Source: Lacunisphaera sp.
Lineage (GTDB): Bacteria; Verrucomicrobiota; Verrucomicrobiia; Opitutales; Opitutaceae
Assembly (NCBI GenBank): GCA_029945855.1
Contig: JAQSDJ010000048.1
Coordinates: forward strand, 1 to 59,018
DNA: 59,018 nucleotides
Reading direction: 5' to 3'
This document shows positions 1 through 59,018 of this stretch, piece by piece. The notes beneath the pieces are model-generated. The model saw only the letters and a program-made list of their open reading frames with translations, was not told the DNA's origin and did not search any database. A program made the translations under genes and the position numbers. Each line of letters opens with the position of its first letter. Within the stretch, counting starts at the first letter, position 1.

Positions 1-1521
1 TCCGGCGCTTCGCCCGGCCCCGGCCGCGGCCGCGGCCGCGGGCGGGGTGCTGCCCCCGACGAGCCGGTGCAACTCCCGCATGGCTTCCTTCAGGACGGCC
101 GCCTGGGCATTGAGTTCCTCGGCGGCGGCGGCGGTTTCCTCGGCATGGGCGGCGTTGGCCTGTGTGACCTGGTCCATCTGCGAGACGGCGGCCGTCACCT
201 GGCCGATGCCCTGGCTTTGCTCGCCGGACGCGGTCGCGATGCCGGCCACGAGCGCGTCTAGCTGCCGGACGCCCTGTTGGATCTCACCGAAACTCTGGGC
301 GACCTCGGCGCTGATCTGTGCGCCCTGCCGGCTCTTGGTCACGGAGTCGTCGATCTTGATGGCGGTCTCCTTGGCGGCGGTGGCGCAGCGCTGCGCCAGC
401 GCGCGCACCTCCTCGGCCACGACGGCGAAACCGGCGCCGGCCTCGCCGGCGCGGGCGGCCTCGACCGCGGCGTTCAGCGCGAGGATGTTCGTCTGGAAGG
501 CGATCTCGTCGATCGTCTTCAGGATCTTCGCGATGTCCCCGCTGGCGGTGGTGATGGCCTCCATCGCGGTCTGCATGGCCTGCATCTGCCGGGCGCCGGT
601 GTCGGCGGATGACCGGGTCGTGCCCGCCACCTGCTTGGCCTGTTGGGCGCTTTCGGCGTTGCGCTTGGTCATGCTGCTCAGCTCCTCGAGGGAGGCACTG
701 GTTTCCTCGAGCGAGGCGGCCTGTTCGCTGGCCCCCTCTGCCAGGGACTGGCTGGAAGTGGACACCTGGCCGGCGGCCGCGGCCACTTGGATGGAGCCCT
801 CGTCCAGCGATCCGGCGATCTCGAGCATGGCCGCGCCGGTGGCGCGGATAAAATACAGCGCGAGCGCGACACTGCAACCGGCCAGCGTCAAGCCCACGCC
901 CAGCATCCACCGGCTCAGCTGCTGCTGCTGCTGCACGGCGTCGTTGAGTCCTGTGTTGAACTCCGCGACGTGCTCCTGCACCAGCCCCTCGACCAGCTCG
1001 GACAGCTGGTTGGAGGCCTGGTCGAAAGGCTTCATCAGCTCCTGACCCTGCTCGGTGCCTTGGGTGACGAAGGCCGTGGCCATCTCACGCCCGGCCTTGC
1101 TGTAGAGGTTCAGCGCGTCGCTGAGACGGACCATCAGCTGCCGCAAGGCCGGATCGGCGCCGGCATCCTCCTGGAACCGGGCGACACCCTGGAGGAAGGC
1201 AAGGCGGTGCTGCTCGGCCGCGGCGAACGCCGGAGCCATCTCGTCCTTGAGCCGGGTGGCGGAGACATCCGTGAAGGCATCCTGGATGCGCAGCACGTCC
1301 AGCTGCATGGCGCGGGCGCGGTCGGCGAGCGGGGCGCTCACCGTGGTGACCTCGTGGATGGACCGCGCACTGATGCGGGTGATCGCGTAGGCGGCGGCCA
1401 GGCTCAGCGCGAGGGCGCCCAGCGGCACGCCGCAGAGCAGGAGCAGGCGCGCGCGAAGCGTGAGTTGCGTTGGGGCCGGGCGGCCCATGTCGATGGATTT
1501 CTGGCCCGGAGCAATATTCAT
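1..1521 (-). CDS. Methyl-accepting chemotaxis protein, 3' end cut by window start
   Basis: Open minus frame from ATG at 1521 to the window edge; antisense reading shows the MCP signalling hairpin region (E/A/Q-rich coiled coil, '[19 protein letters not shown]'-type block around 370-430) and an N-terminal TM region. Confidence 0.85.
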
Positions 1522-1558
1522 GGCTGTCGTTTGGTTGGGAAAAACAAGGGAGGCGGTG

Positions 1559-2803
1559 CTAGAAGGTCACGCGGGTGCGCAGGCCGACGACCCAGGCGTC
1601 GCCCACGGCGGCCGAGCCGCCGGGATGGCGGATGTATTGGAGGTCGGGCACGAGGAGCCAGCGGTCGCCCAAGGCGAGGCCGTAGGTGAGTTCCACCACC
1701 CATTCGCCGTCGGAGATCACGGCGGCGTCCACCTGGCGCTCGGCCCGGCGGGCGCCCGCGCTGACCCGCGCCCAGGCCACGCCGAGACCGAGGGTATCGG
1801 TGTCGCGCCCAGGAATCAGGCCGGTATAGCTCAGACCGGCGTCGGCGGCGTGCGATAGAAGATTGCGATCATCCGGGCTGCGGCCGATCCGCACGAAGGC
1901 CGTCAAGCCCTGCGGGACGGTCGATTCGTCGCCGGGGCCGGATTCGCGCCAGAGCATTTGCTCGGCGACGAGCCAGACCCCGTGATTGCCGGCATGGATG
2001 CGGGCCGGGGTCGCCAGCTCGGCGAAGTCCGCCGTGTGCCACCACATCCCGAGTCGCAACGAGCCCGGCCGGCGGGCCGCCGCCGGACCCGCCTCGGTTT
2101 CCAAGATTATCTCGGTCACGACGAACAAGCCCTGGTCACGGCTGAGGGATACGCGGAGGCCGTTGGGGTGACGCGCAGGATCGCCCCCCGCATCGTCGAA
2201 CGTATCGCCATCGTAAACGCCGGCCTGGATCCGGACGGTCCTGGTCAGCTGCAGTTCTGCAAACACCCCGAGGGCGCTGCGGGCAAAGGCGGGACCGGTA
2301 TTGCGCGTGTTGGCGGAGATGAACGCCGGCCAGCCAAAGCTGCTGTTGAGGAACGACGCGCCGGAGGCGGTGACGGCAAAATCGGTGTCGGCCACCAACC
2401 GGCCCGCACGGACGATCATGCGCCCATCGCTGAAAGCCCCCTCCAACCACAGTTCGTAGAGCAACGGATGGTCATAGGCCGCGAGATTGCTGGCTCCCTG
2501 CAGATCACCGAGGTGGGAGCCGCTGAGATCACCGCCGTGCGGCAGCAGTCCACTTGCATGAAGGCATGTGCCGACGGGCGCCCCGACAACCCGGGCGAGA
2601 TCGGCATCCATGACGGCTTCCAGCAATCCGCGATAGACCGACCCACGTTGCAATCCGCCGGAGGCGACCGAAAGCATCTCGGCGGTGTAGGCGCCGGTAA
2701 AAGCCGTGGCCGCAGCCGGGGGTGCTGCAGCCGCGCGGACGACCAGAACCCCCGCGACCATGACTGCCAGCAGGCAAATGTGATAGGCCGGGTTGTTTTT
2801 CAT
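1559..2803 (-). CDS. OprB-type carbohydrate-selective porin
   Basis: [26 protein letters not shown] signal peptide; body with [35 protein letters not shown] and C-terminal aromatic ...GLRTRVTF. Longer ORF start at 2995 rejected in favour of the signal peptide start. Confidence 0.75.
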
Positions 2804-3033
2804 CGGGTGGTGTGAAATCGGAGGCGGACGGGTGGAGTCCACCGCCCATGCCGCTGACATTCTGCAGATGGCATGAGGTGAAGGACCCAGGCCTGTATTC
2901 GGCCCGAAGCGCGCTGCAGTAAAATGGTTTGGACTAGAATATTTACTGCTCCAGACCCGGCCGGAACGTGCAGATACCGGTAAACTTTTGCCCAACCGGT
3001 CCGATTGCAGGGATTGCGCCGTCCTCGCCGCCC

Positions 3034-5178
3034 ATGCCCATCATTTCCGATCAGCTACCTGCCATCGACGACTGTATCAACCGGCTCACCGCCGAGACGA
3101 TCCTGGCCCAGCCCGGCCACGACGACGGACTCGTGCCCGCCTTCAGTCTCCTCGGCGACCTGCTCGAGCTGTGCTCGCTCGAGCCGGCGCTGCGCGAACC
3201 GGTCGCCGCCCAGCGCGGTGCGCTCGAGGCCCTGCTCGATGCCGCCCGCCCCTTCGACGACGAATCACTGGGCCGGTTGCGCCGCCTGGTCGAGTGGCTG
3301 CCCGGTGCCCTCCACGCCGCCAAATCCGGCCAGCCCGCGCCGACCCTCGCCACGACCGCCGGCACGCCGGCTCCGGCCGCCACGGCCGCCGCCGCTTCTG
3401 TCGCTTCAACCACCGGCCCGGCGGACGTGCTGCTGGACGTGCACCTGGCGGAAAACCGCGACCTCCTGGTCGAATTCCACGCCGAGGCGGTCGACCACCT
3501 GCAGCAGATCGAGGCCGCGCTGCTCGCGCTCGACCAGCAGCCGGACAATCCGGAGGCGCTCAATTCCATCTTTCGTTCCTTTCACACCTTCAAAGGCAAC
3601 GCCGGCTTCCTCGGCCTGGCGCCGATGCAGTCGCTCGCCCACGAGGTCGAATCGCTCCTCGATCTCGCCCGCAACCACAAGCTCCGGCTCAACGCCGCGA
3701 TCGTCACCGAGATCCTGCGCAGCCGCGATGCCCTCGCCGCCCTGACGCAGCAGATCGCCATCGCCCTCGAGCAGGGCCGCCTGCCCGACCGGATCATCCC
3801 CGTCAGCCACCTCATCACCGCGGTGAAAGTGCTCGCCGCCACCGCCGGCACGGAACCCGCCGCCGGCGCGATACCCGATGCCGCCGCCCCGGTCGCCGCC
3901 GCACTCCCGGTCGCCGCCGCTGCCGCGCCCGTCGCCGCCCCGACCCCAGCCGCTCCCGACCAGTCCCGCCAACACGCCAACGCCCTGGAAGCGGCCGCCA
4001 CCGTCCGCTCCGCCGTCGGCAACCAGACCGTGCGCGTCAACACCGAGAAGCTCGACTCCCTCATGGATCTCGTCGGCGAACTCGTGATCGTGCAGAGCCA
4101 GCTGGCCGAGACCGCGCGGACCGGGGACACGGGCGGCGGTTCCACGCTGCAACGCAACCTCGCCCAGCTTTCCCGCATCACGAAGGACCTGCAGCACACC
4201 GCGATGTCGCTGCGCATGATCCCGATCAAGTCCAGCTTCCAGAAGATGGAGCGCCTCGCCCGCGATCTCGCCCGCGATTTCGGCAAGAAGGTCAGCTTTG
4301 TCACCAGCGGCGAGGACACCGAGCTCGATCGCACCGTCGTCGAGGAGATCGCCGATCCGCTCGTGCACATGGTGCGCAACGCCCTGGACCACGGCCTCGA
4401 GCCGTCCGCCGACCGGCTGGCCCGCGGCAAGCCCGAGACCGGCACCCTCCACCTCAAGGCCTACCATCAGGGCAGCAACATCGTGGTCGAGCTGCAGGAC
4501 GACGGCCGCGGCATCGACCCCGACAAGGTCCTCGCGAAGGCGCGCCGACAGAACCTCGTGGCGGCGAACGCGACGCCCTCGCGCGAGGAGATTTTCAACC
4601 TGCTGTTCCTGCCCGGCTTCTCCACCGCGGAGAAGGTGACGGCCGTCTCCGGCCGCGGTGTGGGCATGGACGTGGTGCGGCGCAACATCGAGAAGCTCCG
4701 CGGCAAGATCGAGGTCAGCTCCGAGGTCGGCCGCGGCTCCACGTTCCGGATCAAGCTGCCGCTCACCATGGCGATCATCGACGGCCTCGTGGTGCGCGTC
4801 GGCACGGACAAGTTCGTGCTCCCGAGCACCTCGGTGCAGCGGGCACTGCGGCCGGCGAAGGAGGCCTTCACCACCATCCAGGGTCGCGGCGAGGTGCTTG
4901 AGCTGCGCGGCCGCATTTTGCCGCTCCACCGCCTGCACCGCACCTTCAGCCTGAAGGCCGATTCCGAGAACCCGTGGGAAGGCATCGTCGTCATCCTCGA
5001 GCACGGCGGCAAGGTCTCCGCCCTCCTGGTCGACGAGCTGATCAGCAAGCAGGAGGTCGTCATCAAAAACCTCGGGGCCTACCTCGAGCACCTGCCCGGC
5101 GTCGCCGGCGGCGCGATCATGGGCGACGGCCACATCGCCCTCATCCTCGATCCGGCCTCGCTCCTGCAGGCCGCCTGA
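3034..5178 (+). CDS. cheA: Chemotaxis histidine kinase CheA (HPt, dimerisation, HATPase, CheW-like domains)
   Basis: HPt motif FRSFHTFKGNAGFLGL; LMDLVGELVIVQSQL; HMVRNALDHGLE; GRGVGMDVVRRNIEKLRGKIEV; CheW-like C-terminus. Confidence 0.93.
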   Translation: MPIISDQLPAIDDCINRLTAETILAQPGHDDGLVPAFSLLGDLLELCSLEPALREPVAAQRGALEALLDAARPFDDESLGRLRRLVEWLPGALHAAKSGQPAPTLATTAGTPAPAATAAAASVASTTGPADVLLDVHLAENRDLLVEFHAEAVDHLQQIEAALLALDQQPDNPEALNSIFRSFHTFKGNAGFLGLAPMQSLAHEVESLLDLARNHKLRLNAAIVTEILRSRDALAALTQQIAIALEQGRLPDRIIPVSHLITAVKVLAATAGTEPAAGAIPDAAAPVAAALPVAAAAAPVAAPTPAAPDQSRQHANALEAAATVRSAVGNQTVRVNTEKLDSLMDLVGELVIVQSQLAETARTGDTGGGSTLQRNLAQLSRITKDLQHTAMSLRMIPIKSSFQKMERLARDLARDFGKKVSFVTSGEDTELDRTVVEEIADPLVHMVRNALDHGLEPSADRLARGKPETGTLHLKAYHQGSNIVVELQDDGRGIDPDKVLAKARRQNLVAANATPSREEIFNLLFLPGFSTAEKVTAVSGRGVGMDVVRRNIEKLRGKIEVSSEVGRGSTFRIKLPLTMAIIDGLVVRVGTDKFVLPSTSVQRALRPAKEAFTTIQGRGEVLELRGRILPLHRLHRTFSLKADSENPWEGIVVILEHGGKVSALLVDELISKQEVVIKNLGAYLEHLPGVAGGAIMGDGHIALILDPASLLQAA

Positions 5179-5192
5179 GCCACCCTCATCCC

Positions 5193-6080
5193 ATGTCTTC
5201 CGCCCCGCTGCCCCCGCCGCCCACGATCGAACAGGTCTGTGACAAGGCCCGCCGCCTGCCGTGCGCGCCCTCCCTCCTGCCGAAGCTTTCCGCCGCCCTG
5301 CAGAGCGATGAATCGTCCGCCCTGGAGATCGAGCAGCTCATCTCGCTGGACGCCTCGCTCGCCGGCGCCACCCTGCGCCTCGCCAATTCCGCCGCGTTTG
5401 CCCGCGGCAAGGTGGACTCGCTGGAGGAGGCCGTCTTCCGCCTCGGCGCGAAGGAAATCTTCCGCCTCGCCGCCCTCGTGCTCGTGAACCGCTGGGAAGC
5501 GGGCTCGGGCCTCGGCCCGCACTGGGCGCCGGGGGATTTCAGCCGCCACGCCCTCATCACGGCCATCGCCGCCGAGGTGCTGGCGGAGGCTACCGGGCGC
5601 GTCACCCCGCGCACCGCCTACACCGCGGGGTTGATCAACGACCTCGGCAAGCTCGCCCTCGCGCACTGCTGCGCCGACTACTATCCCGCCATCATGGAAA
5701 ACTGCCGGCAGACCGGCGGCACCTGGGAGGAGGCCGAGCGCGCCGTCCTGGGCTATCACCATGGCGAGGTCAGCGTGCGCCTGCTGCACGCGTGGAATTT
5801 TCCCCCGATCTTCGCCTCGGTGGCCGACCACCTGTTGCGGCCCGCCGAGGCCCCGGCCGAGGTGGTGCCCCTCCTCTCCCACGTGCTCGCGGCCAAGTAT
5901 CTCGCCGTCGCGATGGGCCCCGGCGTCGGCGCCGACGGTTTCCTGTTTGCCGTGCCCGGCAGCTTCCTCACCGAGTGGGGCTTCAGCTCCGAGATGCTCG
6001 AGCAGGCCATGCCGGTCGTGCTGGAACGCGCCAGCGCCCGCCTGGCCGAGAAGCTCACGCACGGCGCGATGACGTTCTGA
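5193..6080 (+). CDS. HDOD domain protein
   Basis: Translation shows LPCAPSLLPKLSAALQSDESSALEIEQLISLDASLAGATLRLANSAAF...GLINDLGKLAL, typical HDOD. Confidence 0.85.
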   Translation: MSSAPLPPPPTIEQVCDKARRLPCAPSLLPKLSAALQSDESSALEIEQLISLDASLAGATLRLANSAAFARGKVDSLEEAVFRLGAKEIFRLAALVLVNRWEAGSGLGPHWAPGDFSRHALITAIAAEVLAEATGRVTPRTAYTAGLINDLGKLALAHCCADYYPAIMENCRQTGGTWEEAERAVLGYHHGEVSVRLLHAWNFPPIFASVADHLLRPAEAPAEVVPLLSHVLAAKYLAVAMGPGVGADGFLFAVPGSFLTEWGFSSEMLEQAMPVVLERASARLAEKLTHGAMTF

Positions 6081-6164
6081 GCCGGCGCGCGCCCGTCCCA
6101 GGAATGTTCGCAACGCCGCTTACCCAAATCATCCAGGGCAAGCGAACTGTCCGATAGGGATAGT

Positions 6165-6293
6165 GTCGCCATTGTGCCCGCAGAAGCCGTAGAGGATCAA
6201 CCTGCCGGATTCGGCGACTGGGTCCTGGTTGATGAAGCGGCCTAAAGATGGGCTGTAATATCTGTGGCCGTAATAGACCAAGCCGGTCTCGGT
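6165..6293 (-). pseudogene. RHS/YD-repeat core domain remnant
   Basis: Minus-strand translation TETGLVYYGHRYYSPSLGRFINQDPVAESGRLILYGFCGHNGD matches the RHS repeat-associated core signature; frame closes at TGA (6129-6131) soon after, and no upstream RHS body is present. Confidence 0.85.
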
Positions 6294-6366
6294 GCCGAAC
6301 CCCGCCTCTGCCCCATTTCCACAGGAAAGGTCCGGCCTTCCACCTGTGGCAACTGCTTGGCCCGCC

Positions 6367-6891
6367 TCAGTCCGCCAGCGAGAGCTGCTGGGTGTCGGCC
6401 GGGCGCTTGAGCGTGACCGTGCCGGTGGCCATCTCGAGGTGCACCGTGCGGTTGATCGAGCCGCCGACGTCGGTGAACCGCACCAGGCAGCCCTGCTGCC
6501 GGAGATAGTCCATCGTCACGCCGGAGTTGCGCTCGCCGATGCGGAAGGGATCCTGTCCGGCGATGACGCTGGCGCCCCCGGCGACAAACAGGCGCAGCCG
6601 GCGGCGTTCGCCCTTGAGCCCGAGCAGCGCCGCGAAGAACCGCGGCAGGCCGGTGTCGGCGAACATGGCCGGCTGCGCGAGGGCCTTCTCGGGCGAGATC
6701 TTCGATTCCGGCAGCATGAGGTGCAGAATGCCACCCACCTTGCCGAGGGGGTCGTAGGCGATCACGCCCACGCACGAGCCGAGGGCGTAAGTGCTGAGCA
6801 CCACATGGGCGTTGTTCGACACGGCCATGTCGCCGACCCCGATGATCACCCGTTGGGCAAACAGGGAGGAGATGCCAGGTGATCCGGCCAT
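6367..6891 (-). CDS. cheD: Chemoreceptor glutamine deamidase CheD
   Basis: STYALGSCVGVIAYDPLGKVGGILHLMLPES and FVAGGASVI...IGERNSGVTMDYL; CheD Cys/His motif present. Confidence 0.92.
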   Translation of the reverse strand: MAGSPGISSLFAQRVIIGVGDMAVSNNAHVVLSTYALGSCVGVIAYDPLGKVGGILHLMLPESKISPEKALAQPAMFADTGLPRFFAALLGLKGERRRLRLFVAGGASVIAGQDPFRIGERNSGVTMDYLRQQGCLVRFTDVGGSINRTVHLEMATGTVTLKRPADTQQLSLAD

Positions 6892-7023
6892 GGTCAGACG
6901 GGGCGGTTGGTGGTGAGGAGCATACGGGGGCGGGCGGCGGCCGGCAGAGGGCCGCCAGCTGACCTAACGTCCCGACCCGGCCGGGACTTTAGCGTCATCG
7001 GGCCGGGCCGGTGGGAAAAGCGC

Positions 7024-8292
7024 TCACATGTAGACCAGCAGCCGCTGGCTGATCGGCGTGCTCTGGTTATGCGTGCGGATCTTGGCGATCGTGCCGGGCC
7101 CGAGCGCCTGGCCTTCCCCGATGAGCAGCAGCCCGTGCGGGCTGTAGATGCCCGTGGCGAGCACCATGCCGGGTTCCAGCTCGTCGAGGAGGATCTCGCG
7201 CACCTGGCGCGGCAGGCGGACGAGGTGCGTGACCTTGAGAAAGAGGCGGACGGCTTCGGGGTCATAGTGGGTGCCGGCTTGCCGGAGGATGGTGTCGAGC
7301 GTGGCCTGCTTGGACTCGGCTGATTCCACGAAGGCCGCGGCCACGGCGAGGCAGCGCGCGACCCACGGGATCTTGTTGCCGGCGATGCCGTCGGGATAGC
7401 CGGTGCCGTCGTAATTTTCGTGGTGGGCGCGGATGGCCTCGCCGACGTCGGTGCGGGCATCGACCAGCGCGGCGAGGGTCTGGCTGTAGACGGGATGGTT
7501 GTGCAGGGTGGCGCGCTCGCGCTCGGTGAGGTGCGCGGGATTCATGCGGAACGACCGCAGGAGCTCGCGGGAGACGCCGATGAGGCCGAGGTCGCAGAGC
7601 CAGGCGGCGGAGCTCAGCGCATGGCGCTCCACGGGCGTGAAGTGCCCGGTCTCGGCCATCTTGGCGGCGATCTCGACAAGGGCCTTGGCCTGGCCGCCGA
7701 GGATGGGATCGTAGGCGGTGAGGATGCGGCGGCAGAGCTCCAGCGAATGCTCGTAGCGCTCGCTCAGCCCGGCGTTCGCGGCGTCGAGCTTCAGGCGTTC
7801 CTGCTCGAGATCGCGCACCTTCTGCTCGAGCTCGGAGTTGGCGGTGATGAGCTGGGCGTTGAGCTGCTGCGTGCGGGCCTGCAGGACCTCGTTGTGGGTG
7901 ATGAGGTCGTGGCGCTGGATGGCGTTGCGCACCGTGGCGAGCAGCTCCTCGCGCAGCCAGGGCTTGGCCACGAAACGGAAGATCTCGCCCTTGTTGATCG
8001 CGTCGACGATGGTGGGCAGGGCCAGCACCGCGGTGATGAGGATGCGCGAGGCGTTCGGTCGGAGACGCCGGCTCTCGATCAGGAAATCCAGGCCGAGCAT
8101 CTCGGGCATGCGCTGGTCCGAGATGATGACGGCGAAGTCGCGTTCGGCGAGGATCGCCAGGGCCTTGAGCGGGCTGGAGACGGCCACGACCTGGTAGTTC
8201 TGGCGCTCGAGCGTTGCGCGCAAGGCCATCAGCACGACCGCCTCGTCATCGACGACGAGGATGCTGGGGGATTCGTTGGCCGGGGTGTTCAT
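7024..8292 (-). CDS. Response regulator with C-terminal HD-GYP-like domain (degenerate active site)
   Basis: REC: ILVVDDEAVVLMALRATLERQNYQVVAVSSPLKALAILAERDFAVIISDQRMPEMLGLDFL; HD-GYP-like: AWLCDLGLIGVSRELL ... HHENYDGTGYPDGIAGNKIPWVARCLAVAAAF. ATG at 8292 overlaps the cheB stop. Confidence 0.85.
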   Translation of the reverse strand: MNTPANESPSILVVDDEAVVLMALRATLERQNYQVVAVSSPLKALAILAERDFAVIISDQRMPEMLGLDFLIESRRLRPNASRILITAVLALPTIVDAINKGEIFRFVAKPWLREELLATVRNAIQRHDLITHNEVLQARTQQLNAQLITANSELEQKVRDLEQERLKLDAANAGLSERYEHSLELCRRILTAYDPILGGQAKALVEIAAKMAETGHFTPVERHALSSAAWLCDLGLIGVSRELLRSFRMNPAHLTERERATLHNHPVYSQTLAALVDARTDVGEAIRAHHENYDGTGYPDGIAGNKIPWVARCLAVAAAFVESAESKQATLDTILRQAGTHYDPEAVRLFLKVTHLVRLPRQVREILLDELEPGMVLATGIYSPHGLLLIGEGQALGPGTIAKIRTHNQSTPISQRLLVYM

Positions 8293-9380
8293 GGGTGGAC
8301 GGAAAGGGGGGCGCGCGCCTGGGTGGCGGTGCTGCGCGAGACCAGATACCGGGCGACGCGGTCGAGCGGCAGCTGGACCTGCGCCGCGCCGTTGTCGAAG
8401 GCGGCCTTCGGCATGCCGTAGACCACGCAGCTGGCCTCGTCCTGCGCAAAGGTAGCGGCGCCTTTTTGCCGGAGGCTGAGGAGACCGTCGGCGCCATCCT
8501 TGCCCATGCCGGTGAGGACGCCGGCTATGGTGTGGGGGCCGGCCCCGCAATCGGTGGCGGACTTGAAGAGCAGATCGACCGCGGGACGCTGGTGCCAGAC
8601 CTGCGGGCCGGTCACGACCCGGGCGCGATAGTGCTGGCCCGTCCACTGGAGCATCAGGTGGAAATTGCCCGGGGCGATGAGCGCGGTGCCCGGCAGGAGC
8701 AGATCGCCGTCCACCGCCTCGCGCACCTCGATCGCACAGAGCGTGTTGAGGCGGTCGGCAAAGGCCTTGGAGAAAGTCGCCGGGATGTGCTGCACGATGG
8801 CGATGCCCGGCAGGCTCGTGGGCAGTTCCGTGAGCACGTCGCGCAGCGCCTCGGTGCCGCCGGTGGAAGCGCCGAGCAGGAGGAGGGACCGCGGATGGCC
8901 GGCAAAGGTGCCGGGACCTTTCCCCCGGACGGCGGGAGCCGCGAGGACGGCCGCGCCCGGGCGCGCCGACCGCACCCGGGCGCGGGCGGCCGCCTTGACC
9001 TTGGCGATGAGCTGGGGCGCGAGGTCGCCGAACGAATAGGAACCGCTGGGCTTGCCCAGCACGTCGACGGCGCCGAGCCGCAGCGCCTCCAGCGCGCATT
9101 CGGAACCCTGCTGGGTGAGCGAACTCAGGACGATGACCGGCATCGGCTTCGCCTCCATCAGCAGGCGCAGGAAGGTGAGACCGTCCATCCGCGGCATCTC
9201 GAGGTCGAGCGTGATGACGTCCGGCGCGAGTTCCCGGAGCCGGTCGCGCGCCATGTAGGGATCGATCGCCGTGCCGACGACCTCGATCTCGGGATCGCTG
9301 GCCAGCGCCTCGCTGGCGAGCTTCCGGACGACGGCGGAGTCGTCGACGATGAGAACGCGGATTTTGCGCAGGGGCAGCAT
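8289..9380 (-). CDS. cheB: Chemotaxis protein-glutamate methylesterase CheB
   Basis: REC domain VLIVDDSAVVRKLASEAL...LDLEMPRMDGLTFLRLLM; CheB domain LLGASTGGTEALRDVLTELP, GKDGADGLLSLRQKGAATFAQDEASCVVYGMPKAA. Confidence 0.95.
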   Translation of the reverse strand: MLPLRKIRVLIVDDSAVVRKLASEALASDPEIEVVGTAIDPYMARDRLRELAPDVITLDLEMPRMDGLTFLRLLMEAKPMPVIVLSSLTQQGSECALEALRLGAVDVLGKPSGSYSFGDLAPQLIAKVKAAARARVRSARPGAAVLAAPAVRGKGPGTFAGHPRSLLLLGASTGGTEALRDVLTELPTSLPGIAIVQHIPATFSKAFADRLNTLCAIEVREAVDGDLLLPGTALIAPGNFHLMLQWTGQHYRARVVTGPQVWHQRPAVDLLFKSATDCGAGPHTIAGVLTGMGKDGADGLLSLRQKGAATFAQDEASCVVYGMPKAAFDNGAAQVQLPLDRVARYLVSRSTATQARAPLSVHP

Positions 9381-9382
9381 GG

Positions 9383-10210
9383 TCAGGAGGCCGGGGGCCG
9401 GCGGTAGACGGCGGGTTTGACGATCTGGAGCGTGTGCTTGATGCCGGTGAGGCTCTCCGAATGCCCGACCAGCAGGTAGCCGCCGGGCACCAGGCGCCGG
9501 GTCAGCCGGGCGACCAGCTCCTCCTGCGTGGGGCGGTCGAAGTAGATCATCACATTGCGGCAGAAAATGACCTGGAACGTCGTGGCGAAGGGCGGCTCGC
9601 CCTCAAGCAGGTTGAGCTGGTGGAAGCTCACGTTGGCCGTGAGCGCGGATTTCACGCGGTAATTCCCCTCCTGCGGGCCGACGCCGCGCTGGAAATATTT
9701 CTGGATCGTCGCGCGCGGCATGCGCTCGACCACGTCGCTGCGGTAGATGGCGGCGCGCGCCTTGTCCAGGATCCGGTGGGAGATGTCCGTGGCCTCGATG
9801 TGCCAGGGCCAGCCCCCCGCCGGCAGGATCTCGGCCAGTGTGATCGCGAGCGAATACGGCTCCTCGCCGGAGGAGGACGCCGCGCTCCAGACCTCGAAGC
9901 GCGGCCAGCGCTCCAGGCGCTGCCGCGCCTGCATCTCGGGCAGGATGTGCGTCCGCAGGTAGTCGAAGTGGGCGTTCTCGCGGAAGAAAAACGTGTGGTT
10001 CGTCGAGATCGCGTCGATGAGGTGCGCGAGTTCCTCCCCGGCGTCGTGGCCCTGGAGCAGGTCGCAATAATCGCCGATGCTCGACAGCTGTGTCGCGCGG
10101 AGGCGCTTGCCGAGGCGGGCGGCCACGAGTTCCCGTTTGTCCGAGCTCAGGTGGATGCGGCTGTGCTCGTAAACGAGGGTGCGGATGAATTCGAACTCTT
10201 TGTCCCTCAT
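9383..10210 (-). CDS. cheR: Chemotaxis methyltransferase CheR
   Basis: TNHTFFFRENAHFDYLRTHILPEM; WSAASSSGEEPYSLAI; VIFCRNVMIYFDRPTQEELVARL; GYLLVGHSESL. Confidence 0.95.
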   Translation of the reverse strand: MRDKEFEFIRTLVYEHSRIHLSSDKRELVAARLGKRLRATQLSSIGDYCDLLQGHDAGEELAHLIDAISTNHTFFFRENAHFDYLRTHILPEMQARQRLERWPRFEVWSAASSSGEEPYSLAITLAEILPAGGWPWHIEATDISHRILDKARAAIYRSDVVERMPRATIQKYFQRGVGPQEGNYRVKSALTANVSFHQLNLLEGEPPFATTFQVIFCRNVMIYFDRPTQEELVARLTRRLVPGGYLLVGHSESLTGIKHTLQIVKPAVYRRPPAS

Positions 10211-10225
10211 GAGGATTTTCCCCTG

Positions 10226-10233
10226 TTATCGGC
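10226..10233 (-). promoter_or_regulatory. Candidate sigma28 -10 element (GCCGATAA) for cheR operon
   Basis: Minus strand reads TTCA-N15-GCCGATAA about 15 nt upstream of the cheR ATG; -10 octamer perfect, -35 weak. Confidence 0.35.
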
Positions 10234-10285
10234 TCAGGCCTGACCGAATGAAGTCGCCGAAGGTAAATATCGGCACGGCCGCACT

Positions 10286-10420
10286 CGGCAAAATCTGCCT
10301 GCTCCGATCCCGCAGGCCGCAGCCGGGCCCGGATCCGGTCGGCCCGGCCACGGAGTTAATTATATCTCACTTCGCCCGAGCGGTTTGCAGCCCCACCCTC
10401 GCGGCTGGCACGAACCCTGA
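10286..10420 (+). promoter_or_regulatory. Candidate sigma54-type promoter with upstream palindrome for flgB operon
   Basis: CGGCAAAATCTGCCT palindrome at 10286-10300, GAGTTAATTAT 10353-10363, CGGTTTGCAG 10381-10390, TGGCACG at 10406-10412 with CTGA at the -12 position (10417-10420). Same layout as flhB and flgF promoters; -12 is non-canonical. Confidence 0.45.
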
Positions 10421-10435
10421 TTACAGGCCCGCATC

Positions 10436-10822
10436 ATGATCGACCCGTTGTTCCCCGCCGGCAATTACCAGATGGCGCTCAAGCTATTGGATGCGGCGGC
10501 TCTGCGGCAGGAGGCGATCGCGGCGAACATCGCCAATGCCGACACCCCGGGCTATCGCCGCCTCGATATCGCGCCGGACTTCGCCGAGCAGCTCAAGGCC
10601 CGCGTCACCAGCGGCGAGCTTTCCCGCACCGCCGACTCCCTCCAGCCCCGGCTCACCGAGGATGTCCACGCGCGCACCGTGCGCCCCGACGGCAACACCG
10701 TCGAGATCGAGCACGAGCTGCTCGTCATGAACCGCAACGCGGTGGAATACCAGTATCTCACCGAGCTCGTTTCCCGCAACATCAAGCAGCTCAAGCTGGC
10801 GATCTCCGGCCGCAACCTCTGA
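10436..10822 (+). CDS. flgB: Flagellar basal-body rod protein FlgB
   Basis: RQEAIAANIANADTPGYRRLDIAPDF; NTVEIEHELLVMNRNAVEYQYL. Confidence 0.93.
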   Translation: MIDPLFPAGNYQMALKLLDAAALRQEAIAANIANADTPGYRRLDIAPDFAEQLKARVTSGELSRTADSLQPRLTEDVHARTVRPDGNTVEIEHELLVMNRNAVEYQYLTELVSRNIKQLKLAISGRNL

Positions 10823-10836
10823 GCCTCCCCGCCCTC

Positions 10837-11250
10837 ATGAACCTCATCTCCGGCATCGACGTCACTTCGGGCGCCCTCGCGGCGCAAAAAATGCGGCTTG
10901 ATATTGTCGCGCAAAACATCGCCAACGCCCAAGCCACCCGCACCCCCGAGGGCGGCCCCTACAAGCGGCAGATCGTCTCCTTCGAGACCGAGCTGGTGAA
11001 ACGCGCCGGCGGCACCTCGCTCCCGACCGTCCATGTCGCCGGCATCACCGCCGACCGCACGCCCGGCGAACAGGTCTACAACCCCCAGCATCCCGACGCC
11101 GGCGCCGACGGGCTCGTCCAGATGCCCAACGTCAACCTTTCCTACGAGATGGTCGACCTCATCACGGCCTCCCGCTCCTACGAGGCCAACCTCTCCGTCG
11201 TGAAGAACGCCCGCAACCTCGCGCTGAAGGCCCTCGAGATCGGCAAGTAA
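10837..11250 (+). CDS. flgC: Flagellar basal-body rod protein FlgC
   Basis: LDIVAQNIANAQATRTPEGGPYKRQIVSFE; VNLSYEMVDLITASRSYEANLSVVKNARNLALKALEIGK. Confidence 0.95.
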   Translation: MNLISGIDVTSGALAAQKMRLDIVAQNIANAQATRTPEGGPYKRQIVSFETELVKRAGGTSLPTVHVAGITADRTPGEQVYNPQHPDAGADGLVQMPNVNLSYEMVDLITASRSYEANLSVVKNARNLALKALEIGK

Positions 11251-11277
11251 ACCTCCCGGCCCCCACCCCGCTTTCCC

Positions 11278-11622
11278 ATGTCGCCCATCGGTTCCGTCTA
11301 TCCCACCGCCAATGCCGCCACCCTCGGCCGGGTCGACGCTCCCCTGCCCAAGGGGCTGTCCGGCCTCCTCGCCCCCGGCCAGGCCGGGGCCACCCCGGGC
11401 CCGGAAGGTTTCGGCCGCATGCTCGACGGTCTCGTCGCCACCGTCGACGCCAAGCAGGACCAGGCGGCCGAGCTCACCCGCCAGGTGCTCCTCGGTGATT
11501 CGGACCAGATCCACCAGTCCGTCATCGCCATGCAGGAGGCCTCCGTCGCTTTCAGCCTGATGGTCGAGGTGCGCAACAAGCTCGTCGAATCCTATCAGGA
11601 ACTCATGCGCATGCAGGTATGA
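11278..11622 (+). CDS. fliE: Flagellar hook-basal body complex protein FliE
   Basis: Position plus DQIHQSVIAMQEASVAFSLMVEVRNKLVESYQELMRMQV. Confidence 0.93.
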   Translation: MSPIGSVYPTANAATLGRVDAPLPKGLSGLLAPGQAGATPGPEGFGRMLDGLVATVDAKQDQAAELTRQVLLGDSDQIHQSVIAMQEASVAFSLMVEVRNKLVESYQELMRMQV

Positions 11623-11650
11623 GCCCGCCGCCTGCCGCTGACCCCGTTTC

Positions 11651-13249
11651 ATGAAAAATTTCGCCTCATCCCTCGTCGCCCTCTGGACGCAGCTCGGTCT
11701 CAACCAGCGCGTGTCGCTGGTTGTCGCCACCGTCGCGGTCGTGGCCGGACTGGTCGCCGTCGTCCTCTGGTCGCACCGCCCCGACTACCAGCTGCTTTAC
11801 GCGCGCCTCGGCGACAAGGACTCCGCCGCCATCATCGGCTACCTGCAGACGCAAAACATCCCGCACCAGATCGCCGCCGGCGGCTCCGCCGTCCAGGTGC
11901 CCGCCGACCAGGTCTACAAGCTCCGCATGGACCTCGCGAGCAAGGGCCTGCCCGGGGGCGACGGCGTGGGCTTTGAGATCTTCGACAAGGGCCAGTTCGG
12001 CCTCTCCGACTTCGTGCAGCGCACCAACTACCTCCGCGCGCTGCAGGGCGAGCTCGCCCGCACCATCTCCCAGCTCGCCGGCGTCCGCGCCGCGCGCGTG
12101 ATGATCGTCCAGCCCGAGAACCGCCTCCTCCTCACCGACCAGGGCGTCAAGGCCACCGCCTCCGTCTTCGTCGACATGGGCGGCAGCCGGCTCGAGACCG
12201 ATCAGGTCAACGCCATCCGCCATCTCGTCGCCAACGCCGTGCAGGGCCTCGGCCCGGACCAGGTCGCCATCGTCGACAACCGCGGCCGCGTGCTGTCCGA
12301 GGAACTGAAGCAGGATCCCACCCTGGGCAGCGCCACCTCCCAGATGCGCTACAAGCAGCAGGTCGAGGATTACCTGGCCAAGAAGGTCGAGTCCATGCTC
12401 GCCACCGTGATCGGCCCCGGCAACGCCGTCGTGCGCGTCTCGGCCGAGATCGACACCGAGGCCACCACGCTGCAGTCCGAGAAATACGACCCCGAGGGCC
12501 AGGTCGTCCGCTCCCAGACCGCGACAGAGGACGTCACCAATTCCAGCGAGACCCGCAGCACCGGCGGCGCGACCGGGGTCAGCGCCAACGTGCCCGAAAA
12601 GGCCACCGGCGACTCGGCGGCCCCGCGCCCGGCCTCCGTCAGCGAGCAGAACCGCAAGAACCGCACCACCACCTACGAGATCAACCGGATCACGACCAAC
12701 ACCACGCGGGCGCCCGGCACGATCCGCAATGTCACCGCGTCCGTCCTCATCGCCCCCCGCTTCGCCGCCCCGCCGGCCGGCACCGCGCCCGGCACGCCGC
12801 CCGCCGCGCAGAAACGCACGCCGGAGGAGCTCAACGCCCTGCGGCAGGTCGTCGTCAACGCCCTCGGCCTCAAGCCCGCCGCCGGCCAGCCGCTCGAGGC
12901 CCTCGTCGCCCTCCAGGAAATGACCTTCGCCGCCGAGCCCGTCTCCGAGCAGGTCCAGGCCATCCAGCAGGAAAACCGCCTGCAGGGCTGGTTTGAGACC
13001 GCCCGCCAGTGGACCGCGCTCATCGCGGCCGGGGCTGTGCTCCTGATCTTCCTGCGCGTGCTCTCGAAACAGAAGCCCGAGCCCGTGCCGGTCGAGATCC
13101 TCGCCATGCCCGGCGACCTCGCCGCCCGCACCCTGCAGAACGGCAGCGCCGTCACCCCCGAGATGCTCAACCAGCTCATCCGCCAGAAACCCGCCAACAT
13201 CGGCACCGCCCTCCGTGACTGGGTCGGCGCCCCCGGCACCAAGAACTGA
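11651..13249 (+). CDS. fliF: Flagellar M-ring protein FliF
   Basis: LLYARLGDKDSAAIIGYLQTQNIPHQI; two TM ends; GRVLS/NRTTTYEINR pattern. Confidence 0.95.
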   Translation: MKNFASSLVALWTQLGLNQRVSLVVATVAVVAGLVAVVLWSHRPDYQLLYARLGDKDSAAIIGYLQTQNIPHQIAAGGSAVQVPADQVYKLRMDLASKGLPGGDGVGFEIFDKGQFGLSDFVQRTNYLRALQGELARTISQLAGVRAARVMIVQPENRLLLTDQGVKATASVFVDMGGSRLETDQVNAIRHLVANAVQGLGPDQVAIVDNRGRVLSEELKQDPTLGSATSQMRYKQQVEDYLAKKVESMLATVIGPGNAVVRVSAEIDTEATTLQSEKYDPEGQVVRSQTATEDVTNSSETRSTGGATGVSANVPEKATGDSAAPRPASVSEQNRKNRTTTYEINRITTNTTRAPGTIRNVTASVLIAPRFAAPPAGTAPGTPPAAQKRTPEELNALRQVVVNALGLKPAAGQPLEALVALQEMTFAAEPVSEQVQAIQQENRLQGWFETARQWTALIAAGAVLLIFLRVLSKQKPEPVPVEILAMPGDLAARTLQNGSAVTPEMLNQLIRQKPANIGTALRDWVGAPGTKN

Positions 13250-13257
13250 CCCACCCC

Positions 13258-14274
13258 ATGGCCGACATCGACTACGCCAAGCTCTCCCGCCAGCAGAAGC
13301 TCGCCATCTTTCTCATCTGCGTCGGGCCCGAGTCCGCCGCCGAGGTGCTGAAGCATTTCGACGACACCGAGATCGAGCAGCTCTGCCGCGAGATGTCCGG
13401 CTTCCCGGTTGTCACCGAGAGCGTGCAGAAGCTCGCCATGGAGGAGTTCTCCAGCGTCGTGGCCTCCAGCGTCAATTCCGCGCTCGGCGGCCTGCCCTAC
13501 GCGCAGCGCACCCTCGAGATCGCCAAGGGCGACTACAAGGCCTCCTCCATCATCGGCCGCGTCGGCCCCGTCGGCACCTCCGTCGATGTCATCAAGGACA
13601 TCTCCGAGATGGAGGGCCGCCAGATCTTCAACCTGATCAAGCACGAGCAGCCGCAGACCATCTCCTTCGTCCTCTCCTACCTCGATCCCGGCAAGGCCAG
13701 CGAAGTCTTCGCCCTGCTCAGCCCCGAACTGCGCGAGGAGGTCATCGAGCGCCTCGGCACCATCGAGTCCACCTCGCTCGAGCTCGTCGGCAAGATCGCG
13801 CGCTCGCTCGGCCGGCATTTCGACACCAAGGTCCGCCCCTCCTTCCACCACAGCGGCGGCGTCCGCGCGGTCGCCGGCCTGCTCAACCAGCTCGACAAGG
13901 ACATGTCGAAGACCCTCCTCGCCCGCATCGAGGAGCGCAACGCCACCCTTGGCGCGGCGATCCGCAAGAAGCTCTTCAGCTTCGAGGATCTCAGCCGCCT
14001 CGCCTCCGCCGACCTCCAGCGCGTGCTGCGCGAGGTCGACTCCTCCAACCTCGCCATCTCGATGAAGTCCGCCAGCGAGTCCCTCCGCGAAAAGATCTAC
14101 GCCGGCCTCTCCAAGCGCGCCGCCGAGAGCCTGCGCGAGGAAATCGAGCTCCTCGGGCCTGTCCGCCTCAAGGACGTCGAGGCCGCGCAGGACGTCATCA
14201 TCCAGACGGTTCGCAAGCTCGAGGAGGAGGGCCAGATCTCCCTCGATTCCGAACAGCAGGCCCTCGTGGCCTGA
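13258..14274 (+). CDS. fliG: Flagellar motor switch protein FliG
   Basis: LSRQQKLAIFLICVGPESAAEVLKHFDDTEIEQLCREM; EHEQPQTISFVLSYLDPGKASEV region. Confidence 0.95.
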   Translation: MADIDYAKLSRQQKLAIFLICVGPESAAEVLKHFDDTEIEQLCREMSGFPVVTESVQKLAMEEFSSVVASSVNSALGGLPYAQRTLEIAKGDYKASSIIGRVGPVGTSVDVIKDISEMEGRQIFNLIKHEQPQTISFVLSYLDPGKASEVFALLSPELREEVIERLGTIESTSLELVGKIARSLGRHFDTKVRPSFHHSGGVRAVAGLLNQLDKDMSKTLLARIEERNATLGAAIRKKLFSFEDLSRLASADLQRVLREVDSSNLAISMKSASESLREKIYAGLSKRAAESLREEIELLGPVRLKDVEAAQDVIIQTVRKLEEEGQISLDSEQQALVA

Positions 14275-14284
14275 CCCCGCCGCC

Positions 14285-14866
14285 ATGGCCTTCGCCCAGC
14301 TCATCGCCTTCCACCGCCCGCTCGCCGGCGCCGCGCTGCCCGGGGCGGCCGGGCGGACTCTCACCGAGACCGAGCTCGCGGCGAAACTCCAGGAAGCCTA
14401 CCGCGCGGGCGTCGACGCCGCCCGCGCCTCCGCCGACCAGCAGATGGTCGAGGCCCGCGCCGAGCTGGCCGAGCTCAGCGAGGGCGTCCTCCACAAGCTC
14501 GCCGCCCACGAGCCCGCGCTGCTGGCCCAGGTGCGCGATGCCCTGCCCAGCCTCGCCGTCGAGATCTCCAAGCGCCTGCTGGTGGGCTACGAGCCGCCGG
14601 CCGAGATGGTCGGGCATCTGTGCCGCGACGCCCTCGAACAGCTCTTCCCCGAGCGCGAGGGCCTCGAACTCTCCCTCTGCCCGCGCGACGCCACCCTGCT
14701 GGCCTCCCTCAATCCCGACTGGCTCACGCGTTATCCCGGCATCGTGGTCCGGCCCGACCCGGCGCTGGTGCCCGGCGACTGCCTCGTGCGCTCCCGCTTC
14801 GGCCTGACCGACGCCCGGCAGGCCACCAAGCTGGCCGCCCTCGCCCATTCCCTCACCGGCAGCTGA
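14285..14866 (+). CDS. fliH: FliH-like flagellar export ATPase regulator
   Basis: Position between fliG and fliI; LLAQVRDALPSLAVEISKRLL...RDALEQLFPEREGLELSLCPRD typical of FliH/HrpE. Confidence 0.8.
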   Translation: MAFAQLIAFHRPLAGAALPGAAGRTLTETELAAKLQEAYRAGVDAARASADQQMVEARAELAELSEGVLHKLAAHEPALLAQVRDALPSLAVEISKRLLVGYEPPAEMVGHLCRDALEQLFPEREGLELSLCPRDATLLASLNPDWLTRYPGIVVRPDPALVPGDCLVRSRFGLTDARQATKLAALAHSLTGS

Positions 14867-14871
14867 TCCCC

Positions 14872-16194
14872 ATGGTCTCCACCGTCGCCCCCCTCGTTGA
14901 CATCCTCCGCACCCAGGTGCGGCACGCCCCCGCGGTGCAGCGCGTCGGCGCCGTGATCGGGGTGACGGGGCTCATCATCGAGTCGGAGGGCCCCAACGTC
15001 GGGCTGGGCGAGCTGTGCAATGTCCGCTCGACGCGTTCCGATTTTTCCGTTCGCGCGGAGGTCGTCGGCTTCCGCGAGCACCGCGTGCTCCTCATGCCGC
15101 TGGGCGACACCTCCGGGCTGCACGTCGGCTGCGAGGTCGCCGCCGCGGCCCGGCCGCCGTTGCCGCGGCCCGGCCCCGAGCTGCTCGGCCGCGTGCTCGA
15201 CGCGCTCGGCCGCCCCTGCGACGGGAAGGGCCTGCTGCCCGTCGACCGCCTGGAGCGCAGCTCCGCCCCGCCGCACCCGCTGCGCCGCCAGCGCATCCGC
15301 GAGGCGCTCGCGACCGGCGTGCGCGCGCTCGACACCTTCATCCCCCTCGGCCGCGGCCAGCGCCTCGGCCTCTTCGCCGGCTCCGGCGTCGGCAAGTCCA
15401 CTCTCCTCGGCATGATCGCCCGCAGCTGCGCGGCGGACGTGATCGTCGTCGGCCTCGTGGGCGAGCGCGGCCGCGAGGTGCGCGAGTTCATCGAGAAGGA
15501 CCTGGGGCCCGAGGGCATGAAACGCTCGGTCGTGGTCGTCGCGACCTCGGACACGCCCGCCCCGCTGCGGCTGCGCGCCGCGTTCACCGCCACCGCCATC
15601 GCCGAGGCCTACCGGGACGAGGGCAAGAATGTCATGCTGCTGATGGACTCGGTCACCCGCTTCGCCATGGCGCAGCGCGAGATCGGCCTGGCCATCGGCG
15701 AGCCGCCCGCGACGCGGGGCTACACCCCCTCGGTCTTCGCCATGCTGCCGCGCCTGCTCGAGCGCTCCGGCGCCGGCGAGACCGGCGCCATCACCGCCCT
15801 CTACACCGTGCTGGTCGAGGGCGACGACATGAACGAGCCCGTGGCCGACGCCGTCCGCGGCATCCTCGACGGCCATCTCGTGCTCTCGCGCTCGCTCGCG
15901 CACTTCAACCACTATCCCGCCATCGACGTGCTTGAGAGCGTGAGCCGCCTGACCAACGACATCTGCAGCCCCCCGGAGGTCGCCGCCGCGGCGAAGGCCC
16001 GCGAGCACCTCGCGCTCTACCGGAAGAACGAGGACCTCGTCTCCATCGGCGCCTACCAGAAGGGCGCCAACCCCGCCCTCGACCGGGCGGTCGCGCTGCA
16101 GGAACCGCTTCGCCAGTTTCTCCGCCAGGGGGTGCACGAGCAGACCCCCCGGCCGGAGAGTTTTTCCCTGCTCGGCAAAATCCTCGCGCCATGA
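14872..16194 (+). CDS. fliI: Flagellum-specific ATP synthase FliI
   Basis: Walker A LFAGSGVGKSTLLGMIAR; VVGLVGERGREVREFIEKDLG; MLLMDSVTRFAMAQREIGLAIGEPPATRGYTPSVFAMLPRLLERSG. Confidence 0.96.
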   Translation: MVSTVAPLVDILRTQVRHAPAVQRVGAVIGVTGLIIESEGPNVGLGELCNVRSTRSDFSVRAEVVGFREHRVLLMPLGDTSGLHVGCEVAAAARPPLPRPGPELLGRVLDALGRPCDGKGLLPVDRLERSSAPPHPLRRQRIREALATGVRALDTFIPLGRGQRLGLFAGSGVGKSTLLGMIARSCAADVIVVGLVGERGREVREFIEKDLGPEGMKRSVVVVATSDTPAPLRLRAAFTATAIAEAYRDEGKNVMLLMDSVTRFAMAQREIGLAIGEPPATRGYTPSVFAMLPRLLERSGAGETGAITALYTVLVEGDDMNEPVADAVRGILDGHLVLSRSLAHFNHYPAIDVLESVSRLTNDICSPPEVAAAAKAREHLALYRKNEDLVSIGAYQKGANPALDRAVALQEPLRQFLRQGVHEQTPRPESFSLLGKILAP

Positions 16195-16646
16195 AACGTT
16201 TCTCCTTCTCCCTCCGTTCGGTGGCCGTGCTCCGGGGCCACCGCGAACAGCTCGCCCGCGACGTCTTCGCCGCCTCCGTCCACGCCTACGTCCAGGCCGA
16301 GGAACACCTCGCCCTCGTCCGCGCCCAGATCGCCGACCTCGGGCGGGTGCTGGCCGCCGGCCGCAGCGGGACCTTCCTCGCCGCCGACGCCGCCGCCCTC
16401 TTCCGCGTCTACCGCTCCGTCAGCGCCGCCGAGATGACCTCCGAGCGCGACGTCATCGAGAAGCGCGACGTGATGAAGCGGCGCCGCGCCGAATACCTCG
16501 AGGCCAACCGCCAGCTCAAGATCGTCCGCCAGCTCGAGGACAAGGCCCGCGCCCGCCATCGGGCCGAGACCCTGCGCCACGAACAGGCCGAGCTCGATGA
16601 TTTCGCCGGCTTCCGGGCCGCCCGCCCCTCCCTCCTTCCGTCATGA
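16191..16646 (+). CDS. fliJ: FliJ-like flagellar export protein
   Basis: Starts with FSFSLRSVAVLRGHREQLARD; coiled coil; overlaps fliI stop by 4 nt. Confidence 0.75.
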   Translation: MKRFSFSLRSVAVLRGHREQLARDVFAASVHAYVQAEEHLALVRAQIADLGRVLAAGRSGTFLAADAAALFRVYRSVSAAEMTSERDVIEKRDVMKRRRAEYLEANRQLKIVRQLEDKARARHRAETLRHEQAELDDFAGFRAARPSLLPS

Positions 16647-17257
16647 GCAAGCTCCTGCTGCAACCTCCCCTCGTCCTCGCGCTCGCGCTGTTGTCCAGCC
16701 TGGCCGCCGGCTTCGTGCCGCTCTGGCGCGCCGGCGACGCCCTCGTCGCCCGGGCGCTCGCCACGCGCCCCACGGCCGCCAAGGTGCAGAAGGCGCAGGG
16801 CTGGGATTTCTGGACCATCGAGATCGACAACCTCGCCGCCGAGCTGAAGGACGAGAAGGCCCGTGTGGCCAAGCAGGCCGAGCAGCTCGACCTGCGCGCC
16901 GCCCGCATCGCCGCCGAGTCGCAGGAACTCGAGGCCCTCCGCGGCAATGTCGAGGCCATGCGCCGGGAAATCGGCGAGAAGGTCATCGAGATCACCGCCG
17001 ACGAGGCCAGGAACCTCCGCGCCCTCTCCCAGACCTACGCCAACCTCTCCCCCCGGGCCGCCGTCGCCATCATCCGCGAACTCGACGACGCCACGACGGT
17101 GAAGATCCTTTCGCTGATGAAGGCCGACACGATCGGGCCCATCTTCGAGGAGATGAGCAAGACCGCCACGCCCGACGGCACGCTGGCGCGCCGCGCCGCG
17201 CTGCTTTCCGAAAAACTCCGCCTGATGAAGGCCGCCAAGGCCGCCCCCGCTTCCTGA
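16643..17257 (+). CDS. MotE-like periplasmic chaperone (MgtE-N domain)
   Basis: N-terminal TM, coiled coil, then LSPRAAVAIIRELDDATTVKILSLMKADTIGPIFEEMSK typical of MotE family; between fliJ and fliK. Confidence 0.7.
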   Translation: MSKLLLQPPLVLALALLSSLAAGFVPLWRAGDALVARALATRPTAAKVQKAQGWDFWTIEIDNLAAELKDEKARVAKQAEQLDLRAARIAAESQELEALRGNVEAMRREIGEKVIEITADEARNLRALSQTYANLSPRAAVAIIRELDDATTVKILSLMKADTIGPIFEEMSKTATPDGTLARRAALLSEKLRLMKAAKAAPAS

Positions 17258-17301
17258 CCCGATTCTCTCCGGCGCACAGGGAGGTCGCGCCGTTACGTTC
17301 C

Positions 17302-18810
17302 ATGGATGGACGCCGGCATGACCCTTCCATCCCCTCCACCCCCTCCCTCGCCCCCGGCAACGAAGCCGCGGGCCTCGACGCCCTGGCCGCGGCGTGCGCC
17401 GCATTCACCGGCACCCCCGCCGGTCCCGGGTTCCCGGCCGTGCCGCCCAACGGCGCGACCAGCGAACCGGCCCCGGACTTTGCCCAGCTGATGATGCCGC
17501 GCGTGACACCGGCCGGCGACGCGACCCTTTTGCCGACCGCGGTGCCGCCGCCCGCCGGCCAGATCGCCCCCGGTTCCGCGACCCGCCTGAAACTGGCCGC
17601 CGCCACTCCAAGCGGGGCCGACCCGCTCACCCGCGAGCAGCTGGAAGCCGCCGCGGCCATGCTGGCCCCGGCCACCCCGATGACGACCCTACCGCCCCCC
17701 GCGGCCGAGCCCACCTTGTCACCCGCGAGCGCCGCGATTGCCCCCGTGGCCACCCCCCACGCCGCCGACCCCAACCCCCCCCGCCCCCCCACCCCCGCCG
17801 CCCCCCCCCCCGCCGCCGCCCTGCGCGCCACCACCACCGGCATCGGCCCCAGCCTCACCGTGTCGGACCCGCCGGCCGCGACTCCCTTGCCGGCAGCCAG
17901 CCCGACCACTTTCGCCGGAGAAATCCCGGCCTCGCCGGCCGGCAACATGGCCGGCCAGGAGTTCAATTCCCCCGATGATACGGCGGCATTGCCGGCGGCC
18001 GCCGCGACCGCCCCGGTGGTGCTCCCGCAACCGGACCTGTCTCCAACGGACGGAGCCAGGATCTCCGGGGTGGCAAAAAATGCCGCCTCGCCGGTCCTGC
18101 TCGCGAATCCCGCAACGGAAACGAACTCTTCCACCATTAAAAAGATTCTAAGTGTTGAGGATGCGGATGATGCAGAGCCACAGGCGAATGTTGGCATCAC
18201 CGTTGCTAAACCGGATCCCGTTATGGCCACCCACCTTCCCGAACGCCCGACCGTCGCCGACCTGGTCGTGCAGTCCTTCGTTCCGGGAAACCGTCCCGAG
18301 GCCTCCGCGCCGCTGGCGGACATCCGCGAACACCGTCCCGCCGTGATCGCCCAGCGCGCCGTCGAGGCCGTGGTGCAGGTGGTCGAGACCCAGGCCGCCG
18401 CCCGCCTGCAACCGGCACCGGGCGTGCAGTTGCACCTGAAACTCGGCGGCGAAGACATCGCCATCCGCGTCGAACTGCGCGAAGGCAACGTGCACACACA
18501 GTTCCGCACCGATTCCAACGAGGTCCGCCAGGCCATCGCGCACGAATGGAGCATCCTGCGGGCCGAGTCGCCCGAACGCACCCTCCGTTATCTGGAGCCG
18601 GAATTTTCCGCCGACCGCCCCGCTTCCAGCCCGGGCAGCGACGGCCGGCAGGGCGCCGCCTCGCACCAGCAGTCCCGTGCCCCCCAGCCCGACATCTTTG
18701 GTGCCATCGGCCGGTCCTATCCCTACCACCGGACGGAAGCCGATTCGCCCGTGCGGGAGATCGCCGCCCGCTTGCTGCCCACCTCCGTCCATCTTTCCGC
18801 CCTCGCCTGA
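17302..18810 (+). CDS. fliK: Flagellar hook-length control protein FliK
   Basis: Pro/Ala-rich N-terminal region and C-terminal QLHLKLGGEDIAIRVELREGNVHTQFRTDSNEVRQAIAHEWSIL (Flg_hook domain). Confidence 0.8.
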   Translation: MDGRRHDPSIPSTPSLAPGNEAAGLDALAAACAAFTGTPAGPGFPAVPPNGATSEPAPDFAQLMMPRVTPAGDATLLPTAVPPPAGQIAPGSATRLKLAAATPSGADPLTREQLEAAAAMLAPATPMTTLPPPAAEPTLSPASAAIAPVATPHAADPNPPRPPTPAAPPPAAALRATTTGIGPSLTVSDPPAATPLPAASPTTFAGEIPASPAGNMAGQEFNSPDDTAALPAAAATAPVVLPQPDLSPTDGARISGVAKNAASPVLLANPATETNSSTIKKILSVEDADDAEPQANVGITVAKPDPVMATHLPERPTVADLVVQSFVPGNRPEASAPLADIREHRPAVIAQRAVEAVVQVVETQAAARLQPAPGVQLHLKLGGEDIAIRVELREGNVHTQFRTDSNEVRQAIAHEWSILRAESPERTLRYLEPEFSADRPASSPGSDGRQGAASHQQSRAPQPDIFGAIGRSYPYHRTEADSPVREIAARLLPTSVHLSALA

Positions 18811-18821
18811 CCCTTTTCCCC

Positions 18822-19295
18822 ATGCCCGTCACCAGCGTCACTTCCGCCCCGACCACCTCGTTCACCGACATCGCCTCGGCCTCGTCCGGCGCCGTCCGCA
18901 CGGCCAAGAAGGCGCTCGGCCAGGAGGACTTCCTGAAGCTGCTCGCCACGCAGTTCCAGGCGCAGGACCCGATGAAGCCGATGGAGGACACGGCCTTCAT
19001 CGCGCAGATGGCGCAGTTCTCCTCGCTCGAGCAAAGCAGCGCGATGAGCAAGGACATCGCCCTCCTTCGCGCCGACCAGACCCTGCTCACGGCCAACAGC
19101 TACATCGGCCGCAACGTCACCGTCGAGGACGCGAAGGGCGATCCTGTCACCGGCCTCGTCACCGGCCTCGACAACGATCCCGTGGACGGCGTCACGCTGA
19201 CCATCGACGGCATCTCCTACCCCCTGGCCTCCGTGCGGCGCATCGAGTCCGCCGGCACCCTCTTCCCCGACCCGGCCACGCTGCCGGCCGCCTGA
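18822..19295 (+). CDS. flgD: Flagellar hook assembly protein FlgD
   Basis: LGQEDFLKLLATQFQAQDPMKPMEDTAFIAQMAQFSSLEQ; N-terminal FlgD hallmark. Confidence 0.95.
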   Translation: MPVTSVTSAPTTSFTDIASASSGAVRTAKKALGQEDFLKLLATQFQAQDPMKPMEDTAFIAQMAQFSSLEQSSAMSKDIALLRADQTLLTANSYIGRNVTVEDAKGDPVTGLVTGLDNDPVDGVTLTIDGISYPLASVRRIESAGTLFPDPATLPAA

Positions 19296-19325
19296 TCCCC
19301 CTATCCCTCAACCCATCCAAACAAC

Positions 19326-20198
19326 ATGGCACTCATCGGCACTCTCACCTCCGGCGTCTCGGCGCTGCGCACCTTCGGCAAGGGCCTGGAGGTCATCGGC
19401 AACAACATCGCCAACATCAACACCACCGGCTACAAGAGCTCCAACGCGAGCTTTGCCGAGAGCTTCAGCAACACGCTGCGCGGCTCCGCCCCCTCGGACG
19501 GCACCGCCTCCAGCCAGTCCAGCATGCAGGTGGGCACCGGCGTGCAGCTCGCCGGCATCAACACGAACTTCTCCCAGGGCGCCCTCACCAGCACGGGCAA
19601 CGTCACCGACCTCGGCATCTCCGGCGGCGGGTTCTTTATCGTCAAGGAGGCCACCAGCGGCATCCAATTCGCCAGCCGCGACGGCACCTTCCGGCTCGAC
19701 GACCAGGGCTTCCTCATCACCCAGGGCGGCCTGCGCGTGCAGGGCCTCACCGGCGGCAGCAGCGGCATCCCGCCGTCGGCCGTCGGCGACATCCAGATCG
19801 GCCAGGCGCTTCCCGTCGGGGCCGAGCTCCAGTCCATCAGCTTCGACAAGGGCGGCAACCTGATCGAGTTCTATTCCGACGGCACGTCGGCCACGACCAA
19901 CCGCATCCAGCTCCAGAATTTCAGCGACACCTCCGTGCTCCTGCGCGAGGGCAGCAACCTCTACTCCGCGCTCGGCGCCGCCGGCCCGATCGGCGGCGGC
20001 ATCCTCGCCGGCAGCAACGACCCGAACAGCAGCGGCCTCGGCGCCATCCAGTCCGGCGTCCTCGAGCAGTCCAACGTCGACCTGACCGCCCAGTTTTCCG
20101 AGCTCATCACCACCCAGCGCAGTTTCCAGGCCGGCTCCCGGCTCATCACGGTCTCGGACAGCATCCTCGAGGACGTGGTCAACCTGAAGCGCAGCTAA
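19326..20198 (+). CDS. flgE: Flagellar hook protein FlgE (short form)
   Basis: VIGNNIANINTTGYKSSNASFAESFSNTL; LEQSNVDLTAQFSELITTQRSFQAGSRLITVSDSILEDVVNLKRS; follows flgD. Confidence 0.88.
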   Translation: MALIGTLTSGVSALRTFGKGLEVIGNNIANINTTGYKSSNASFAESFSNTLRGSAPSDGTASSQSSMQVGTGVQLAGINTNFSQGALTSTGNVTDLGISGGGFFIVKEATSGIQFASRDGTFRLDDQGFLITQGGLRVQGLTGGSSGIPPSAVGDIQIGQALPVGAELQSISFDKGGNLIEFYSDGTSATTNRIQLQNFSDTSVLLREGSNLYSALGAAGPIGGGILAGSNDPNSSGLGAIQSGVLEQSNVDLTAQFSELITTQRSFQAGSRLITVSDSILEDVVNLKRS

Positions 20199-20210
20199 CC
20201 CTTCCCTGCC

Positions 20211-20831
20211 ATGGCCGCCCCCGCCAAACCCGAAGCCAAGCCGGCACCCGCCGCCCCCGACAAGGACAAGCCGGCCGCCGACGGCGCCGCGACCGCCGCG
20301 CCCACCGCCAAGGGCTCCGCGCTCAAGGCGTGGCTGCCCGCCCTCGTCATCCTCGTGCTCGCACCCGCCGGCAGCTTCGCCCTCGCGGAGTTCGTCCTGC
20401 TGCCCCGCCTGCAGGCCAAGCTCGCCGCCCCCGCCGCGACGGCCGCCGCCGAGGACGCGGAAGCGCCCGCCGCGGAATCCGCCCATTCCGGCGAGAAGAA
20501 GGGCCACGGGGAGAAGGAAGGCGCCGCGGCCGGCAACTACGAGTTCGCCAACGTCGTCGTCAACCTCGCCGGCACCATGGGCACCCGCTACCTCAAGACC
20601 AGTTTCGTCGTCACCGGCGTCAAGAACGTCTCCACCAAGGGCCTCTTCGAGGCGGACAAGGCCAAGCTGACCGACATCACCCTCAACGTCCTCTCCTCGC
20701 TCTCGCTCGCCGATCTCGAGGAACCCGGCTCCAAGAACGTCCTCCGCGAAAAGCTCGTCGCCGCCTACAACCAGGCGCTCGGCAAGCGCGTGGTCGAGCA
20801 GGTCTATTTCTCGGATTTCGTGATCCAGTGA
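20211..20831 (+). CDS. fliL: Flagellar basal body-associated protein FliL
   Basis: Single N-terminal TM; EFANVVVNLAGTMGTRYLKTSFVVTG; C-terminal VVEQVYFSDFVIQ. Confidence 0.85.
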   Translation: MAAPAKPEAKPAPAAPDKDKPAADGAATAAPTAKGSALKAWLPALVILVLAPAGSFALAEFVLLPRLQAKLAAPAATAAAEDAEAPAAESAHSGEKKGHGEKEGAAAGNYEFANVVVNLAGTMGTRYLKTSFVVTGVKNVSTKGLFEADKAKLTDITLNVLSSLSLADLEEPGSKNVLREKLVAAYNQALGKRVVEQVYFSDFVIQ

Positions 20832-20839
20832 CCGCCGGT

Positions 20840-21862
20840 ATGGCCGACGAATCCGCACCTCCCGCCTCCGAGTTCCTCGATCAGTCCGAGATCGACCGGC
20901 TGCTGTCGCAGGCCACGGCGCAGACCACGGGGAAGTCGATGCTCATCCGCGCGGACGGCCGGCGCGGCGGGGAGGCGGTGGACGCCAAGGTCGAGGTCTA
21001 CGATTTCCGCAACCCCGCCTTCCTCTCGGAGGTCGAGCTCCGCCGCCTGCGCCTGCTGCACGAGGATTTCATCCGCTATCTCAGCGCGCGCCTCTCGCTC
21101 TTCCTCCGCATGGAGCTCGGCCTGAAGATGGCCAAACTCACAACCGTCGCCTACTCGAAGTTCACCGAAGCGCTGCCCAGCCCCACCCACATCTGCCTCT
21201 TCAAGGCCGAACCCCTCGCCGGCGTCGGCGTCATCGACATCAACCCGCGCCTCGCGCTCACCATCGCCGACCGCCTCCTGGGCGGCCGCGGCCATTCCGT
21301 GAAGGCCGAGCGCTACCTGACCGAGATCGAAATCGCGCTGCTGGAGGACGTCATCAACATCATCCTCGAGGAGTGGAGCAACCAGTGGAAGACGGAGCAG
21401 GAACTCCACCCGACCATCATCGGCCACGAGAACAACGGCCGCTTCCTCCAGACCTCCCCCAAGGACGCCGTCATCCTGAGCCTCACGCTTGAGGTGAGTT
21501 TCGGCGACTGCTCCGAGCAGATCCAGCTGGGCGTGCCCTACTACACCATCGAGCCGCTCGTGAAGAAGATGCAGGCCCGCCGGCAGAAGGACACCGCCGT
21601 GTCCACCGTCGTCAAGAACGCCTCCTGGCAGAAGGTCTACGACCATATCACGATGCCCGTGCGCGCCGAGTGGGACGCCCTCGACCTCTCGCTCCGCGAG
21701 GTGAGCAGCCTCCGCGTCGGCGACGTCATCGAGCTGCCCGCCCTCCTCATGCAGCAGACGCGCGTGCTCCTCAACGGCACCGCCAAGTTCATCGGCACGG
21801 TCGGGCATGATTCCGACCGCGTCGCCATCCAGATCACCCGCAAGATTCCCGCCCAACCCTAG
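20840..21862 (+). CDS. fliM: Flagellar motor switch protein FliM
   Basis: FLDQSEIDRLLSQA; VYDFRNPAFLSEVELRRLRLLHEDFIRYLSARLS; GVIDINPRLALTIADRLLGGRG. Confidence 0.95.
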   Translation: MADESAPPASEFLDQSEIDRLLSQATAQTTGKSMLIRADGRRGGEAVDAKVEVYDFRNPAFLSEVELRRLRLLHEDFIRYLSARLSLFLRMELGLKMAKLTTVAYSKFTEALPSPTHICLFKAEPLAGVGVIDINPRLALTIADRLLGGRGHSVKAERYLTEIEIALLEDVINIILEEWSNQWKTEQELHPTIIGHENNGRFLQTSPKDAVILSLTLEVSFGDCSEQIQLGVPYYTIEPLVKKMQARRQKDTAVSTVVKNASWQKVYDHITMPVRAEWDALDLSLREVSSLRVGDVIELPALLMQQTRVLLNGTAKFIGTVGHDSDRVAIQITRKIPAQP

Positions 21863-21869
21863 CCTGCCC

Positions 21870-22133
21870 ATGGCCTCCCCGCTCGAAGACAAAACCCTCG
21901 ACATCCTCCTCGACGTAAAGGTGAAAGTCACCGTCCAGCTCGGCTCCTGCCTGCTGCCCATGCGCGACGTGCTCGAGCTCTCCCCCGGCTCCGTCGTGCA
22001 GCTCACCCAGCACGCGAACGACCCGGTCGGACTCTACGTCAACGACAAGCTCGTCGCCTACGGCGAGGTCGTCGTCGTCGAGGACAACTTCGGCATCAAG
22101 ATCACCGAGCTCGTCGGTTCCATCAAACCGTGA
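21870..22133 (+). CDS. fliN: Flagellar motor switch protein FliN
   Basis: ILLDVKVKVTVQLGSCLLPMRDVLELSPGSVVQLTQHANDPVGLYVNDKLVAYGEVVVVEDNFGIKITEL. Confidence 0.95.
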   Translation: MASPLEDKTLDILLDVKVKVTVQLGSCLLPMRDVLELSPGSVVQLTQHANDPVGLYVNDKLVAYGEVVVVEDNFGIKITELVGSIKP

Positions 22134-22546
22134 GCCGGCCGCGCCCATTTTTGTCCGGGATCCTCGCGCTGCTCCTGCTCGGCCTCGCGCGGCCGGTCCT
22201 CGCCCAGACGCCGGATGAGATCGTCCGGCCGCGCCCCCCGGCCCCGGCCGCCGCGCCGCTCGCCGGCCGCCCGGCCGGCCGCACCAACACCACGCTGCTC
22301 CTGTTCGGCCTCGCCGCCGCCGCCGCCGGCGGCTGGCTCCTCTGGCAGCAGCGCCGCTCACCCCGCGGCGCCGCCGGCCGTGAGGCCCGCAAGCTCGCCA
22401 TCGCCGAGACCCGCACGCTGGGCAACCGCCAGTATCTCGTCGTCGCCGACTACGACGGCCGCAAATTCCTCCTCGGCGTCTGCCCCGGCCGCATCGAGCT
22501 CCTCGTGCCGCTGAACGACGACGCCCCCCGGGCCAAGACCCCATGA
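22130..22546 (+). CDS. fliO: FliO-like flagellar biosynthesis protein
   Basis: Signal/TM protein between fliN and fliP; RTLGNRQYLVVADYDGRKFLLGVCPGRIELL; GTG start overlapping fliN stop. Confidence 0.75.
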   Translation: MSRPRPFLSGILALLLLGLARPVLAQTPDEIVRPRPPAPAAAPLAGRPAGRTNTTLLLFGLAAAAAGGWLLWQQRRSPRGAAGREARKLAIAETRTLGNRQYLVVADYDGRKFLLGVCPGRIELLVPLNDDAPRAKTP

Positions 22547-23397
22547 AGCCCCTGGATTTCCACCTGCTCGCTTTCGGCCATGCTGCGCGCAGCATGACCA
22601 GGATCGTGGTCCTGTTGCTGGGCTTGGCCTGCCTGACCGTCGCGCCCGCCTGGGCGCAGACCGGCCCGACGACCGCCCTCGCCCCCGGCGCCCTGCCGGC
22701 CTCCGCCGCCGCCCAGTCGGCCGAGCCGCTCCGTCTTTCCATCAACCTGGAGGGCGCCCAGCAACCGGCGCAACTGAGCGTCGCCGTGCAGATCGTGCTG
22801 CTGATGACGCTCCTGTCCGTCGCGCCGTCGCTCGTGCTGCTGATGACCAGCTTCACGCGCATCGTGATCGTGCTCGGCTTCGTCCGTTCCGCCCTCGGCG
22901 TGCCCAGCGCGCCGTCGAACCAGATCATCGTCGGCCTGTCCCTCTTCCTCACCTTCTTCATCATGGGCCCGGTTTTCGACCGCGTGCACGCCGACGCCCT
23001 CAAGCCCTACCTCGACGGCAAGATGTCCTCCGCCGACGCGCTCGACCGGGCCACGGTGCCGGTCAAGGAGTTCATGCTGAAACAGACCCGCATGCGCGAC
23101 CTCGAGTATTTCCTCGAGCTCGGCGGCTACGGCCCCACCGCGGTGAAGGAACTGCCCATGCGCGTCGTGATCCCGGCGTTCGTCATCAGCGAACTCCAGA
23201 CCGCCTTCCAGATGGGCTTCCTGCTCTTCCTGCCCTTCCTCGTGATCGATTTCCTCGTGTCCTCGGTGCTGATGGCGCTGGGCATGATGATGATGCCGCC
23301 CAACGTCGTGTCGCTGCCCTTCAAGCTCCTGCTCTTCGTCCTCGTCGACGGCTGGCACCTCATCGTGAAAACCCTCGTCCAGAGCTTTATCGCCTGA
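22543..23397 (+). CDS. fliP: Flagellar biosynthetic protein FliP
   Basis: VLLMTLLSVAPSLVLLMTSFTRIVIVLGFVRSALGVPSAPSNQIIVGLSLFLTFFIM; LVIDFLVSSVLMALGMMMMPPNVVSLPFKLLLFVLVDGW. Confidence 0.97.
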   Translation: MKPLDFHLLAFGHAARSMTRIVVLLLGLACLTVAPAWAQTGPTTALAPGALPASAAAQSAEPLRLSINLEGAQQPAQLSVAVQIVLLMTLLSVAPSLVLLMTSFTRIVIVLGFVRSALGVPSAPSNQIIVGLSLFLTFFIMGPVFDRVHADALKPYLDGKMSSADALDRATVPVKEFMLKQTRMRDLEYFLELGGYGPTAVKELPMRVVIPAFVISELQTAFQMGFLLFLPFLVIDFLVSSVLMALGMMMMPPNVVSLPFKLLLFVLVDGWHLIVKTLVQSFIA

Positions 23398-23406
23398 GCC
23401 TGCCCC

Positions 23407-23676
23407 ATGAACCCGGAACTCGCCATCGACCTCTTCAAGACCACCGTGATCTTCGCCCTCTACATGGTCGCCCCCTTCCTGCTCGTGATGCTGGTGGTCG
23501 GCCTGGCGGCCAGCCTCTTCCAATCGGTGACCTCGATGCAGGAGAACACCCTGACCTTCGCCCCCAAGCTGCTGGCGCTCGCCGGCCTCTCGATCCTGCT
23601 GGCGCCCTGGCTGCTGCGCTCCCTCACGGAATTTGCGCTGTCCGTCTTCGCCCGCATGCCGGGCCTCGCCCACTAG
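23407..23676 (+). CDS. fliQ: Flagellar biosynthetic protein FliQ
   Basis: 89 aa, two TM segments, LAASLFQSVTSMQENTLTFAPKLLA. Confidence 0.95.
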   Translation: MNPELAIDLFKTTVIFALYMVAPFLLVMLVVGLAASLFQSVTSMQENTLTFAPKLLALAGLSILLAPWLLRSLTEFALSVFARMPGLAH

Positions 23677-23700
23677 CGCCGGGCGCGACCGTTCCGTCGC

Positions 23701-24453
23701 ATGAGCGCCGCCTACCTGTTCACGTGGATGATGGTCTTCCTGCGCGGGCTGGGGGTGGTGATCCTGCTGCCCGTGATCGGCAACAACACGATCCCCGTCA
23801 AGGTCCGCCTCGCCCTCGCCGCCGGCCTCGCGATCCTGCTGACCGGCCTGGTGCCCGAAGCCGCGCTGCCGACTGAGCTCTCCGGGCTCGTCTTCGCGGC
23901 GGCCGGGGAGGTGCTGCTCGGCCTCGCCCTCGGCTTCGTGGCGCGCATGACCTTCGCCGCCGTCGAGATGGCCGGGCGCATCATCTCGTCCGAGATCGGC
24001 CTGGCGGCGACGCCCGGCTTCGGCGCCCCGCAGATGGGCTCGGAACCCCTCGCGGCGTTCCTCTCGACGCTGGCCGTGCTGCTGTTCTTCCTCCTGGGCG
24101 GGCACCTGAGCATCCTGACCGCCTTCGCCCGGAGCTTCATGTTGGCCGCCCCCGGGCACCCGGCGCTCGGCGGCCGCGCCGCGGAGGAGATCGTCGTGGA
24201 CACGGCGCGGGTGATCGAACTCGGCCTGCGCATCGGCGCGCCCTTCATCGCGCTGAACTTCCTCGTGACTCTCGCCTTCTCGGTGCTGGGCCGCGCCGTG
24301 CCGAAGATGAACATCTTCATCCTCAGTTTTTCCGTGCGCGCCCTCCTCGGGCTCGGCCTCCTCGCCGGCTCCGGCGCGCTGATCGCCCGGTATCTCTACG
24401 TCGAGTTCGCGGATCTGCCGATGCAGATGCTGCAGATTCTGCCGGCACGCTGA
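23701..24453 (+). CDS. fliR: Flagellar biosynthetic protein FliR
   Basis: Multi-[26 protein letters not shown]; follows fliQ. Confidence 0.93.
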
Positions 24454-24455
24454 AC

Positions 24456-24592
24456 GGGCAATTTTTGCCCGACGGATGGCGGGAAAAAATCCCGCGGACG
24501 GAAATCATCTCCGCATAAAACTCGTAAAGTTTTAATACGTTGATGATCCGCCGGTAGCACAGGCCCCCCCCACCTTGGCATCAGCGTTGCAT
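24456..24592 (+). promoter_or_regulatory. Candidate sigma54 promoter and upstream palindromes for flhB operon
   Basis: GGGCAATTTTTGCCC 24456-24470; GCGGGAAAAAATCCCGC 24479-24495; AAAGTTTTAAT 24526-24536; CCGGTAGCA 24551-24559; TTGGCATCAGCGTTGCAT (-24 GG at 24577-24578, -12 GC at 24589-24590) with canonical spacing. Confidence 0.65.
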
Positions 24593-24608
24593 TAGGGCGG
24601 TCACCGCG

Positions 24609-25718
24609 ATGTCCGATCAAGACCAAGACAAAGACCAACAGACAGAGCAACCGACCGAGAAGCGTCTCGCGGAGGCAATGGAGCAGGGTCAGTTCGCCAA
24701 GAGTCCGGAGCTCACGGTGGTGATGATTTTGGCGGCGGCGCTCGGGGTGCTCGCCTTCACGGCCGGCTCGAGCAGCGAAACGGTGGCCCAGTATGCGATC
24801 GGGATTTTCACGGGCTTCGCCCGCATGCACGTCGAGCAGGGCACGATCACCGCGACGCTGACCCAGATGATCATGGCCGGCGGCCAGGCGATGTTGCCGA
24901 TCCTCGTCGCCTGCGTCGGCGCGGCCATGCTGGCCGGCGGCCTGCAAAGCGGCTTCCGCCTCTCCCCCAAGGCCGTGTCCTTCCGGCCCGAGGCGCTGAA
25001 CCCCACCAACGGCTTCGGCCGGGTCTTCAACAAGGCCGCCCTGGTGCGCTCCGGCCTCGACGTGCTCAAGGTCATCGCCATCGGCTTCTCCCTTTATCTC
25101 GGCGCCCGCACCCTCCTCCAGGACCCGCTGTTTACCGCGCCCGTCGAGGCCGCCTACCTCTCCACCTTTTTGCTCCAGGCCTCGCTGACCTTTCTCACCC
25201 GGCTGCTCTTCTCGCTCGGGCTCATCGCCGCGATCAGCTACGGCTGGGAAAAATACAAGACCGCGCGCGACCTGATGATGACGCGCCAGCAGGTCAAGGA
25301 CGAGCACCGCAACAACGAGGGCAACGCCCAGATGAAGGCCGCCATGCGCCGCATGGCCCGCCGCCTCATGCAAAAGCAGATGCTGGCCGTCGTGCCGACC
25401 GCCGATGTCATCGTCACGAATCCCACGCACTACGCCGTCGCCCTCAAATATGAGCGCGGGCGCGACCAGGCCCCGGTCATCCTGGCGAAGGGCGAGAACC
25501 AGTTTGCCCGCCGCATCAAGGCCCTCGGCGCCGCCCACGGCGTCCCCACGGTCGAGAACAAGCCCGTGGCGCGCCTCCTCTTCGCCCTCGGCGCCGTCGG
25601 CGAGACCATCCCGCCCCAGCTCTACCAGGCCGTGGCCGAGATCCTCGCCGTCGTCTACCGGCTGAACCGTTACTACTTCCACGAGCTGAAGTCCCGCCGC
25701 CTGGCGGCCGCCTCCTGA
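24609..25718 (+). CDS. flhB: Flagellar biosynthesis protein FlhB
   Basis: EQPTEKRLAEAMEQGQFAKSPEL; autocleavage site VTNPTHYAVALKYERG. Confidence 0.96.
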   Translation: MSDQDQDKDQQTEQPTEKRLAEAMEQGQFAKSPELTVVMILAAALGVLAFTAGSSSETVAQYAIGIFTGFARMHVEQGTITATLTQMIMAGGQAMLPILVACVGAAMLAGGLQSGFRLSPKAVSFRPEALNPTNGFGRVFNKAALVRSGLDVLKVIAIGFSLYLGARTLLQDPLFTAPVEAAYLSTFLLQASLTFLTRLLFSLGLIAAISYGWEKYKTARDLMMTRQQVKDEHRNNEGNAQMKAAMRRMARRLMQKQMLAVVPTADVIVTNPTHYAVALKYERGRDQAPVILAKGENQFARRIKALGAAHGVPTVENKPVARLLFALGAVGETIPPQLYQAVAEILAVVYRLNRYYFHELKSRRLAAAS

Positions 25719-25721
25719 GCC

Positions 25722-27875
25722 ATGCCCATCAGCTCCAACAGTTACATCACGCGCCTGTTCCTGCGGGCCGACCTGCTGTTCGCCATGGCGCTGTTCGGCA
25801 CGATCCTGCTGCTCGTGCTGCCGGTTCCGCCGTTCCTCATCGACGTCCTGCTGGCCCTCAACATCGGCCTCTCGCTCCTCGTCCTGCTCGCCATCGTCTA
25901 CGTCCGCGACCCGCCGGAGTTCTCCGCCTTCCCGACGATGCTGCTGACGCTGACGCTCTTCCGCCTCGCGCTCAACATCAGCTCCACCCGCCAGATCCTC
26001 GGCCACGGCTACGCCGGCGAGATCATCGAGTCGTTCGGCAACTTCGTCATCCAGGGCAACTACATCGTCGGCGCCGTGGTGTTCGTGATCCTCGTCGTCA
26101 TCAATTTCGTCGTCATCACCAAGGGCGCCGGCCGCATCGCCGAGGTCACCGCGCGCTTCACCCTCGACGCCCTCCCCGGCAAGCAGATGGCCATCGATGC
26201 CGAGCTCAACGCCGGCATCATCGACGAGGTCACCGCCACCGCCCGCCGCGTCAAGGTGCAGAAGGAGGCCGATTTCTACGGCGCGATGGACGGCGCCTCG
26301 AAGTTCGTCCGCGGCGACGCCATCGCCGGCATCCTCATCACCCTCGTCAACGTCATCGGCGGCTTCGCCATCGGCGTCTTCCAGATGGACATGACGCTCA
26401 GCGAGTCGCTGGCGAAGTTCACGCTCCTCTCGATCGGTGACGGCCTCGTCTCCCAGGTCCCCGCCCTCATCATCTCCATCGGCGCCGGCCTCCTCGTCAC
26501 CCGCGCCTCCGACAACAACAACCTCGGCACCCAGATCACCGGCCAGCTCGTCCGCTACCCGCGTGCGCTCCAGTTCACCGCCGTCTGCATGGCGGTCTTC
26601 GGCCTCATGCCGGGCATGCCCCTGCTGCCCTTCCTCGGTCTCGCGGCGGTGGCCGGCTTCATGGCCCGGACGCTCAAGGACCACAACGCCGACGCCGATG
26701 CCCGCGCCGGCGCCCCCAAGGCCGGCGCCGCCGCCGGCAAATCCGGCACCACCGTCGGCGCGGCCGTCGCCGGCGCCCCGGCCCCGGGCTCCACCAGCGA
26801 TGACGTCCGCAAGCTTATCGACGTCGATGTCTTCGCCATCGAGATCGGCTACGGCCTGCTCACGCTGGCCGACACGAAGATGGGCGGCGACCTGCTCGCC
26901 CGCGTCACCGGCGTCCGCAAGGCGCTCGCCCGCGAGAAGGGTGTCGTCGTCCCGCCGGTCTCCGTCCGCGACAACCTCGAGCTCGAGCCCAACGACTACC
27001 GCTTCCTCCTCCGCGGCAAGGCCGTCGCCCGCGGCTCGCTCGTCCCCGGCCGCTTCCTCGCGATGAACGTCGCCGGCAGCACCGTCGCCCTCCGCGGCAT
27101 TCCCACGCGCGAGCCCGTGTTCAACCTCGACGCCACCTGGATCGACGAGGCGGAAAAGAAGACCGCCGAACTCAACAACTACACCGTCGTCGACCCCTCG
27201 TCCGTCCTGATCACCCATCTGTCCGAGATCCTCAAGGCCTCGGCCCACCACCTCCTCACCCGCCAGGACGTGCAGGCGCTCATCGACCACGTCAAGGGCA
27301 CCCACCCCACGCTCGTCGCCGAACTGCTGCCCGACCTCGTCAACATCGGCGTCATCCAGCGCGTGCTCCAGAACCTCCTCCGCGAGCACGTGGCCATCCT
27401 CAACCTGCCGCTCATCCTCGAGGGCATCGCCGACTTTGCCTCGCTTTCCAAGAATCCGGACGACCTCAGCGAACTCGTCCGCCGGCGCCTCGGCCTCTAC
27501 TTCGTGCCCGAATACGAGACCCGCCCGGGCGTGCTCAAGGCCCTTACCCTCGACCCGCGCCTGGAGCAGGCGCTCACGGGCAAGGTCCACCGTTCCCCGA
27601 CCGAGATCGGCCTCGCCCTCGATCCGGCGACCGGCCGCCACCTGCTCGAGGAACTCAACCGCCGCACCACCGAGCTCACCACCGCGGGGCTCCCCGCCGT
27701 GCTCGTCGTCTCCACCGAGATCCGCCTGCCGCTGAAACGCTTCCTCGAGCCGTCCTTCCCGCGCCTCTCCGTCATCGCCTTCCAGGAGCTGCCCCCCGCC
27801 ACCGAGGTGGAGAACGCCGGCCTGGTCCCCGCCCCCGCCCACCTCCTCCGCCCCGAGCTGAAGACCGCCGCCTGA
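25722..27875 (+). CDS. flhA: Flagellar biosynthesis protein FlhA
   Basis: MLLTLTLFRLALNISSTRQILGHGYAGEIIESFGNFVIQGNYIVGAVVFVILVVINFVVITKGAGRIAEVTARFTLDALPGKQMAIDAELNAG; full length. Confidence 0.97.
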   Translation: MPISSNSYITRLFLRADLLFAMALFGTILLLVLPVPPFLIDVLLALNIGLSLLVLLAIVYVRDPPEFSAFPTMLLTLTLFRLALNISSTRQILGHGYAGEIIESFGNFVIQGNYIVGAVVFVILVVINFVVITKGAGRIAEVTARFTLDALPGKQMAIDAELNAGIIDEVTATARRVKVQKEADFYGAMDGASKFVRGDAIAGILITLVNVIGGFAIGVFQMDMTLSESLAKFTLLSIGDGLVSQVPALIISIGAGLLVTRASDNNNLGTQITGQLVRYPRALQFTAVCMAVFGLMPGMPLLPFLGLAAVAGFMARTLKDHNADADARAGAPKAGAAAGKSGTTVGAAVAGAPAPGSTSDDVRKLIDVDVFAIEIGYGLLTLADTKMGGDLLARVTGVRKALAREKGVVVPPVSVRDNLELEPNDYRFLLRGKAVARGSLVPGRFLAMNVAGSTVALRGIPTREPVFNLDATWIDEAEKKTAELNNYTVVDPSSVLITHLSEILKASAHHLLTRQDVQALIDHVKGTHPTLVAELLPDLVNIGVIQRVLQNLLREHVAILNLPLILEGIADFASLSKNPDDLSELVRRRLGLYFVPEYETRPGVLKALTLDPRLEQALTGKVHRSPTEIGLALDPATGRHLLEELNRRTTELTTAGLPAVLVVSTEIRLPLKRFLEPSFPRLSVIAFQELPPATEVENAGLVPAPAHLLRPELKTAA

Positions 27876-27891
27876 ACCCTTTCCCTCGTCC

Positions 27892-28989
27892 ATGAATTTT
27901 CCCACCGCCCCAGGAACCACCTTCCGGTTTGTCGTCGGCTCGGCCGACCAGGCCGCCCAGCTGATCCGCGATCAACTCGGCGACCGCGCCCGCGTCCTCT
28001 CGGTCCGCAACGTCGCCCCCGGCGGCCTCTTCGGCTTCATGAGCGCCCCCAGGCTGGAGGTCGTCGCCCAGATCGCCGGCCCGGCCGATAGCGCGCCGCC
28101 GGCCGCCACCCCCGCCGAGACCGAGCCGGCCGCCTCGCCCGCGCTGCGCCGCCCGTCGTCCCCTTTCGCCGATTCGCCGCAGCGCCTCACCGACCTGCTC
28201 CGCCGGTCCGGCTTCTCGGAAAAACTGCTGCTGCGCCTCTTCGAGTCACCCGCCTGGCTCACGCTCAACGAGCTGCCGCTGCATCGCGCGCTCGTCGAGA
28301 CCGGCCGCCATCTGCGCAAGCTCGCCCCCGTGCGGGCGGATGCCGCCCCGCTCACCCGCGCCGCTTTCATCGGCACACCCGGCGCGGGGCGCACCACCGC
28401 GCTCTGCAAGTGGCTTTCGGCGGAAGTCTTCCGCCGGGCGCGCATCGGCCATGTCATCACGGCCGAGTTCGACCGGCCGAACCCCACCGGGCCCCTGCCC
28501 GTGTTCTGCGAGGCGCTCGGGGTGCCGCTGGCGCATTTCCCGGCCTCGACCCAGCCCGCCACCCTCGGCGCCTTTGTCTATTTCGACCTGCCGGGCCTCT
28601 CCGTCCGCCACCCGGCCGACAACGCGGCCCTCGCGGATTTCCTCGAGCGCGAACGCATCACCCAGCGCGTCCTCGTGCTCAACGCCGCCTACGACCACGC
28701 CGCGCTGCGCGCCGGCTACGCCGCCGGCCGCGACCTCGGCGCCACCCACGTGGTCTTCACCCACCTTGACGAGGTCACGCAATGGGGCCGGCTCTGGGAC
28801 TACCTGCTCGACGAGGACATCCAGCCGCTGTTCCTCGCCACCGGCCCCTCCCTCACCGGCGACCTCGAGGAGGATCCCCTCGAGGCCGTCGCCCGCCGCA
28901 CCCTGCCGGCCACCGCCCCGGCGGAGGAACCGGAGACCGCGGACGACGCCGCCGCGGAAACCGCCCACACCTTCAACGCCGCCGCCTGA
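27892..28989 (+). CDS. flhF: Divergent FlhF-like SRP-family GTPase
   Basis: Position after flhA; N-terminal LIRDQLGDRARVLSVRNV; P-loop-like GTPGAGRTTALCKWLSAEVF; VFTHLDEVTQWGRLWDYLLDEDIQPLFLATG. Confidence 0.75.
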   Translation: MNFPTAPGTTFRFVVGSADQAAQLIRDQLGDRARVLSVRNVAPGGLFGFMSAPRLEVVAQIAGPADSAPPAATPAETEPAASPALRRPSSPFADSPQRLTDLLRRSGFSEKLLLRLFESPAWLTLNELPLHRALVETGRHLRKLAPVRADAAPLTRAAFIGTPGAGRTTALCKWLSAEVFRRARIGHVITAEFDRPNPTGPLPVFCEALGVPLAHFPASTQPATLGAFVYFDLPGLSVRHPADNAALADFLERERITQRVLVLNAAYDHAALRAGYAAGRDLGATHVVFTHLDEVTQWGRLWDYLLDEDIQPLFLATGPSLTGDLEEDPLEAVARRTLPATAPAEEPETADDAAAETAHTFNAAA

Positions 28990-28991
28990 TC

Positions 28992-29228
28992 ATGCGCTTC
29001 ATCTTCCTGCTCGGAGGCACCCTCGGTTTCCTGCTCGCCGCCACGACCAGCTGGCAGGCGGACCATGCGGCCGACCGCATCCTCCTCGACGGCGCCCTCG
29101 GCTGCCTCGCCGGCGCCCTCCTGTTCCGCTGGCTGTGGACCGTGCTCCTGCGCGGCCTGCGCGAAACCCTGCTCTCCCGCCAGGAGGCCGCGACCGCGGC
29201 CGCCGCGGCGAAAACCAAGCCTCTTTGA
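28992..29228 (+). CDS. Small hypothetical membrane protein
   Basis: 78 aa, two hydrophobic segments; sits between flhF and fliA. Confidence 0.6.
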   Translation: MRFIFLLGGTLGFLLAATTSWQADHAADRILLDGALGCLAGALLFRWLWTVLLRGLRETLLSRQEAATAAAAAKTKPL

Positions 29229-29248
29229 GTCAACCCCATGATATTCCC

Positions 29249-30043
29249 ATGAACACTGCCCTCGCCCGCGGCACGGATGCCCCCACCCAACCCACCACCG
29301 CCTGGCGCGCCTACGCCGGCGTCACCTCCGGCCCCGTTGATGAAAAGGAGCTGATCGAGCGCTTCCTGCCTTTGGTCCGCAATGTCGTGGACCGCATCAA
29401 GCTCACCCTGCCCCTGCACATCGACGCGGACGATCTCTACAGCGTCGGCGTCATCGGCCTGATCGCCGCCGTGCGCAAATACGACCCCGCGCAGGGCAAC
29501 ACCTTCGCCGGCTATGCCGCCATGCGGATCCGGGGCGCCGTGCTCGACGAACTCCGCCGCATGGACTGGTGCCCCCGCCGCACCCGCGCCCGCGCCCGCA
29601 AGCTCAAGGATTCCATCAACACCCTGGAACAGAAGCTCGGCCACACCGCCACCGAGGCTGAGATCTGCCAGGAACTCGGGATCAGCCAGAAGGAATACAC
29701 CAAGTGGCTCGACGAAGTCCGCCCGGCGACTTTTATCGCCCTCGACGGCCCGGCCGGCCGGGAGGAATCGGAAGGTGCTTCCCTGCACGAACTACTGGCG
29801 GATGACAACGACGCCACCGGCCGCGATACCCTCGAGAAGGAGGAATTGCTCAAACTTCTCACTCAAAGGATGGCCGAACTGCCCGATATACCACGGAAGA
29901 TACTCGCCATGTATTACTTTGAAGGCATGCGGCTTGCCGAAATCGCCGCCGTCTATGGCCTGACGGAATCCCGCATCTGCCAGATCCATTCGCAGACCAT
30001 CCTCGGTCTGCGCAGCTACCTCAGCCGCGCCCGCAACGGCTGA
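29249..30043 (+). CDS. fliA: RNA polymerase sigma factor, FliA/WhiG type
   Basis: ELIERFLPLVRNVVDRIKLTLPLHIDADDLYSVGVIGLIAAVRKYDPAQGNTFAGYAAMRIRGAVLDELRRMDW; region 4 LAEIAAVYGLTESRICQIHSQTI. Confidence 0.93.
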   Translation: MNTALARGTDAPTQPTTAWRAYAGVTSGPVDEKELIERFLPLVRNVVDRIKLTLPLHIDADDLYSVGVIGLIAAVRKYDPAQGNTFAGYAAMRIRGAVLDELRRMDWCPRRTRARARKLKDSINTLEQKLGHTATEAEICQELGISQKEYTKWLDEVRPATFIALDGPAGREESEGASLHELLADDNDATGRDTLEKEELLKLLTQRMAELPDIPRKILAMYYFEGMRLAEIAAVYGLTESRICQIHSQTILGLRSYLSRARNG

Positions 30044-30063
30044 GTCCTTCACCCGATCCCGGC

Positions 30064-30927
30064 ATGCTTGTCCTCCTCGGAGCTTTGATCGTCCTGCTCT
30101 CGACCATCGGCGGCTTCATGCTCGCCGGCGGCAATCCGATGGTGCTGCTCCATGTCTCCGAATTCGTCGTCATCTTCGGCGTGGGGGCCGGCGTCCTCTT
30201 CATCGCCAGCCCGGGGCACGTGCTCAAGCACATCGTCCACAAGTCGAAGGAGGCCGTCACCGGCCGCACCGCCGGCAAGGCCGAATACTTCGAGCTGCTC
30301 AAGCTCCTCTACGAGCTCTTCATGAACGGCCGCCGCAACGGCCTCATCGCGCTCGAGGAGCACGTCATGGATCCCCAGGCCAGCGCCATTTTCCAGAAGT
30401 ATCCGACGCTGCTCAAGCACCCCGAGCGGCTGCAGTTCCTGTGCAACGGCCTCAAGCCGGTCATCGACGGCAAGATCAAGCCTGACCAGCTCGAGGACCT
30501 CATGGCCGCCGAGCTCGCCGCCAAGGACATCGAGGCCAACCACCCCGTCCATATCCTGCAGCTCGTCGGCGACTCGCTCCCCGGCATCGGCATCGTGGCC
30601 GCCGTGCTCGGCATCATCAACACCATGGCCGCCATCGCCGACGGTCCCGAGGTCGTGGGCAAACGCGTCGCCGCCGCCCTTACCGGCACCCTGCTCGGCA
30701 TCTTCGCCGCCTACGGTTTCGTCAACCCGCTGGCCAACCGCATCGTCTTCAACAACGCCTCCGACCAGCTCTGCCTGAAATGCATCATGCAGGCCGTCGC
30801 CGGCTTCGCCAAGGGCCTCGCGCCCCTCACCGCCGTCGAGATCGCGCGCCGCTCGCTCGACAGCTCCGTCCAACCCGGCGCCGATGAGCTGGAGGCCGCG
30901 GTCAAGGGCCTCGGCACCGGCAAATAA
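30064..30927 (+). CDS. motA: Flagellar motor stator protein MotA
   Basis: GGFMLAGGNPMVLLHVSEFVVIFGVGAG; LPGIGIVAAVLGIINTMAAI...ALTGTLLGIFAAYGFVNPLA. Confidence 0.96.
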   Translation: MLVLLGALIVLLSTIGGFMLAGGNPMVLLHVSEFVVIFGVGAGVLFIASPGHVLKHIVHKSKEAVTGRTAGKAEYFELLKLLYELFMNGRRNGLIALEEHVMDPQASAIFQKYPTLLKHPERLQFLCNGLKPVIDGKIKPDQLEDLMAAELAAKDIEANHPVHILQLVGDSLPGIGIVAAVLGIINTMAAIADGPEVVGKRVAAALTGTLLGIFAAYGFVNPLANRIVFNNASDQLCLKCIMQAVAGFAKGLAPLTAVEIARRSLDSSVQPGADELEAAVKGLGTGK

Positions 30928-30933
30928 CCCGCC

Positions 30934-31770
30934 ATGGCCGGACACGGAGGAGCCTGGAAAGTGGCCTACGCGGACTTCGTCACCGCGATGATGGCCCTGT
31001 TCATGGTCCTGTGGATCTCCGCGCAGGACCAGAAGATCCTCATCGCCACCTCGCGCTATTTCCAGAGCCCGTTCAGCTCGATGATGAACGACCACTCCGG
31101 CATCATGCCCTTCAACAAGGAGAGCAACAGCAGCGCCGCGCCCAAGGACGAGACCGACACCTCGGCCAAGGCGGGCTCTTCCGACCGCGGCCGGCAGATC
31201 GAGCTCAATTTCCTCAACTCCGTCGCCGCCGACGTCTACCGGCTGCTCCATCTCGATGAGAACGTGGAAAAGAAATCGGTCGACGTGCAGGTGACCTCGG
31301 ACGGCCTCCGCCTGACGTTGTTCGACCGCACCGAAACCCCGCTCTTCGTCGGCGACACCACCGATTTCTCCGAGCGGGGCCGCCACCTCCTCCAGAACCT
31401 CGCGTGGCTGATCGACCGCCACAAGTTCCGCGTCACCATCGACGGCCACACCCGCCTGCTGCCCGCGCCGCTGCGCGAGAATTATTCCGCCTGGGAACTC
31501 TCCTCCGACCGGGCCAACGCCGCCCGCCGCGCGCTGGTCTACTACGCGGTCGAGGCCGCCCAGATCGAGCGCGTCACCGGCTACGCCGATACCCGGCCGC
31601 TCGACGGCGCCCAGCCCGACGCCGACGCCAACCAGCGCATCACGCTCAGCCTGACCCTCACTTCCAAGCTGCCGACCACCAAACCCGCGAACCAGCCCGT
31701 CGCGGGCGGCACCGCTAGGTCCAACCCTTCGCCCCGCCCGGATACCCCCGGCCGGCCCGGTCCCACATGA
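30934..31770 (+). CDS. motB: Flagellar motor stator protein MotB
   Basis: GGAWKVAYADFVTAMMALFMVLWI; OmpA-like VTIDGHTR...NYSAWELSSDRANAARRAL. Confidence 0.96.
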   Translation: MAGHGGAWKVAYADFVTAMMALFMVLWISAQDQKILIATSRYFQSPFSSMMNDHSGIMPFNKESNSSAAPKDETDTSAKAGSSDRGRQIELNFLNSVAADVYRLLHLDENVEKKSVDVQVTSDGLRLTLFDRTETPLFVGDTTDFSERGRHLLQNLAWLIDRHKFRVTIDGHTRLLPAPLRENYSAWELSSDRANAARRALVYYAVEAAQIERVTGYADTRPLDGAQPDADANQRITLSLTLTSKLPTTKPANQPVAGGTARSNPSPRPDTPGRPGPT

Positions 31771-31991
31771 AACCTTTTCTCCTCGGGAAAAAGCCCGTCG
31801 ACTCCGCCCCGCTCCGCCCGGTCCACGCGCATCCGCCCCTGCCCCGGAACGGCCTCGTGCTCCAATCCGCCCCCGCCCCGACCCCGACCGTCGAGGTGGT
31901 GAAGGAGGGCGACAAGGTGGTGCGGCTCGTCATCACCTGCCTGTGCGGGGAACGCATCGAGGTCGACTGCCTCTATCCCGCCGGTAGCTGA
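31767..31991 (+). CDS. Small hypothetical protein with CxC motif
   Basis: 74 aa MKPFLLGKKPVDSAPLRPV...VVKEGDKVVRLVITCLCGERIEVDCLYPAGS; 4-nt overlap with motB stop. Confidence 0.6.
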   Translation: MKPFLLGKKPVDSAPLRPVHAHPPLPRNGLVLQSAPAPTPTVEVVKEGDKVVRLVITCLCGERIEVDCLYPAGS

Positions 31992-32079
31992 GCCGGATCC
32001 GGATCACGTCTTTTGTCGGGGCGTCGCCCAAAGCGGCCGTTGGCCGGCCAATCTCCACTGGAGAGCCGCGCATCAAATG

Positions 32080-32152
32080 GTGGAACCTGTCCTCCGGACG
32101 GGTTGTTGGACACACGCCAAGGCAAACCGGTCACGGAGGACCGGTTCCACCT
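32080..32152. repeat. Intergenic inverted repeat (18-bp arms, one mismatch)
   Basis: GGTGGAACCTGTCCTCCG (32080-32097) vs reverse complement of CGGAGGACCGGTTCCACC (32135-32152). Confidence 0.8.
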
Positions 32153-32277
32153 CCCTCAACCGCTTGATCCCGGCTTGGTCAAAAGCTGCAGCTCATCACC
32201 GGCTGGAAGCCGGTGCAAGCCGGTGCCACCTCCGCTACGCAGACCACCGGGTCCAACGGACCGGCCTGCCGTCGCCC

Positions 32278-32426
32278 GGGCATTTTCTGCCAATCCCGCC
32301 CGGCAAATTTTGCCAGAGACGCCCGGGAGGTTCGGAGAATTCATGGGGCCAGGCACTAGAAAGTTTTTAAATCATTGGCCTGTGCCGGTTAGCAGTCGTG
32401 CCGCCCACCTTGGCACCGCTGTTGCT
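32278..32426 (+). promoter_or_regulatory. Candidate sigma54 promoter and upstream palindromes for flgF operon
   Basis: GGGCATTTTCTGCCA 32278-32292; CGGCAAATTTTGCCA 32301-32315; AAAGTTTTTAA 32360-32370; CCGGTTAGCAG 32385-32395; TTGGCACCGCTGTTGCT (-24 GG 32412-32413, -12 GC 32424-32425). Confidence 0.7.
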
Positions 32427-32440
32427 ATCCTTCGCCTCAG

Positions 32441-33193
32441 ATGAACATCGGGCTCTACCAAAGCGCTTCCACCCTGTCCGCCCTCGAGCGGTGGCAGGAC
32501 AGCGTTTCGCAGAACATCACCTCCGCGCAGACGACCGGTTACCGCAAGCGCACGGTGGAGTTCTCGACCGAGAGCGCCGGCAAATGGAACATCGATCCCC
32601 GCGGCCGCGCCGGCGACCCGGAGAACGAGGCCAACGCGCTGTTCACCCGCGTCACCAACGGCATCAATTTCCTCACCGGCGAAACCCAGCCCACGCGCCG
32701 GGAGCTCGATATCGCGATCCAGGGCGACGGCTTCTTCGAGGTCCAGCAGCCCGACGGCAGCAAAGCCTACACCCGCAGCGGCGAATTCCGTGTCCGCCCC
32801 GACCGCACTTTGGTCACCACCGGCGGCCTGGAGATCATGACCGAGGGCGGCTCGCCCATCACGTTGCTCCCCTCCGGCGGTGCGATCACCGTCAACCGGG
32901 ATGGCACCGTCTTTCAGGGCGACATCTCGCTCGGCAAACTCTCCATCCAGAAGTTCGCCCGTCCCGAGGCGCTCATCCCCGTCGCCGGCGGCATGTTCCT
33001 CCCTTCCGCCGGCGCCGGCATCCAGTCGGTCGACGAACCCGAGCTCATGCAGGGCTACCTCGAGCAGAGCAATGTCCAGGCGCTCCGCGAGATGGTCGAT
33101 CTCGTCCTCATTGCCCGCGCCTACGAGGCCAACCAGAAGGTCATCACCTCTGTCGACCAGCAGATGCAGAAGACCCTCGAAGCCCTCGGCTGA
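32441..33193 (+). CDS. flgF: Flagellar basal-body rod protein FlgF
   Basis: QDSVSQNITSAQTTGYRKRTVEF; QGYLEQSNVQALREMVDLVLIARAYEANQKVITSVDQQMQKTLEALG. Confidence 0.9.
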   Translation: MNIGLYQSASTLSALERWQDSVSQNITSAQTTGYRKRTVEFSTESAGKWNIDPRGRAGDPENEANALFTRVTNGINFLTGETQPTRRELDIAIQGDGFFEVQQPDGSKAYTRSGEFRVRPDRTLVTTGGLEIMTEGGSPITLLPSGGAITVNRDGTVFQGDISLGKLSIQKFARPEALIPVAGGMFLPSAGAGIQSVDEPELMQGYLEQSNVQALREMVDLVLIARAYEANQKVITSVDQQMQKTLEALG

Positions 33194-33331
33194 GCCCGCC
33201 CCGCCATGAATTCCCCATATAGACAACCGCCACAACGACTGCATGGCCGCGCCCGGCGTGGGGCCGGGCCGGCCTCTATTTCCAAGAGCGGCCATCGCGG
33301 AGCGCGGAGCGAACTGTCGGACCGCGCTGCC

Positions 33332-33366
33332 CGCTACCCGCTACTCACTACTCGCTACTCGCTACT
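33332..33366. repeat. Tandem heptamer repeat (CGCTACY x5) upstream of flgG
   Basis: CGCTACC CGCTACT CACTACT CGCTACT CGCTACT. Confidence 0.85.
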
Positions 33367-33378
33367 TCATTTCCACCC

Positions 33379-34158
33379 ATGAACCTCTCGCTCTACTCCG
33401 CCGCCACCGGCATGGAGGCCCAGCAGCTCAACCTGAACACCATCGCGAACAACCTCGCGAACGTGAACACCCCGGGCTTCAAGCGCAGCAAGATCGAGTT
33501 CCAGGATCTCCTCTACCAGAAGCCCCGCGCCTCGGGCACCGATTCCGGCGGCGGCAACCTCGTCCCCACCGGCATCGAGGTCGGCAACGGCTCGCGCGTC
33601 GCCGCCACCTCCAAGGTCTTCACCCAGGGCCAGCTCACCAACACCGGCGGCAAGCTCGACCTCGCCATCCAGGGCGACGGCTTCTTCGAGGTGCAGCGCG
33701 CCGACGGCACCACCGCCTACACCCGCGACGGCTCCTTCAAGCTCAACGCCCAAGGCCAGGTCGTCACCATCGACGGCTTTCCCATCCTGAGCGGTTTCCA
33801 GACCATTCCCCCCGGCTCCGAGGTCACCGTCTCCGAGGACGGTCAGGTCACGGTCCAGTCCAGCACCGGCACGCAGACCTTCCGCCTCACCGCGACGCGC
33901 TTCGCCAATCCCTCCGGCCTCCGCTCGCTCGGCGGCAACCTCTACGAGGAAACCGCCGCCTCCGGCACCCCCGAGACCGGCAACCCCGGCGAACAGGGCT
34001 TCGGCCGCACGATCCAAGGCTACATCGAGAACTCCAACGTCAACATCGTCGAGGAGATGGTGAACCTCATCATCGCCCAGCGCGCCTACGAGATCAATTC
34101 GAAGTCCATCCAGACCTCCGACGAGATGCTCCAAAACGTCGCCAACATGAAGCGCTGA
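33379..34158 (+). CDS. flgG: Flagellar basal-body rod protein FlgG
   Basis: LNTIANNLANVNTPGFKRSKIEFQDLLYQ; GYIENSNVNIVEEMVNLIIAQRAYEINSKSIQTSDEMLQNVANMKR. Confidence 0.97.
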   Translation: MNLSLYSAATGMEAQQLNLNTIANNLANVNTPGFKRSKIEFQDLLYQKPRASGTDSGGGNLVPTGIEVGNGSRVAATSKVFTQGQLTNTGGKLDLAIQGDGFFEVQRADGTTAYTRDGSFKLNAQGQVVTIDGFPILSGFQTIPPGSEVTVSEDGQVTVQSSTGTQTFRLTATRFANPSGLRSLGGNLYEETAASGTPETGNPGEQGFGRTIQGYIENSNVNIVEEMVNLIIAQRAYEINSKSIQTSDEMLQNVANMKR

Positions 34159-34160
34159 CC

Positions 34161-34922
34161 ATGAGAACCCTGCTCCCCCTCAGCCTCCTCGTTGCCCTGG
34201 CCGCCCTCGCGGTCCGGGCCCCGGCCGGGCCGGCCGCCGCCGCGACCGATGGCGCCAGCTCCGCCCCGCCGCTCTCGACGCCCGCCGTCGGCACCCCCCT
34301 CGGCCAGGACCACTTCATCGCCGCGCTCGCCCGCGAACTCTCGGCGCACTTCAACCTGGAAGGCGACCTGCAGCTCGAACTCGTGCGCCCGTGCGCCACC
34401 CCCGAGCGCCTCGCCCGCGAATGGTCGGTGCAGATCACCGAGTTTCCCTCCCTGCCCGCCGGGGCCATGCTCATCCGCTGCCGCCTGCTGGCCGACCGGG
34501 AACCAGTCGCCGAGTCCACCGTCATGCTCCGCGCCACCCTCTGGCGCGACGCCTGGGTCGCCCGCCAGCCGCTGACCGGCGGCGCCGCCTTCGACCCGGC
34601 GCTCCTCGACGCCCGCCGCGTCGATTTCTTCCGCGAGCGCGATGCCCTGCCCGCCCTCGTCGGCGACCACACCTTCATCTTCGCCCGCAGCGTCCAGTCC
34701 GGCCGCCTGCTCACCTGGCGCGACGTCGTCCGCCGCCCGCTCGTCAAGAAGGGCGAGGTCGTCGAGGTCTCCGCCGCCGCCGGCCAGCTGGTCGTGATGA
34801 TGAAGGCCCTCGCCATGCAGAACGGCGCGAAGGGCGAGGCCGTCACCGTGCGCAACCTGGATTCCCGGAAGGATTTCACCGCCTTTGTCATCGATGAAAA
34901 TCGTGTTCAAGTCCGCTTCTAA
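34161..34922 (+). CDS. flgA: FlgA-like P-ring chaperone
   Basis: C-terminal RSVQSGRLLTWRDVVRRPLVKKGEVVEVSAAAGQLVVMMKALAMQNGAKGEAVTVRNLDSRKDFTAFVIDENRVQVRF. Confidence 0.88.
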   Translation: MRTLLPLSLLVALAALAVRAPAGPAAAATDGASSAPPLSTPAVGTPLGQDHFIAALARELSAHFNLEGDLQLELVRPCATPERLAREWSVQITEFPSLPAGAMLIRCRLLADREPVAESTVMLRATLWRDAWVARQPLTGGAAFDPALLDARRVDFFRERDALPALVGDHTFIFARSVQSGRLLTWRDVVRRPLVKKGEVVEVSAAAGQLVVMMKALAMQNGAKGEAVTVRNLDSRKDFTAFVIDENRVQVRF

Positions 34923-35559
34923 CCCCGGTCTCGGGGCGTTGCTCGCCCTGCTCGTCGTCCTCGGCCTGCTGCTGCTCTGCGGCGCGCCGCTGGCGCATGG
35001 CGGCTCCCTCTGGCCGGCCGACGGCGCCCCGGGCCGCAGCATGTTCGCCGACCGCAAGGCCGCCGCCGCGGGCGACATCCTCACCGTCGTCGTCGCCGAG
35101 AGCGCCGCCGCCACCAACTCCCAGAGCAAGCAGACCTCGCGCGATTCCAGCATCGAGGACGCCATCGGCCGGTTTCTCTTCAGCGCGGCCGCCAGCGGCT
35201 TCGGCACCCACAACGGCGAGCTCCCCGCCACCAGCACCTCCGGCAAGGCCGGCAACTCCGGCGGCGGCGAGGTCGCCAACACCCAGTCCCTCACCAGCCG
35301 CGCCGCCGTCCTCGTCACCGACGTCCTCCCCAACGGCAACCTCGTCATCGAGGGCATGCGCGTCGTCACCTTTTCCGGCGAGACCCAGTATGTCGTCCTC
35401 CACGGCCTCGTGCGGCCCGACGACATCTCCCCCGCCAACACCATCTTCTCCACCAACATCGCCGACGCCCGCGTCGAGTTTGTGACCGAAGGCAGCCTGA
35501 CCGACGCGCAGAAGCGCGGCTGGCTGACCAAGCTCTACGAAAAACTCCGGCCCCTCTGA
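34894..35559 (+). CDS. flgH: Flagellar L-ring protein FlgH
   Basis: GSLWPADGAPGRSMFADRKAAAAGDILTVVVAESAAATNSQSKQT; NGNLVIEGMRVVTFSGETQYVVLHGLVRPDDISPANTIFSTNIADARVEF. Confidence 0.92.
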   Translation: MKIVFKSASNPGLGALLALLVVLGLLLLCGAPLAHGGSLWPADGAPGRSMFADRKAAAAGDILTVVVAESAAATNSQSKQTSRDSSIEDAIGRFLFSAAASGFGTHNGELPATSTSGKAGNSGGGEVANTQSLTSRAAVLVTDVLPNGNLVIEGMRVVTFSGETQYVVLHGLVRPDDISPANTIFSTNIADARVEFVTEGSLTDAQKRGWLTKLYEKLRPL

Positions 35560-35569
35560 GGATCACCCC

Positions 35570-36670
35570 ATGACACGGATGTTGCACCTGCTTGCCCTCG
35601 CCCTGCTCGCCACCGCCGGCCTCGCCCACGCCGCGCGCGTGAAGGACCTCACGCTGGTCGAGGGCGGCCGCGACAACCAGCTGGTCGGCTACGGCCTCGT
35701 CGTCGGCCTCGCGGGCGAAGGCGACAGCAACGCCGCCTCCACCCTCCGCGCCGTCGCCAACACCCTCCAGCGCCACGGCCTCTCCGTCAGCCCGCAGGAC
35801 ATCAAGTCCAAGAACGTGGCCGCCGTCATGCTCACCGCCGACATCGCCGCGTTCCTCAAGCCCGGCGCCCGCATCGACGTGACCGTGGCCTCCCTCGGCG
35901 ACGCCAAGACCCTGCAGGGCGGCGTCCTCCTCCAGGCCCCGCTGCTCGGCGGCGACGGCCGCGTCTACGCGGTCGCGCAGGGCCCGATCGCCATCGGCGG
36001 CTTCCTCGGCGGCAGCGGCGGCGCCGGCGGCGCCACCGTGCAGAAGAACCACCCGACCGTCGGCCTCATCAGCAACGGCGCCATCATCGAGCGCGAGGTG
36101 CCCGCGCAGTTCGTCAACGACGGCATGCTGCGCCTCCTCCTGCACAATCCCGACTTCGCCTCCGCCGCCCGCATGGCCGACGCCATCAACCTCCGCTGGC
36201 CCGGCCTCGCCCTCGCCACCGACGCCGCCACCATCGCCGTGCACGTGCCCGAGGCCTACCGCGGACACGACGTCTCCTTCCTGTCCGACCTCGGCACCGT
36301 CGAGTGCACGCCCGACACGCTCGCGCGCATCGTCATCAACGAGCGCACCGGCACCATCGTCGCCACCTCCACGGTCCGCATCTCGCACGTCGCCATCGCC
36401 CACGGCTCGCTCACCATCACCGTCACCAGCAACATCGGTGTCAGCCAGCCCAACGCGTTCAACAACTCCGGCACCACCCAGGTCACCCCCAGCACCCAGA
36501 CCGCGGTGAGCGAGACCAAGGGCAGCTTCACCGTCCTCGAGGAGCCGCCGACCATCGAGCGCCTCGCCGCCGCGCTCAACGCCCTCGGCGTCTCCGCCCG
36601 CGACATGATGGCCATCCTCCAGTCGCTCAAGCGCGCCGGCGCCCTCCAGGCCGAACTCATCATCAATTGA
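35570..36670 (+). CDS. flgI: Flagellar P-ring protein FlgI
   Basis: NQLVGYGLVVGLAGEGDSN...NVAAVMLTADIAAFLKPGARIDVTVASLGDAKTLQGGVLLQAPL; RIVINERTGTIVATSTVRISHVAIAHGSLTITV. Confidence 0.96.
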   Translation: MTRMLHLLALALLATAGLAHAARVKDLTLVEGGRDNQLVGYGLVVGLAGEGDSNAASTLRAVANTLQRHGLSVSPQDIKSKNVAAVMLTADIAAFLKPGARIDVTVASLGDAKTLQGGVLLQAPLLGGDGRVYAVAQGPIAIGGFLGGSGGAGGATVQKNHPTVGLISNGAIIEREVPAQFVNDGMLRLLLHNPDFASAARMADAINLRWPGLALATDAATIAVHVPEAYRGHDVSFLSDLGTVECTPDTLARIVINERTGTIVATSTVRISHVAIAHGSLTITVTSNIGVSQPNAFNNSGTTQVTPSTQTAVSETKGSFTVLEEPPTIERLAAALNALGVSARDMMAILQSLKRAGALQAELIIN

Positions 36671-36672
36671 GC

Positions 36673-37011
36673 ATGAACATTTCCCCCGTCAACTCCCAGG
36701 CCTCCACCGCCGCCGCTCTCCTGGCGTCCGCGGGCGGCGCCCAGAAACTCTCCGCCCTCCCCGCGGCCGAGCAGGCCTCGGCCGCCGCCGGCCAGTTCGA
36801 GGCCATCATGATCCGGCAGTTCCTCCAGGACAGCGTCGGCGGCATGATGGGCGGCGAAGAAAGCGGTCCCGCCGGCGGCGTCTACGGCTATCTTCTCACC
36901 GACGTGCTTGCCAACAAGCTCACCGAGGGCGGCGGTCTCGGCCTCGGCCGCATGTTGCAGCAGCAGCTCACCCCCGCCACCCCGGCCACTCCGCCGCAAG
37001 GATCCTTATGA
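36673..37011 (+). CDS. flgJ: FlgJ-like rod-binding protein (no muramidase domain)
   Basis: AAGQFEAIMIRQFLQDSVGG...YGYLLTDVLANKLTEGGGLGLGRMLQQQL. Confidence 0.85.
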   Translation: MNISPVNSQASTAAALLASAGGAQKLSALPAAEQASAAAGQFEAIMIRQFLQDSVGGMMGGEESGPAGGVYGYLLTDVLANKLTEGGGLGLGRMLQQQLTPATPATPPQGSL

Positions 37012-37505
37012 ACCAGGATTGGACCATCATTGCGGACCGGCTCCGCCAGGAAGTCGTCGAATACGGCGGCCTGCTCCAGCTGTTCGGCCAGCAGGAGGAA
37101 GCCCTCTACCAGCGCGACGCCGATGGCGTGCTCCGCCTCAGCTCCGCGATCGAGCAGCAGGTGCTCGCCCTGCACGACTTCCGCCGCCGCCGCGAGGAGG
37201 CCGTCGCTGCCTTCGCCACCGCGCATGGCTGCCCGGCCACCGCCACCCTGCGCTCCCTGCTGCCGCAATTTGCCCCCGCGGTGCGTCCGCTCATCGAGGC
37301 GCTGCTCAACGAGGTCAACGTCCTCGTCCACCGCGTCCGCCGCATGTCGCGCCACAACCACACCCTGCTCGCCCGCGCCGTCGCCACCCACCAGCAGACG
37401 CTCCGCGCGCTGCGCCCCGGCGACTTCACCCAGACCTACGCCCCCAACGGCCGCAGCAGCATCAGCACCGTCCGCCCCGCCCCCGCACTCCAAGCCGCCA
37501 GCTGA
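37008..37505 (+). CDS. flgN: FlgN-like chaperone
   Basis: Helical 165 aa protein immediately upstream of flgK; LYQRDADGVLRLSSAIEQQVLALHDFRRRREEAVAAF. Confidence 0.65.
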   Translation: MNQDWTIIADRLRQEVVEYGGLLQLFGQQEEALYQRDADGVLRLSSAIEQQVLALHDFRRRREEAVAAFATAHGCPATATLRSLLPQFAPAVRPLIEALLNEVNVLVHRVRRMSRHNHTLLARAVATHQQTLRALRPGDFTQTYAPNGRSSISTVRPAPALQAAS

Positions 37506-37546
37506 ACCTCGAAACCCCGGGCAGACCAGACCTGCTTCCGCCCTTC

Positions 37547-37581
37547 CTCTACTCGCTACCCGCTACTCGCTACCCGCTACT
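37547..37581. repeat. Tandem heptamer repeat (CGCTACY) upstream of flgK
   Basis: Degenerate CTCTACT followed by CGCTACC CGCTACT CGCTACC CGCTACT; same unit as 33332-33366. Confidence 0.85.
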
Positions 37582-37592
37582 TTACTTCCCCC

Positions 37593-38999
37593 ATGTCCGG
37601 CCTCTTCTCCACCCTCCATGCCAGCGTCCAGGCGCTCAACGCGCAAAGCCGCGGCTTGGAGACCGCCGGCAAGAACCTCGCCAACGTCAACAACCCCCAC
37701 TACGCCCGCCAGCGCGTGCTCTTCGGCGATCGCGGCACCGTCATGCTGCCCGACGGCGCCCAGAGCCTCGGGCTCGAGGCCCTTGGCATCCAGCAGGTGC
37801 GCGACGCCCTCCTCGACCAGCAGGTGCTGCGCGAGGTCTCCCTCAGCGCCACGGTCTCGGCCGAACAGAAGGGCTACCAGCGCGCCCAGGCCAGTCTCGG
37901 CGAAAGCATCACCTCCGCCACCGCCGTCAGCGGGGCCGCCAATGCCATCGGCCTCGGCGCCGCGCTCAGCGACTTTTTCAACGCCTTCCAAAGCTTCGCC
38001 GCCAGCCCCACCGACGCCGGCGAACGCCAGACCCTCCTGCAGCAGACCGCCATCCTGACCGACGACTTCAACCGCACCGACACCCGCCTCGCCCAGGTGC
38101 AGACCGACCTCGACGCCCAGATCTCCGGCGACGTCGCCACCGTCAACGGCCTGCTCCAGGACATCGCCGGCCTCAATGCCCAGATCGGCCGCGTCGAGAC
38201 CAGCAATCCCGGCTCGGCGGTCGACCTGCGCGACCAGCGGCAGGCCCGGCTGGAGGAACTCGCCGCCAAGGTGCCCATCGAGGTCCGCCCCGCCCCCAAC
38301 GGCCAGGTCCAGGTCGTGATGAAGGACGCCGCCAACGTCGACGTCCTCCTCGTGGACCGCGCCACGGTCACCGGCCCCGTCACCTTCACCGGCACCGGCC
38401 TGACCGCCGGCGCCCCCGCCACCGCACTCTCGTTCGCCTCGGGCTCCATCCATGGCGCGCTGGCCGCGCGCGACGGCGCCGTGCAGCAGCTGCGCTCCGA
38501 CCTCAACCGGCTGGCCCGCCAGCTCGTCACCGCCGTCAACGCCGCCTACAACCCCTCCGCCACCGCCGGCGCCGATTTCTTCCAGCCGGCCGGCACGGGT
38601 GCCGGCACCATCCAGGTCTCCGCCGGCCTCACCGCCGCCGGTCTCCGCGCCGGTTCGGGCGCCGCGGGCGACAACAGCATCGCCCTCGCCGTCGCCGCCG
38701 TCGCCCATCGCGCCTTTTCGACCGCGGGCGGCGACATCCTCGACGGCACGCTCGGCGGCTTCTACAGCGGCGCCGTCAGCAACCTCGGCCAGGCCCTCGC
38801 CACCGCCAACAGCCACGTCGACAACCAGACCGGCGTCGAGAAACTGGTCCGCGCCCAGCGCGACGCGGTCAGCGGCGTCTCGCTCGACGAGGAGATGGCC
38901 GACCTCGTGAAATACCAGCGCGCCTTCCAGGCCTCGTCGCGGGTGTTCTCCGTCATCGACGAACTCCTCGACAACGTCGTCAACCGGATGGGCGGCTGA
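37593..38999 (+). CDS. flgK: Flagellar hook-associated protein FlgK
   Basis: LETAGKNLANVNNPHYARQRVLF; SGVSLDEEMADLVKYQRAFQASSRVFSVIDELLDNVVNRMGG. Confidence 0.95.
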   Translation: MSGLFSTLHASVQALNAQSRGLETAGKNLANVNNPHYARQRVLFGDRGTVMLPDGAQSLGLEALGIQQVRDALLDQQVLREVSLSATVSAEQKGYQRAQASLGESITSATAVSGAANAIGLGAALSDFFNAFQSFAASPTDAGERQTLLQQTAILTDDFNRTDTRLAQVQTDLDAQISGDVATVNGLLQDIAGLNAQIGRVETSNPGSAVDLRDQRQARLEELAAKVPIEVRPAPNGQVQVVMKDAANVDVLLVDRATVTGPVTFTGTGLTAGAPATALSFASGSIHGALAARDGAVQQLRSDLNRLARQLVTAVNAAYNPSATAGADFFQPAGTGAGTIQVSAGLTAAGLRAGSGAAGDNSIALAVAAVAHRAFSTAGGDILDGTLGGFYSGAVSNLGQALATANSHVDNQTGVEKLVRAQRDAVSGVSLDEEMADLVKYQRAFQASSRVFSVIDELLDNVVNRMGG

Positions 39000-39027
39000 A
39001 CCGCCGCCCGCCCCCACCCTCCCTCCC

Positions 39028-39924
39028 ATGCGCGTCGCCACCAGCTCCATCTCCGATACCATCGTCGCCCAGCTGCAACTGCTCAACAGCCAGCAGGCGA
39101 AGCTGCAGAACCAGGTCGGCACGGGCCTGCGCATCAGCCAGCCCGAGGACGACCCGGCGGCCATGGCCCGCGTGCTCAACCTCAACAGCGAGAGCCGCGC
39201 CCTCACCCAGTTCACCAACAACGCCAACCGGGCGCTGGAGATCAGCCAGTCCACCTTCGCCGCCCTCCGCCAGGTCAAGAAGGTCTCCGACCGGGCCACC
39301 GAGATCGGCACCCTCGGCACCGGCGCGCAGGATCCCGCCTCGCTCCAGGCCTACGCCGCCGAGATCAACCAGCTGCTCGAGCAGGCCGTGCAGCTCGCGA
39401 ACGGCCGGCTCCGCAACGACCACCTCTTCGGCGGCACCGCCGTCGACGCGCCGCCCTACACCGTCACCCGCAACGCCGCGGGCGAGATCGCCACCGTCGC
39501 CTTCGCCGGCAACACCGACCAGGCCGCCATCCCGCTCTCGGAAACCTCGGGCGTCTCCCCCGGCGCCGATGCCGCCACCACCGCGGGCCTGACCGGGTTC
39601 CTCAACCACCTCGTCGCGCTCCGCGACGCCCTGCAGGCCGGCGACACCGCCGGCCTCACCGCGGCCCAGACCGGTCTGATCGCGACCGAGGACGTGCTCA
39701 TCTCCGCCCTGGCCCAGCATGGCGCCGTCCAGCTCCGCATCGAGGTCAACCAGGACCAGCAGAAGGACCGCGCGGCCAGCATCGGGCAGCTGGTCTCGGC
39801 GGAAACGAGCACCGACCTCACCACCACCGTGGTCAAGCTTTCCCAGGCGCAGACCGCCTACCAGGCCGCGCTGCAGTCCGCCTCCAACATCATGAAGCAA
39901 TCCCTCCTCGACTACCTCCGCTGA
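39028..39924 (+). CDS. flgL: Flagellar hook-associated protein FlgL
   Basis: Flagellin-like N- and C-termini; LQNQVGTGLRISQPEDDPAAMARVLNL; follows flgK. Confidence 0.92.
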   Translation: MRVATSSISDTIVAQLQLLNSQQAKLQNQVGTGLRISQPEDDPAAMARVLNLNSESRALTQFTNNANRALEISQSTFAALRQVKKVSDRATEIGTLGTGAQDPASLQAYAAEINQLLEQAVQLANGRLRNDHLFGGTAVDAPPYTVTRNAAGEIATVAFAGNTDQAAIPLSETSGVSPGADAATTAGLTGFLNHLVALRDALQAGDTAGLTAAQTGLIATEDVLISALAQHGAVQLRIEVNQDQQKDRAASIGQLVSAETSTDLTTTVVKLSQAQTAYQAALQSASNIMKQSLLDYLR

Positions 39925-39937
39925 ACCCTCCCTCCCC

Positions 39938-40408
39938 ATGAAAGTCCTGACCGAAAACCCGCCCGCCGAATTCCCGCCGACCATCGCGCACACCTTCACC
40001 CTGCCGCATGGCATCATCGGCTTCCGCGACTACACCCGCGCGGAACTCCTCTACGTGCCCGACCACCTGCCGTTCCTGTGGATGAAGCTCCACGGCCCGG
40101 TCGACTCCGTGCACTTCGTCGTCGTCGAGCCCGGCGGCCTCATCGCCGGCTACGAGCCCGAGCTCTTCGACGAGGACGCCCGCGCGGTCGGCATCGTCGA
40201 CGCCTCCGAGGCCATGGTGCTGAACATCGTCACCCTCGAGCAGCACCGCCCGCTCGAGGCGACGGCCAACCTCGTCGGCCCCATCATCGTCAACCGCCGC
40301 ACCCGCCTCGGCCGCCAGTTCGTGATCGCCAACTACTCCCGCTACGGCGCCCACCACCGGCTGGTCGAACCCGCCGGCCACCCCGAGTCCCACCGCGCCA
40401 GCGCCTGA
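39938..40408 (+). CDS. fliW: Flagellar assembly factor FliW
   Basis: [32 protein letters not shown]...[20 protein letters not shown]; upstream of csrA. Confidence 0.95.
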
Positions 40409-40425
40409 ACCAGGAGCCCCCCGCC

Positions 40426-40704
40426 ATGCTCGTCCTTTCCCGCAAGATCAACGAATCGATCATCATCGGTGACGGCATCGAGATCCGCATCAACCGCATC
40501 GACGGCGATGTGGTCAAGATCGGCATCATCGCCCCGCGCGAGGTCCCCATTTTCCGCAAGGAAGTGCACACGACCATCGCCGCCACCAACCAGGCCTCCG
40601 CCTTCCGGCCCACCGGCCTCGCCGCCCTGCCTGCCCTCCCCAAGATCAACCGGCCCCGGGAAACGGGTCCGGCCCCCGTGCGCTCGAACGGCGCCGCCGC
40701 CTGA
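40426..40704 (+). CDS. csrA: Carbon storage regulator CsrA with C-terminal extension
   Basis: [47 protein letters not shown]. Confidence 0.97.
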
Positions 40705-40724
40705 ACCCCCAACCCTCCACCACC

Positions 40725-41600
40725 ATGAGCGTCATCAACACCAACATCCAGGCCATCGCCGCCGCCCGCAACCTCAACCAGAGCCAGGAAATGCTCGGCC
40801 GCTCCCTCACGCGCCTCTCCTCCGGCTCCAAGATCGTCAATCCGTCCGATGATGCCGCCGGCCTCGCCGTCTCCGAGAAGCTCGACGCGCAGAACAAGCG
40901 CGTCCGCGCCGCCGTCACCAACGTCCAGAACGCCGTCTCCTTCGTGCAGACCGCCGACGGCTTCCTCGGCGGCATGACCAAGATCCTCTCCCGCATGTCC
41001 GAGCTCGCAATCCTCGCGAAGGACGTGACGAAAAACGTGTCGGACATCTCCCTCTACCAGCAGGAATTCTCCGCCCTCCAGGACCAGCTGCGCGCCACCA
41101 TCGGCGGCGCCACCACCGAGATCGGCGGCACGGTGGACAACGACACGCCCCTCGGCGCCTTCAACGGCATCACCCTTTTCGGTCCCAACGCCGCCGGTCT
41201 CACCGTCACCATCGGCCAGGCCGTCGGGCAGGACATGACGATCAAGCAGTCCGATCTCCGGTCGGGCGACATGCTCGACATCATCGGGCAGGACGCCGCC
41301 GGCGCCTATCAGCTCGAGCTCATCGACGCCGGCGCGATCGCCAGCATCACCGGCGCGATCCAGCAGGTGGCCACGGAGCGGGCGACCCTCGGCGCCTCGC
41401 AGTCCCGCCTCGAGCTCGCCGCCACCACCCTGCAGGTCGAGTTCGAGAACCTCGGCGCCGCCATCTCGCGCATCCGCGACGTGGACGTGGCCGAGGAATC
41501 CACCCAATACGCCAAGTTCAACATCCTCGTGCAGTCCGGCACCGCGATGCTCGCGCAGGCCAACCAGACGCCCGAAAGCGTGCTGAAGCTGCTGCAGTAA
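40725..41600 (+). CDS. Flagellin
   Basis: MSVINTNIQAIAAARNLNQSQEMLGRSLTRLSSGSKIVNPSDDAAGLAVSEKL; C-terminal RIRDVDVAEESTQYAKFNILVQSGTAMLAQANQTPESVLKLLQ. Confidence 0.97.
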   Translation: MSVINTNIQAIAAARNLNQSQEMLGRSLTRLSSGSKIVNPSDDAAGLAVSEKLDAQNKRVRAAVTNVQNAVSFVQTADGFLGGMTKILSRMSELAILAKDVTKNVSDISLYQQEFSALQDQLRATIGGATTEIGGTVDNDTPLGAFNGITLFGPNAAGLTVTIGQAVGQDMTIKQSDLRSGDMLDIIGQDAAGAYQLELIDAGAIASITGAIQQVATERATLGASQSRLELAATTLQVEFENLGAAISRIRDVDVAEESTQYAKFNILVQSGTAMLAQANQTPESVLKLLQ

Positions 41601-41613
41601 GCCATCCTCCCGC

Positions 41614-41656
41614 CACCGCGCTGGCCGGCGGCAGCCGGGCGGCGCGGTGCTTTTTT
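41614..41656 (+). terminator. Rho-independent terminator after flagellin
   Basis: CACCGCGCT ... GGCGCGGTG stem followed by C then T6. Confidence 0.85.
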
Positions 41657-41670
41657 GCCCGGCCACGGAC

Positions 41671-44600
41671 CTACGAGCCCGCCTCGGGCCGGATCGCACG
41701 GGCGACCGCGCGCACCAGCTCCTCGTTCGTGTAGGGCTTGGGGAGCAGCGCGATGCGGCCGATCTCCGCGAGCTTCTGGGGCGAGAGCCACGAAAAATAG
41801 CCGGACATGATCAGCACCGGCAGGTCGGGGGCGAACGTGCGCACCTCGGCGGCGAGTTCGATGCCCGTCATCACCGGCATCGTCTGGTCCGTGAGGAGCA
41901 GGGCCAGGCCGTCCGGCTGCTGGCGCAGGCGCTCGAGGCACTCCAAGGGCGAGTCGAACATCATCACCTTGTAGCCGGCTTTCTCGAGCGCCAGCTTGGC
42001 GATGCTGCCGACCATGGCGTCGTCGTCCACCACGGCGATGAGCTCACCGGTGCCGCGCGGCCGGGCCGTCTCCACGGCGGCCGGCTCCGGCTGCTCCGCC
42101 TGGGCGACGGACAGGTAGAGGATGAACGTGGCGCCCTGGCCGGGCGCGCTGTCCACCGTGATGGCGCCGCGGTGCGCCTCGATGATGCCGTGCACGACGG
42201 AGAGGCCCAGCCCCGTCCCCTGGCCGACCTCCTTCGTGGTGAAGAAGGGATCGAAGATGCGCTTGCGCGTCTCCTCGTCCATCCCGTGGCCGGTGTCGCT
42301 GAAATCCAGGCGGACGTAGCGGCCCGGGGCGATCTTGCCGAGCCTGGCCGCCGCCGCCGCGTCGAACTCGACGGCGGAGAGGCTGAGGCGGATGGTGCCG
42401 CCGCCCAGCCGCATCGCGTGCGCGGCGTTGGACCCGAGGTTGAGCAGCACCTGGTGGATCTGGCTCGCATCCGCCAGCACCAGGCCGCAGTCGGCGGGAT
42501 GAAACACCTCGATGCTGATCGTGGAGGGCACCGTGGCGCGCAGGAAGCGGCGCGCATCCTCGACCACCCGCGTGAGGTTGACCGGGGCCTTCTCGGAACC
42601 GGCCTGGCGCGAAAACGTCAGGATCTGCTCGATCAGTTCCCGCGCCCGCAGGCTGGCGTCCCGGGCGGCAATGACACAGGACCGGGCGGGATCCTCCTCG
42701 GGCAGGGTCTCGAGCGCGAGTTCCTGGTAACCCAAAATACCCGCCAGCAGGTTGTTGAAATCGTGCGCGATGCCGCCCGCGAGCGTGCCGAGGGTCTCCA
42801 TCTTCTGGGCCTGGAACAGCTGCCGCTCCAGCGTGCGGCGCGTCTCCTCGGCGTCGCGGCGGCCCGTGATGTCCTGGAACGCACCGTAGATGCGCATGGT
42901 TTTCCCGCCCTTCACCTCGGCCCGCCCGAGCACGCGCACGAAGCGCTCGCGGTCCCGGGCCGTCCGGAACGGCAGCTCGAGGTCGAAGCCGGCGCCGGCC
43001 TGCGCACACTGGTTGAGCGCCGTCGCCAGCGTCGCCTCCGCGACGGGCGGGAAAAAACCGAGCGATTTCGCCGGCGTCGGCTCGTAGCCCAGCTCCACCT
43101 CGTGGATGCCGAACATCTCGGGCGACCAGGTGAGCCGGTCCGTCTCGAGGTCCCATTCCCACGCGCCGATCTGCGCGAGGCGGCCGAGCTGGAGCGACAT
43201 CTCCTCCCCGTGCCGGAGTTTCACCTCGAGCTGCTTGCGCGCGGTGATGTCGGTCTGCGTGCCGACCATGCGGAGGGCGCGGCCCTGCGTGTCGCGGGCG
43301 ACCACCTTGCCGCGACCGAGGATCCAGACCCAGCGACCGTCCTTGTGCCGGAGACGGTATTCGATCTCGAACACGGGCGCGTGCCCCGCGAAATGATCCT
43401 GGATTGCGGTCTCGACCGCGGGCCGGTCGTCCGGGTGCCCGATCTGCCGCCAGACGGGCACGGCGGGGTCCAGTTCTCCGGCGGCGTAACCCAGCATCGT
43501 GACGTAGCGCTCGTCCCGGTAGATCTCGCCGGTCGTGAAGTTCTGGTCCCACACCGCATCATGGTTGCTGGACAGCGCGAGTTTCCACCGTTCCTCCGTG
43601 ATGCGCAGCGCCTCCCGCAGTTCGTGCGCCTCGGTCACGTCGCTGTCGAAGCCGATCAGGCGCTCGCGGCCGTCGGACTCGCGGAGCAGGTAGGCGCGGG
43701 TCTCGATGTGGCGCACCGCGCCGTCGGGCCGCACGATGCGAAACTGCTGCGTGAGCTGGTTGCGCCGGCTCCCGCGGAGCTCGGCCAGGATCGTCTGCAC
43801 GGCGGGCCGGTCCTCGGGGTGGATCCGGTCCTCCCAGTCCTGCTGGCCGCCGCGCAGGTCGGTGCGGGCCAGGCCGTAGATGCGGAGAAGCTGGTCGTCC
43901 CAGAACCGGTCCAGGCGGGTGTAATCGAACTCCCACACGCCGTAGCCGCTCGAGTTGAGCACGAACTGCAGGCGCTGGTTCAGCGCGGAGACCGTCGACT
44001 CGTGCTCGTGCTCGGTGGTGATGTCGCGGTTCAGCCCGACGATGCGCACGGCGCGGCCCTGCTCATCGCGCTCGACGATGCAATGGGCCTCGATGTGGCG
44101 GACGGAACCGTCGGGCCGGAGCAGGCGGCAGGTGTAGTCCAGGGCGTTGCTGCCGCTGTCCATCTGCTGGTCGAGCTTCTGCAGGAAGGCCCGGTCCTCA
44201 GGATGCAGGAATTCGAGCCAGGTCGCCAGCCGTCCGTCGAAGTCGCCCGCCTGCAGGCCGTGCAGGGCCAGCTGGCGGTCGTCCCAGAGGATCGTCCCGG
44301 CCGTGACATCAAGGTCCCAGACCCCGTAGCGGCTGGCCCGCAGCGCGAGTTGGAGCCGCTGCGTGGATTCGTTGAGGCTGCGGGTGCGCTCGGCGACCTG
44401 CAGCTCGAGGCTGGAAGCCTGCTGCTGGAGCCGGGCAAGCAGGTTGTCCCGGCTGTTCTCCGCCTCGCGCCGCAGGCGGTCGAATTCATCCATCCGCCAC
44501 AGCGAGAAAATGAACGCCCCGAGGATGGCCAGGCTCAGGAACACCGCGAGCAGCGCGATGAAATCGTGTGCGTGGGGCACGAGCGGCAGCAGCCAGATGA

Positions 44601-45300
44601 CTTGCACGGCATAAAGCACCAGGGGCACGATGAGGCCGACCAGGACCAGCCGCAGGGCGAGGAAGCCGAGCGGATGTCCCGGGGCGAAGAGCCGCACCAA
44701 CCGGACTTCCACCTGCGCGCAGACCAGTCCCGTGCCCAGCAGCAGGAAGCAGGCGATGCCGGGCAGCGACACGTGGTCGAAGGCGGCGTCCGGCCGCAGG
44801 AGGTAACCGACCAGGGTGAGCAGGGCGAATTCCGCGACGGCCAGGCCCAGCCAGTTGGCGACGTTGAACCAGGAACGCCGCGGCAGGTAGAGGGCGATGA
44901 GCGCGAGTCCGGTCATCACGAATGGCACCGCCGGATTCAGCGGGATGCGGGCCGGCCAGGGCGCCGCCGCGTGTGCCCCGAACCAGGCCGGCCACGGATG
45001 CCCGGCGAGCCCGGCCAGGGTCAGACCGAACATCAGCACCGCCAACCCCAGCCCGAGCCGCCGCACGAGGGGACGGCGGCCGAGATGCAGGAGCAGGAGC
45101 GCCCCGCCACTGAGGCCAAAGCCCAGGCCGGACCCGGCGCTCATGGACCAACGGCCCATGGTTTCACCCGACAGCGGTTCCGCCCCCAGCGCCAACCCCA
45201 GCAGGCCCAGCCCCGCCGTCAGCCCGGCGGCGACGGTGGTGATCCGATGAAGCTTGATGTTTCCGAGCATGCGTCGGGCGGTTTTTTTGATCGTGGACAT
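41671..45300 (-). CDS. Hybrid sensor histidine kinase (membrane N-terminus, multiple PAS, HisKA, HATPase, REC)
   Basis: Hydrophobic N-terminus; repeated PAS/PAC segments (e.g. GRVRHIEAHCIVERDEQGRAVRIVGLNRDIT-type); GGIAHDFNNLLAGILGYQEL; HATPase; terminal REC VVDDDAMVGSIAKLALEKAGYKVMMFDSP...LLLTDQTMPVMTG. Confidence 0.92.
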   Translation of the reverse strand: MSTIKKTARRMLGNIKLHRITTVAAGLTAGLGLLGLALGAEPLSGETMGRWSMSAGSGLGFGLSGGALLLLHLGRRPLVRRLGLGLAVLMFGLTLAGLAGHPWPAWFGAHAAAPWPARIPLNPAVPFVMTGLALIALYLPRRSWFNVANWLGLAVAEFALLTLVGYLLRPDAAFDHVSLPGIACFLLLGTGLVCAQVEVRLVRLFAPGHPLGFLALRLVLVGLIVPLVLYAVQVIWLLPLVPHAHDFIALLAVFLSLAILGAFIFSLWRMDEFDRLRREAENSRDNLLARLQQQASSLELQVAERTRSLNESTQRLQLALRASRYGVWDLDVTAGTILWDDRQLALHGLQAGDFDGRLATWLEFLHPEDRAFLQKLDQQMDSGSNALDYTCRLLRPDGSVRHIEAHCIVERDEQGRAVRIVGLNRDITTEHEHESTVSALNQRLQFVLNSSGYGVWEFDYTRLDRFWDDQLLRIYGLARTDLRGGQQDWEDRIHPEDRPAVQTILAELRGSRRNQLTQQFRIVRPDGAVRHIETRAYLLRESDGRERLIGFDSDVTEAHELREALRITEERWKLALSSNHDAVWDQNFTTGEIYRDERYVTMLGYAAGELDPAVPVWRQIGHPDDRPAVETAIQDHFAGHAPVFEIEYRLRHKDGRWVWILGRGKVVARDTQGRALRMVGTQTDITARKQLEVKLRHGEEMSLQLGRLAQIGAWEWDLETDRLTWSPEMFGIHEVELGYEPTPAKSLGFFPPVAEATLATALNQCAQAGAGFDLELPFRTARDRERFVRVLGRAEVKGGKTMRIYGAFQDITGRRDAEETRRTLERQLFQAQKMETLGTLAGGIAHDFNNLLAGILGYQELALETLPEEDPARSCVIAARDASLRARELIEQILTFSRQAGSEKAPVNLTRVVEDARRFLRATVPSTISIEVFHPADCGLVLADASQIHQVLLNLGSNAAHAMRLGGGTIRLSLSAVEFDAAAAARLGKIAPGRYVRLDFSDTGHGMDEETRKRIFDPFFTTKEVGQGTGLGLSVVHGIIEAHRGAITVDSAPGQGATFILYLSVAQAEQPEPAAVETARPRGTGELIAVVDDDAMVGSIAKLALEKAGYKVMMFDSPLECLERLRQQPDGLALLLTDQTMPVMTGIELAAEVRTFAPDLPVLIMSGYFSWLSPQKLAEIGRIALLPKPYTNEELVRAVARAIRPEAGS

Positions 45301-45368
45301 CGCCCGGCCCGGTGCAATCAATTGCGCACGATGACCCCGTCCAGCGGTTCCGTGCGGGGCCAGACGGG

Positions 45369-45376
45369 TTATCGGC
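45369..45376 (-). promoter_or_regulatory. Candidate sigma28 -10 element (GCCGATAA)
   Basis: Minus strand TCAA-N15-GCCGATAA about 68 nt upstream of the kinase start at 45300. Confidence 0.35.
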
Positions 45377-45492
45377 GCCGGCGGCCGGACCTTGAGCGCG
45401 AACGGGCGCGAGGGTGCCGCCCGCCCGCGCGGGCAGGCGGCGGAATCACCTCAAGTTCATGGGGGGATCGTCCGATTTGCCTGCCACCACTC

Positions 45493-48411
<2,919 letters not shown>

Positions 48412-48626
48412 ACTGGCAGCCGCAGCCATGACCGTCCCCGCTCCCCACCACGGCAAAAAATTCCCGCCGGGCCGGTTGCAGCTTGCCGCCGGCGGCGGGC
48501 CGCCTATCTTTTCAGGCAGTCAGCTCACCATGGCATTCGGGTTGATGCAGTCTGCCTCTCTCCCCCCGGCCCGCTGTGGTCGCAGGCTTTGTTAGCCGAA
48601 GTCCGACCACAATCAGTGCATCCCCC

Positions 48627-51600
48627 ATGCCGTCCCGCAATTCCCTCAAGCTGACTGTGGCCCTGCTGGTGGTCTGGACCCTTGTCTTCGCCGGCCTGGT
48701 GATCTGGTCCGGGAGTCAGCCGGACCCGGTGCCATCTGATCGGGCCGTGCCCGGCAGCCACTCGCGCGTCCATGCCCACCGCGAATTGATCGCGCAAGGC
48801 CTGTTATGGCTGCTCGGCGCCGCTGGCATCGTGACGTCCTACATCCTGCTGCGCCGGCTCGGGGCCAAGCGGGAGCAGGTAGTGGTCACGTTGCGCAAGA
48901 GCCGCCATGATCTCTGTTCCGTTCTGGGCTCGATCGACGATCTCGTCTTTGCGGTCGACGCCGCAGGCCGGGTCGAGCCGGTGGCCGGGCTCGCGGGGCT
49001 GGCCCGGGTGTTCCCCCACACCGACCAGGTCGCCGGGCGGCCCTTGGCGGAGCTGCTGCCCGCCGCCGCCCCCCGGCTGCAGGCCGCGCTCGCCGCCCTG
49101 GCGGCCACCGGACAGACCCAGGAAATCGACTTCACGCTCGAGACGGGGGACCGGGTGACCTATTGGAACGCCCGGCTCTCGCGGCGGCTCTTCGGGGCAG
49201 ATGCGAGTCCGGGCGCGATCGTCGTGATGCGCGACCTCACGCGGCGGGGCCGGGCGGAAACCGCCCTCCGCGACAGCGAAGAAAAATGGCGCCTGGTCTA
49301 CGAGCGGGCGAACGAGGGCATCGTGATCAGCCACCTGGACGGCACCTACGTGGCGGCCAACCGGGCGGCCTGCGAGATGCTCGGCCTGACCGAGGCCGAG
49401 TTGCTGGCCCGCGGGCGGGAGCTCATCGCCGAGCCCTCGCGCTCTGAATTCCAGGCCCTGCTCGCACAACGGGAGAACCACGGCGTGGCCCGCGGCAAGC
49501 TGCAGCTCCGCCGGAAGGACGGCACGCTGATCGACGCTGAGGGCTCGACCTCGATCATCCACCCGGGCGACGGGCAGCCCCGCGCGGTGACGATTTTCCA
49601 CGATGTGACGGCCCGCCAGCACGCCGAAGCCAAGGCGCTCAACTACGCCCTCCGCTGGGAGACGGCGCTGGAGGCGATGGGCGACGGCTTGTGGGACTGG
49701 GACAAGCGCACCGACAAGGTCTTTCTTTCCCCGGGCTGGAAGACCATGCGCGGTTACACCAACGATGAGATCGGCGACACCACGGACGAATGGTCCTCCC
49801 GGGTTCATCCCGACGACTTGCCCGCGGTCCAAGCGGCGCTCGCGGCGCACCAGCGGGGCGAAACGTCCCTGTGCGTCAGCGAATATCGCATCCGCTGCAA
49901 GGACGGATCCTACAAATGGATCCTGGATCGCAGCCGCGTGATCGAGCGCGACGCGCAGGGCGCGCCGGTGCGGATGGTCGGCATGCATCGCGACATGACC
50001 GAACCCCGCCGCGCCCAGGAAGCGCTCCAGGCGGCGATGAAGCAACTGGAGCACGCCCAGCGCGTCGCCCGGCTGGGCAGCTACACGATGGACCTGACCT
50101 CCGACCACTGGACCAGCTCCCCCGTGCTCGACGACCTGTTCGGCATCAAGCAGCCCGGCTTCGTGCGCGACACCGCCGGCTGGCTGGGCTTGGTGCACCC
50201 GGACGACCGCGAGGCGGTGCGGCGCTACTTTGCCGAGGAGGTCGTCGGGGCCGGCCGGCGCTTCGACCGCGAGTATCGCCTCATCCGCCCCGACGACGGC
50301 CGGGAACGCTGGGTGCACGGTCTGGGGGAACTGACCCTGGACGCCGCCGGCCGGCCGCTCCAGATGTTCGGCACGATCCAGGATGTGACCGAGCGCAAGC
50401 AGACGCTCGCGGCGCTGGTGGAGAGCGAACAGCGCTTCCGCTCCCTCGTGGAGGACCTGCCCAACATCGCCGTGCAGGGCTACGATTCCGAGCGCCGGGT
50501 CATCTTCTGGAATTCGGCCAGCGCGGCGCTCTACGGTTTCTCCCGCGAGGAGGCGCTGGGCCGCCGGCTGGAGGAGCTGATCATCCCGCCCGTGATGCGC
50601 GAGGGCGTCATCACCGCCGTCAACCGCTGGCTGGCGCACGGGGAGGCCATTCCCTCCGGCGAACTTGTCCTCCAGCGGAAGGACGGCAGCCCGGTGACCG
50701 TGTTCTCGAGCCATGTCATGCTGCGAAAGTTTACCGGCGAACAGGAGATGCACTGCATCGACATCGATCTCACCGAGCGCAAGGCGGCCGAGGCGCGCAT
50801 GCGCGAGCATGCGCAACTGCTCGACGTCACCCAGGACGCCATCTTTGTCCTCAACCTGGACCGGGTGGTGCTGTTCATGAACCGCAGCGCGGAAGCCCTT
50901 TTCGGCCTGACCGCGGCCCAGGCGGCCGGCCGGCGCTACGAGGAGATCGTCTACCGGGAATTGCCGCCCAATTTCGAGCCGGACTGGCGGCACCTGATCG
51001 ACACGGGCGCCGTGATGCGGGAGCGGCGGCAGCGGAAAAGCACCGGCGAAGAGATCACGATGCAGCTGCGCGCCACGGTCCTCCGCGACGAGCACGCCCG
51101 GCCCCGGTCCGTGCTGGTCGTCGCCACCGACATCACCGAGGCGCGGCGGCTTGAGGCGCAATACCTCCGCGCCCAGCGGCTCGAGAGCCTGGGCTCGCTC
51201 GCCAGCGGCGTGGCGCACGACCTGAACAACGTCCTCACCCCCATCCTTGTCGCGGTGGATCTCCTCCGGCCGCTGGCCCGGGAGCCGCAGGACCGGGACA
51301 TCGTCCAACTGGTCAGCGACAGCGCCCGCCGCGGCGCGGACATCGTCCAGCAACTGCTGCTGTTCGGCCGGGGCAGCGACACCCCGCGCGCGCCGGTCGA
51401 TGTCGGGGCGGTGCTCGGCGATCTCCGGCGGATGATGCAGGAAACCTTCCCCAAGAACATCGCGCTGGGCGTGCAATCGCCGCCGGGCCTCTGGCCGGTC
51501 GAGGCGGACCGCACGCAGCTGCACCAGGTGCTGCTCAACCTGGCCGTGAACGCCCGCGATGCCATGCCGCAGGGCGGCGAACTCCAGGTCACGGCCGAGA

Positions 51601-52319
51601 ATGTGCAGGTCGACGGCCTCTTTGCCCAGGATCACATCGGGGCGAAACCGGGGCCGCATGTCGCCATGCGGGTGGCCGACTCCGGCCCGGGCATCCCGAC
51701 GGAAAACCTCGAGAAGATCTTCGACCCGTTCTTCACAACGAAGCCGACGGGCCAGGGCACCGGGCTCGGCCTCGCCACGGTCCTCGGCATCACCCGTTCC
51801 CACGGCGGTTTCGTCACCGTGGACACGCCGCCCGGCGGCGGGGCGACGTTCACCATCTACCTGCCGGCCACCGCCACTCCCGCCTTGGCGGCCGCGGGCG
51901 CCGGCCGCCGCCCGGCGTTCGACGGCCGCGGGGAACTGGTGCTCCTGGTCGACGACGAGCTGGCCGTGCGCAATGTCCTGAAGGAAACGCTCGCGGCCGC
52001 CGGTTACCGGACGCTCACCGCCACCAACGGCGCCGAGGCGCTCGACGCGTTCGCCCGACACCCGGGCGAGGTGCGGCTCGTGATTTCCGACCAGATGATG
52101 CCGGTCATGGACGGCCGGCAGTTGCTCCTCGCCCTGCGGGCGCTCGACGGCAAGTTGCCCGCCCTGCTCATGAGCGGCATGGGCAATCCGCACCTGTCCG
52201 CGGGCCACGGCCTGGGCCGGAGCGTGCGCTTCCTCCCAAAACCCTTTCTCGCCGACGCCCTGCTGCGGGCGGTGCGCGAATCGATCGACGAAGCCGGCGA
52301 TCCGCGGCATCCCGCCTGA
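48627..52319 (+). CDS. Hybrid sensor histidine kinase (two TM, multiple PAS, HisKA, HATPase, REC)
   Basis: LGSLASGVAHDLNNVLTPILVAVDLL; GTGLGLATVLGITRSHGGFV; terminal REC LVLLVDDELAVRNVLKETLAAAGYRTL...VISDQMMPVMDG. Confidence 0.93.
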   Translation: MPSRNSLKLTVALLVVWTLVFAGLVIWSGSQPDPVPSDRAVPGSHSRVHAHRELIAQGLLWLLGAAGIVTSYILLRRLGAKREQVVVTLRKSRHDLCSVLGSIDDLVFAVDAAGRVEPVAGLAGLARVFPHTDQVAGRPLAELLPAAAPRLQAALAALAATGQTQEIDFTLETGDRVTYWNARLSRRLFGADASPGAIVVMRDLTRRGRAETALRDSEEKWRLVYERANEGIVISHLDGTYVAANRAACEMLGLTEAELLARGRELIAEPSRSEFQALLAQRENHGVARGKLQLRRKDGTLIDAEGSTSIIHPGDGQPRAVTIFHDVTARQHAEAKALNYALRWETALEAMGDGLWDWDKRTDKVFLSPGWKTMRGYTNDEIGDTTDEWSSRVHPDDLPAVQAALAAHQRGETSLCVSEYRIRCKDGSYKWILDRSRVIERDAQGAPVRMVGMHRDMTEPRRAQEALQAAMKQLEHAQRVARLGSYTMDLTSDHWTSSPVLDDLFGIKQPGFVRDTAGWLGLVHPDDREAVRRYFAEEVVGAGRRFDREYRLIRPDDGRERWVHGLGELTLDAAGRPLQMFGTIQDVTERKQTLAALVESEQRFRSLVEDLPNIAVQGYDSERRVIFWNSASAALYGFSREEALGRRLEELIIPPVMREGVITAVNRWLAHGEAIPSGELVLQRKDGSPVTVFSSHVMLRKFTGEQEMHCIDIDLTERKAAEARMREHAQLLDVTQDAIFVLNLDRVVLFMNRSAEALFGLTAAQAAGRRYEEIVYRELPPNFEPDWRHLIDTGAVMRERRQRKSTGEEITMQLRATVLRDEHARPRSVLVVATDITEARRLEAQYLRAQRLESLGSLASGVAHDLNNVLTPILVAVDLLRPLAREPQDRDIVQLVSDSARRGADIVQQLLLFGRGSDTPRAPVDVGAVLGDLRRMMQETFPKNIALGVQSPPGLWPVEADRTQLHQVLLNLAVNARDAMPQGGELQVTAENVQVDGLFAQDHIGAKPGPHVAMRVADSGPGIPTENLEKIFDPFFTTKPTGQGTGLGLATVLGITRSHGGFVTVDTPPGGGATFTIYLPATATPALAAAGAGRRPAFDGRGELVLLVDDELAVRNVLKETLAAAGYRTLTATNGAEALDAFARHPGEVRLVISDQMMPVMDGRQLLLALRALDGKLPALLMSGMGNPHLSAGHGLGRSVRFLPKPFLADALLRAVRESIDEAGDPRHPA

Positions 52320-52462
52320 ATTGTCGGATCCCCCCGATTTTACCCGGTCCTGTGGCGGCCCGTCGCAGGTTGGCCGTATCCTGTCCTTGTCCCAATCGGC
52401 TCATGTCGTCCGCTTCTATCCCATGGCGCGCAACGACATGTGCTTCATCGCGGCCAAAAAAG

Positions 52463-52493
52463 AAAAGCCACCGATTTAAAATCGGTGGCTTTT
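52463..52493 (-). terminator. Terminator-like hairpin downstream of tRNA-Gly
   Basis: AAAAGCCACCGATTTTAAATCGGTGGCTTTT on the minus strand, followed by CTTTTTT. Confidence 0.8.
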
Positions 52494-52500
52494 CGTGAAA

Positions 52501-52576
<76 letters not shown>

Positions 52577-52708
52577 GTGGGAGAGGCGGAGTATTCGACT
52601 CCCGTTTTGCCCGTCAACCAGATTATTTATTTCCGCATACCGGCCCGGCGGCCGTGCATTTACAGCTTTTCCCCAGCGGGTTGCGCTGCTCATGTTATCC
52701 CCCTCCCC

Positions 52709-55507
52709 ATGACCGGCCGCGCTTCCAGTCCCACCCTCCGCCAGCCCGCCTTCACCAACGACAGCTCCCCGACGGAGCGCCTGGCCGCCTGCAAGGCCTA
52801 CCTGCACGCCGAAAGCACCCGCATCCACCAGCGCCACGACGACGGCGAGCCGGGGCAGAAGGTCGTCCAGGCCCTCGCCGTCATGACCGACCGGTTGCTG
52901 CGCCCGCTCTTCGACCATGCCCTCGCGGACTGGCGCAAACAGCACGGCGAACCACCCGCCCCGGTCTGCCTCATCGCCCTCGGCGGCTACGGCCGCAGCG
53001 AGCTCAGCCCGCTGAGCGATGTCGACGTGATGTTCCTCTATCCCTCGACCGGCAACGCCAAGGATCTCGCGAAGTTCCAGGAGCACCTCACCAACGGCGT
53101 CCTCTACCCGCTCTGGGACCTGCGCCTGAAGATCGGCCATTCCACCCGCACGCTCAACGACGTGTTCGCCGAGGCCGGCCGCGACATCCGCACCAAGACC
53201 TCCCTGCTCGAGTCCCGCTTCGTGGCCGGCACGGAATCGCTCTACGACACCTTCGCCGAGGCCTACCGGAAGCATTATCTGACCGACAACCCCAAGGGCT
53301 ACATCGCCGCGCGCCTCGCCGACCAGGCCAGCCGCCGCGCGCAGAACGGCGACACCGTCTTCATGCAGGAGCCCGACATCAAGAACGGCGTCGGCGGCCT
53401 GCGCGATTACCAGAACGCGCTCTGGATGGCGCGCGTGCGCCTCGGCATCACCCGCCTCGAGGAGCTGGTGGAGCAAAAATACCTCGAGCCGACCGAGCTG
53501 CGCCACTTCCAGCGCGGCTACCATTTCCTGCTCCGGGTCCGGAACGAACTGCACTACATGAGCAAGCATCCCACCGATGTGCTCAACCTCGAGGTGCAGC
53601 CCCGGCTCGCGCACAACCTCGGCTACCCGCAGCAAGCGCTGCTGGAGCGCGTCGAGGCGTTCATGCACGACTACTACCGGCATGCCTCGGCCATCTACAC
53701 CCTGTCCAAGGTCATCGAGCAGCGCCTCGCCCTGACCATCGCCGCCGGGCCGGGCTTCGTCGGCTCGCTGAAGAACATGCTGCTGGCCCGCCGCGCGGAG
53801 CGCACGAAGCGCATCGACGGCTTCCTCCTGCGCGGTCGCGAGCTCGCCGCCGAGACCCCGAACGTGTTCAAGGACGACCCGGTGCGAATGATCCGCGTCT
53901 TCCGGCACTGCCAGCAGCTCGGCTGCGCCCCGGACGTCGACCTCGCCGCCCTCATCCGCGCGTCGCTCAAGCTCGTCAACAAGCAGGTGATCGAGTCCCT
54001 CGACGCCAACCTGAGCTTCCGCACCATGCTGGAGGAAACCGGCCAGGTGCACCCGCCGCTGGCCCTGATGCACGAGCTGGGCGTGCTCGGCCGCTTCATC
54101 CCGGAGTTCAAGCCGCTGACCTGCCTCGTCCAGCACGAGTATTACCACCGCTACACCGCGGACATCCACACCCTCAGCGCCATCCGCGAACTCGACAACA
54201 TCTTCACCCCCACCGGCGAGGTTGCGCAGAAATACCGCGAGGAACTCCACCAGACGGCCCACCCCACCCTGCTTTATCTCATTCTGCTCCTCCACGACAT
54301 CGGCAAGGGCAAGGGCATCCAGGGCCACGCCGAGTCCGGCGTCACGCTCGCGCTCCCCGTGCTCGAGCGCCTGCAGATCCCCGCCGACCTGCGGGAAACC
54401 GTCTCCTTTATCATCAAAAATCACCTGATGATGGCACGGTTCTGGCAGAAGCATGACCTCGATGACCCCCAGACATCAGCCACCTTTGCCGACCTCGTCG
54501 GCGACGCCGACCGCCTGCGCTACCTTTTCGTGCACACGTTCTGCGACGCGAGCGGCACCTCCGCCAGCCTCTGGAACAGCTACAAGGACTCGCTCCACCG
54601 GCGCCTGTTCGACACCACGCTCGAACGCCTGACCTTCGGCGACAAAGTCGAGACCCGCCTCCGCGAACGCAAGGAAATGACCCGCCAGAATCTCATCGCC
54701 CAGCAGATCCCCGGCATCAGCCCGGACGAGATCACCGCGCATTTCAACATGCTCCCCGAGCGGTATTTCATCCAGACCGAGGGGGCCGAGATCACCCTGC
54801 ACATCCAGATGGTCAACCGGCTGCTGCACTCCATCTCGGCCGCCGAGTCGCTCGGCGCGCTCCGGCCCGTCATCGAGTGGAAGGACGACCTCAACCGCAG
54901 CTACACCACCGTGCACGTCGTCACCTGGGACCGTGCCGGTCTGTTCTACAAGCTGGCCGGGGCGTTCAGCGTCGCGGGTCTCAGCATCCTCTCCGCCCGC
55001 ATCACGACGCGCTCCGACCACATCGCCATCGACACCTTCCACATCGTCGAGCCCGGGCGCGGCCTGGTGCAGAACCAGAAGGCGATGGACACCTTCGCCC
55101 GCACCGTGGAGGACGCGCTCGTCAGCAACAAGGACCTGCTCCCCGAGATCACCGCGCAGGCCAAGCGCTACGCCGCCGCCACCCGCTACACCGCCGAGGG
55201 CCGCGAGCAGCCCGTGTCCTTCCCGCCGACGGTCGAGGTCTACCACGAGATCTCCCTCAACCGCATCATCGTCGAGATCCAGGCCCACGACCAGATCGGC
55301 CTGCTCTACCGGCTGGTGAAGACCATTTCCGACCACGGCTTCGACATCACCTTCGCCCGTATCAACACCGAGCGCAGCGTGGCGATCGACACCTTCTACA
55401 TCGAGCCCGAGAAGGCCGAGGTCGCCGCGGACGCCACCCGGCTGCACAGCCTGCGCGACGCCCTCCGCACCGTCATCACGCCCGAAGCCGCCCAGGCGGC
55501 CGGGTGA
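52709..55507 (+). CDS. glnD: [Protein-PII] uridylyltransferase GlnD
   Basis: LIALGGYGRSELSPLSDVDVMFLYPS nucleotidyltransferase motif; LLHDIGKGKGIQGHAESG HD motif; two C-terminal ACT domains. Confidence 0.94.
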   Translation: MTGRASSPTLRQPAFTNDSSPTERLAACKAYLHAESTRIHQRHDDGEPGQKVVQALAVMTDRLLRPLFDHALADWRKQHGEPPAPVCLIALGGYGRSELSPLSDVDVMFLYPSTGNAKDLAKFQEHLTNGVLYPLWDLRLKIGHSTRTLNDVFAEAGRDIRTKTSLLESRFVAGTESLYDTFAEAYRKHYLTDNPKGYIAARLADQASRRAQNGDTVFMQEPDIKNGVGGLRDYQNALWMARVRLGITRLEELVEQKYLEPTELRHFQRGYHFLLRVRNELHYMSKHPTDVLNLEVQPRLAHNLGYPQQALLERVEAFMHDYYRHASAIYTLSKVIEQRLALTIAAGPGFVGSLKNMLLARRAERTKRIDGFLLRGRELAAETPNVFKDDPVRMIRVFRHCQQLGCAPDVDLAALIRASLKLVNKQVIESLDANLSFRTMLEETGQVHPPLALMHELGVLGRFIPEFKPLTCLVQHEYYHRYTADIHTLSAIRELDNIFTPTGEVAQKYREELHQTAHPTLLYLILLLHDIGKGKGIQGHAESGVTLALPVLERLQIPADLRETVSFIIKNHLMMARFWQKHDLDDPQTSATFADLVGDADRLRYLFVHTFCDASGTSASLWNSYKDSLHRRLFDTTLERLTFGDKVETRLRERKEMTRQNLIAQQIPGISPDEITAHFNMLPERYFIQTEGAEITLHIQMVNRLLHSISAAESLGALRPVIEWKDDLNRSYTTVHVVTWDRAGLFYKLAGAFSVAGLSILSARITTRSDHIAIDTFHIVEPGRGLVQNQKAMDTFARTVEDALVSNKDLLPEITAQAKRYAAATRYTAEGREQPVSFPPTVEVYHEISLNRIIVEIQAHDQIGLLYRLVKTISDHGFDITFARINTERSVAIDTFYIEPEKAEVAADATRLHSLRDALRTVITPEAAQAAG

Positions 55508-55526
55508 TCTGGTTGTATCGTTTGAC

Positions 55527-55690
55527 TGTAGGGCGGGATCGCTGAGCCCGCCATGACGGTCTGTCATTACCCTTCGTCGTCATCCTGAGCGAAGCGAAGG
55601 ATCCATCGGCATACCCGCATCCTGCTGGATTCTTCGCTGCGCTCAGAATGACATTCCGGGGAAAGGCGGGATCAGCGATCCCGCCCTGCA
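55527..55690. repeat. Nested composite inverted repeat downstream of glnD
   Basis: Outer arms 55527-55552 / 55665-55690 (24 of 26 matches); inner arms 55579-55605 / 55626-55652 (24 of 27 matches, GTCATCCTGAGCGAAGCGAAGGATCCA type). Confidence 0.88.
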
Positions 55691-55698
55691 ATATCAAA
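55691..55698. repeat. Left target site duplication ATATCAAA
   Basis: Exact match to 57776-57783 flanking the element. Confidence 0.85.
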
Positions 55699-55839
55699 AT
55701 GGGGTATGCAGTTGAATGACACTCGATTTTTCGGGGCCAGAACTAGTGACCGGCCGCTCGTTTCGCTGCGAGGGCGATCATATCGGTAGGCTCACCGATA
55801 TGGTCCTGTGCGGAAAATTCGCCACAATTGGAAGACGCC

Positions 55840-56676
55840 CTACTGAAGTCGCTTAGCGTTGTTGTTCTTCGATAGACTGCGCAATTGAAAGATGGCCGCC
55901 TCATTCAATCGGACCAGGCGGTCGGCTTGTGGAAGGCCTTGCCGAATCAACACTGAATTGACGCTTTCCAGATTGGACATGACAATAAGTTGCTCCGCTG
56001 TCGCTTGGTCGCGGATGTTTTCACTGGCCGGCGCGCCCGGATGGGCGGCGCGCCACTGTCTGGCGGTCTGCCCGAAAAGCGCTACATTGAGCAGGTCCGC
56101 TTCATCCGCGTAAATAAACGATGCCTGCTGATTAGTTATGCTGGCTGGTATCAATTCATCCCTGATGGCGTCGGTGTGGATCTGATAGTTGATCTTGGCG
56201 AGGGTGCGCTGGAGGTTCCACCCGAGTTTCAGACGATCGCTTTCGTCGTTCTTTAGGCGCTGAAATTCCTTGATCAGGTAGAGTTTGAATTCGACCGATA
56301 CCCAGGCCGCGAACTCGAAGGCGATGTCTTTATGGGCGTAGGTTCCGCCATAACGTCCTTGCTTGGCGATGATACCGATTGCCCCTGTTTTCTCGATCCA
56401 TTCCTTCGGCGTTAGTATGAAGCGATTCAGGCCGGCCTGAACCCTAAACCCGTCAAATTCCACAGGATTAAACGCCGGATTATTGAGGCGCTCCCATACC
56501 CCAAGATACTCGATCGTGTTTCGGTTGCGCAGCCAGGTCCGAATAATGTCATCCATGCCTTCCTGATTTTTGTGGCGAGCAATGTCCGTGATGCAGATGT
56601 AGTCATCCTTGTTTACGGATAAAACACGAATGGCGGTTCCTTGCACGTCGATGGCGCTGCTTTGTTTCTTGGTCAT
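55840..56676 (-). CDS. KilA-N domain-containing protein (IS passenger)
   Basis: IDVQGTAIRVLSVNKDDYICITDIARHKN...RNTIEYLGVWERLNNPAFNPVEFDGFRVQAGLNRFILTPKEWIEKTGAIGIIAKQGRYGGTYAHKDIAFEFAAWVSVEFKLYLIKEFQRL. Alternative upstream start at 56772. Confidence 0.92.
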   Translation of the reverse strand: MTKKQSSAIDVQGTAIRVLSVNKDDYICITDIARHKNQEGMDDIIRTWLRNRNTIEYLGVWERLNNPAFNPVEFDGFRVQAGLNRFILTPKEWIEKTGAIGIIAKQGRYGGTYAHKDIAFEFAAWVSVEFKLYLIKEFQRLKNDESDRLKLGWNLQRTLAKINYQIHTDAIRDELIPASITNQQASFIYADEADLLNVALFGQTARQWRAAHPGAPASENIRDQATAEQLIVMSNLESVNSVLIRQGLPQADRLVRLNEAAIFQLRSLSKNNNAKRLQ

Positions 56677-56768
56677 GTGTATCAGGGGTATTCTAAACCC
56701 GGCCAATTGCACGGGTTTGGAAGTTGTTGATATAGTGGGTGTAAATATGCTGTCCACCCATAATAGCA

Positions 56769-57713
56769 TCATAGTCGTGCCCGTGTGACCGGGCCGTTCC
56801 TCAGCACTTGAGTCAGGAGCCGATGAAACAGAAGCCCGCGGCTGTCGGAGGCGCGCCGATTAAATCGAAACACAAACTCATCCAGATAGGACTGGAGCCG
56901 ATGGTGGCTGACTGAACCTTGGTGGGTGCCGAGTAGCCAGCGCTTCAGCAAGGCTGCCACTCGGTGAACGTGCGGGAGCAGGTTCTTGCCAACCTGCGGG
57001 GTGTGACGCGAGACCGTGTGTCGATAGCCGCTTTTCGGCAGACCGATATAGCTGCTGAGTCCATCGGTGACGACCTCGCTACCTTTCTCTACCAGGTCCT
57101 CAACGGTGCTGATCAGGGTGACCGCAGTAGCATCAGGGATAACAACCAGGCGGATCCGCCCCATGCGCCGACCTCTGATTTCAGTGGCGATCAAGACCAG
57201 TGACTTGCCGGCTGCACCGCGGCCACGCTTGCCGGTTTTGACGCCGCCGATGAAGGTTTCGTCGACCTCCACTTCACCGGTCAGTTTCGTGCGGGATGGC
57301 ACGACGGCCGCCCGCCGCATGCGGTGCATCCACTCCCAACTGGTGTGGTAACTACCGAAGCCAAGCGACCGTTGGAGGCTAAGGGCACTGCCGCCGTTCT
57401 TCTGGCTGCAAAGATGCCACACGGCCTCAAGCCAATCTCGGATCGGCTTACGTGTTCGGTGAAGGAGCGTCCCGCAGGTCGCAGAAACCCACTTTCGGCA
57501 GGCCTTGCAGCGGCGCAGGCCTGGCGCCGCTTCCCAGGCTTCAATCCCGCTGCACCTGGGGCACGCGAATCCATCCTGCCAACGAATCGCTGCCAGATAA
57601 CCAAGGCAGTCCGACTCTTCGCGGAACCATTGTGAGAACTCAGGTCGATCCCGCGGGAACGGTGGCGTAAGGGCCGCCAGGTTGGCTGCCCGATGTCTGG
57701 CCGGGGCGTGCAT
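56769..57713 (-). CDS. IS1595 (ISXO2-like) family transposase
   Basis: Zinc ribbon CPRC...CKAC; GEVEVDETFIGGVKTGKRGRGAAGKSLV; VTDGLSSY; HRLQSYLDEFVFRFNRR. Confidence 0.93.
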   Translation of the reverse strand: MHAPARHRAANLAALTPPFPRDRPEFSQWFREESDCLGYLAAIRWQDGFACPRCSGIEAWEAAPGLRRCKACRKWVSATCGTLLHRTRKPIRDWLEAVWHLCSQKNGGSALSLQRSLGFGSYHTSWEWMHRMRRAAVVPSRTKLTGEVEVDETFIGGVKTGKRGRGAAGKSLVLIATEIRGRRMGRIRLVVIPDATAVTLISTVEDLVEKGSEVVTDGLSSYIGLPKSGYRHTVSRHTPQVGKNLLPHVHRVAALLKRWLLGTHQGSVSHHRLQSYLDEFVFRFNRRASDSRGLLFHRLLTQVLRNGPVTRARL

Positions 57714-57775
57714 TTCGGCGAAAGGGCCGCGAGAAATGCCACACTCTGGCGGTGTCAGTCAACTGCATACCCCGT

Positions 57776-57783
57776 ATATCAAA
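57776..57783. repeat. Right target site duplication ATATCAAA
   Basis: Exact match to 55691-55698. Confidence 0.85.
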
Positions 57784-57849
57784 TGACGCGTTCCCCCGCC
57801 CCAATTTTCTCTCCCCAAGCCCGCGCAATCCTGCTCATCTCGGTGGCGA

Positions 57850-59018
57850 ATGAGTCCTGATGACACGAGTGATCCGGCGGTCCTCTACCGCATCGCGTCC
57901 CTGGCGGCCCGCGCCCACGATGCCGCGACCGCCCCGCGCGAGATCCTGTCCGCCATCATGTCCGCCTTTCCCGCCGACAGCGGCTCCCTCTCCCTCCTCA
58001 GCGCCGAGAGCGGCCGCCTCGAGATCTGCGTCGAACAGGGCCTGCCGGGCGATGTGGGTGATTTCGCCCTGCGCCCCGGCCAGGGCGTCACCGGCTGGGT
58101 CGCCCTCCACGGCCGGCCGCTGCTGGTGGCCGATGTCGCCGCCGACCCGCGCTACATCCTCGCCCGCCGCGACGTGCGCTGCGAGATGGCCGCCCCGCTC
58201 ATCGTCGAGGGTCGCACCATCGGGGTCGTCAACCTCGACGCCGACCGCGTGGCCGCCTTTGACGAGGCTGCGCTCCAGCGGCTGGCCCGCTACGCCGAGG
58301 AGGCCGGCGCCGTCCTGCACCGCCTCTGGCAGCTCGGGCGCCTGCGCGCCAACTCCACCCAGCTCACCACCCTCGTCGAGCTCGGCCACGCCCTCGTCAC
58401 CCAGCTCGCGCCCGAGGAATTGCTGTCCACCCTGACGCAGAGCGGCCGCGCCCTCTTCAACGCCCGCCTCTGCCTGCTGCACGACTACGACAGCACGCGC
58501 CACGAACTCCGCCTGCACGCCTGGTCCGCCAGCGGCGACCTCGCCGCCCCCGGCCTGGCGCTGCAGCAGCAGACGGTGTCCGCCGATTCCTCCCTGCTCA
58601 TCGCCGTCATCCGCTCGGGCCGGACCACCGAGTTCCAGGACATCGACGGCCCCGGCTACAGCGAGGCCGCCGACCTCCCGCGCGACGCCGCGCTCTGCTC
58701 CGTGCTGGCTGCGCCGCTGATCCTCGAAGGCGAGCCCGCCGGCGTGCTCTCCGTCTACTATGGCACGCCGCACCGGTTCAGCGACGACGAGAAACGGCTC
58801 TTCACCGCCCTCGCCAGCTTCGCCGCCGTCGCCCTGCAGAACGCCCGGCTCTACGCCCGCGTCTTCCACACCGAGGAGGTGCTGCGCAAGAACGAGACCC
58901 TCACCACCCTCGGCCTGCTCGCCGCCGAGATCGCGCACGAGATCCGGAATCCGCTCACCGTCATCAAGCTCCTGCACGGCCCGCTCGGCGCCGATTTCCC
59001 GGCCGAGGACCCGCGCCG
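57850..59018 (+). CDS. GAF-domain sensor histidine kinase, 3' end cut by window end
   Basis: Two GAF domains (VLYRIASLAARAHDAATAPREILSAIMSAFPADSGSLSLL...; ELLSTLTQSGRALFNARLCLLHDYD...) then TTLGLLAAEIAHEIRNPLTVIKLL HisKA start; no stop before the edge. Confidence 0.88.
   Translation, partial: MSPDDTSDPAVLYRIASLAARAHDAATAPREILSAIMSAFPADSGSLSLLSAESGRLEICVEQGLPGDVGDFALRPGQGVTGWVALHGRPLLVADVAADPRYILARRDVRCEMAAPLIVEGRTIGVVNLDADRVAAFDEAALQRLARYAEEAGAVLHRLWQLGRLRANSTQLTTLVELGHALVTQLAPEELLSTLTQSGRALFNARLCLLHDYDSTRHELRLHAWSASGDLAAPGLALQQQTVSADSSLLIAVIRSGRTTEFQDIDGPGYSEAADLPRDAALCSVLAAPLILEGEPAGVLSVYYGTPHRFSDDEKRLFTALASFAAVALQNARLYARVFHTEEVLRKNETLTTLGLLAAEIAHEIRNPLTVIKLLHGPLGADFPAEDPR

Follow-up and report, generated by a model that had tools for sequence, protein, structure and literature searches.

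A predicted dyad operator at a nearly fixed distance from sigma54-type flagellar promoters in Opitutaceae

In Lacunisphaera sp. and its relatives among the Opitutaceae, a family of aquatic and soil Verrucomicrobiota that has been little studied, flagellar operons are preceded by a -24/-12 promoter and, upstream of it, by an inverted repeat of 31 bp whose centre lies at -57 with respect to this promoter. We consider it about 80% probable that these operons constitute a sigma54-dependent regulon and that the repeat is the operator of one NtrC-type activator, which would act from a close and nearly invariant position. The window, i.e. the whole stretch of 59,018 nt that was analysed, is the entire contig C48 of a draft genome of 5.0 Mb (99% complete). 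By its FlhB this genome is closest to named records of Opitutus sp., Candidatus Didemnitutus sp. and Opitutaceae MAGs, in keeping with its placement in the Opitutaceae. The promoters located in it, together with the gene of the proposed activator, are given in Table 1.

Promoters and predicted operators in the window

A first-pass annotation had proposed that three operon heads, those of flhB, flgF and flgB, share a sigma54-type promoter with an AT box and a CGGTTwGCA box upstream. The sequences quoted there are indeed present, at 24526-24592 for flhB (TGGCATCAGCGTTGC at 24576), 32360-32428 for flgF (TGGCACCGCTGTTGC at 32411) and 10353-10422 for flgB (TGGCACGAACCCTGA at 10406). All three heads were confirmed; a fourth site, at 18192 in front of fliK, had been missed. 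Also the description of flhB and flgF as canonical and of flgB as carrying GA at -12 holds in the window sequence: flhB, flgF and fliK have an exact -24 GG and -12 GC at standard spacing, flgB is without the C at -12. At flhB, flgF and flgB, the GCA that belongs to the second box in each case stands exactly 16 nt from TGGCA.

Table 1. Predicted operators, promoter elements and genes in the window, and the activator gene on contig C35
Feature	Sequence	Position	Strand	Remarks
Predicted dyad operator before flgB	TTATATCTCACTT-CGCCC-GAGCGGTTTGCAG	10360-10390	+	Dyad-matrix rank 7 of 117,910 alone, 3 combined
-24/-12 element, flgB promoter	TGGCACGAACCCTGATT	10406-10422	+	-12 C replaced by A
flgB		10436-10822	+	TIGR01396, 82.6 bits, over its cut-off
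Operator position before fliK	TTCTAAGTGTTG (left arm)	18146-18176	+	Left arm recognisable, right arm degenerate; dyad score -5.4; combined rank 4
-24/-12 element, fliK promoter	TGGCATCACCGTTGCTA	18192-18208	+	E=4.9e-4
fliK, from proposed true start ATG 18223		18223-18810	+	Pfam Flg_hook, E=5e-4, under curated cut-off
Predicted dyad operator before flhB	TTTTAATACGTTG-ATGAT-CCGCCGGTAGCAC	24530-24560	+	Centre -57; dyad-matrix rank 2 of 117,910
-24/-12 element, flhB promoter	TGGCATCAGCGTTGCAT	24576-24592	+	
flhB		24609-25718	+	Pfam PF01312, E=1.2e-99
Predicted dyad operator before flgF	TTTTAAATCATTG-GCCTG-TGCCGGTTAGCAG	32365-32395	+	Dyad-matrix rank 1 of 117,910
-24/-12 element, flgF promoter	TGGCACCGCTGTTGCTA	32411-32427	+	E=4.1e-8, outside training set
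flgF		32441-33193	+	TIGR02490, E=1.2e-45, 155.8 bits vs cut-off 178.5
Response-regulator-type (NtrC-type) sigma54 activator		contig C35, 656-2122	+	

For the window scan, an upstream matrix and a promoter matrix were derived from flhB promoters in other genomes, the window sequence being excluded. For the combined architecture, the best four of 117,910 window positions were those of flhB (49.7 bits), flgF (44.5), flgB (21.2) and fliK (20.3), while the fifth reached 1.3 bits. For the -24/-12 element alone, the window showed no enrichment (15 matches with at most one mismatch vs 12.8 expected). A mismatch pattern composed of box and promoter and run on 29 genomes gave about as many matches as the reversed-pattern control, i.e. 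background overall; its best matches were flagellar and pointed to conserved sites. The whole-genome scan, which the first-pass annotation had suggested, used a sequence-only profile built on 40 flhB promoters, among them that of the window. It brought flhB (E=3e-10, training set), flgF (E=3.5e-6) and fliK (E=0.046) over the noise, to which the next match belongs (E=0.49). The profile scan of the same-genus genomes lacking flhB (G009, G013, G015) and of G108 found nothing below E=0.07.

The deviating -12 position before flgB is a trait of the clade and not a reading error. Besides the A in the genome studied here, the C is replaced by T in G003 and G182 and by G in G017 (L149, L151, L166), and it is present in G031, G150 and G177. 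The flgB promoters without it keep the -24 element and the TG at -14/-13. In case of fliK, the promoter site lies 17 nt before ATG 18223, and the same promoter is found ahead of fliK in relatives, including genomes of the same genus. This ATG is probably the true start, the long open frame 16597-18810 beginning too early. Two further stretches of the window may be mentioned: the motB/flgF interval contains a repeat-like intergenic sequence at 32050-32240 (GGAGGACCGGTTCCACC and similar), and at 55840-57713 on the minus strand, at the end of the flagellar contig, a transposase of IS1595 type adjoins a KilA-N domain protein.

An inverted repeat in a nearly invariant register

Since sites collected with CGGTTwGCA would be biased, conservation was measured on flhB upstream DNA that had been gathered by protein homology, regardless of boxes. 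By this homology flhB occurs in 83 out of 150 genomes of the family. In 61 upstream regions, 58 of them from the 150-genome sample, a strong -24/-12 site was located 15-45 nt ahead of the start; the other three came from genomes of the same genus to which the box pattern had first led, and are the exceptions to homology-based collection. This alignment has conserved columns at -76 to -73 (AAAA), -71 to -67 (TTTAA), -64 (C) and -62 to -60 (YTG), and further at -53/-52 (AR), -50 (G) and -47 to -43 (TARCR). From -42 to -30 nothing is conserved, then follows the promoter. The repeat can be summarized approximately as YGYTAAnYCRYTG-N5-CARYGRnTTARCR.

The columns are mirror images about -57, with a symmetry score of 7.96 compared to -0.16 +/- 1.24 for the column-permutation null (0 of 2000); this score is not approached with any other centre. 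Therefore, the two boxes are arms of one operator. The AT box and the CGGTTwGCA box, both enclosed by the flhB dyad, are real and conserved, although not as the two separate elements they had been taken for. For the CGGTTwGCA box, which had not been recognised, the best explanation is that it forms the downstream arm of the dyad operator of an activator.

In a leave-one-out test over about 110 upstream positions, the best dyad match fell exactly in the -57 register in 55 of 61 flhB promoters, where 0.55 would be expected. In four more, belonging to one clade, it was found at +1, i.e. one base nearer to the promoter. Named records outside the training set gave the same picture (11 of 13 in the -57 register and two at +1); this count leaves out L394, whose best promoter match lies 131 nt upstream in coding sequence and has no dyad. 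A changed operator, TTATAAATAYATG-N5-CATGTATTTATAA in the clearest members, and a shift of 1 bp towards the promoter were seen in the clade of G201, G206, G229 and G278 (L132, L133, L134, L137). The activator of G201, G206 and G229 has an altered first HTH helix (RAQVVELLG).

Activator sites of sigma54 systems are usually movable. The site described here is an inverted repeat, as enhancer sites are, but it is neither distant (about 80-200 bp) nor flexible in position, its centre staying nearly invariantly at -57. Such spacing suggests a close, rigidly phased site rather than loose DNA looping.

The same geometry was found with a second activator, the L004-type, a GAFTDA variant (L310-L319, L257 on G084:C9, L303) that occurs in 60 of the 150 genomes and has no tie to flagella. 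Ahead of its own operon there is a sigma54 promoter with a related dyad in the same -57 register (about ten promoters). The core of this repeat is different, TTTATCTGCYTG with a matching right arm, having GC in place of CR. A common -57 position for two activators whose cores differ is as expected of activator operators and supports this reading of the repeat. On the sequences compared, it suggests a general geometric rule in Opitutaceae. Tentatively, and at somewhat less than even odds, one may go further: sigma54 activators of this family, with at least two specificities, would use a rigid -57 dyad beside the polymerase and without looping, as a fixed-geometry promoter class in which the operator is a part of the promoter and not a movable enhancer.

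The activator and its regulon among relatives

Both rpoN and a flagella-linked sigma54 activator are encoded elsewhere in the genome, and the boxes are kept upstream of these operons across Opitutaceae; these findings support the sigma54-type reading of the first-pass annotation. The rpoN gene (G000:C154:5974-6450, E=3.5e-59) has counterparts such that 28 out of 29 genomes, this one included, possess it. Six sigma54-activator-like proteins are encoded in the genome. The one on contig C35 has the complete NtrC-type organisation: the receiver has its acidic pocket, Asp, Thr and Lys all in place, the AAA+ domain carries GAFTGA, and the HTH is of Fis type.

Orthologs of the C35 activator were called at more than 500 bits, compared to about 340-360 for paralogs. 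They are present in 79 of 83 flhB-positive and in 6 of 67 flhB-negative genomes of the family (Fisher p=7e-30). Elsewhere in the order, 21 of 22 flhB-positive and none of six flhB-negative genomes examined have one. In G003, G084, G150, G151, G164, G180 and G031 the activator gene is located 8-32 kb from flhB. Its recognition helix is nearly invariant among the orthologs seen, and it is unchanged also in G201, G206 and G229, where the operator is changed. Flagellates outside Opitutaceae possess the activator and match the promoter model weakly or not at all; therefore, activator and exact operator are not tied to each other throughout the order. Upstream of the activator-gene orthologs no convincing sigma54 site that would indicate autoregulation was found. 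The next gene on the small contig C35 (L264) is cheX, and no kinase gene was seen adjacent to the activator on this contig. Behind the ortholog in G150 come genes for a two-receiver protein and CheA. As a CheA is also encoded near the start of the window, C35 probably adjoins this end of the window in the chromosome.

When applied to relatives, the flhB-trained model has matches in front of flgB, flgF, fliK, fliJ, flhF, flgD, fliO-like, fliP and a fliA-like gene, several of these identities having been judged by eye from protein similarity. A profile match at E<=0.02 was obtained in 65 of the 83 flhB-positive and 7 of the 67 flhB-negative family genomes. One of the latter, G173, has its match before flgF and is therefore a flagellate with missing flhB. 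In G158 (C1:3755808, L296) the flagellar promoter model matches strongly about 150 nt ahead of the gene of a fliA-like sigma factor, which suggests a cascade from sigma54 to sigma28. A sigma54 promoter with a dyad of flagellar type was also noted in front of dnaK in G158 (L297) and G172 (L305), and further matches precede genes for secreted proteins and ABC permeases (G084, G184, G178). Because of these few matches, the motif is not strictly flagellar.

Mechanism, alternative readings and known systems

In the mechanism proposed here, dimers of the C35 response regulator, which would have to be phosphorylated, bind the repeat at -57. The bound activator would oligomerise, and its GAFTGA loop would at short range remodel the sigma54-polymerase waiting at -24/-12, so that transcription would start here and depend on rpoN. 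By this, genes for rod, hook and export would be switched on, in at least one relative also the gene of the fliA-like sigma factor.

The repeat might instead be the site of another dimeric protein, such as a repressor, an architectural protein or a co-activator, that is common to the sigma54 promoters of the family, with the activator acting from elsewhere or needing no specific site. A related repeat that occupies this position ahead of the operon of a different activator would agree with this, and so would the unchanged recognition helix in the clade with changed operator and the L001-type sigma54 activator, which has no recognisable Fis-type HTH. However, the two regulons differ right at the symmetric core, CR vs GC at -64/-63 and at the mirror positions, which fits better to two specificities, and the flagellar repeat follows the flagellar activator and the flagellar genes. 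We regard a different protein as unlikely. It is very improbable that A-tract and AT-rich arm form a UP element or an IHF-type bend site, with the GGTTAGCA box an accident of common descent: the A-rich columns -76 to -73 do lie outside the dyad, but in 61 promoters the GGTTAGCA box is the mirror image of the other arm in each column, and it is found ahead of non-homologous operons. The A-tract may be an accessory element.

The consensus of sigma28 promoters is TAAAGTTT-N11-GCCGATAA, to which the succession of AAAGTTTT and GCCGGTTA bears a superficial likeness. The upstream boxes might accordingly be a second promoter (-35/-10) of sigma28 or sigma70 type, in tandem with the sigma54 site. Yet the gap is about 16 nt and not 11, the consensus thus not being matched; moreover, the conserved columns form a dyad, what promoters do not, and such a promoter gives no reason for the invariant phase to -24. 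This reading was rejected on spacing and symmetry and appears extremely improbable.

An operator of the C35 activator can be compared with those of known flagellar regulators. FleQ and FlrA are sigma54 activators of flagellar genes as well, and FleQ acts from sites near the promoter; neither is known to have a phosphorylatable receiver, and their sites are not known to keep one fixed spacing. The FlrA-type operator, GTCA-N6-TGAC (PMC4641369), differs from the Opitutaceae repeat. FlrC, FleR and FlgR resemble the C35 activator in having a receiver, a GAFTGA-bearing AAA+ domain and an HTH of Fis type, and the AAA+ domain of FlrC is among the solved relatives. The genes on which these proteins act are middle genes, in a hierarchy headed by FleQ/FlrA, whereas the C35 activator seems to face flgB, flhB, flgF and fliK together. 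Flagellar NtrC-type sigma54 activators with an inverted-repeat operator are also FlbD of Caulobacter (ftr sites) and DVU1063 of Desulfovibrio, with CCCGGCA-N5-TGCCGGG and GGCA-N4-TGCC, the arms 4-5 bp apart (PMC3333781). The C35 activator has FlbD among its best NCBIfam matches; with 397.7 of 750 bits, it stays below the FlbD equivalog cut-off. The core found here, CRYTG-N5-CARYG, is different from the FlbD operator GGCA-N5-TGCC (PMC3333781). In D. vulgaris most downstream-lying sites are DVU1063 sites (PMC4641369), in contrast to the Opitutaceae sites, which occupy a single fixed position upstream.

For the class Opitutia, sigma54 has earlier been predicted to control motility genes as well as ABC-type permeases (COG0577) (PMC12316311). 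The passages on this control treat the -24/-12 promoters, and operator, cognate activator and spacing were not found in them. Closeness alone is not new, because in D. vulgaris the sigma54 promoters of the largest class have an activator site no further than 100 nt away (PMC4641369); the new part is the nearly invariant spacing. A search of the open literature brought up no description of the operator, the activator or the spacing, and no experimental work on flagellar regulation in Verrucomicrobiota.

Summarizing, it is now possible to name for the flagella of Verrucomicrobiota a multi-operon regulon together with a likely master activator and the operator of the latter, and a box that had not been recognised becomes a candidate binding site that can be tested. 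The nearly invariant -57 spacing extends over dozens of genera, is common to two activators and is unusual for sigma54 systems. This geometry offers a naturally occurring case on which activation without looping of the DNA can be tested.
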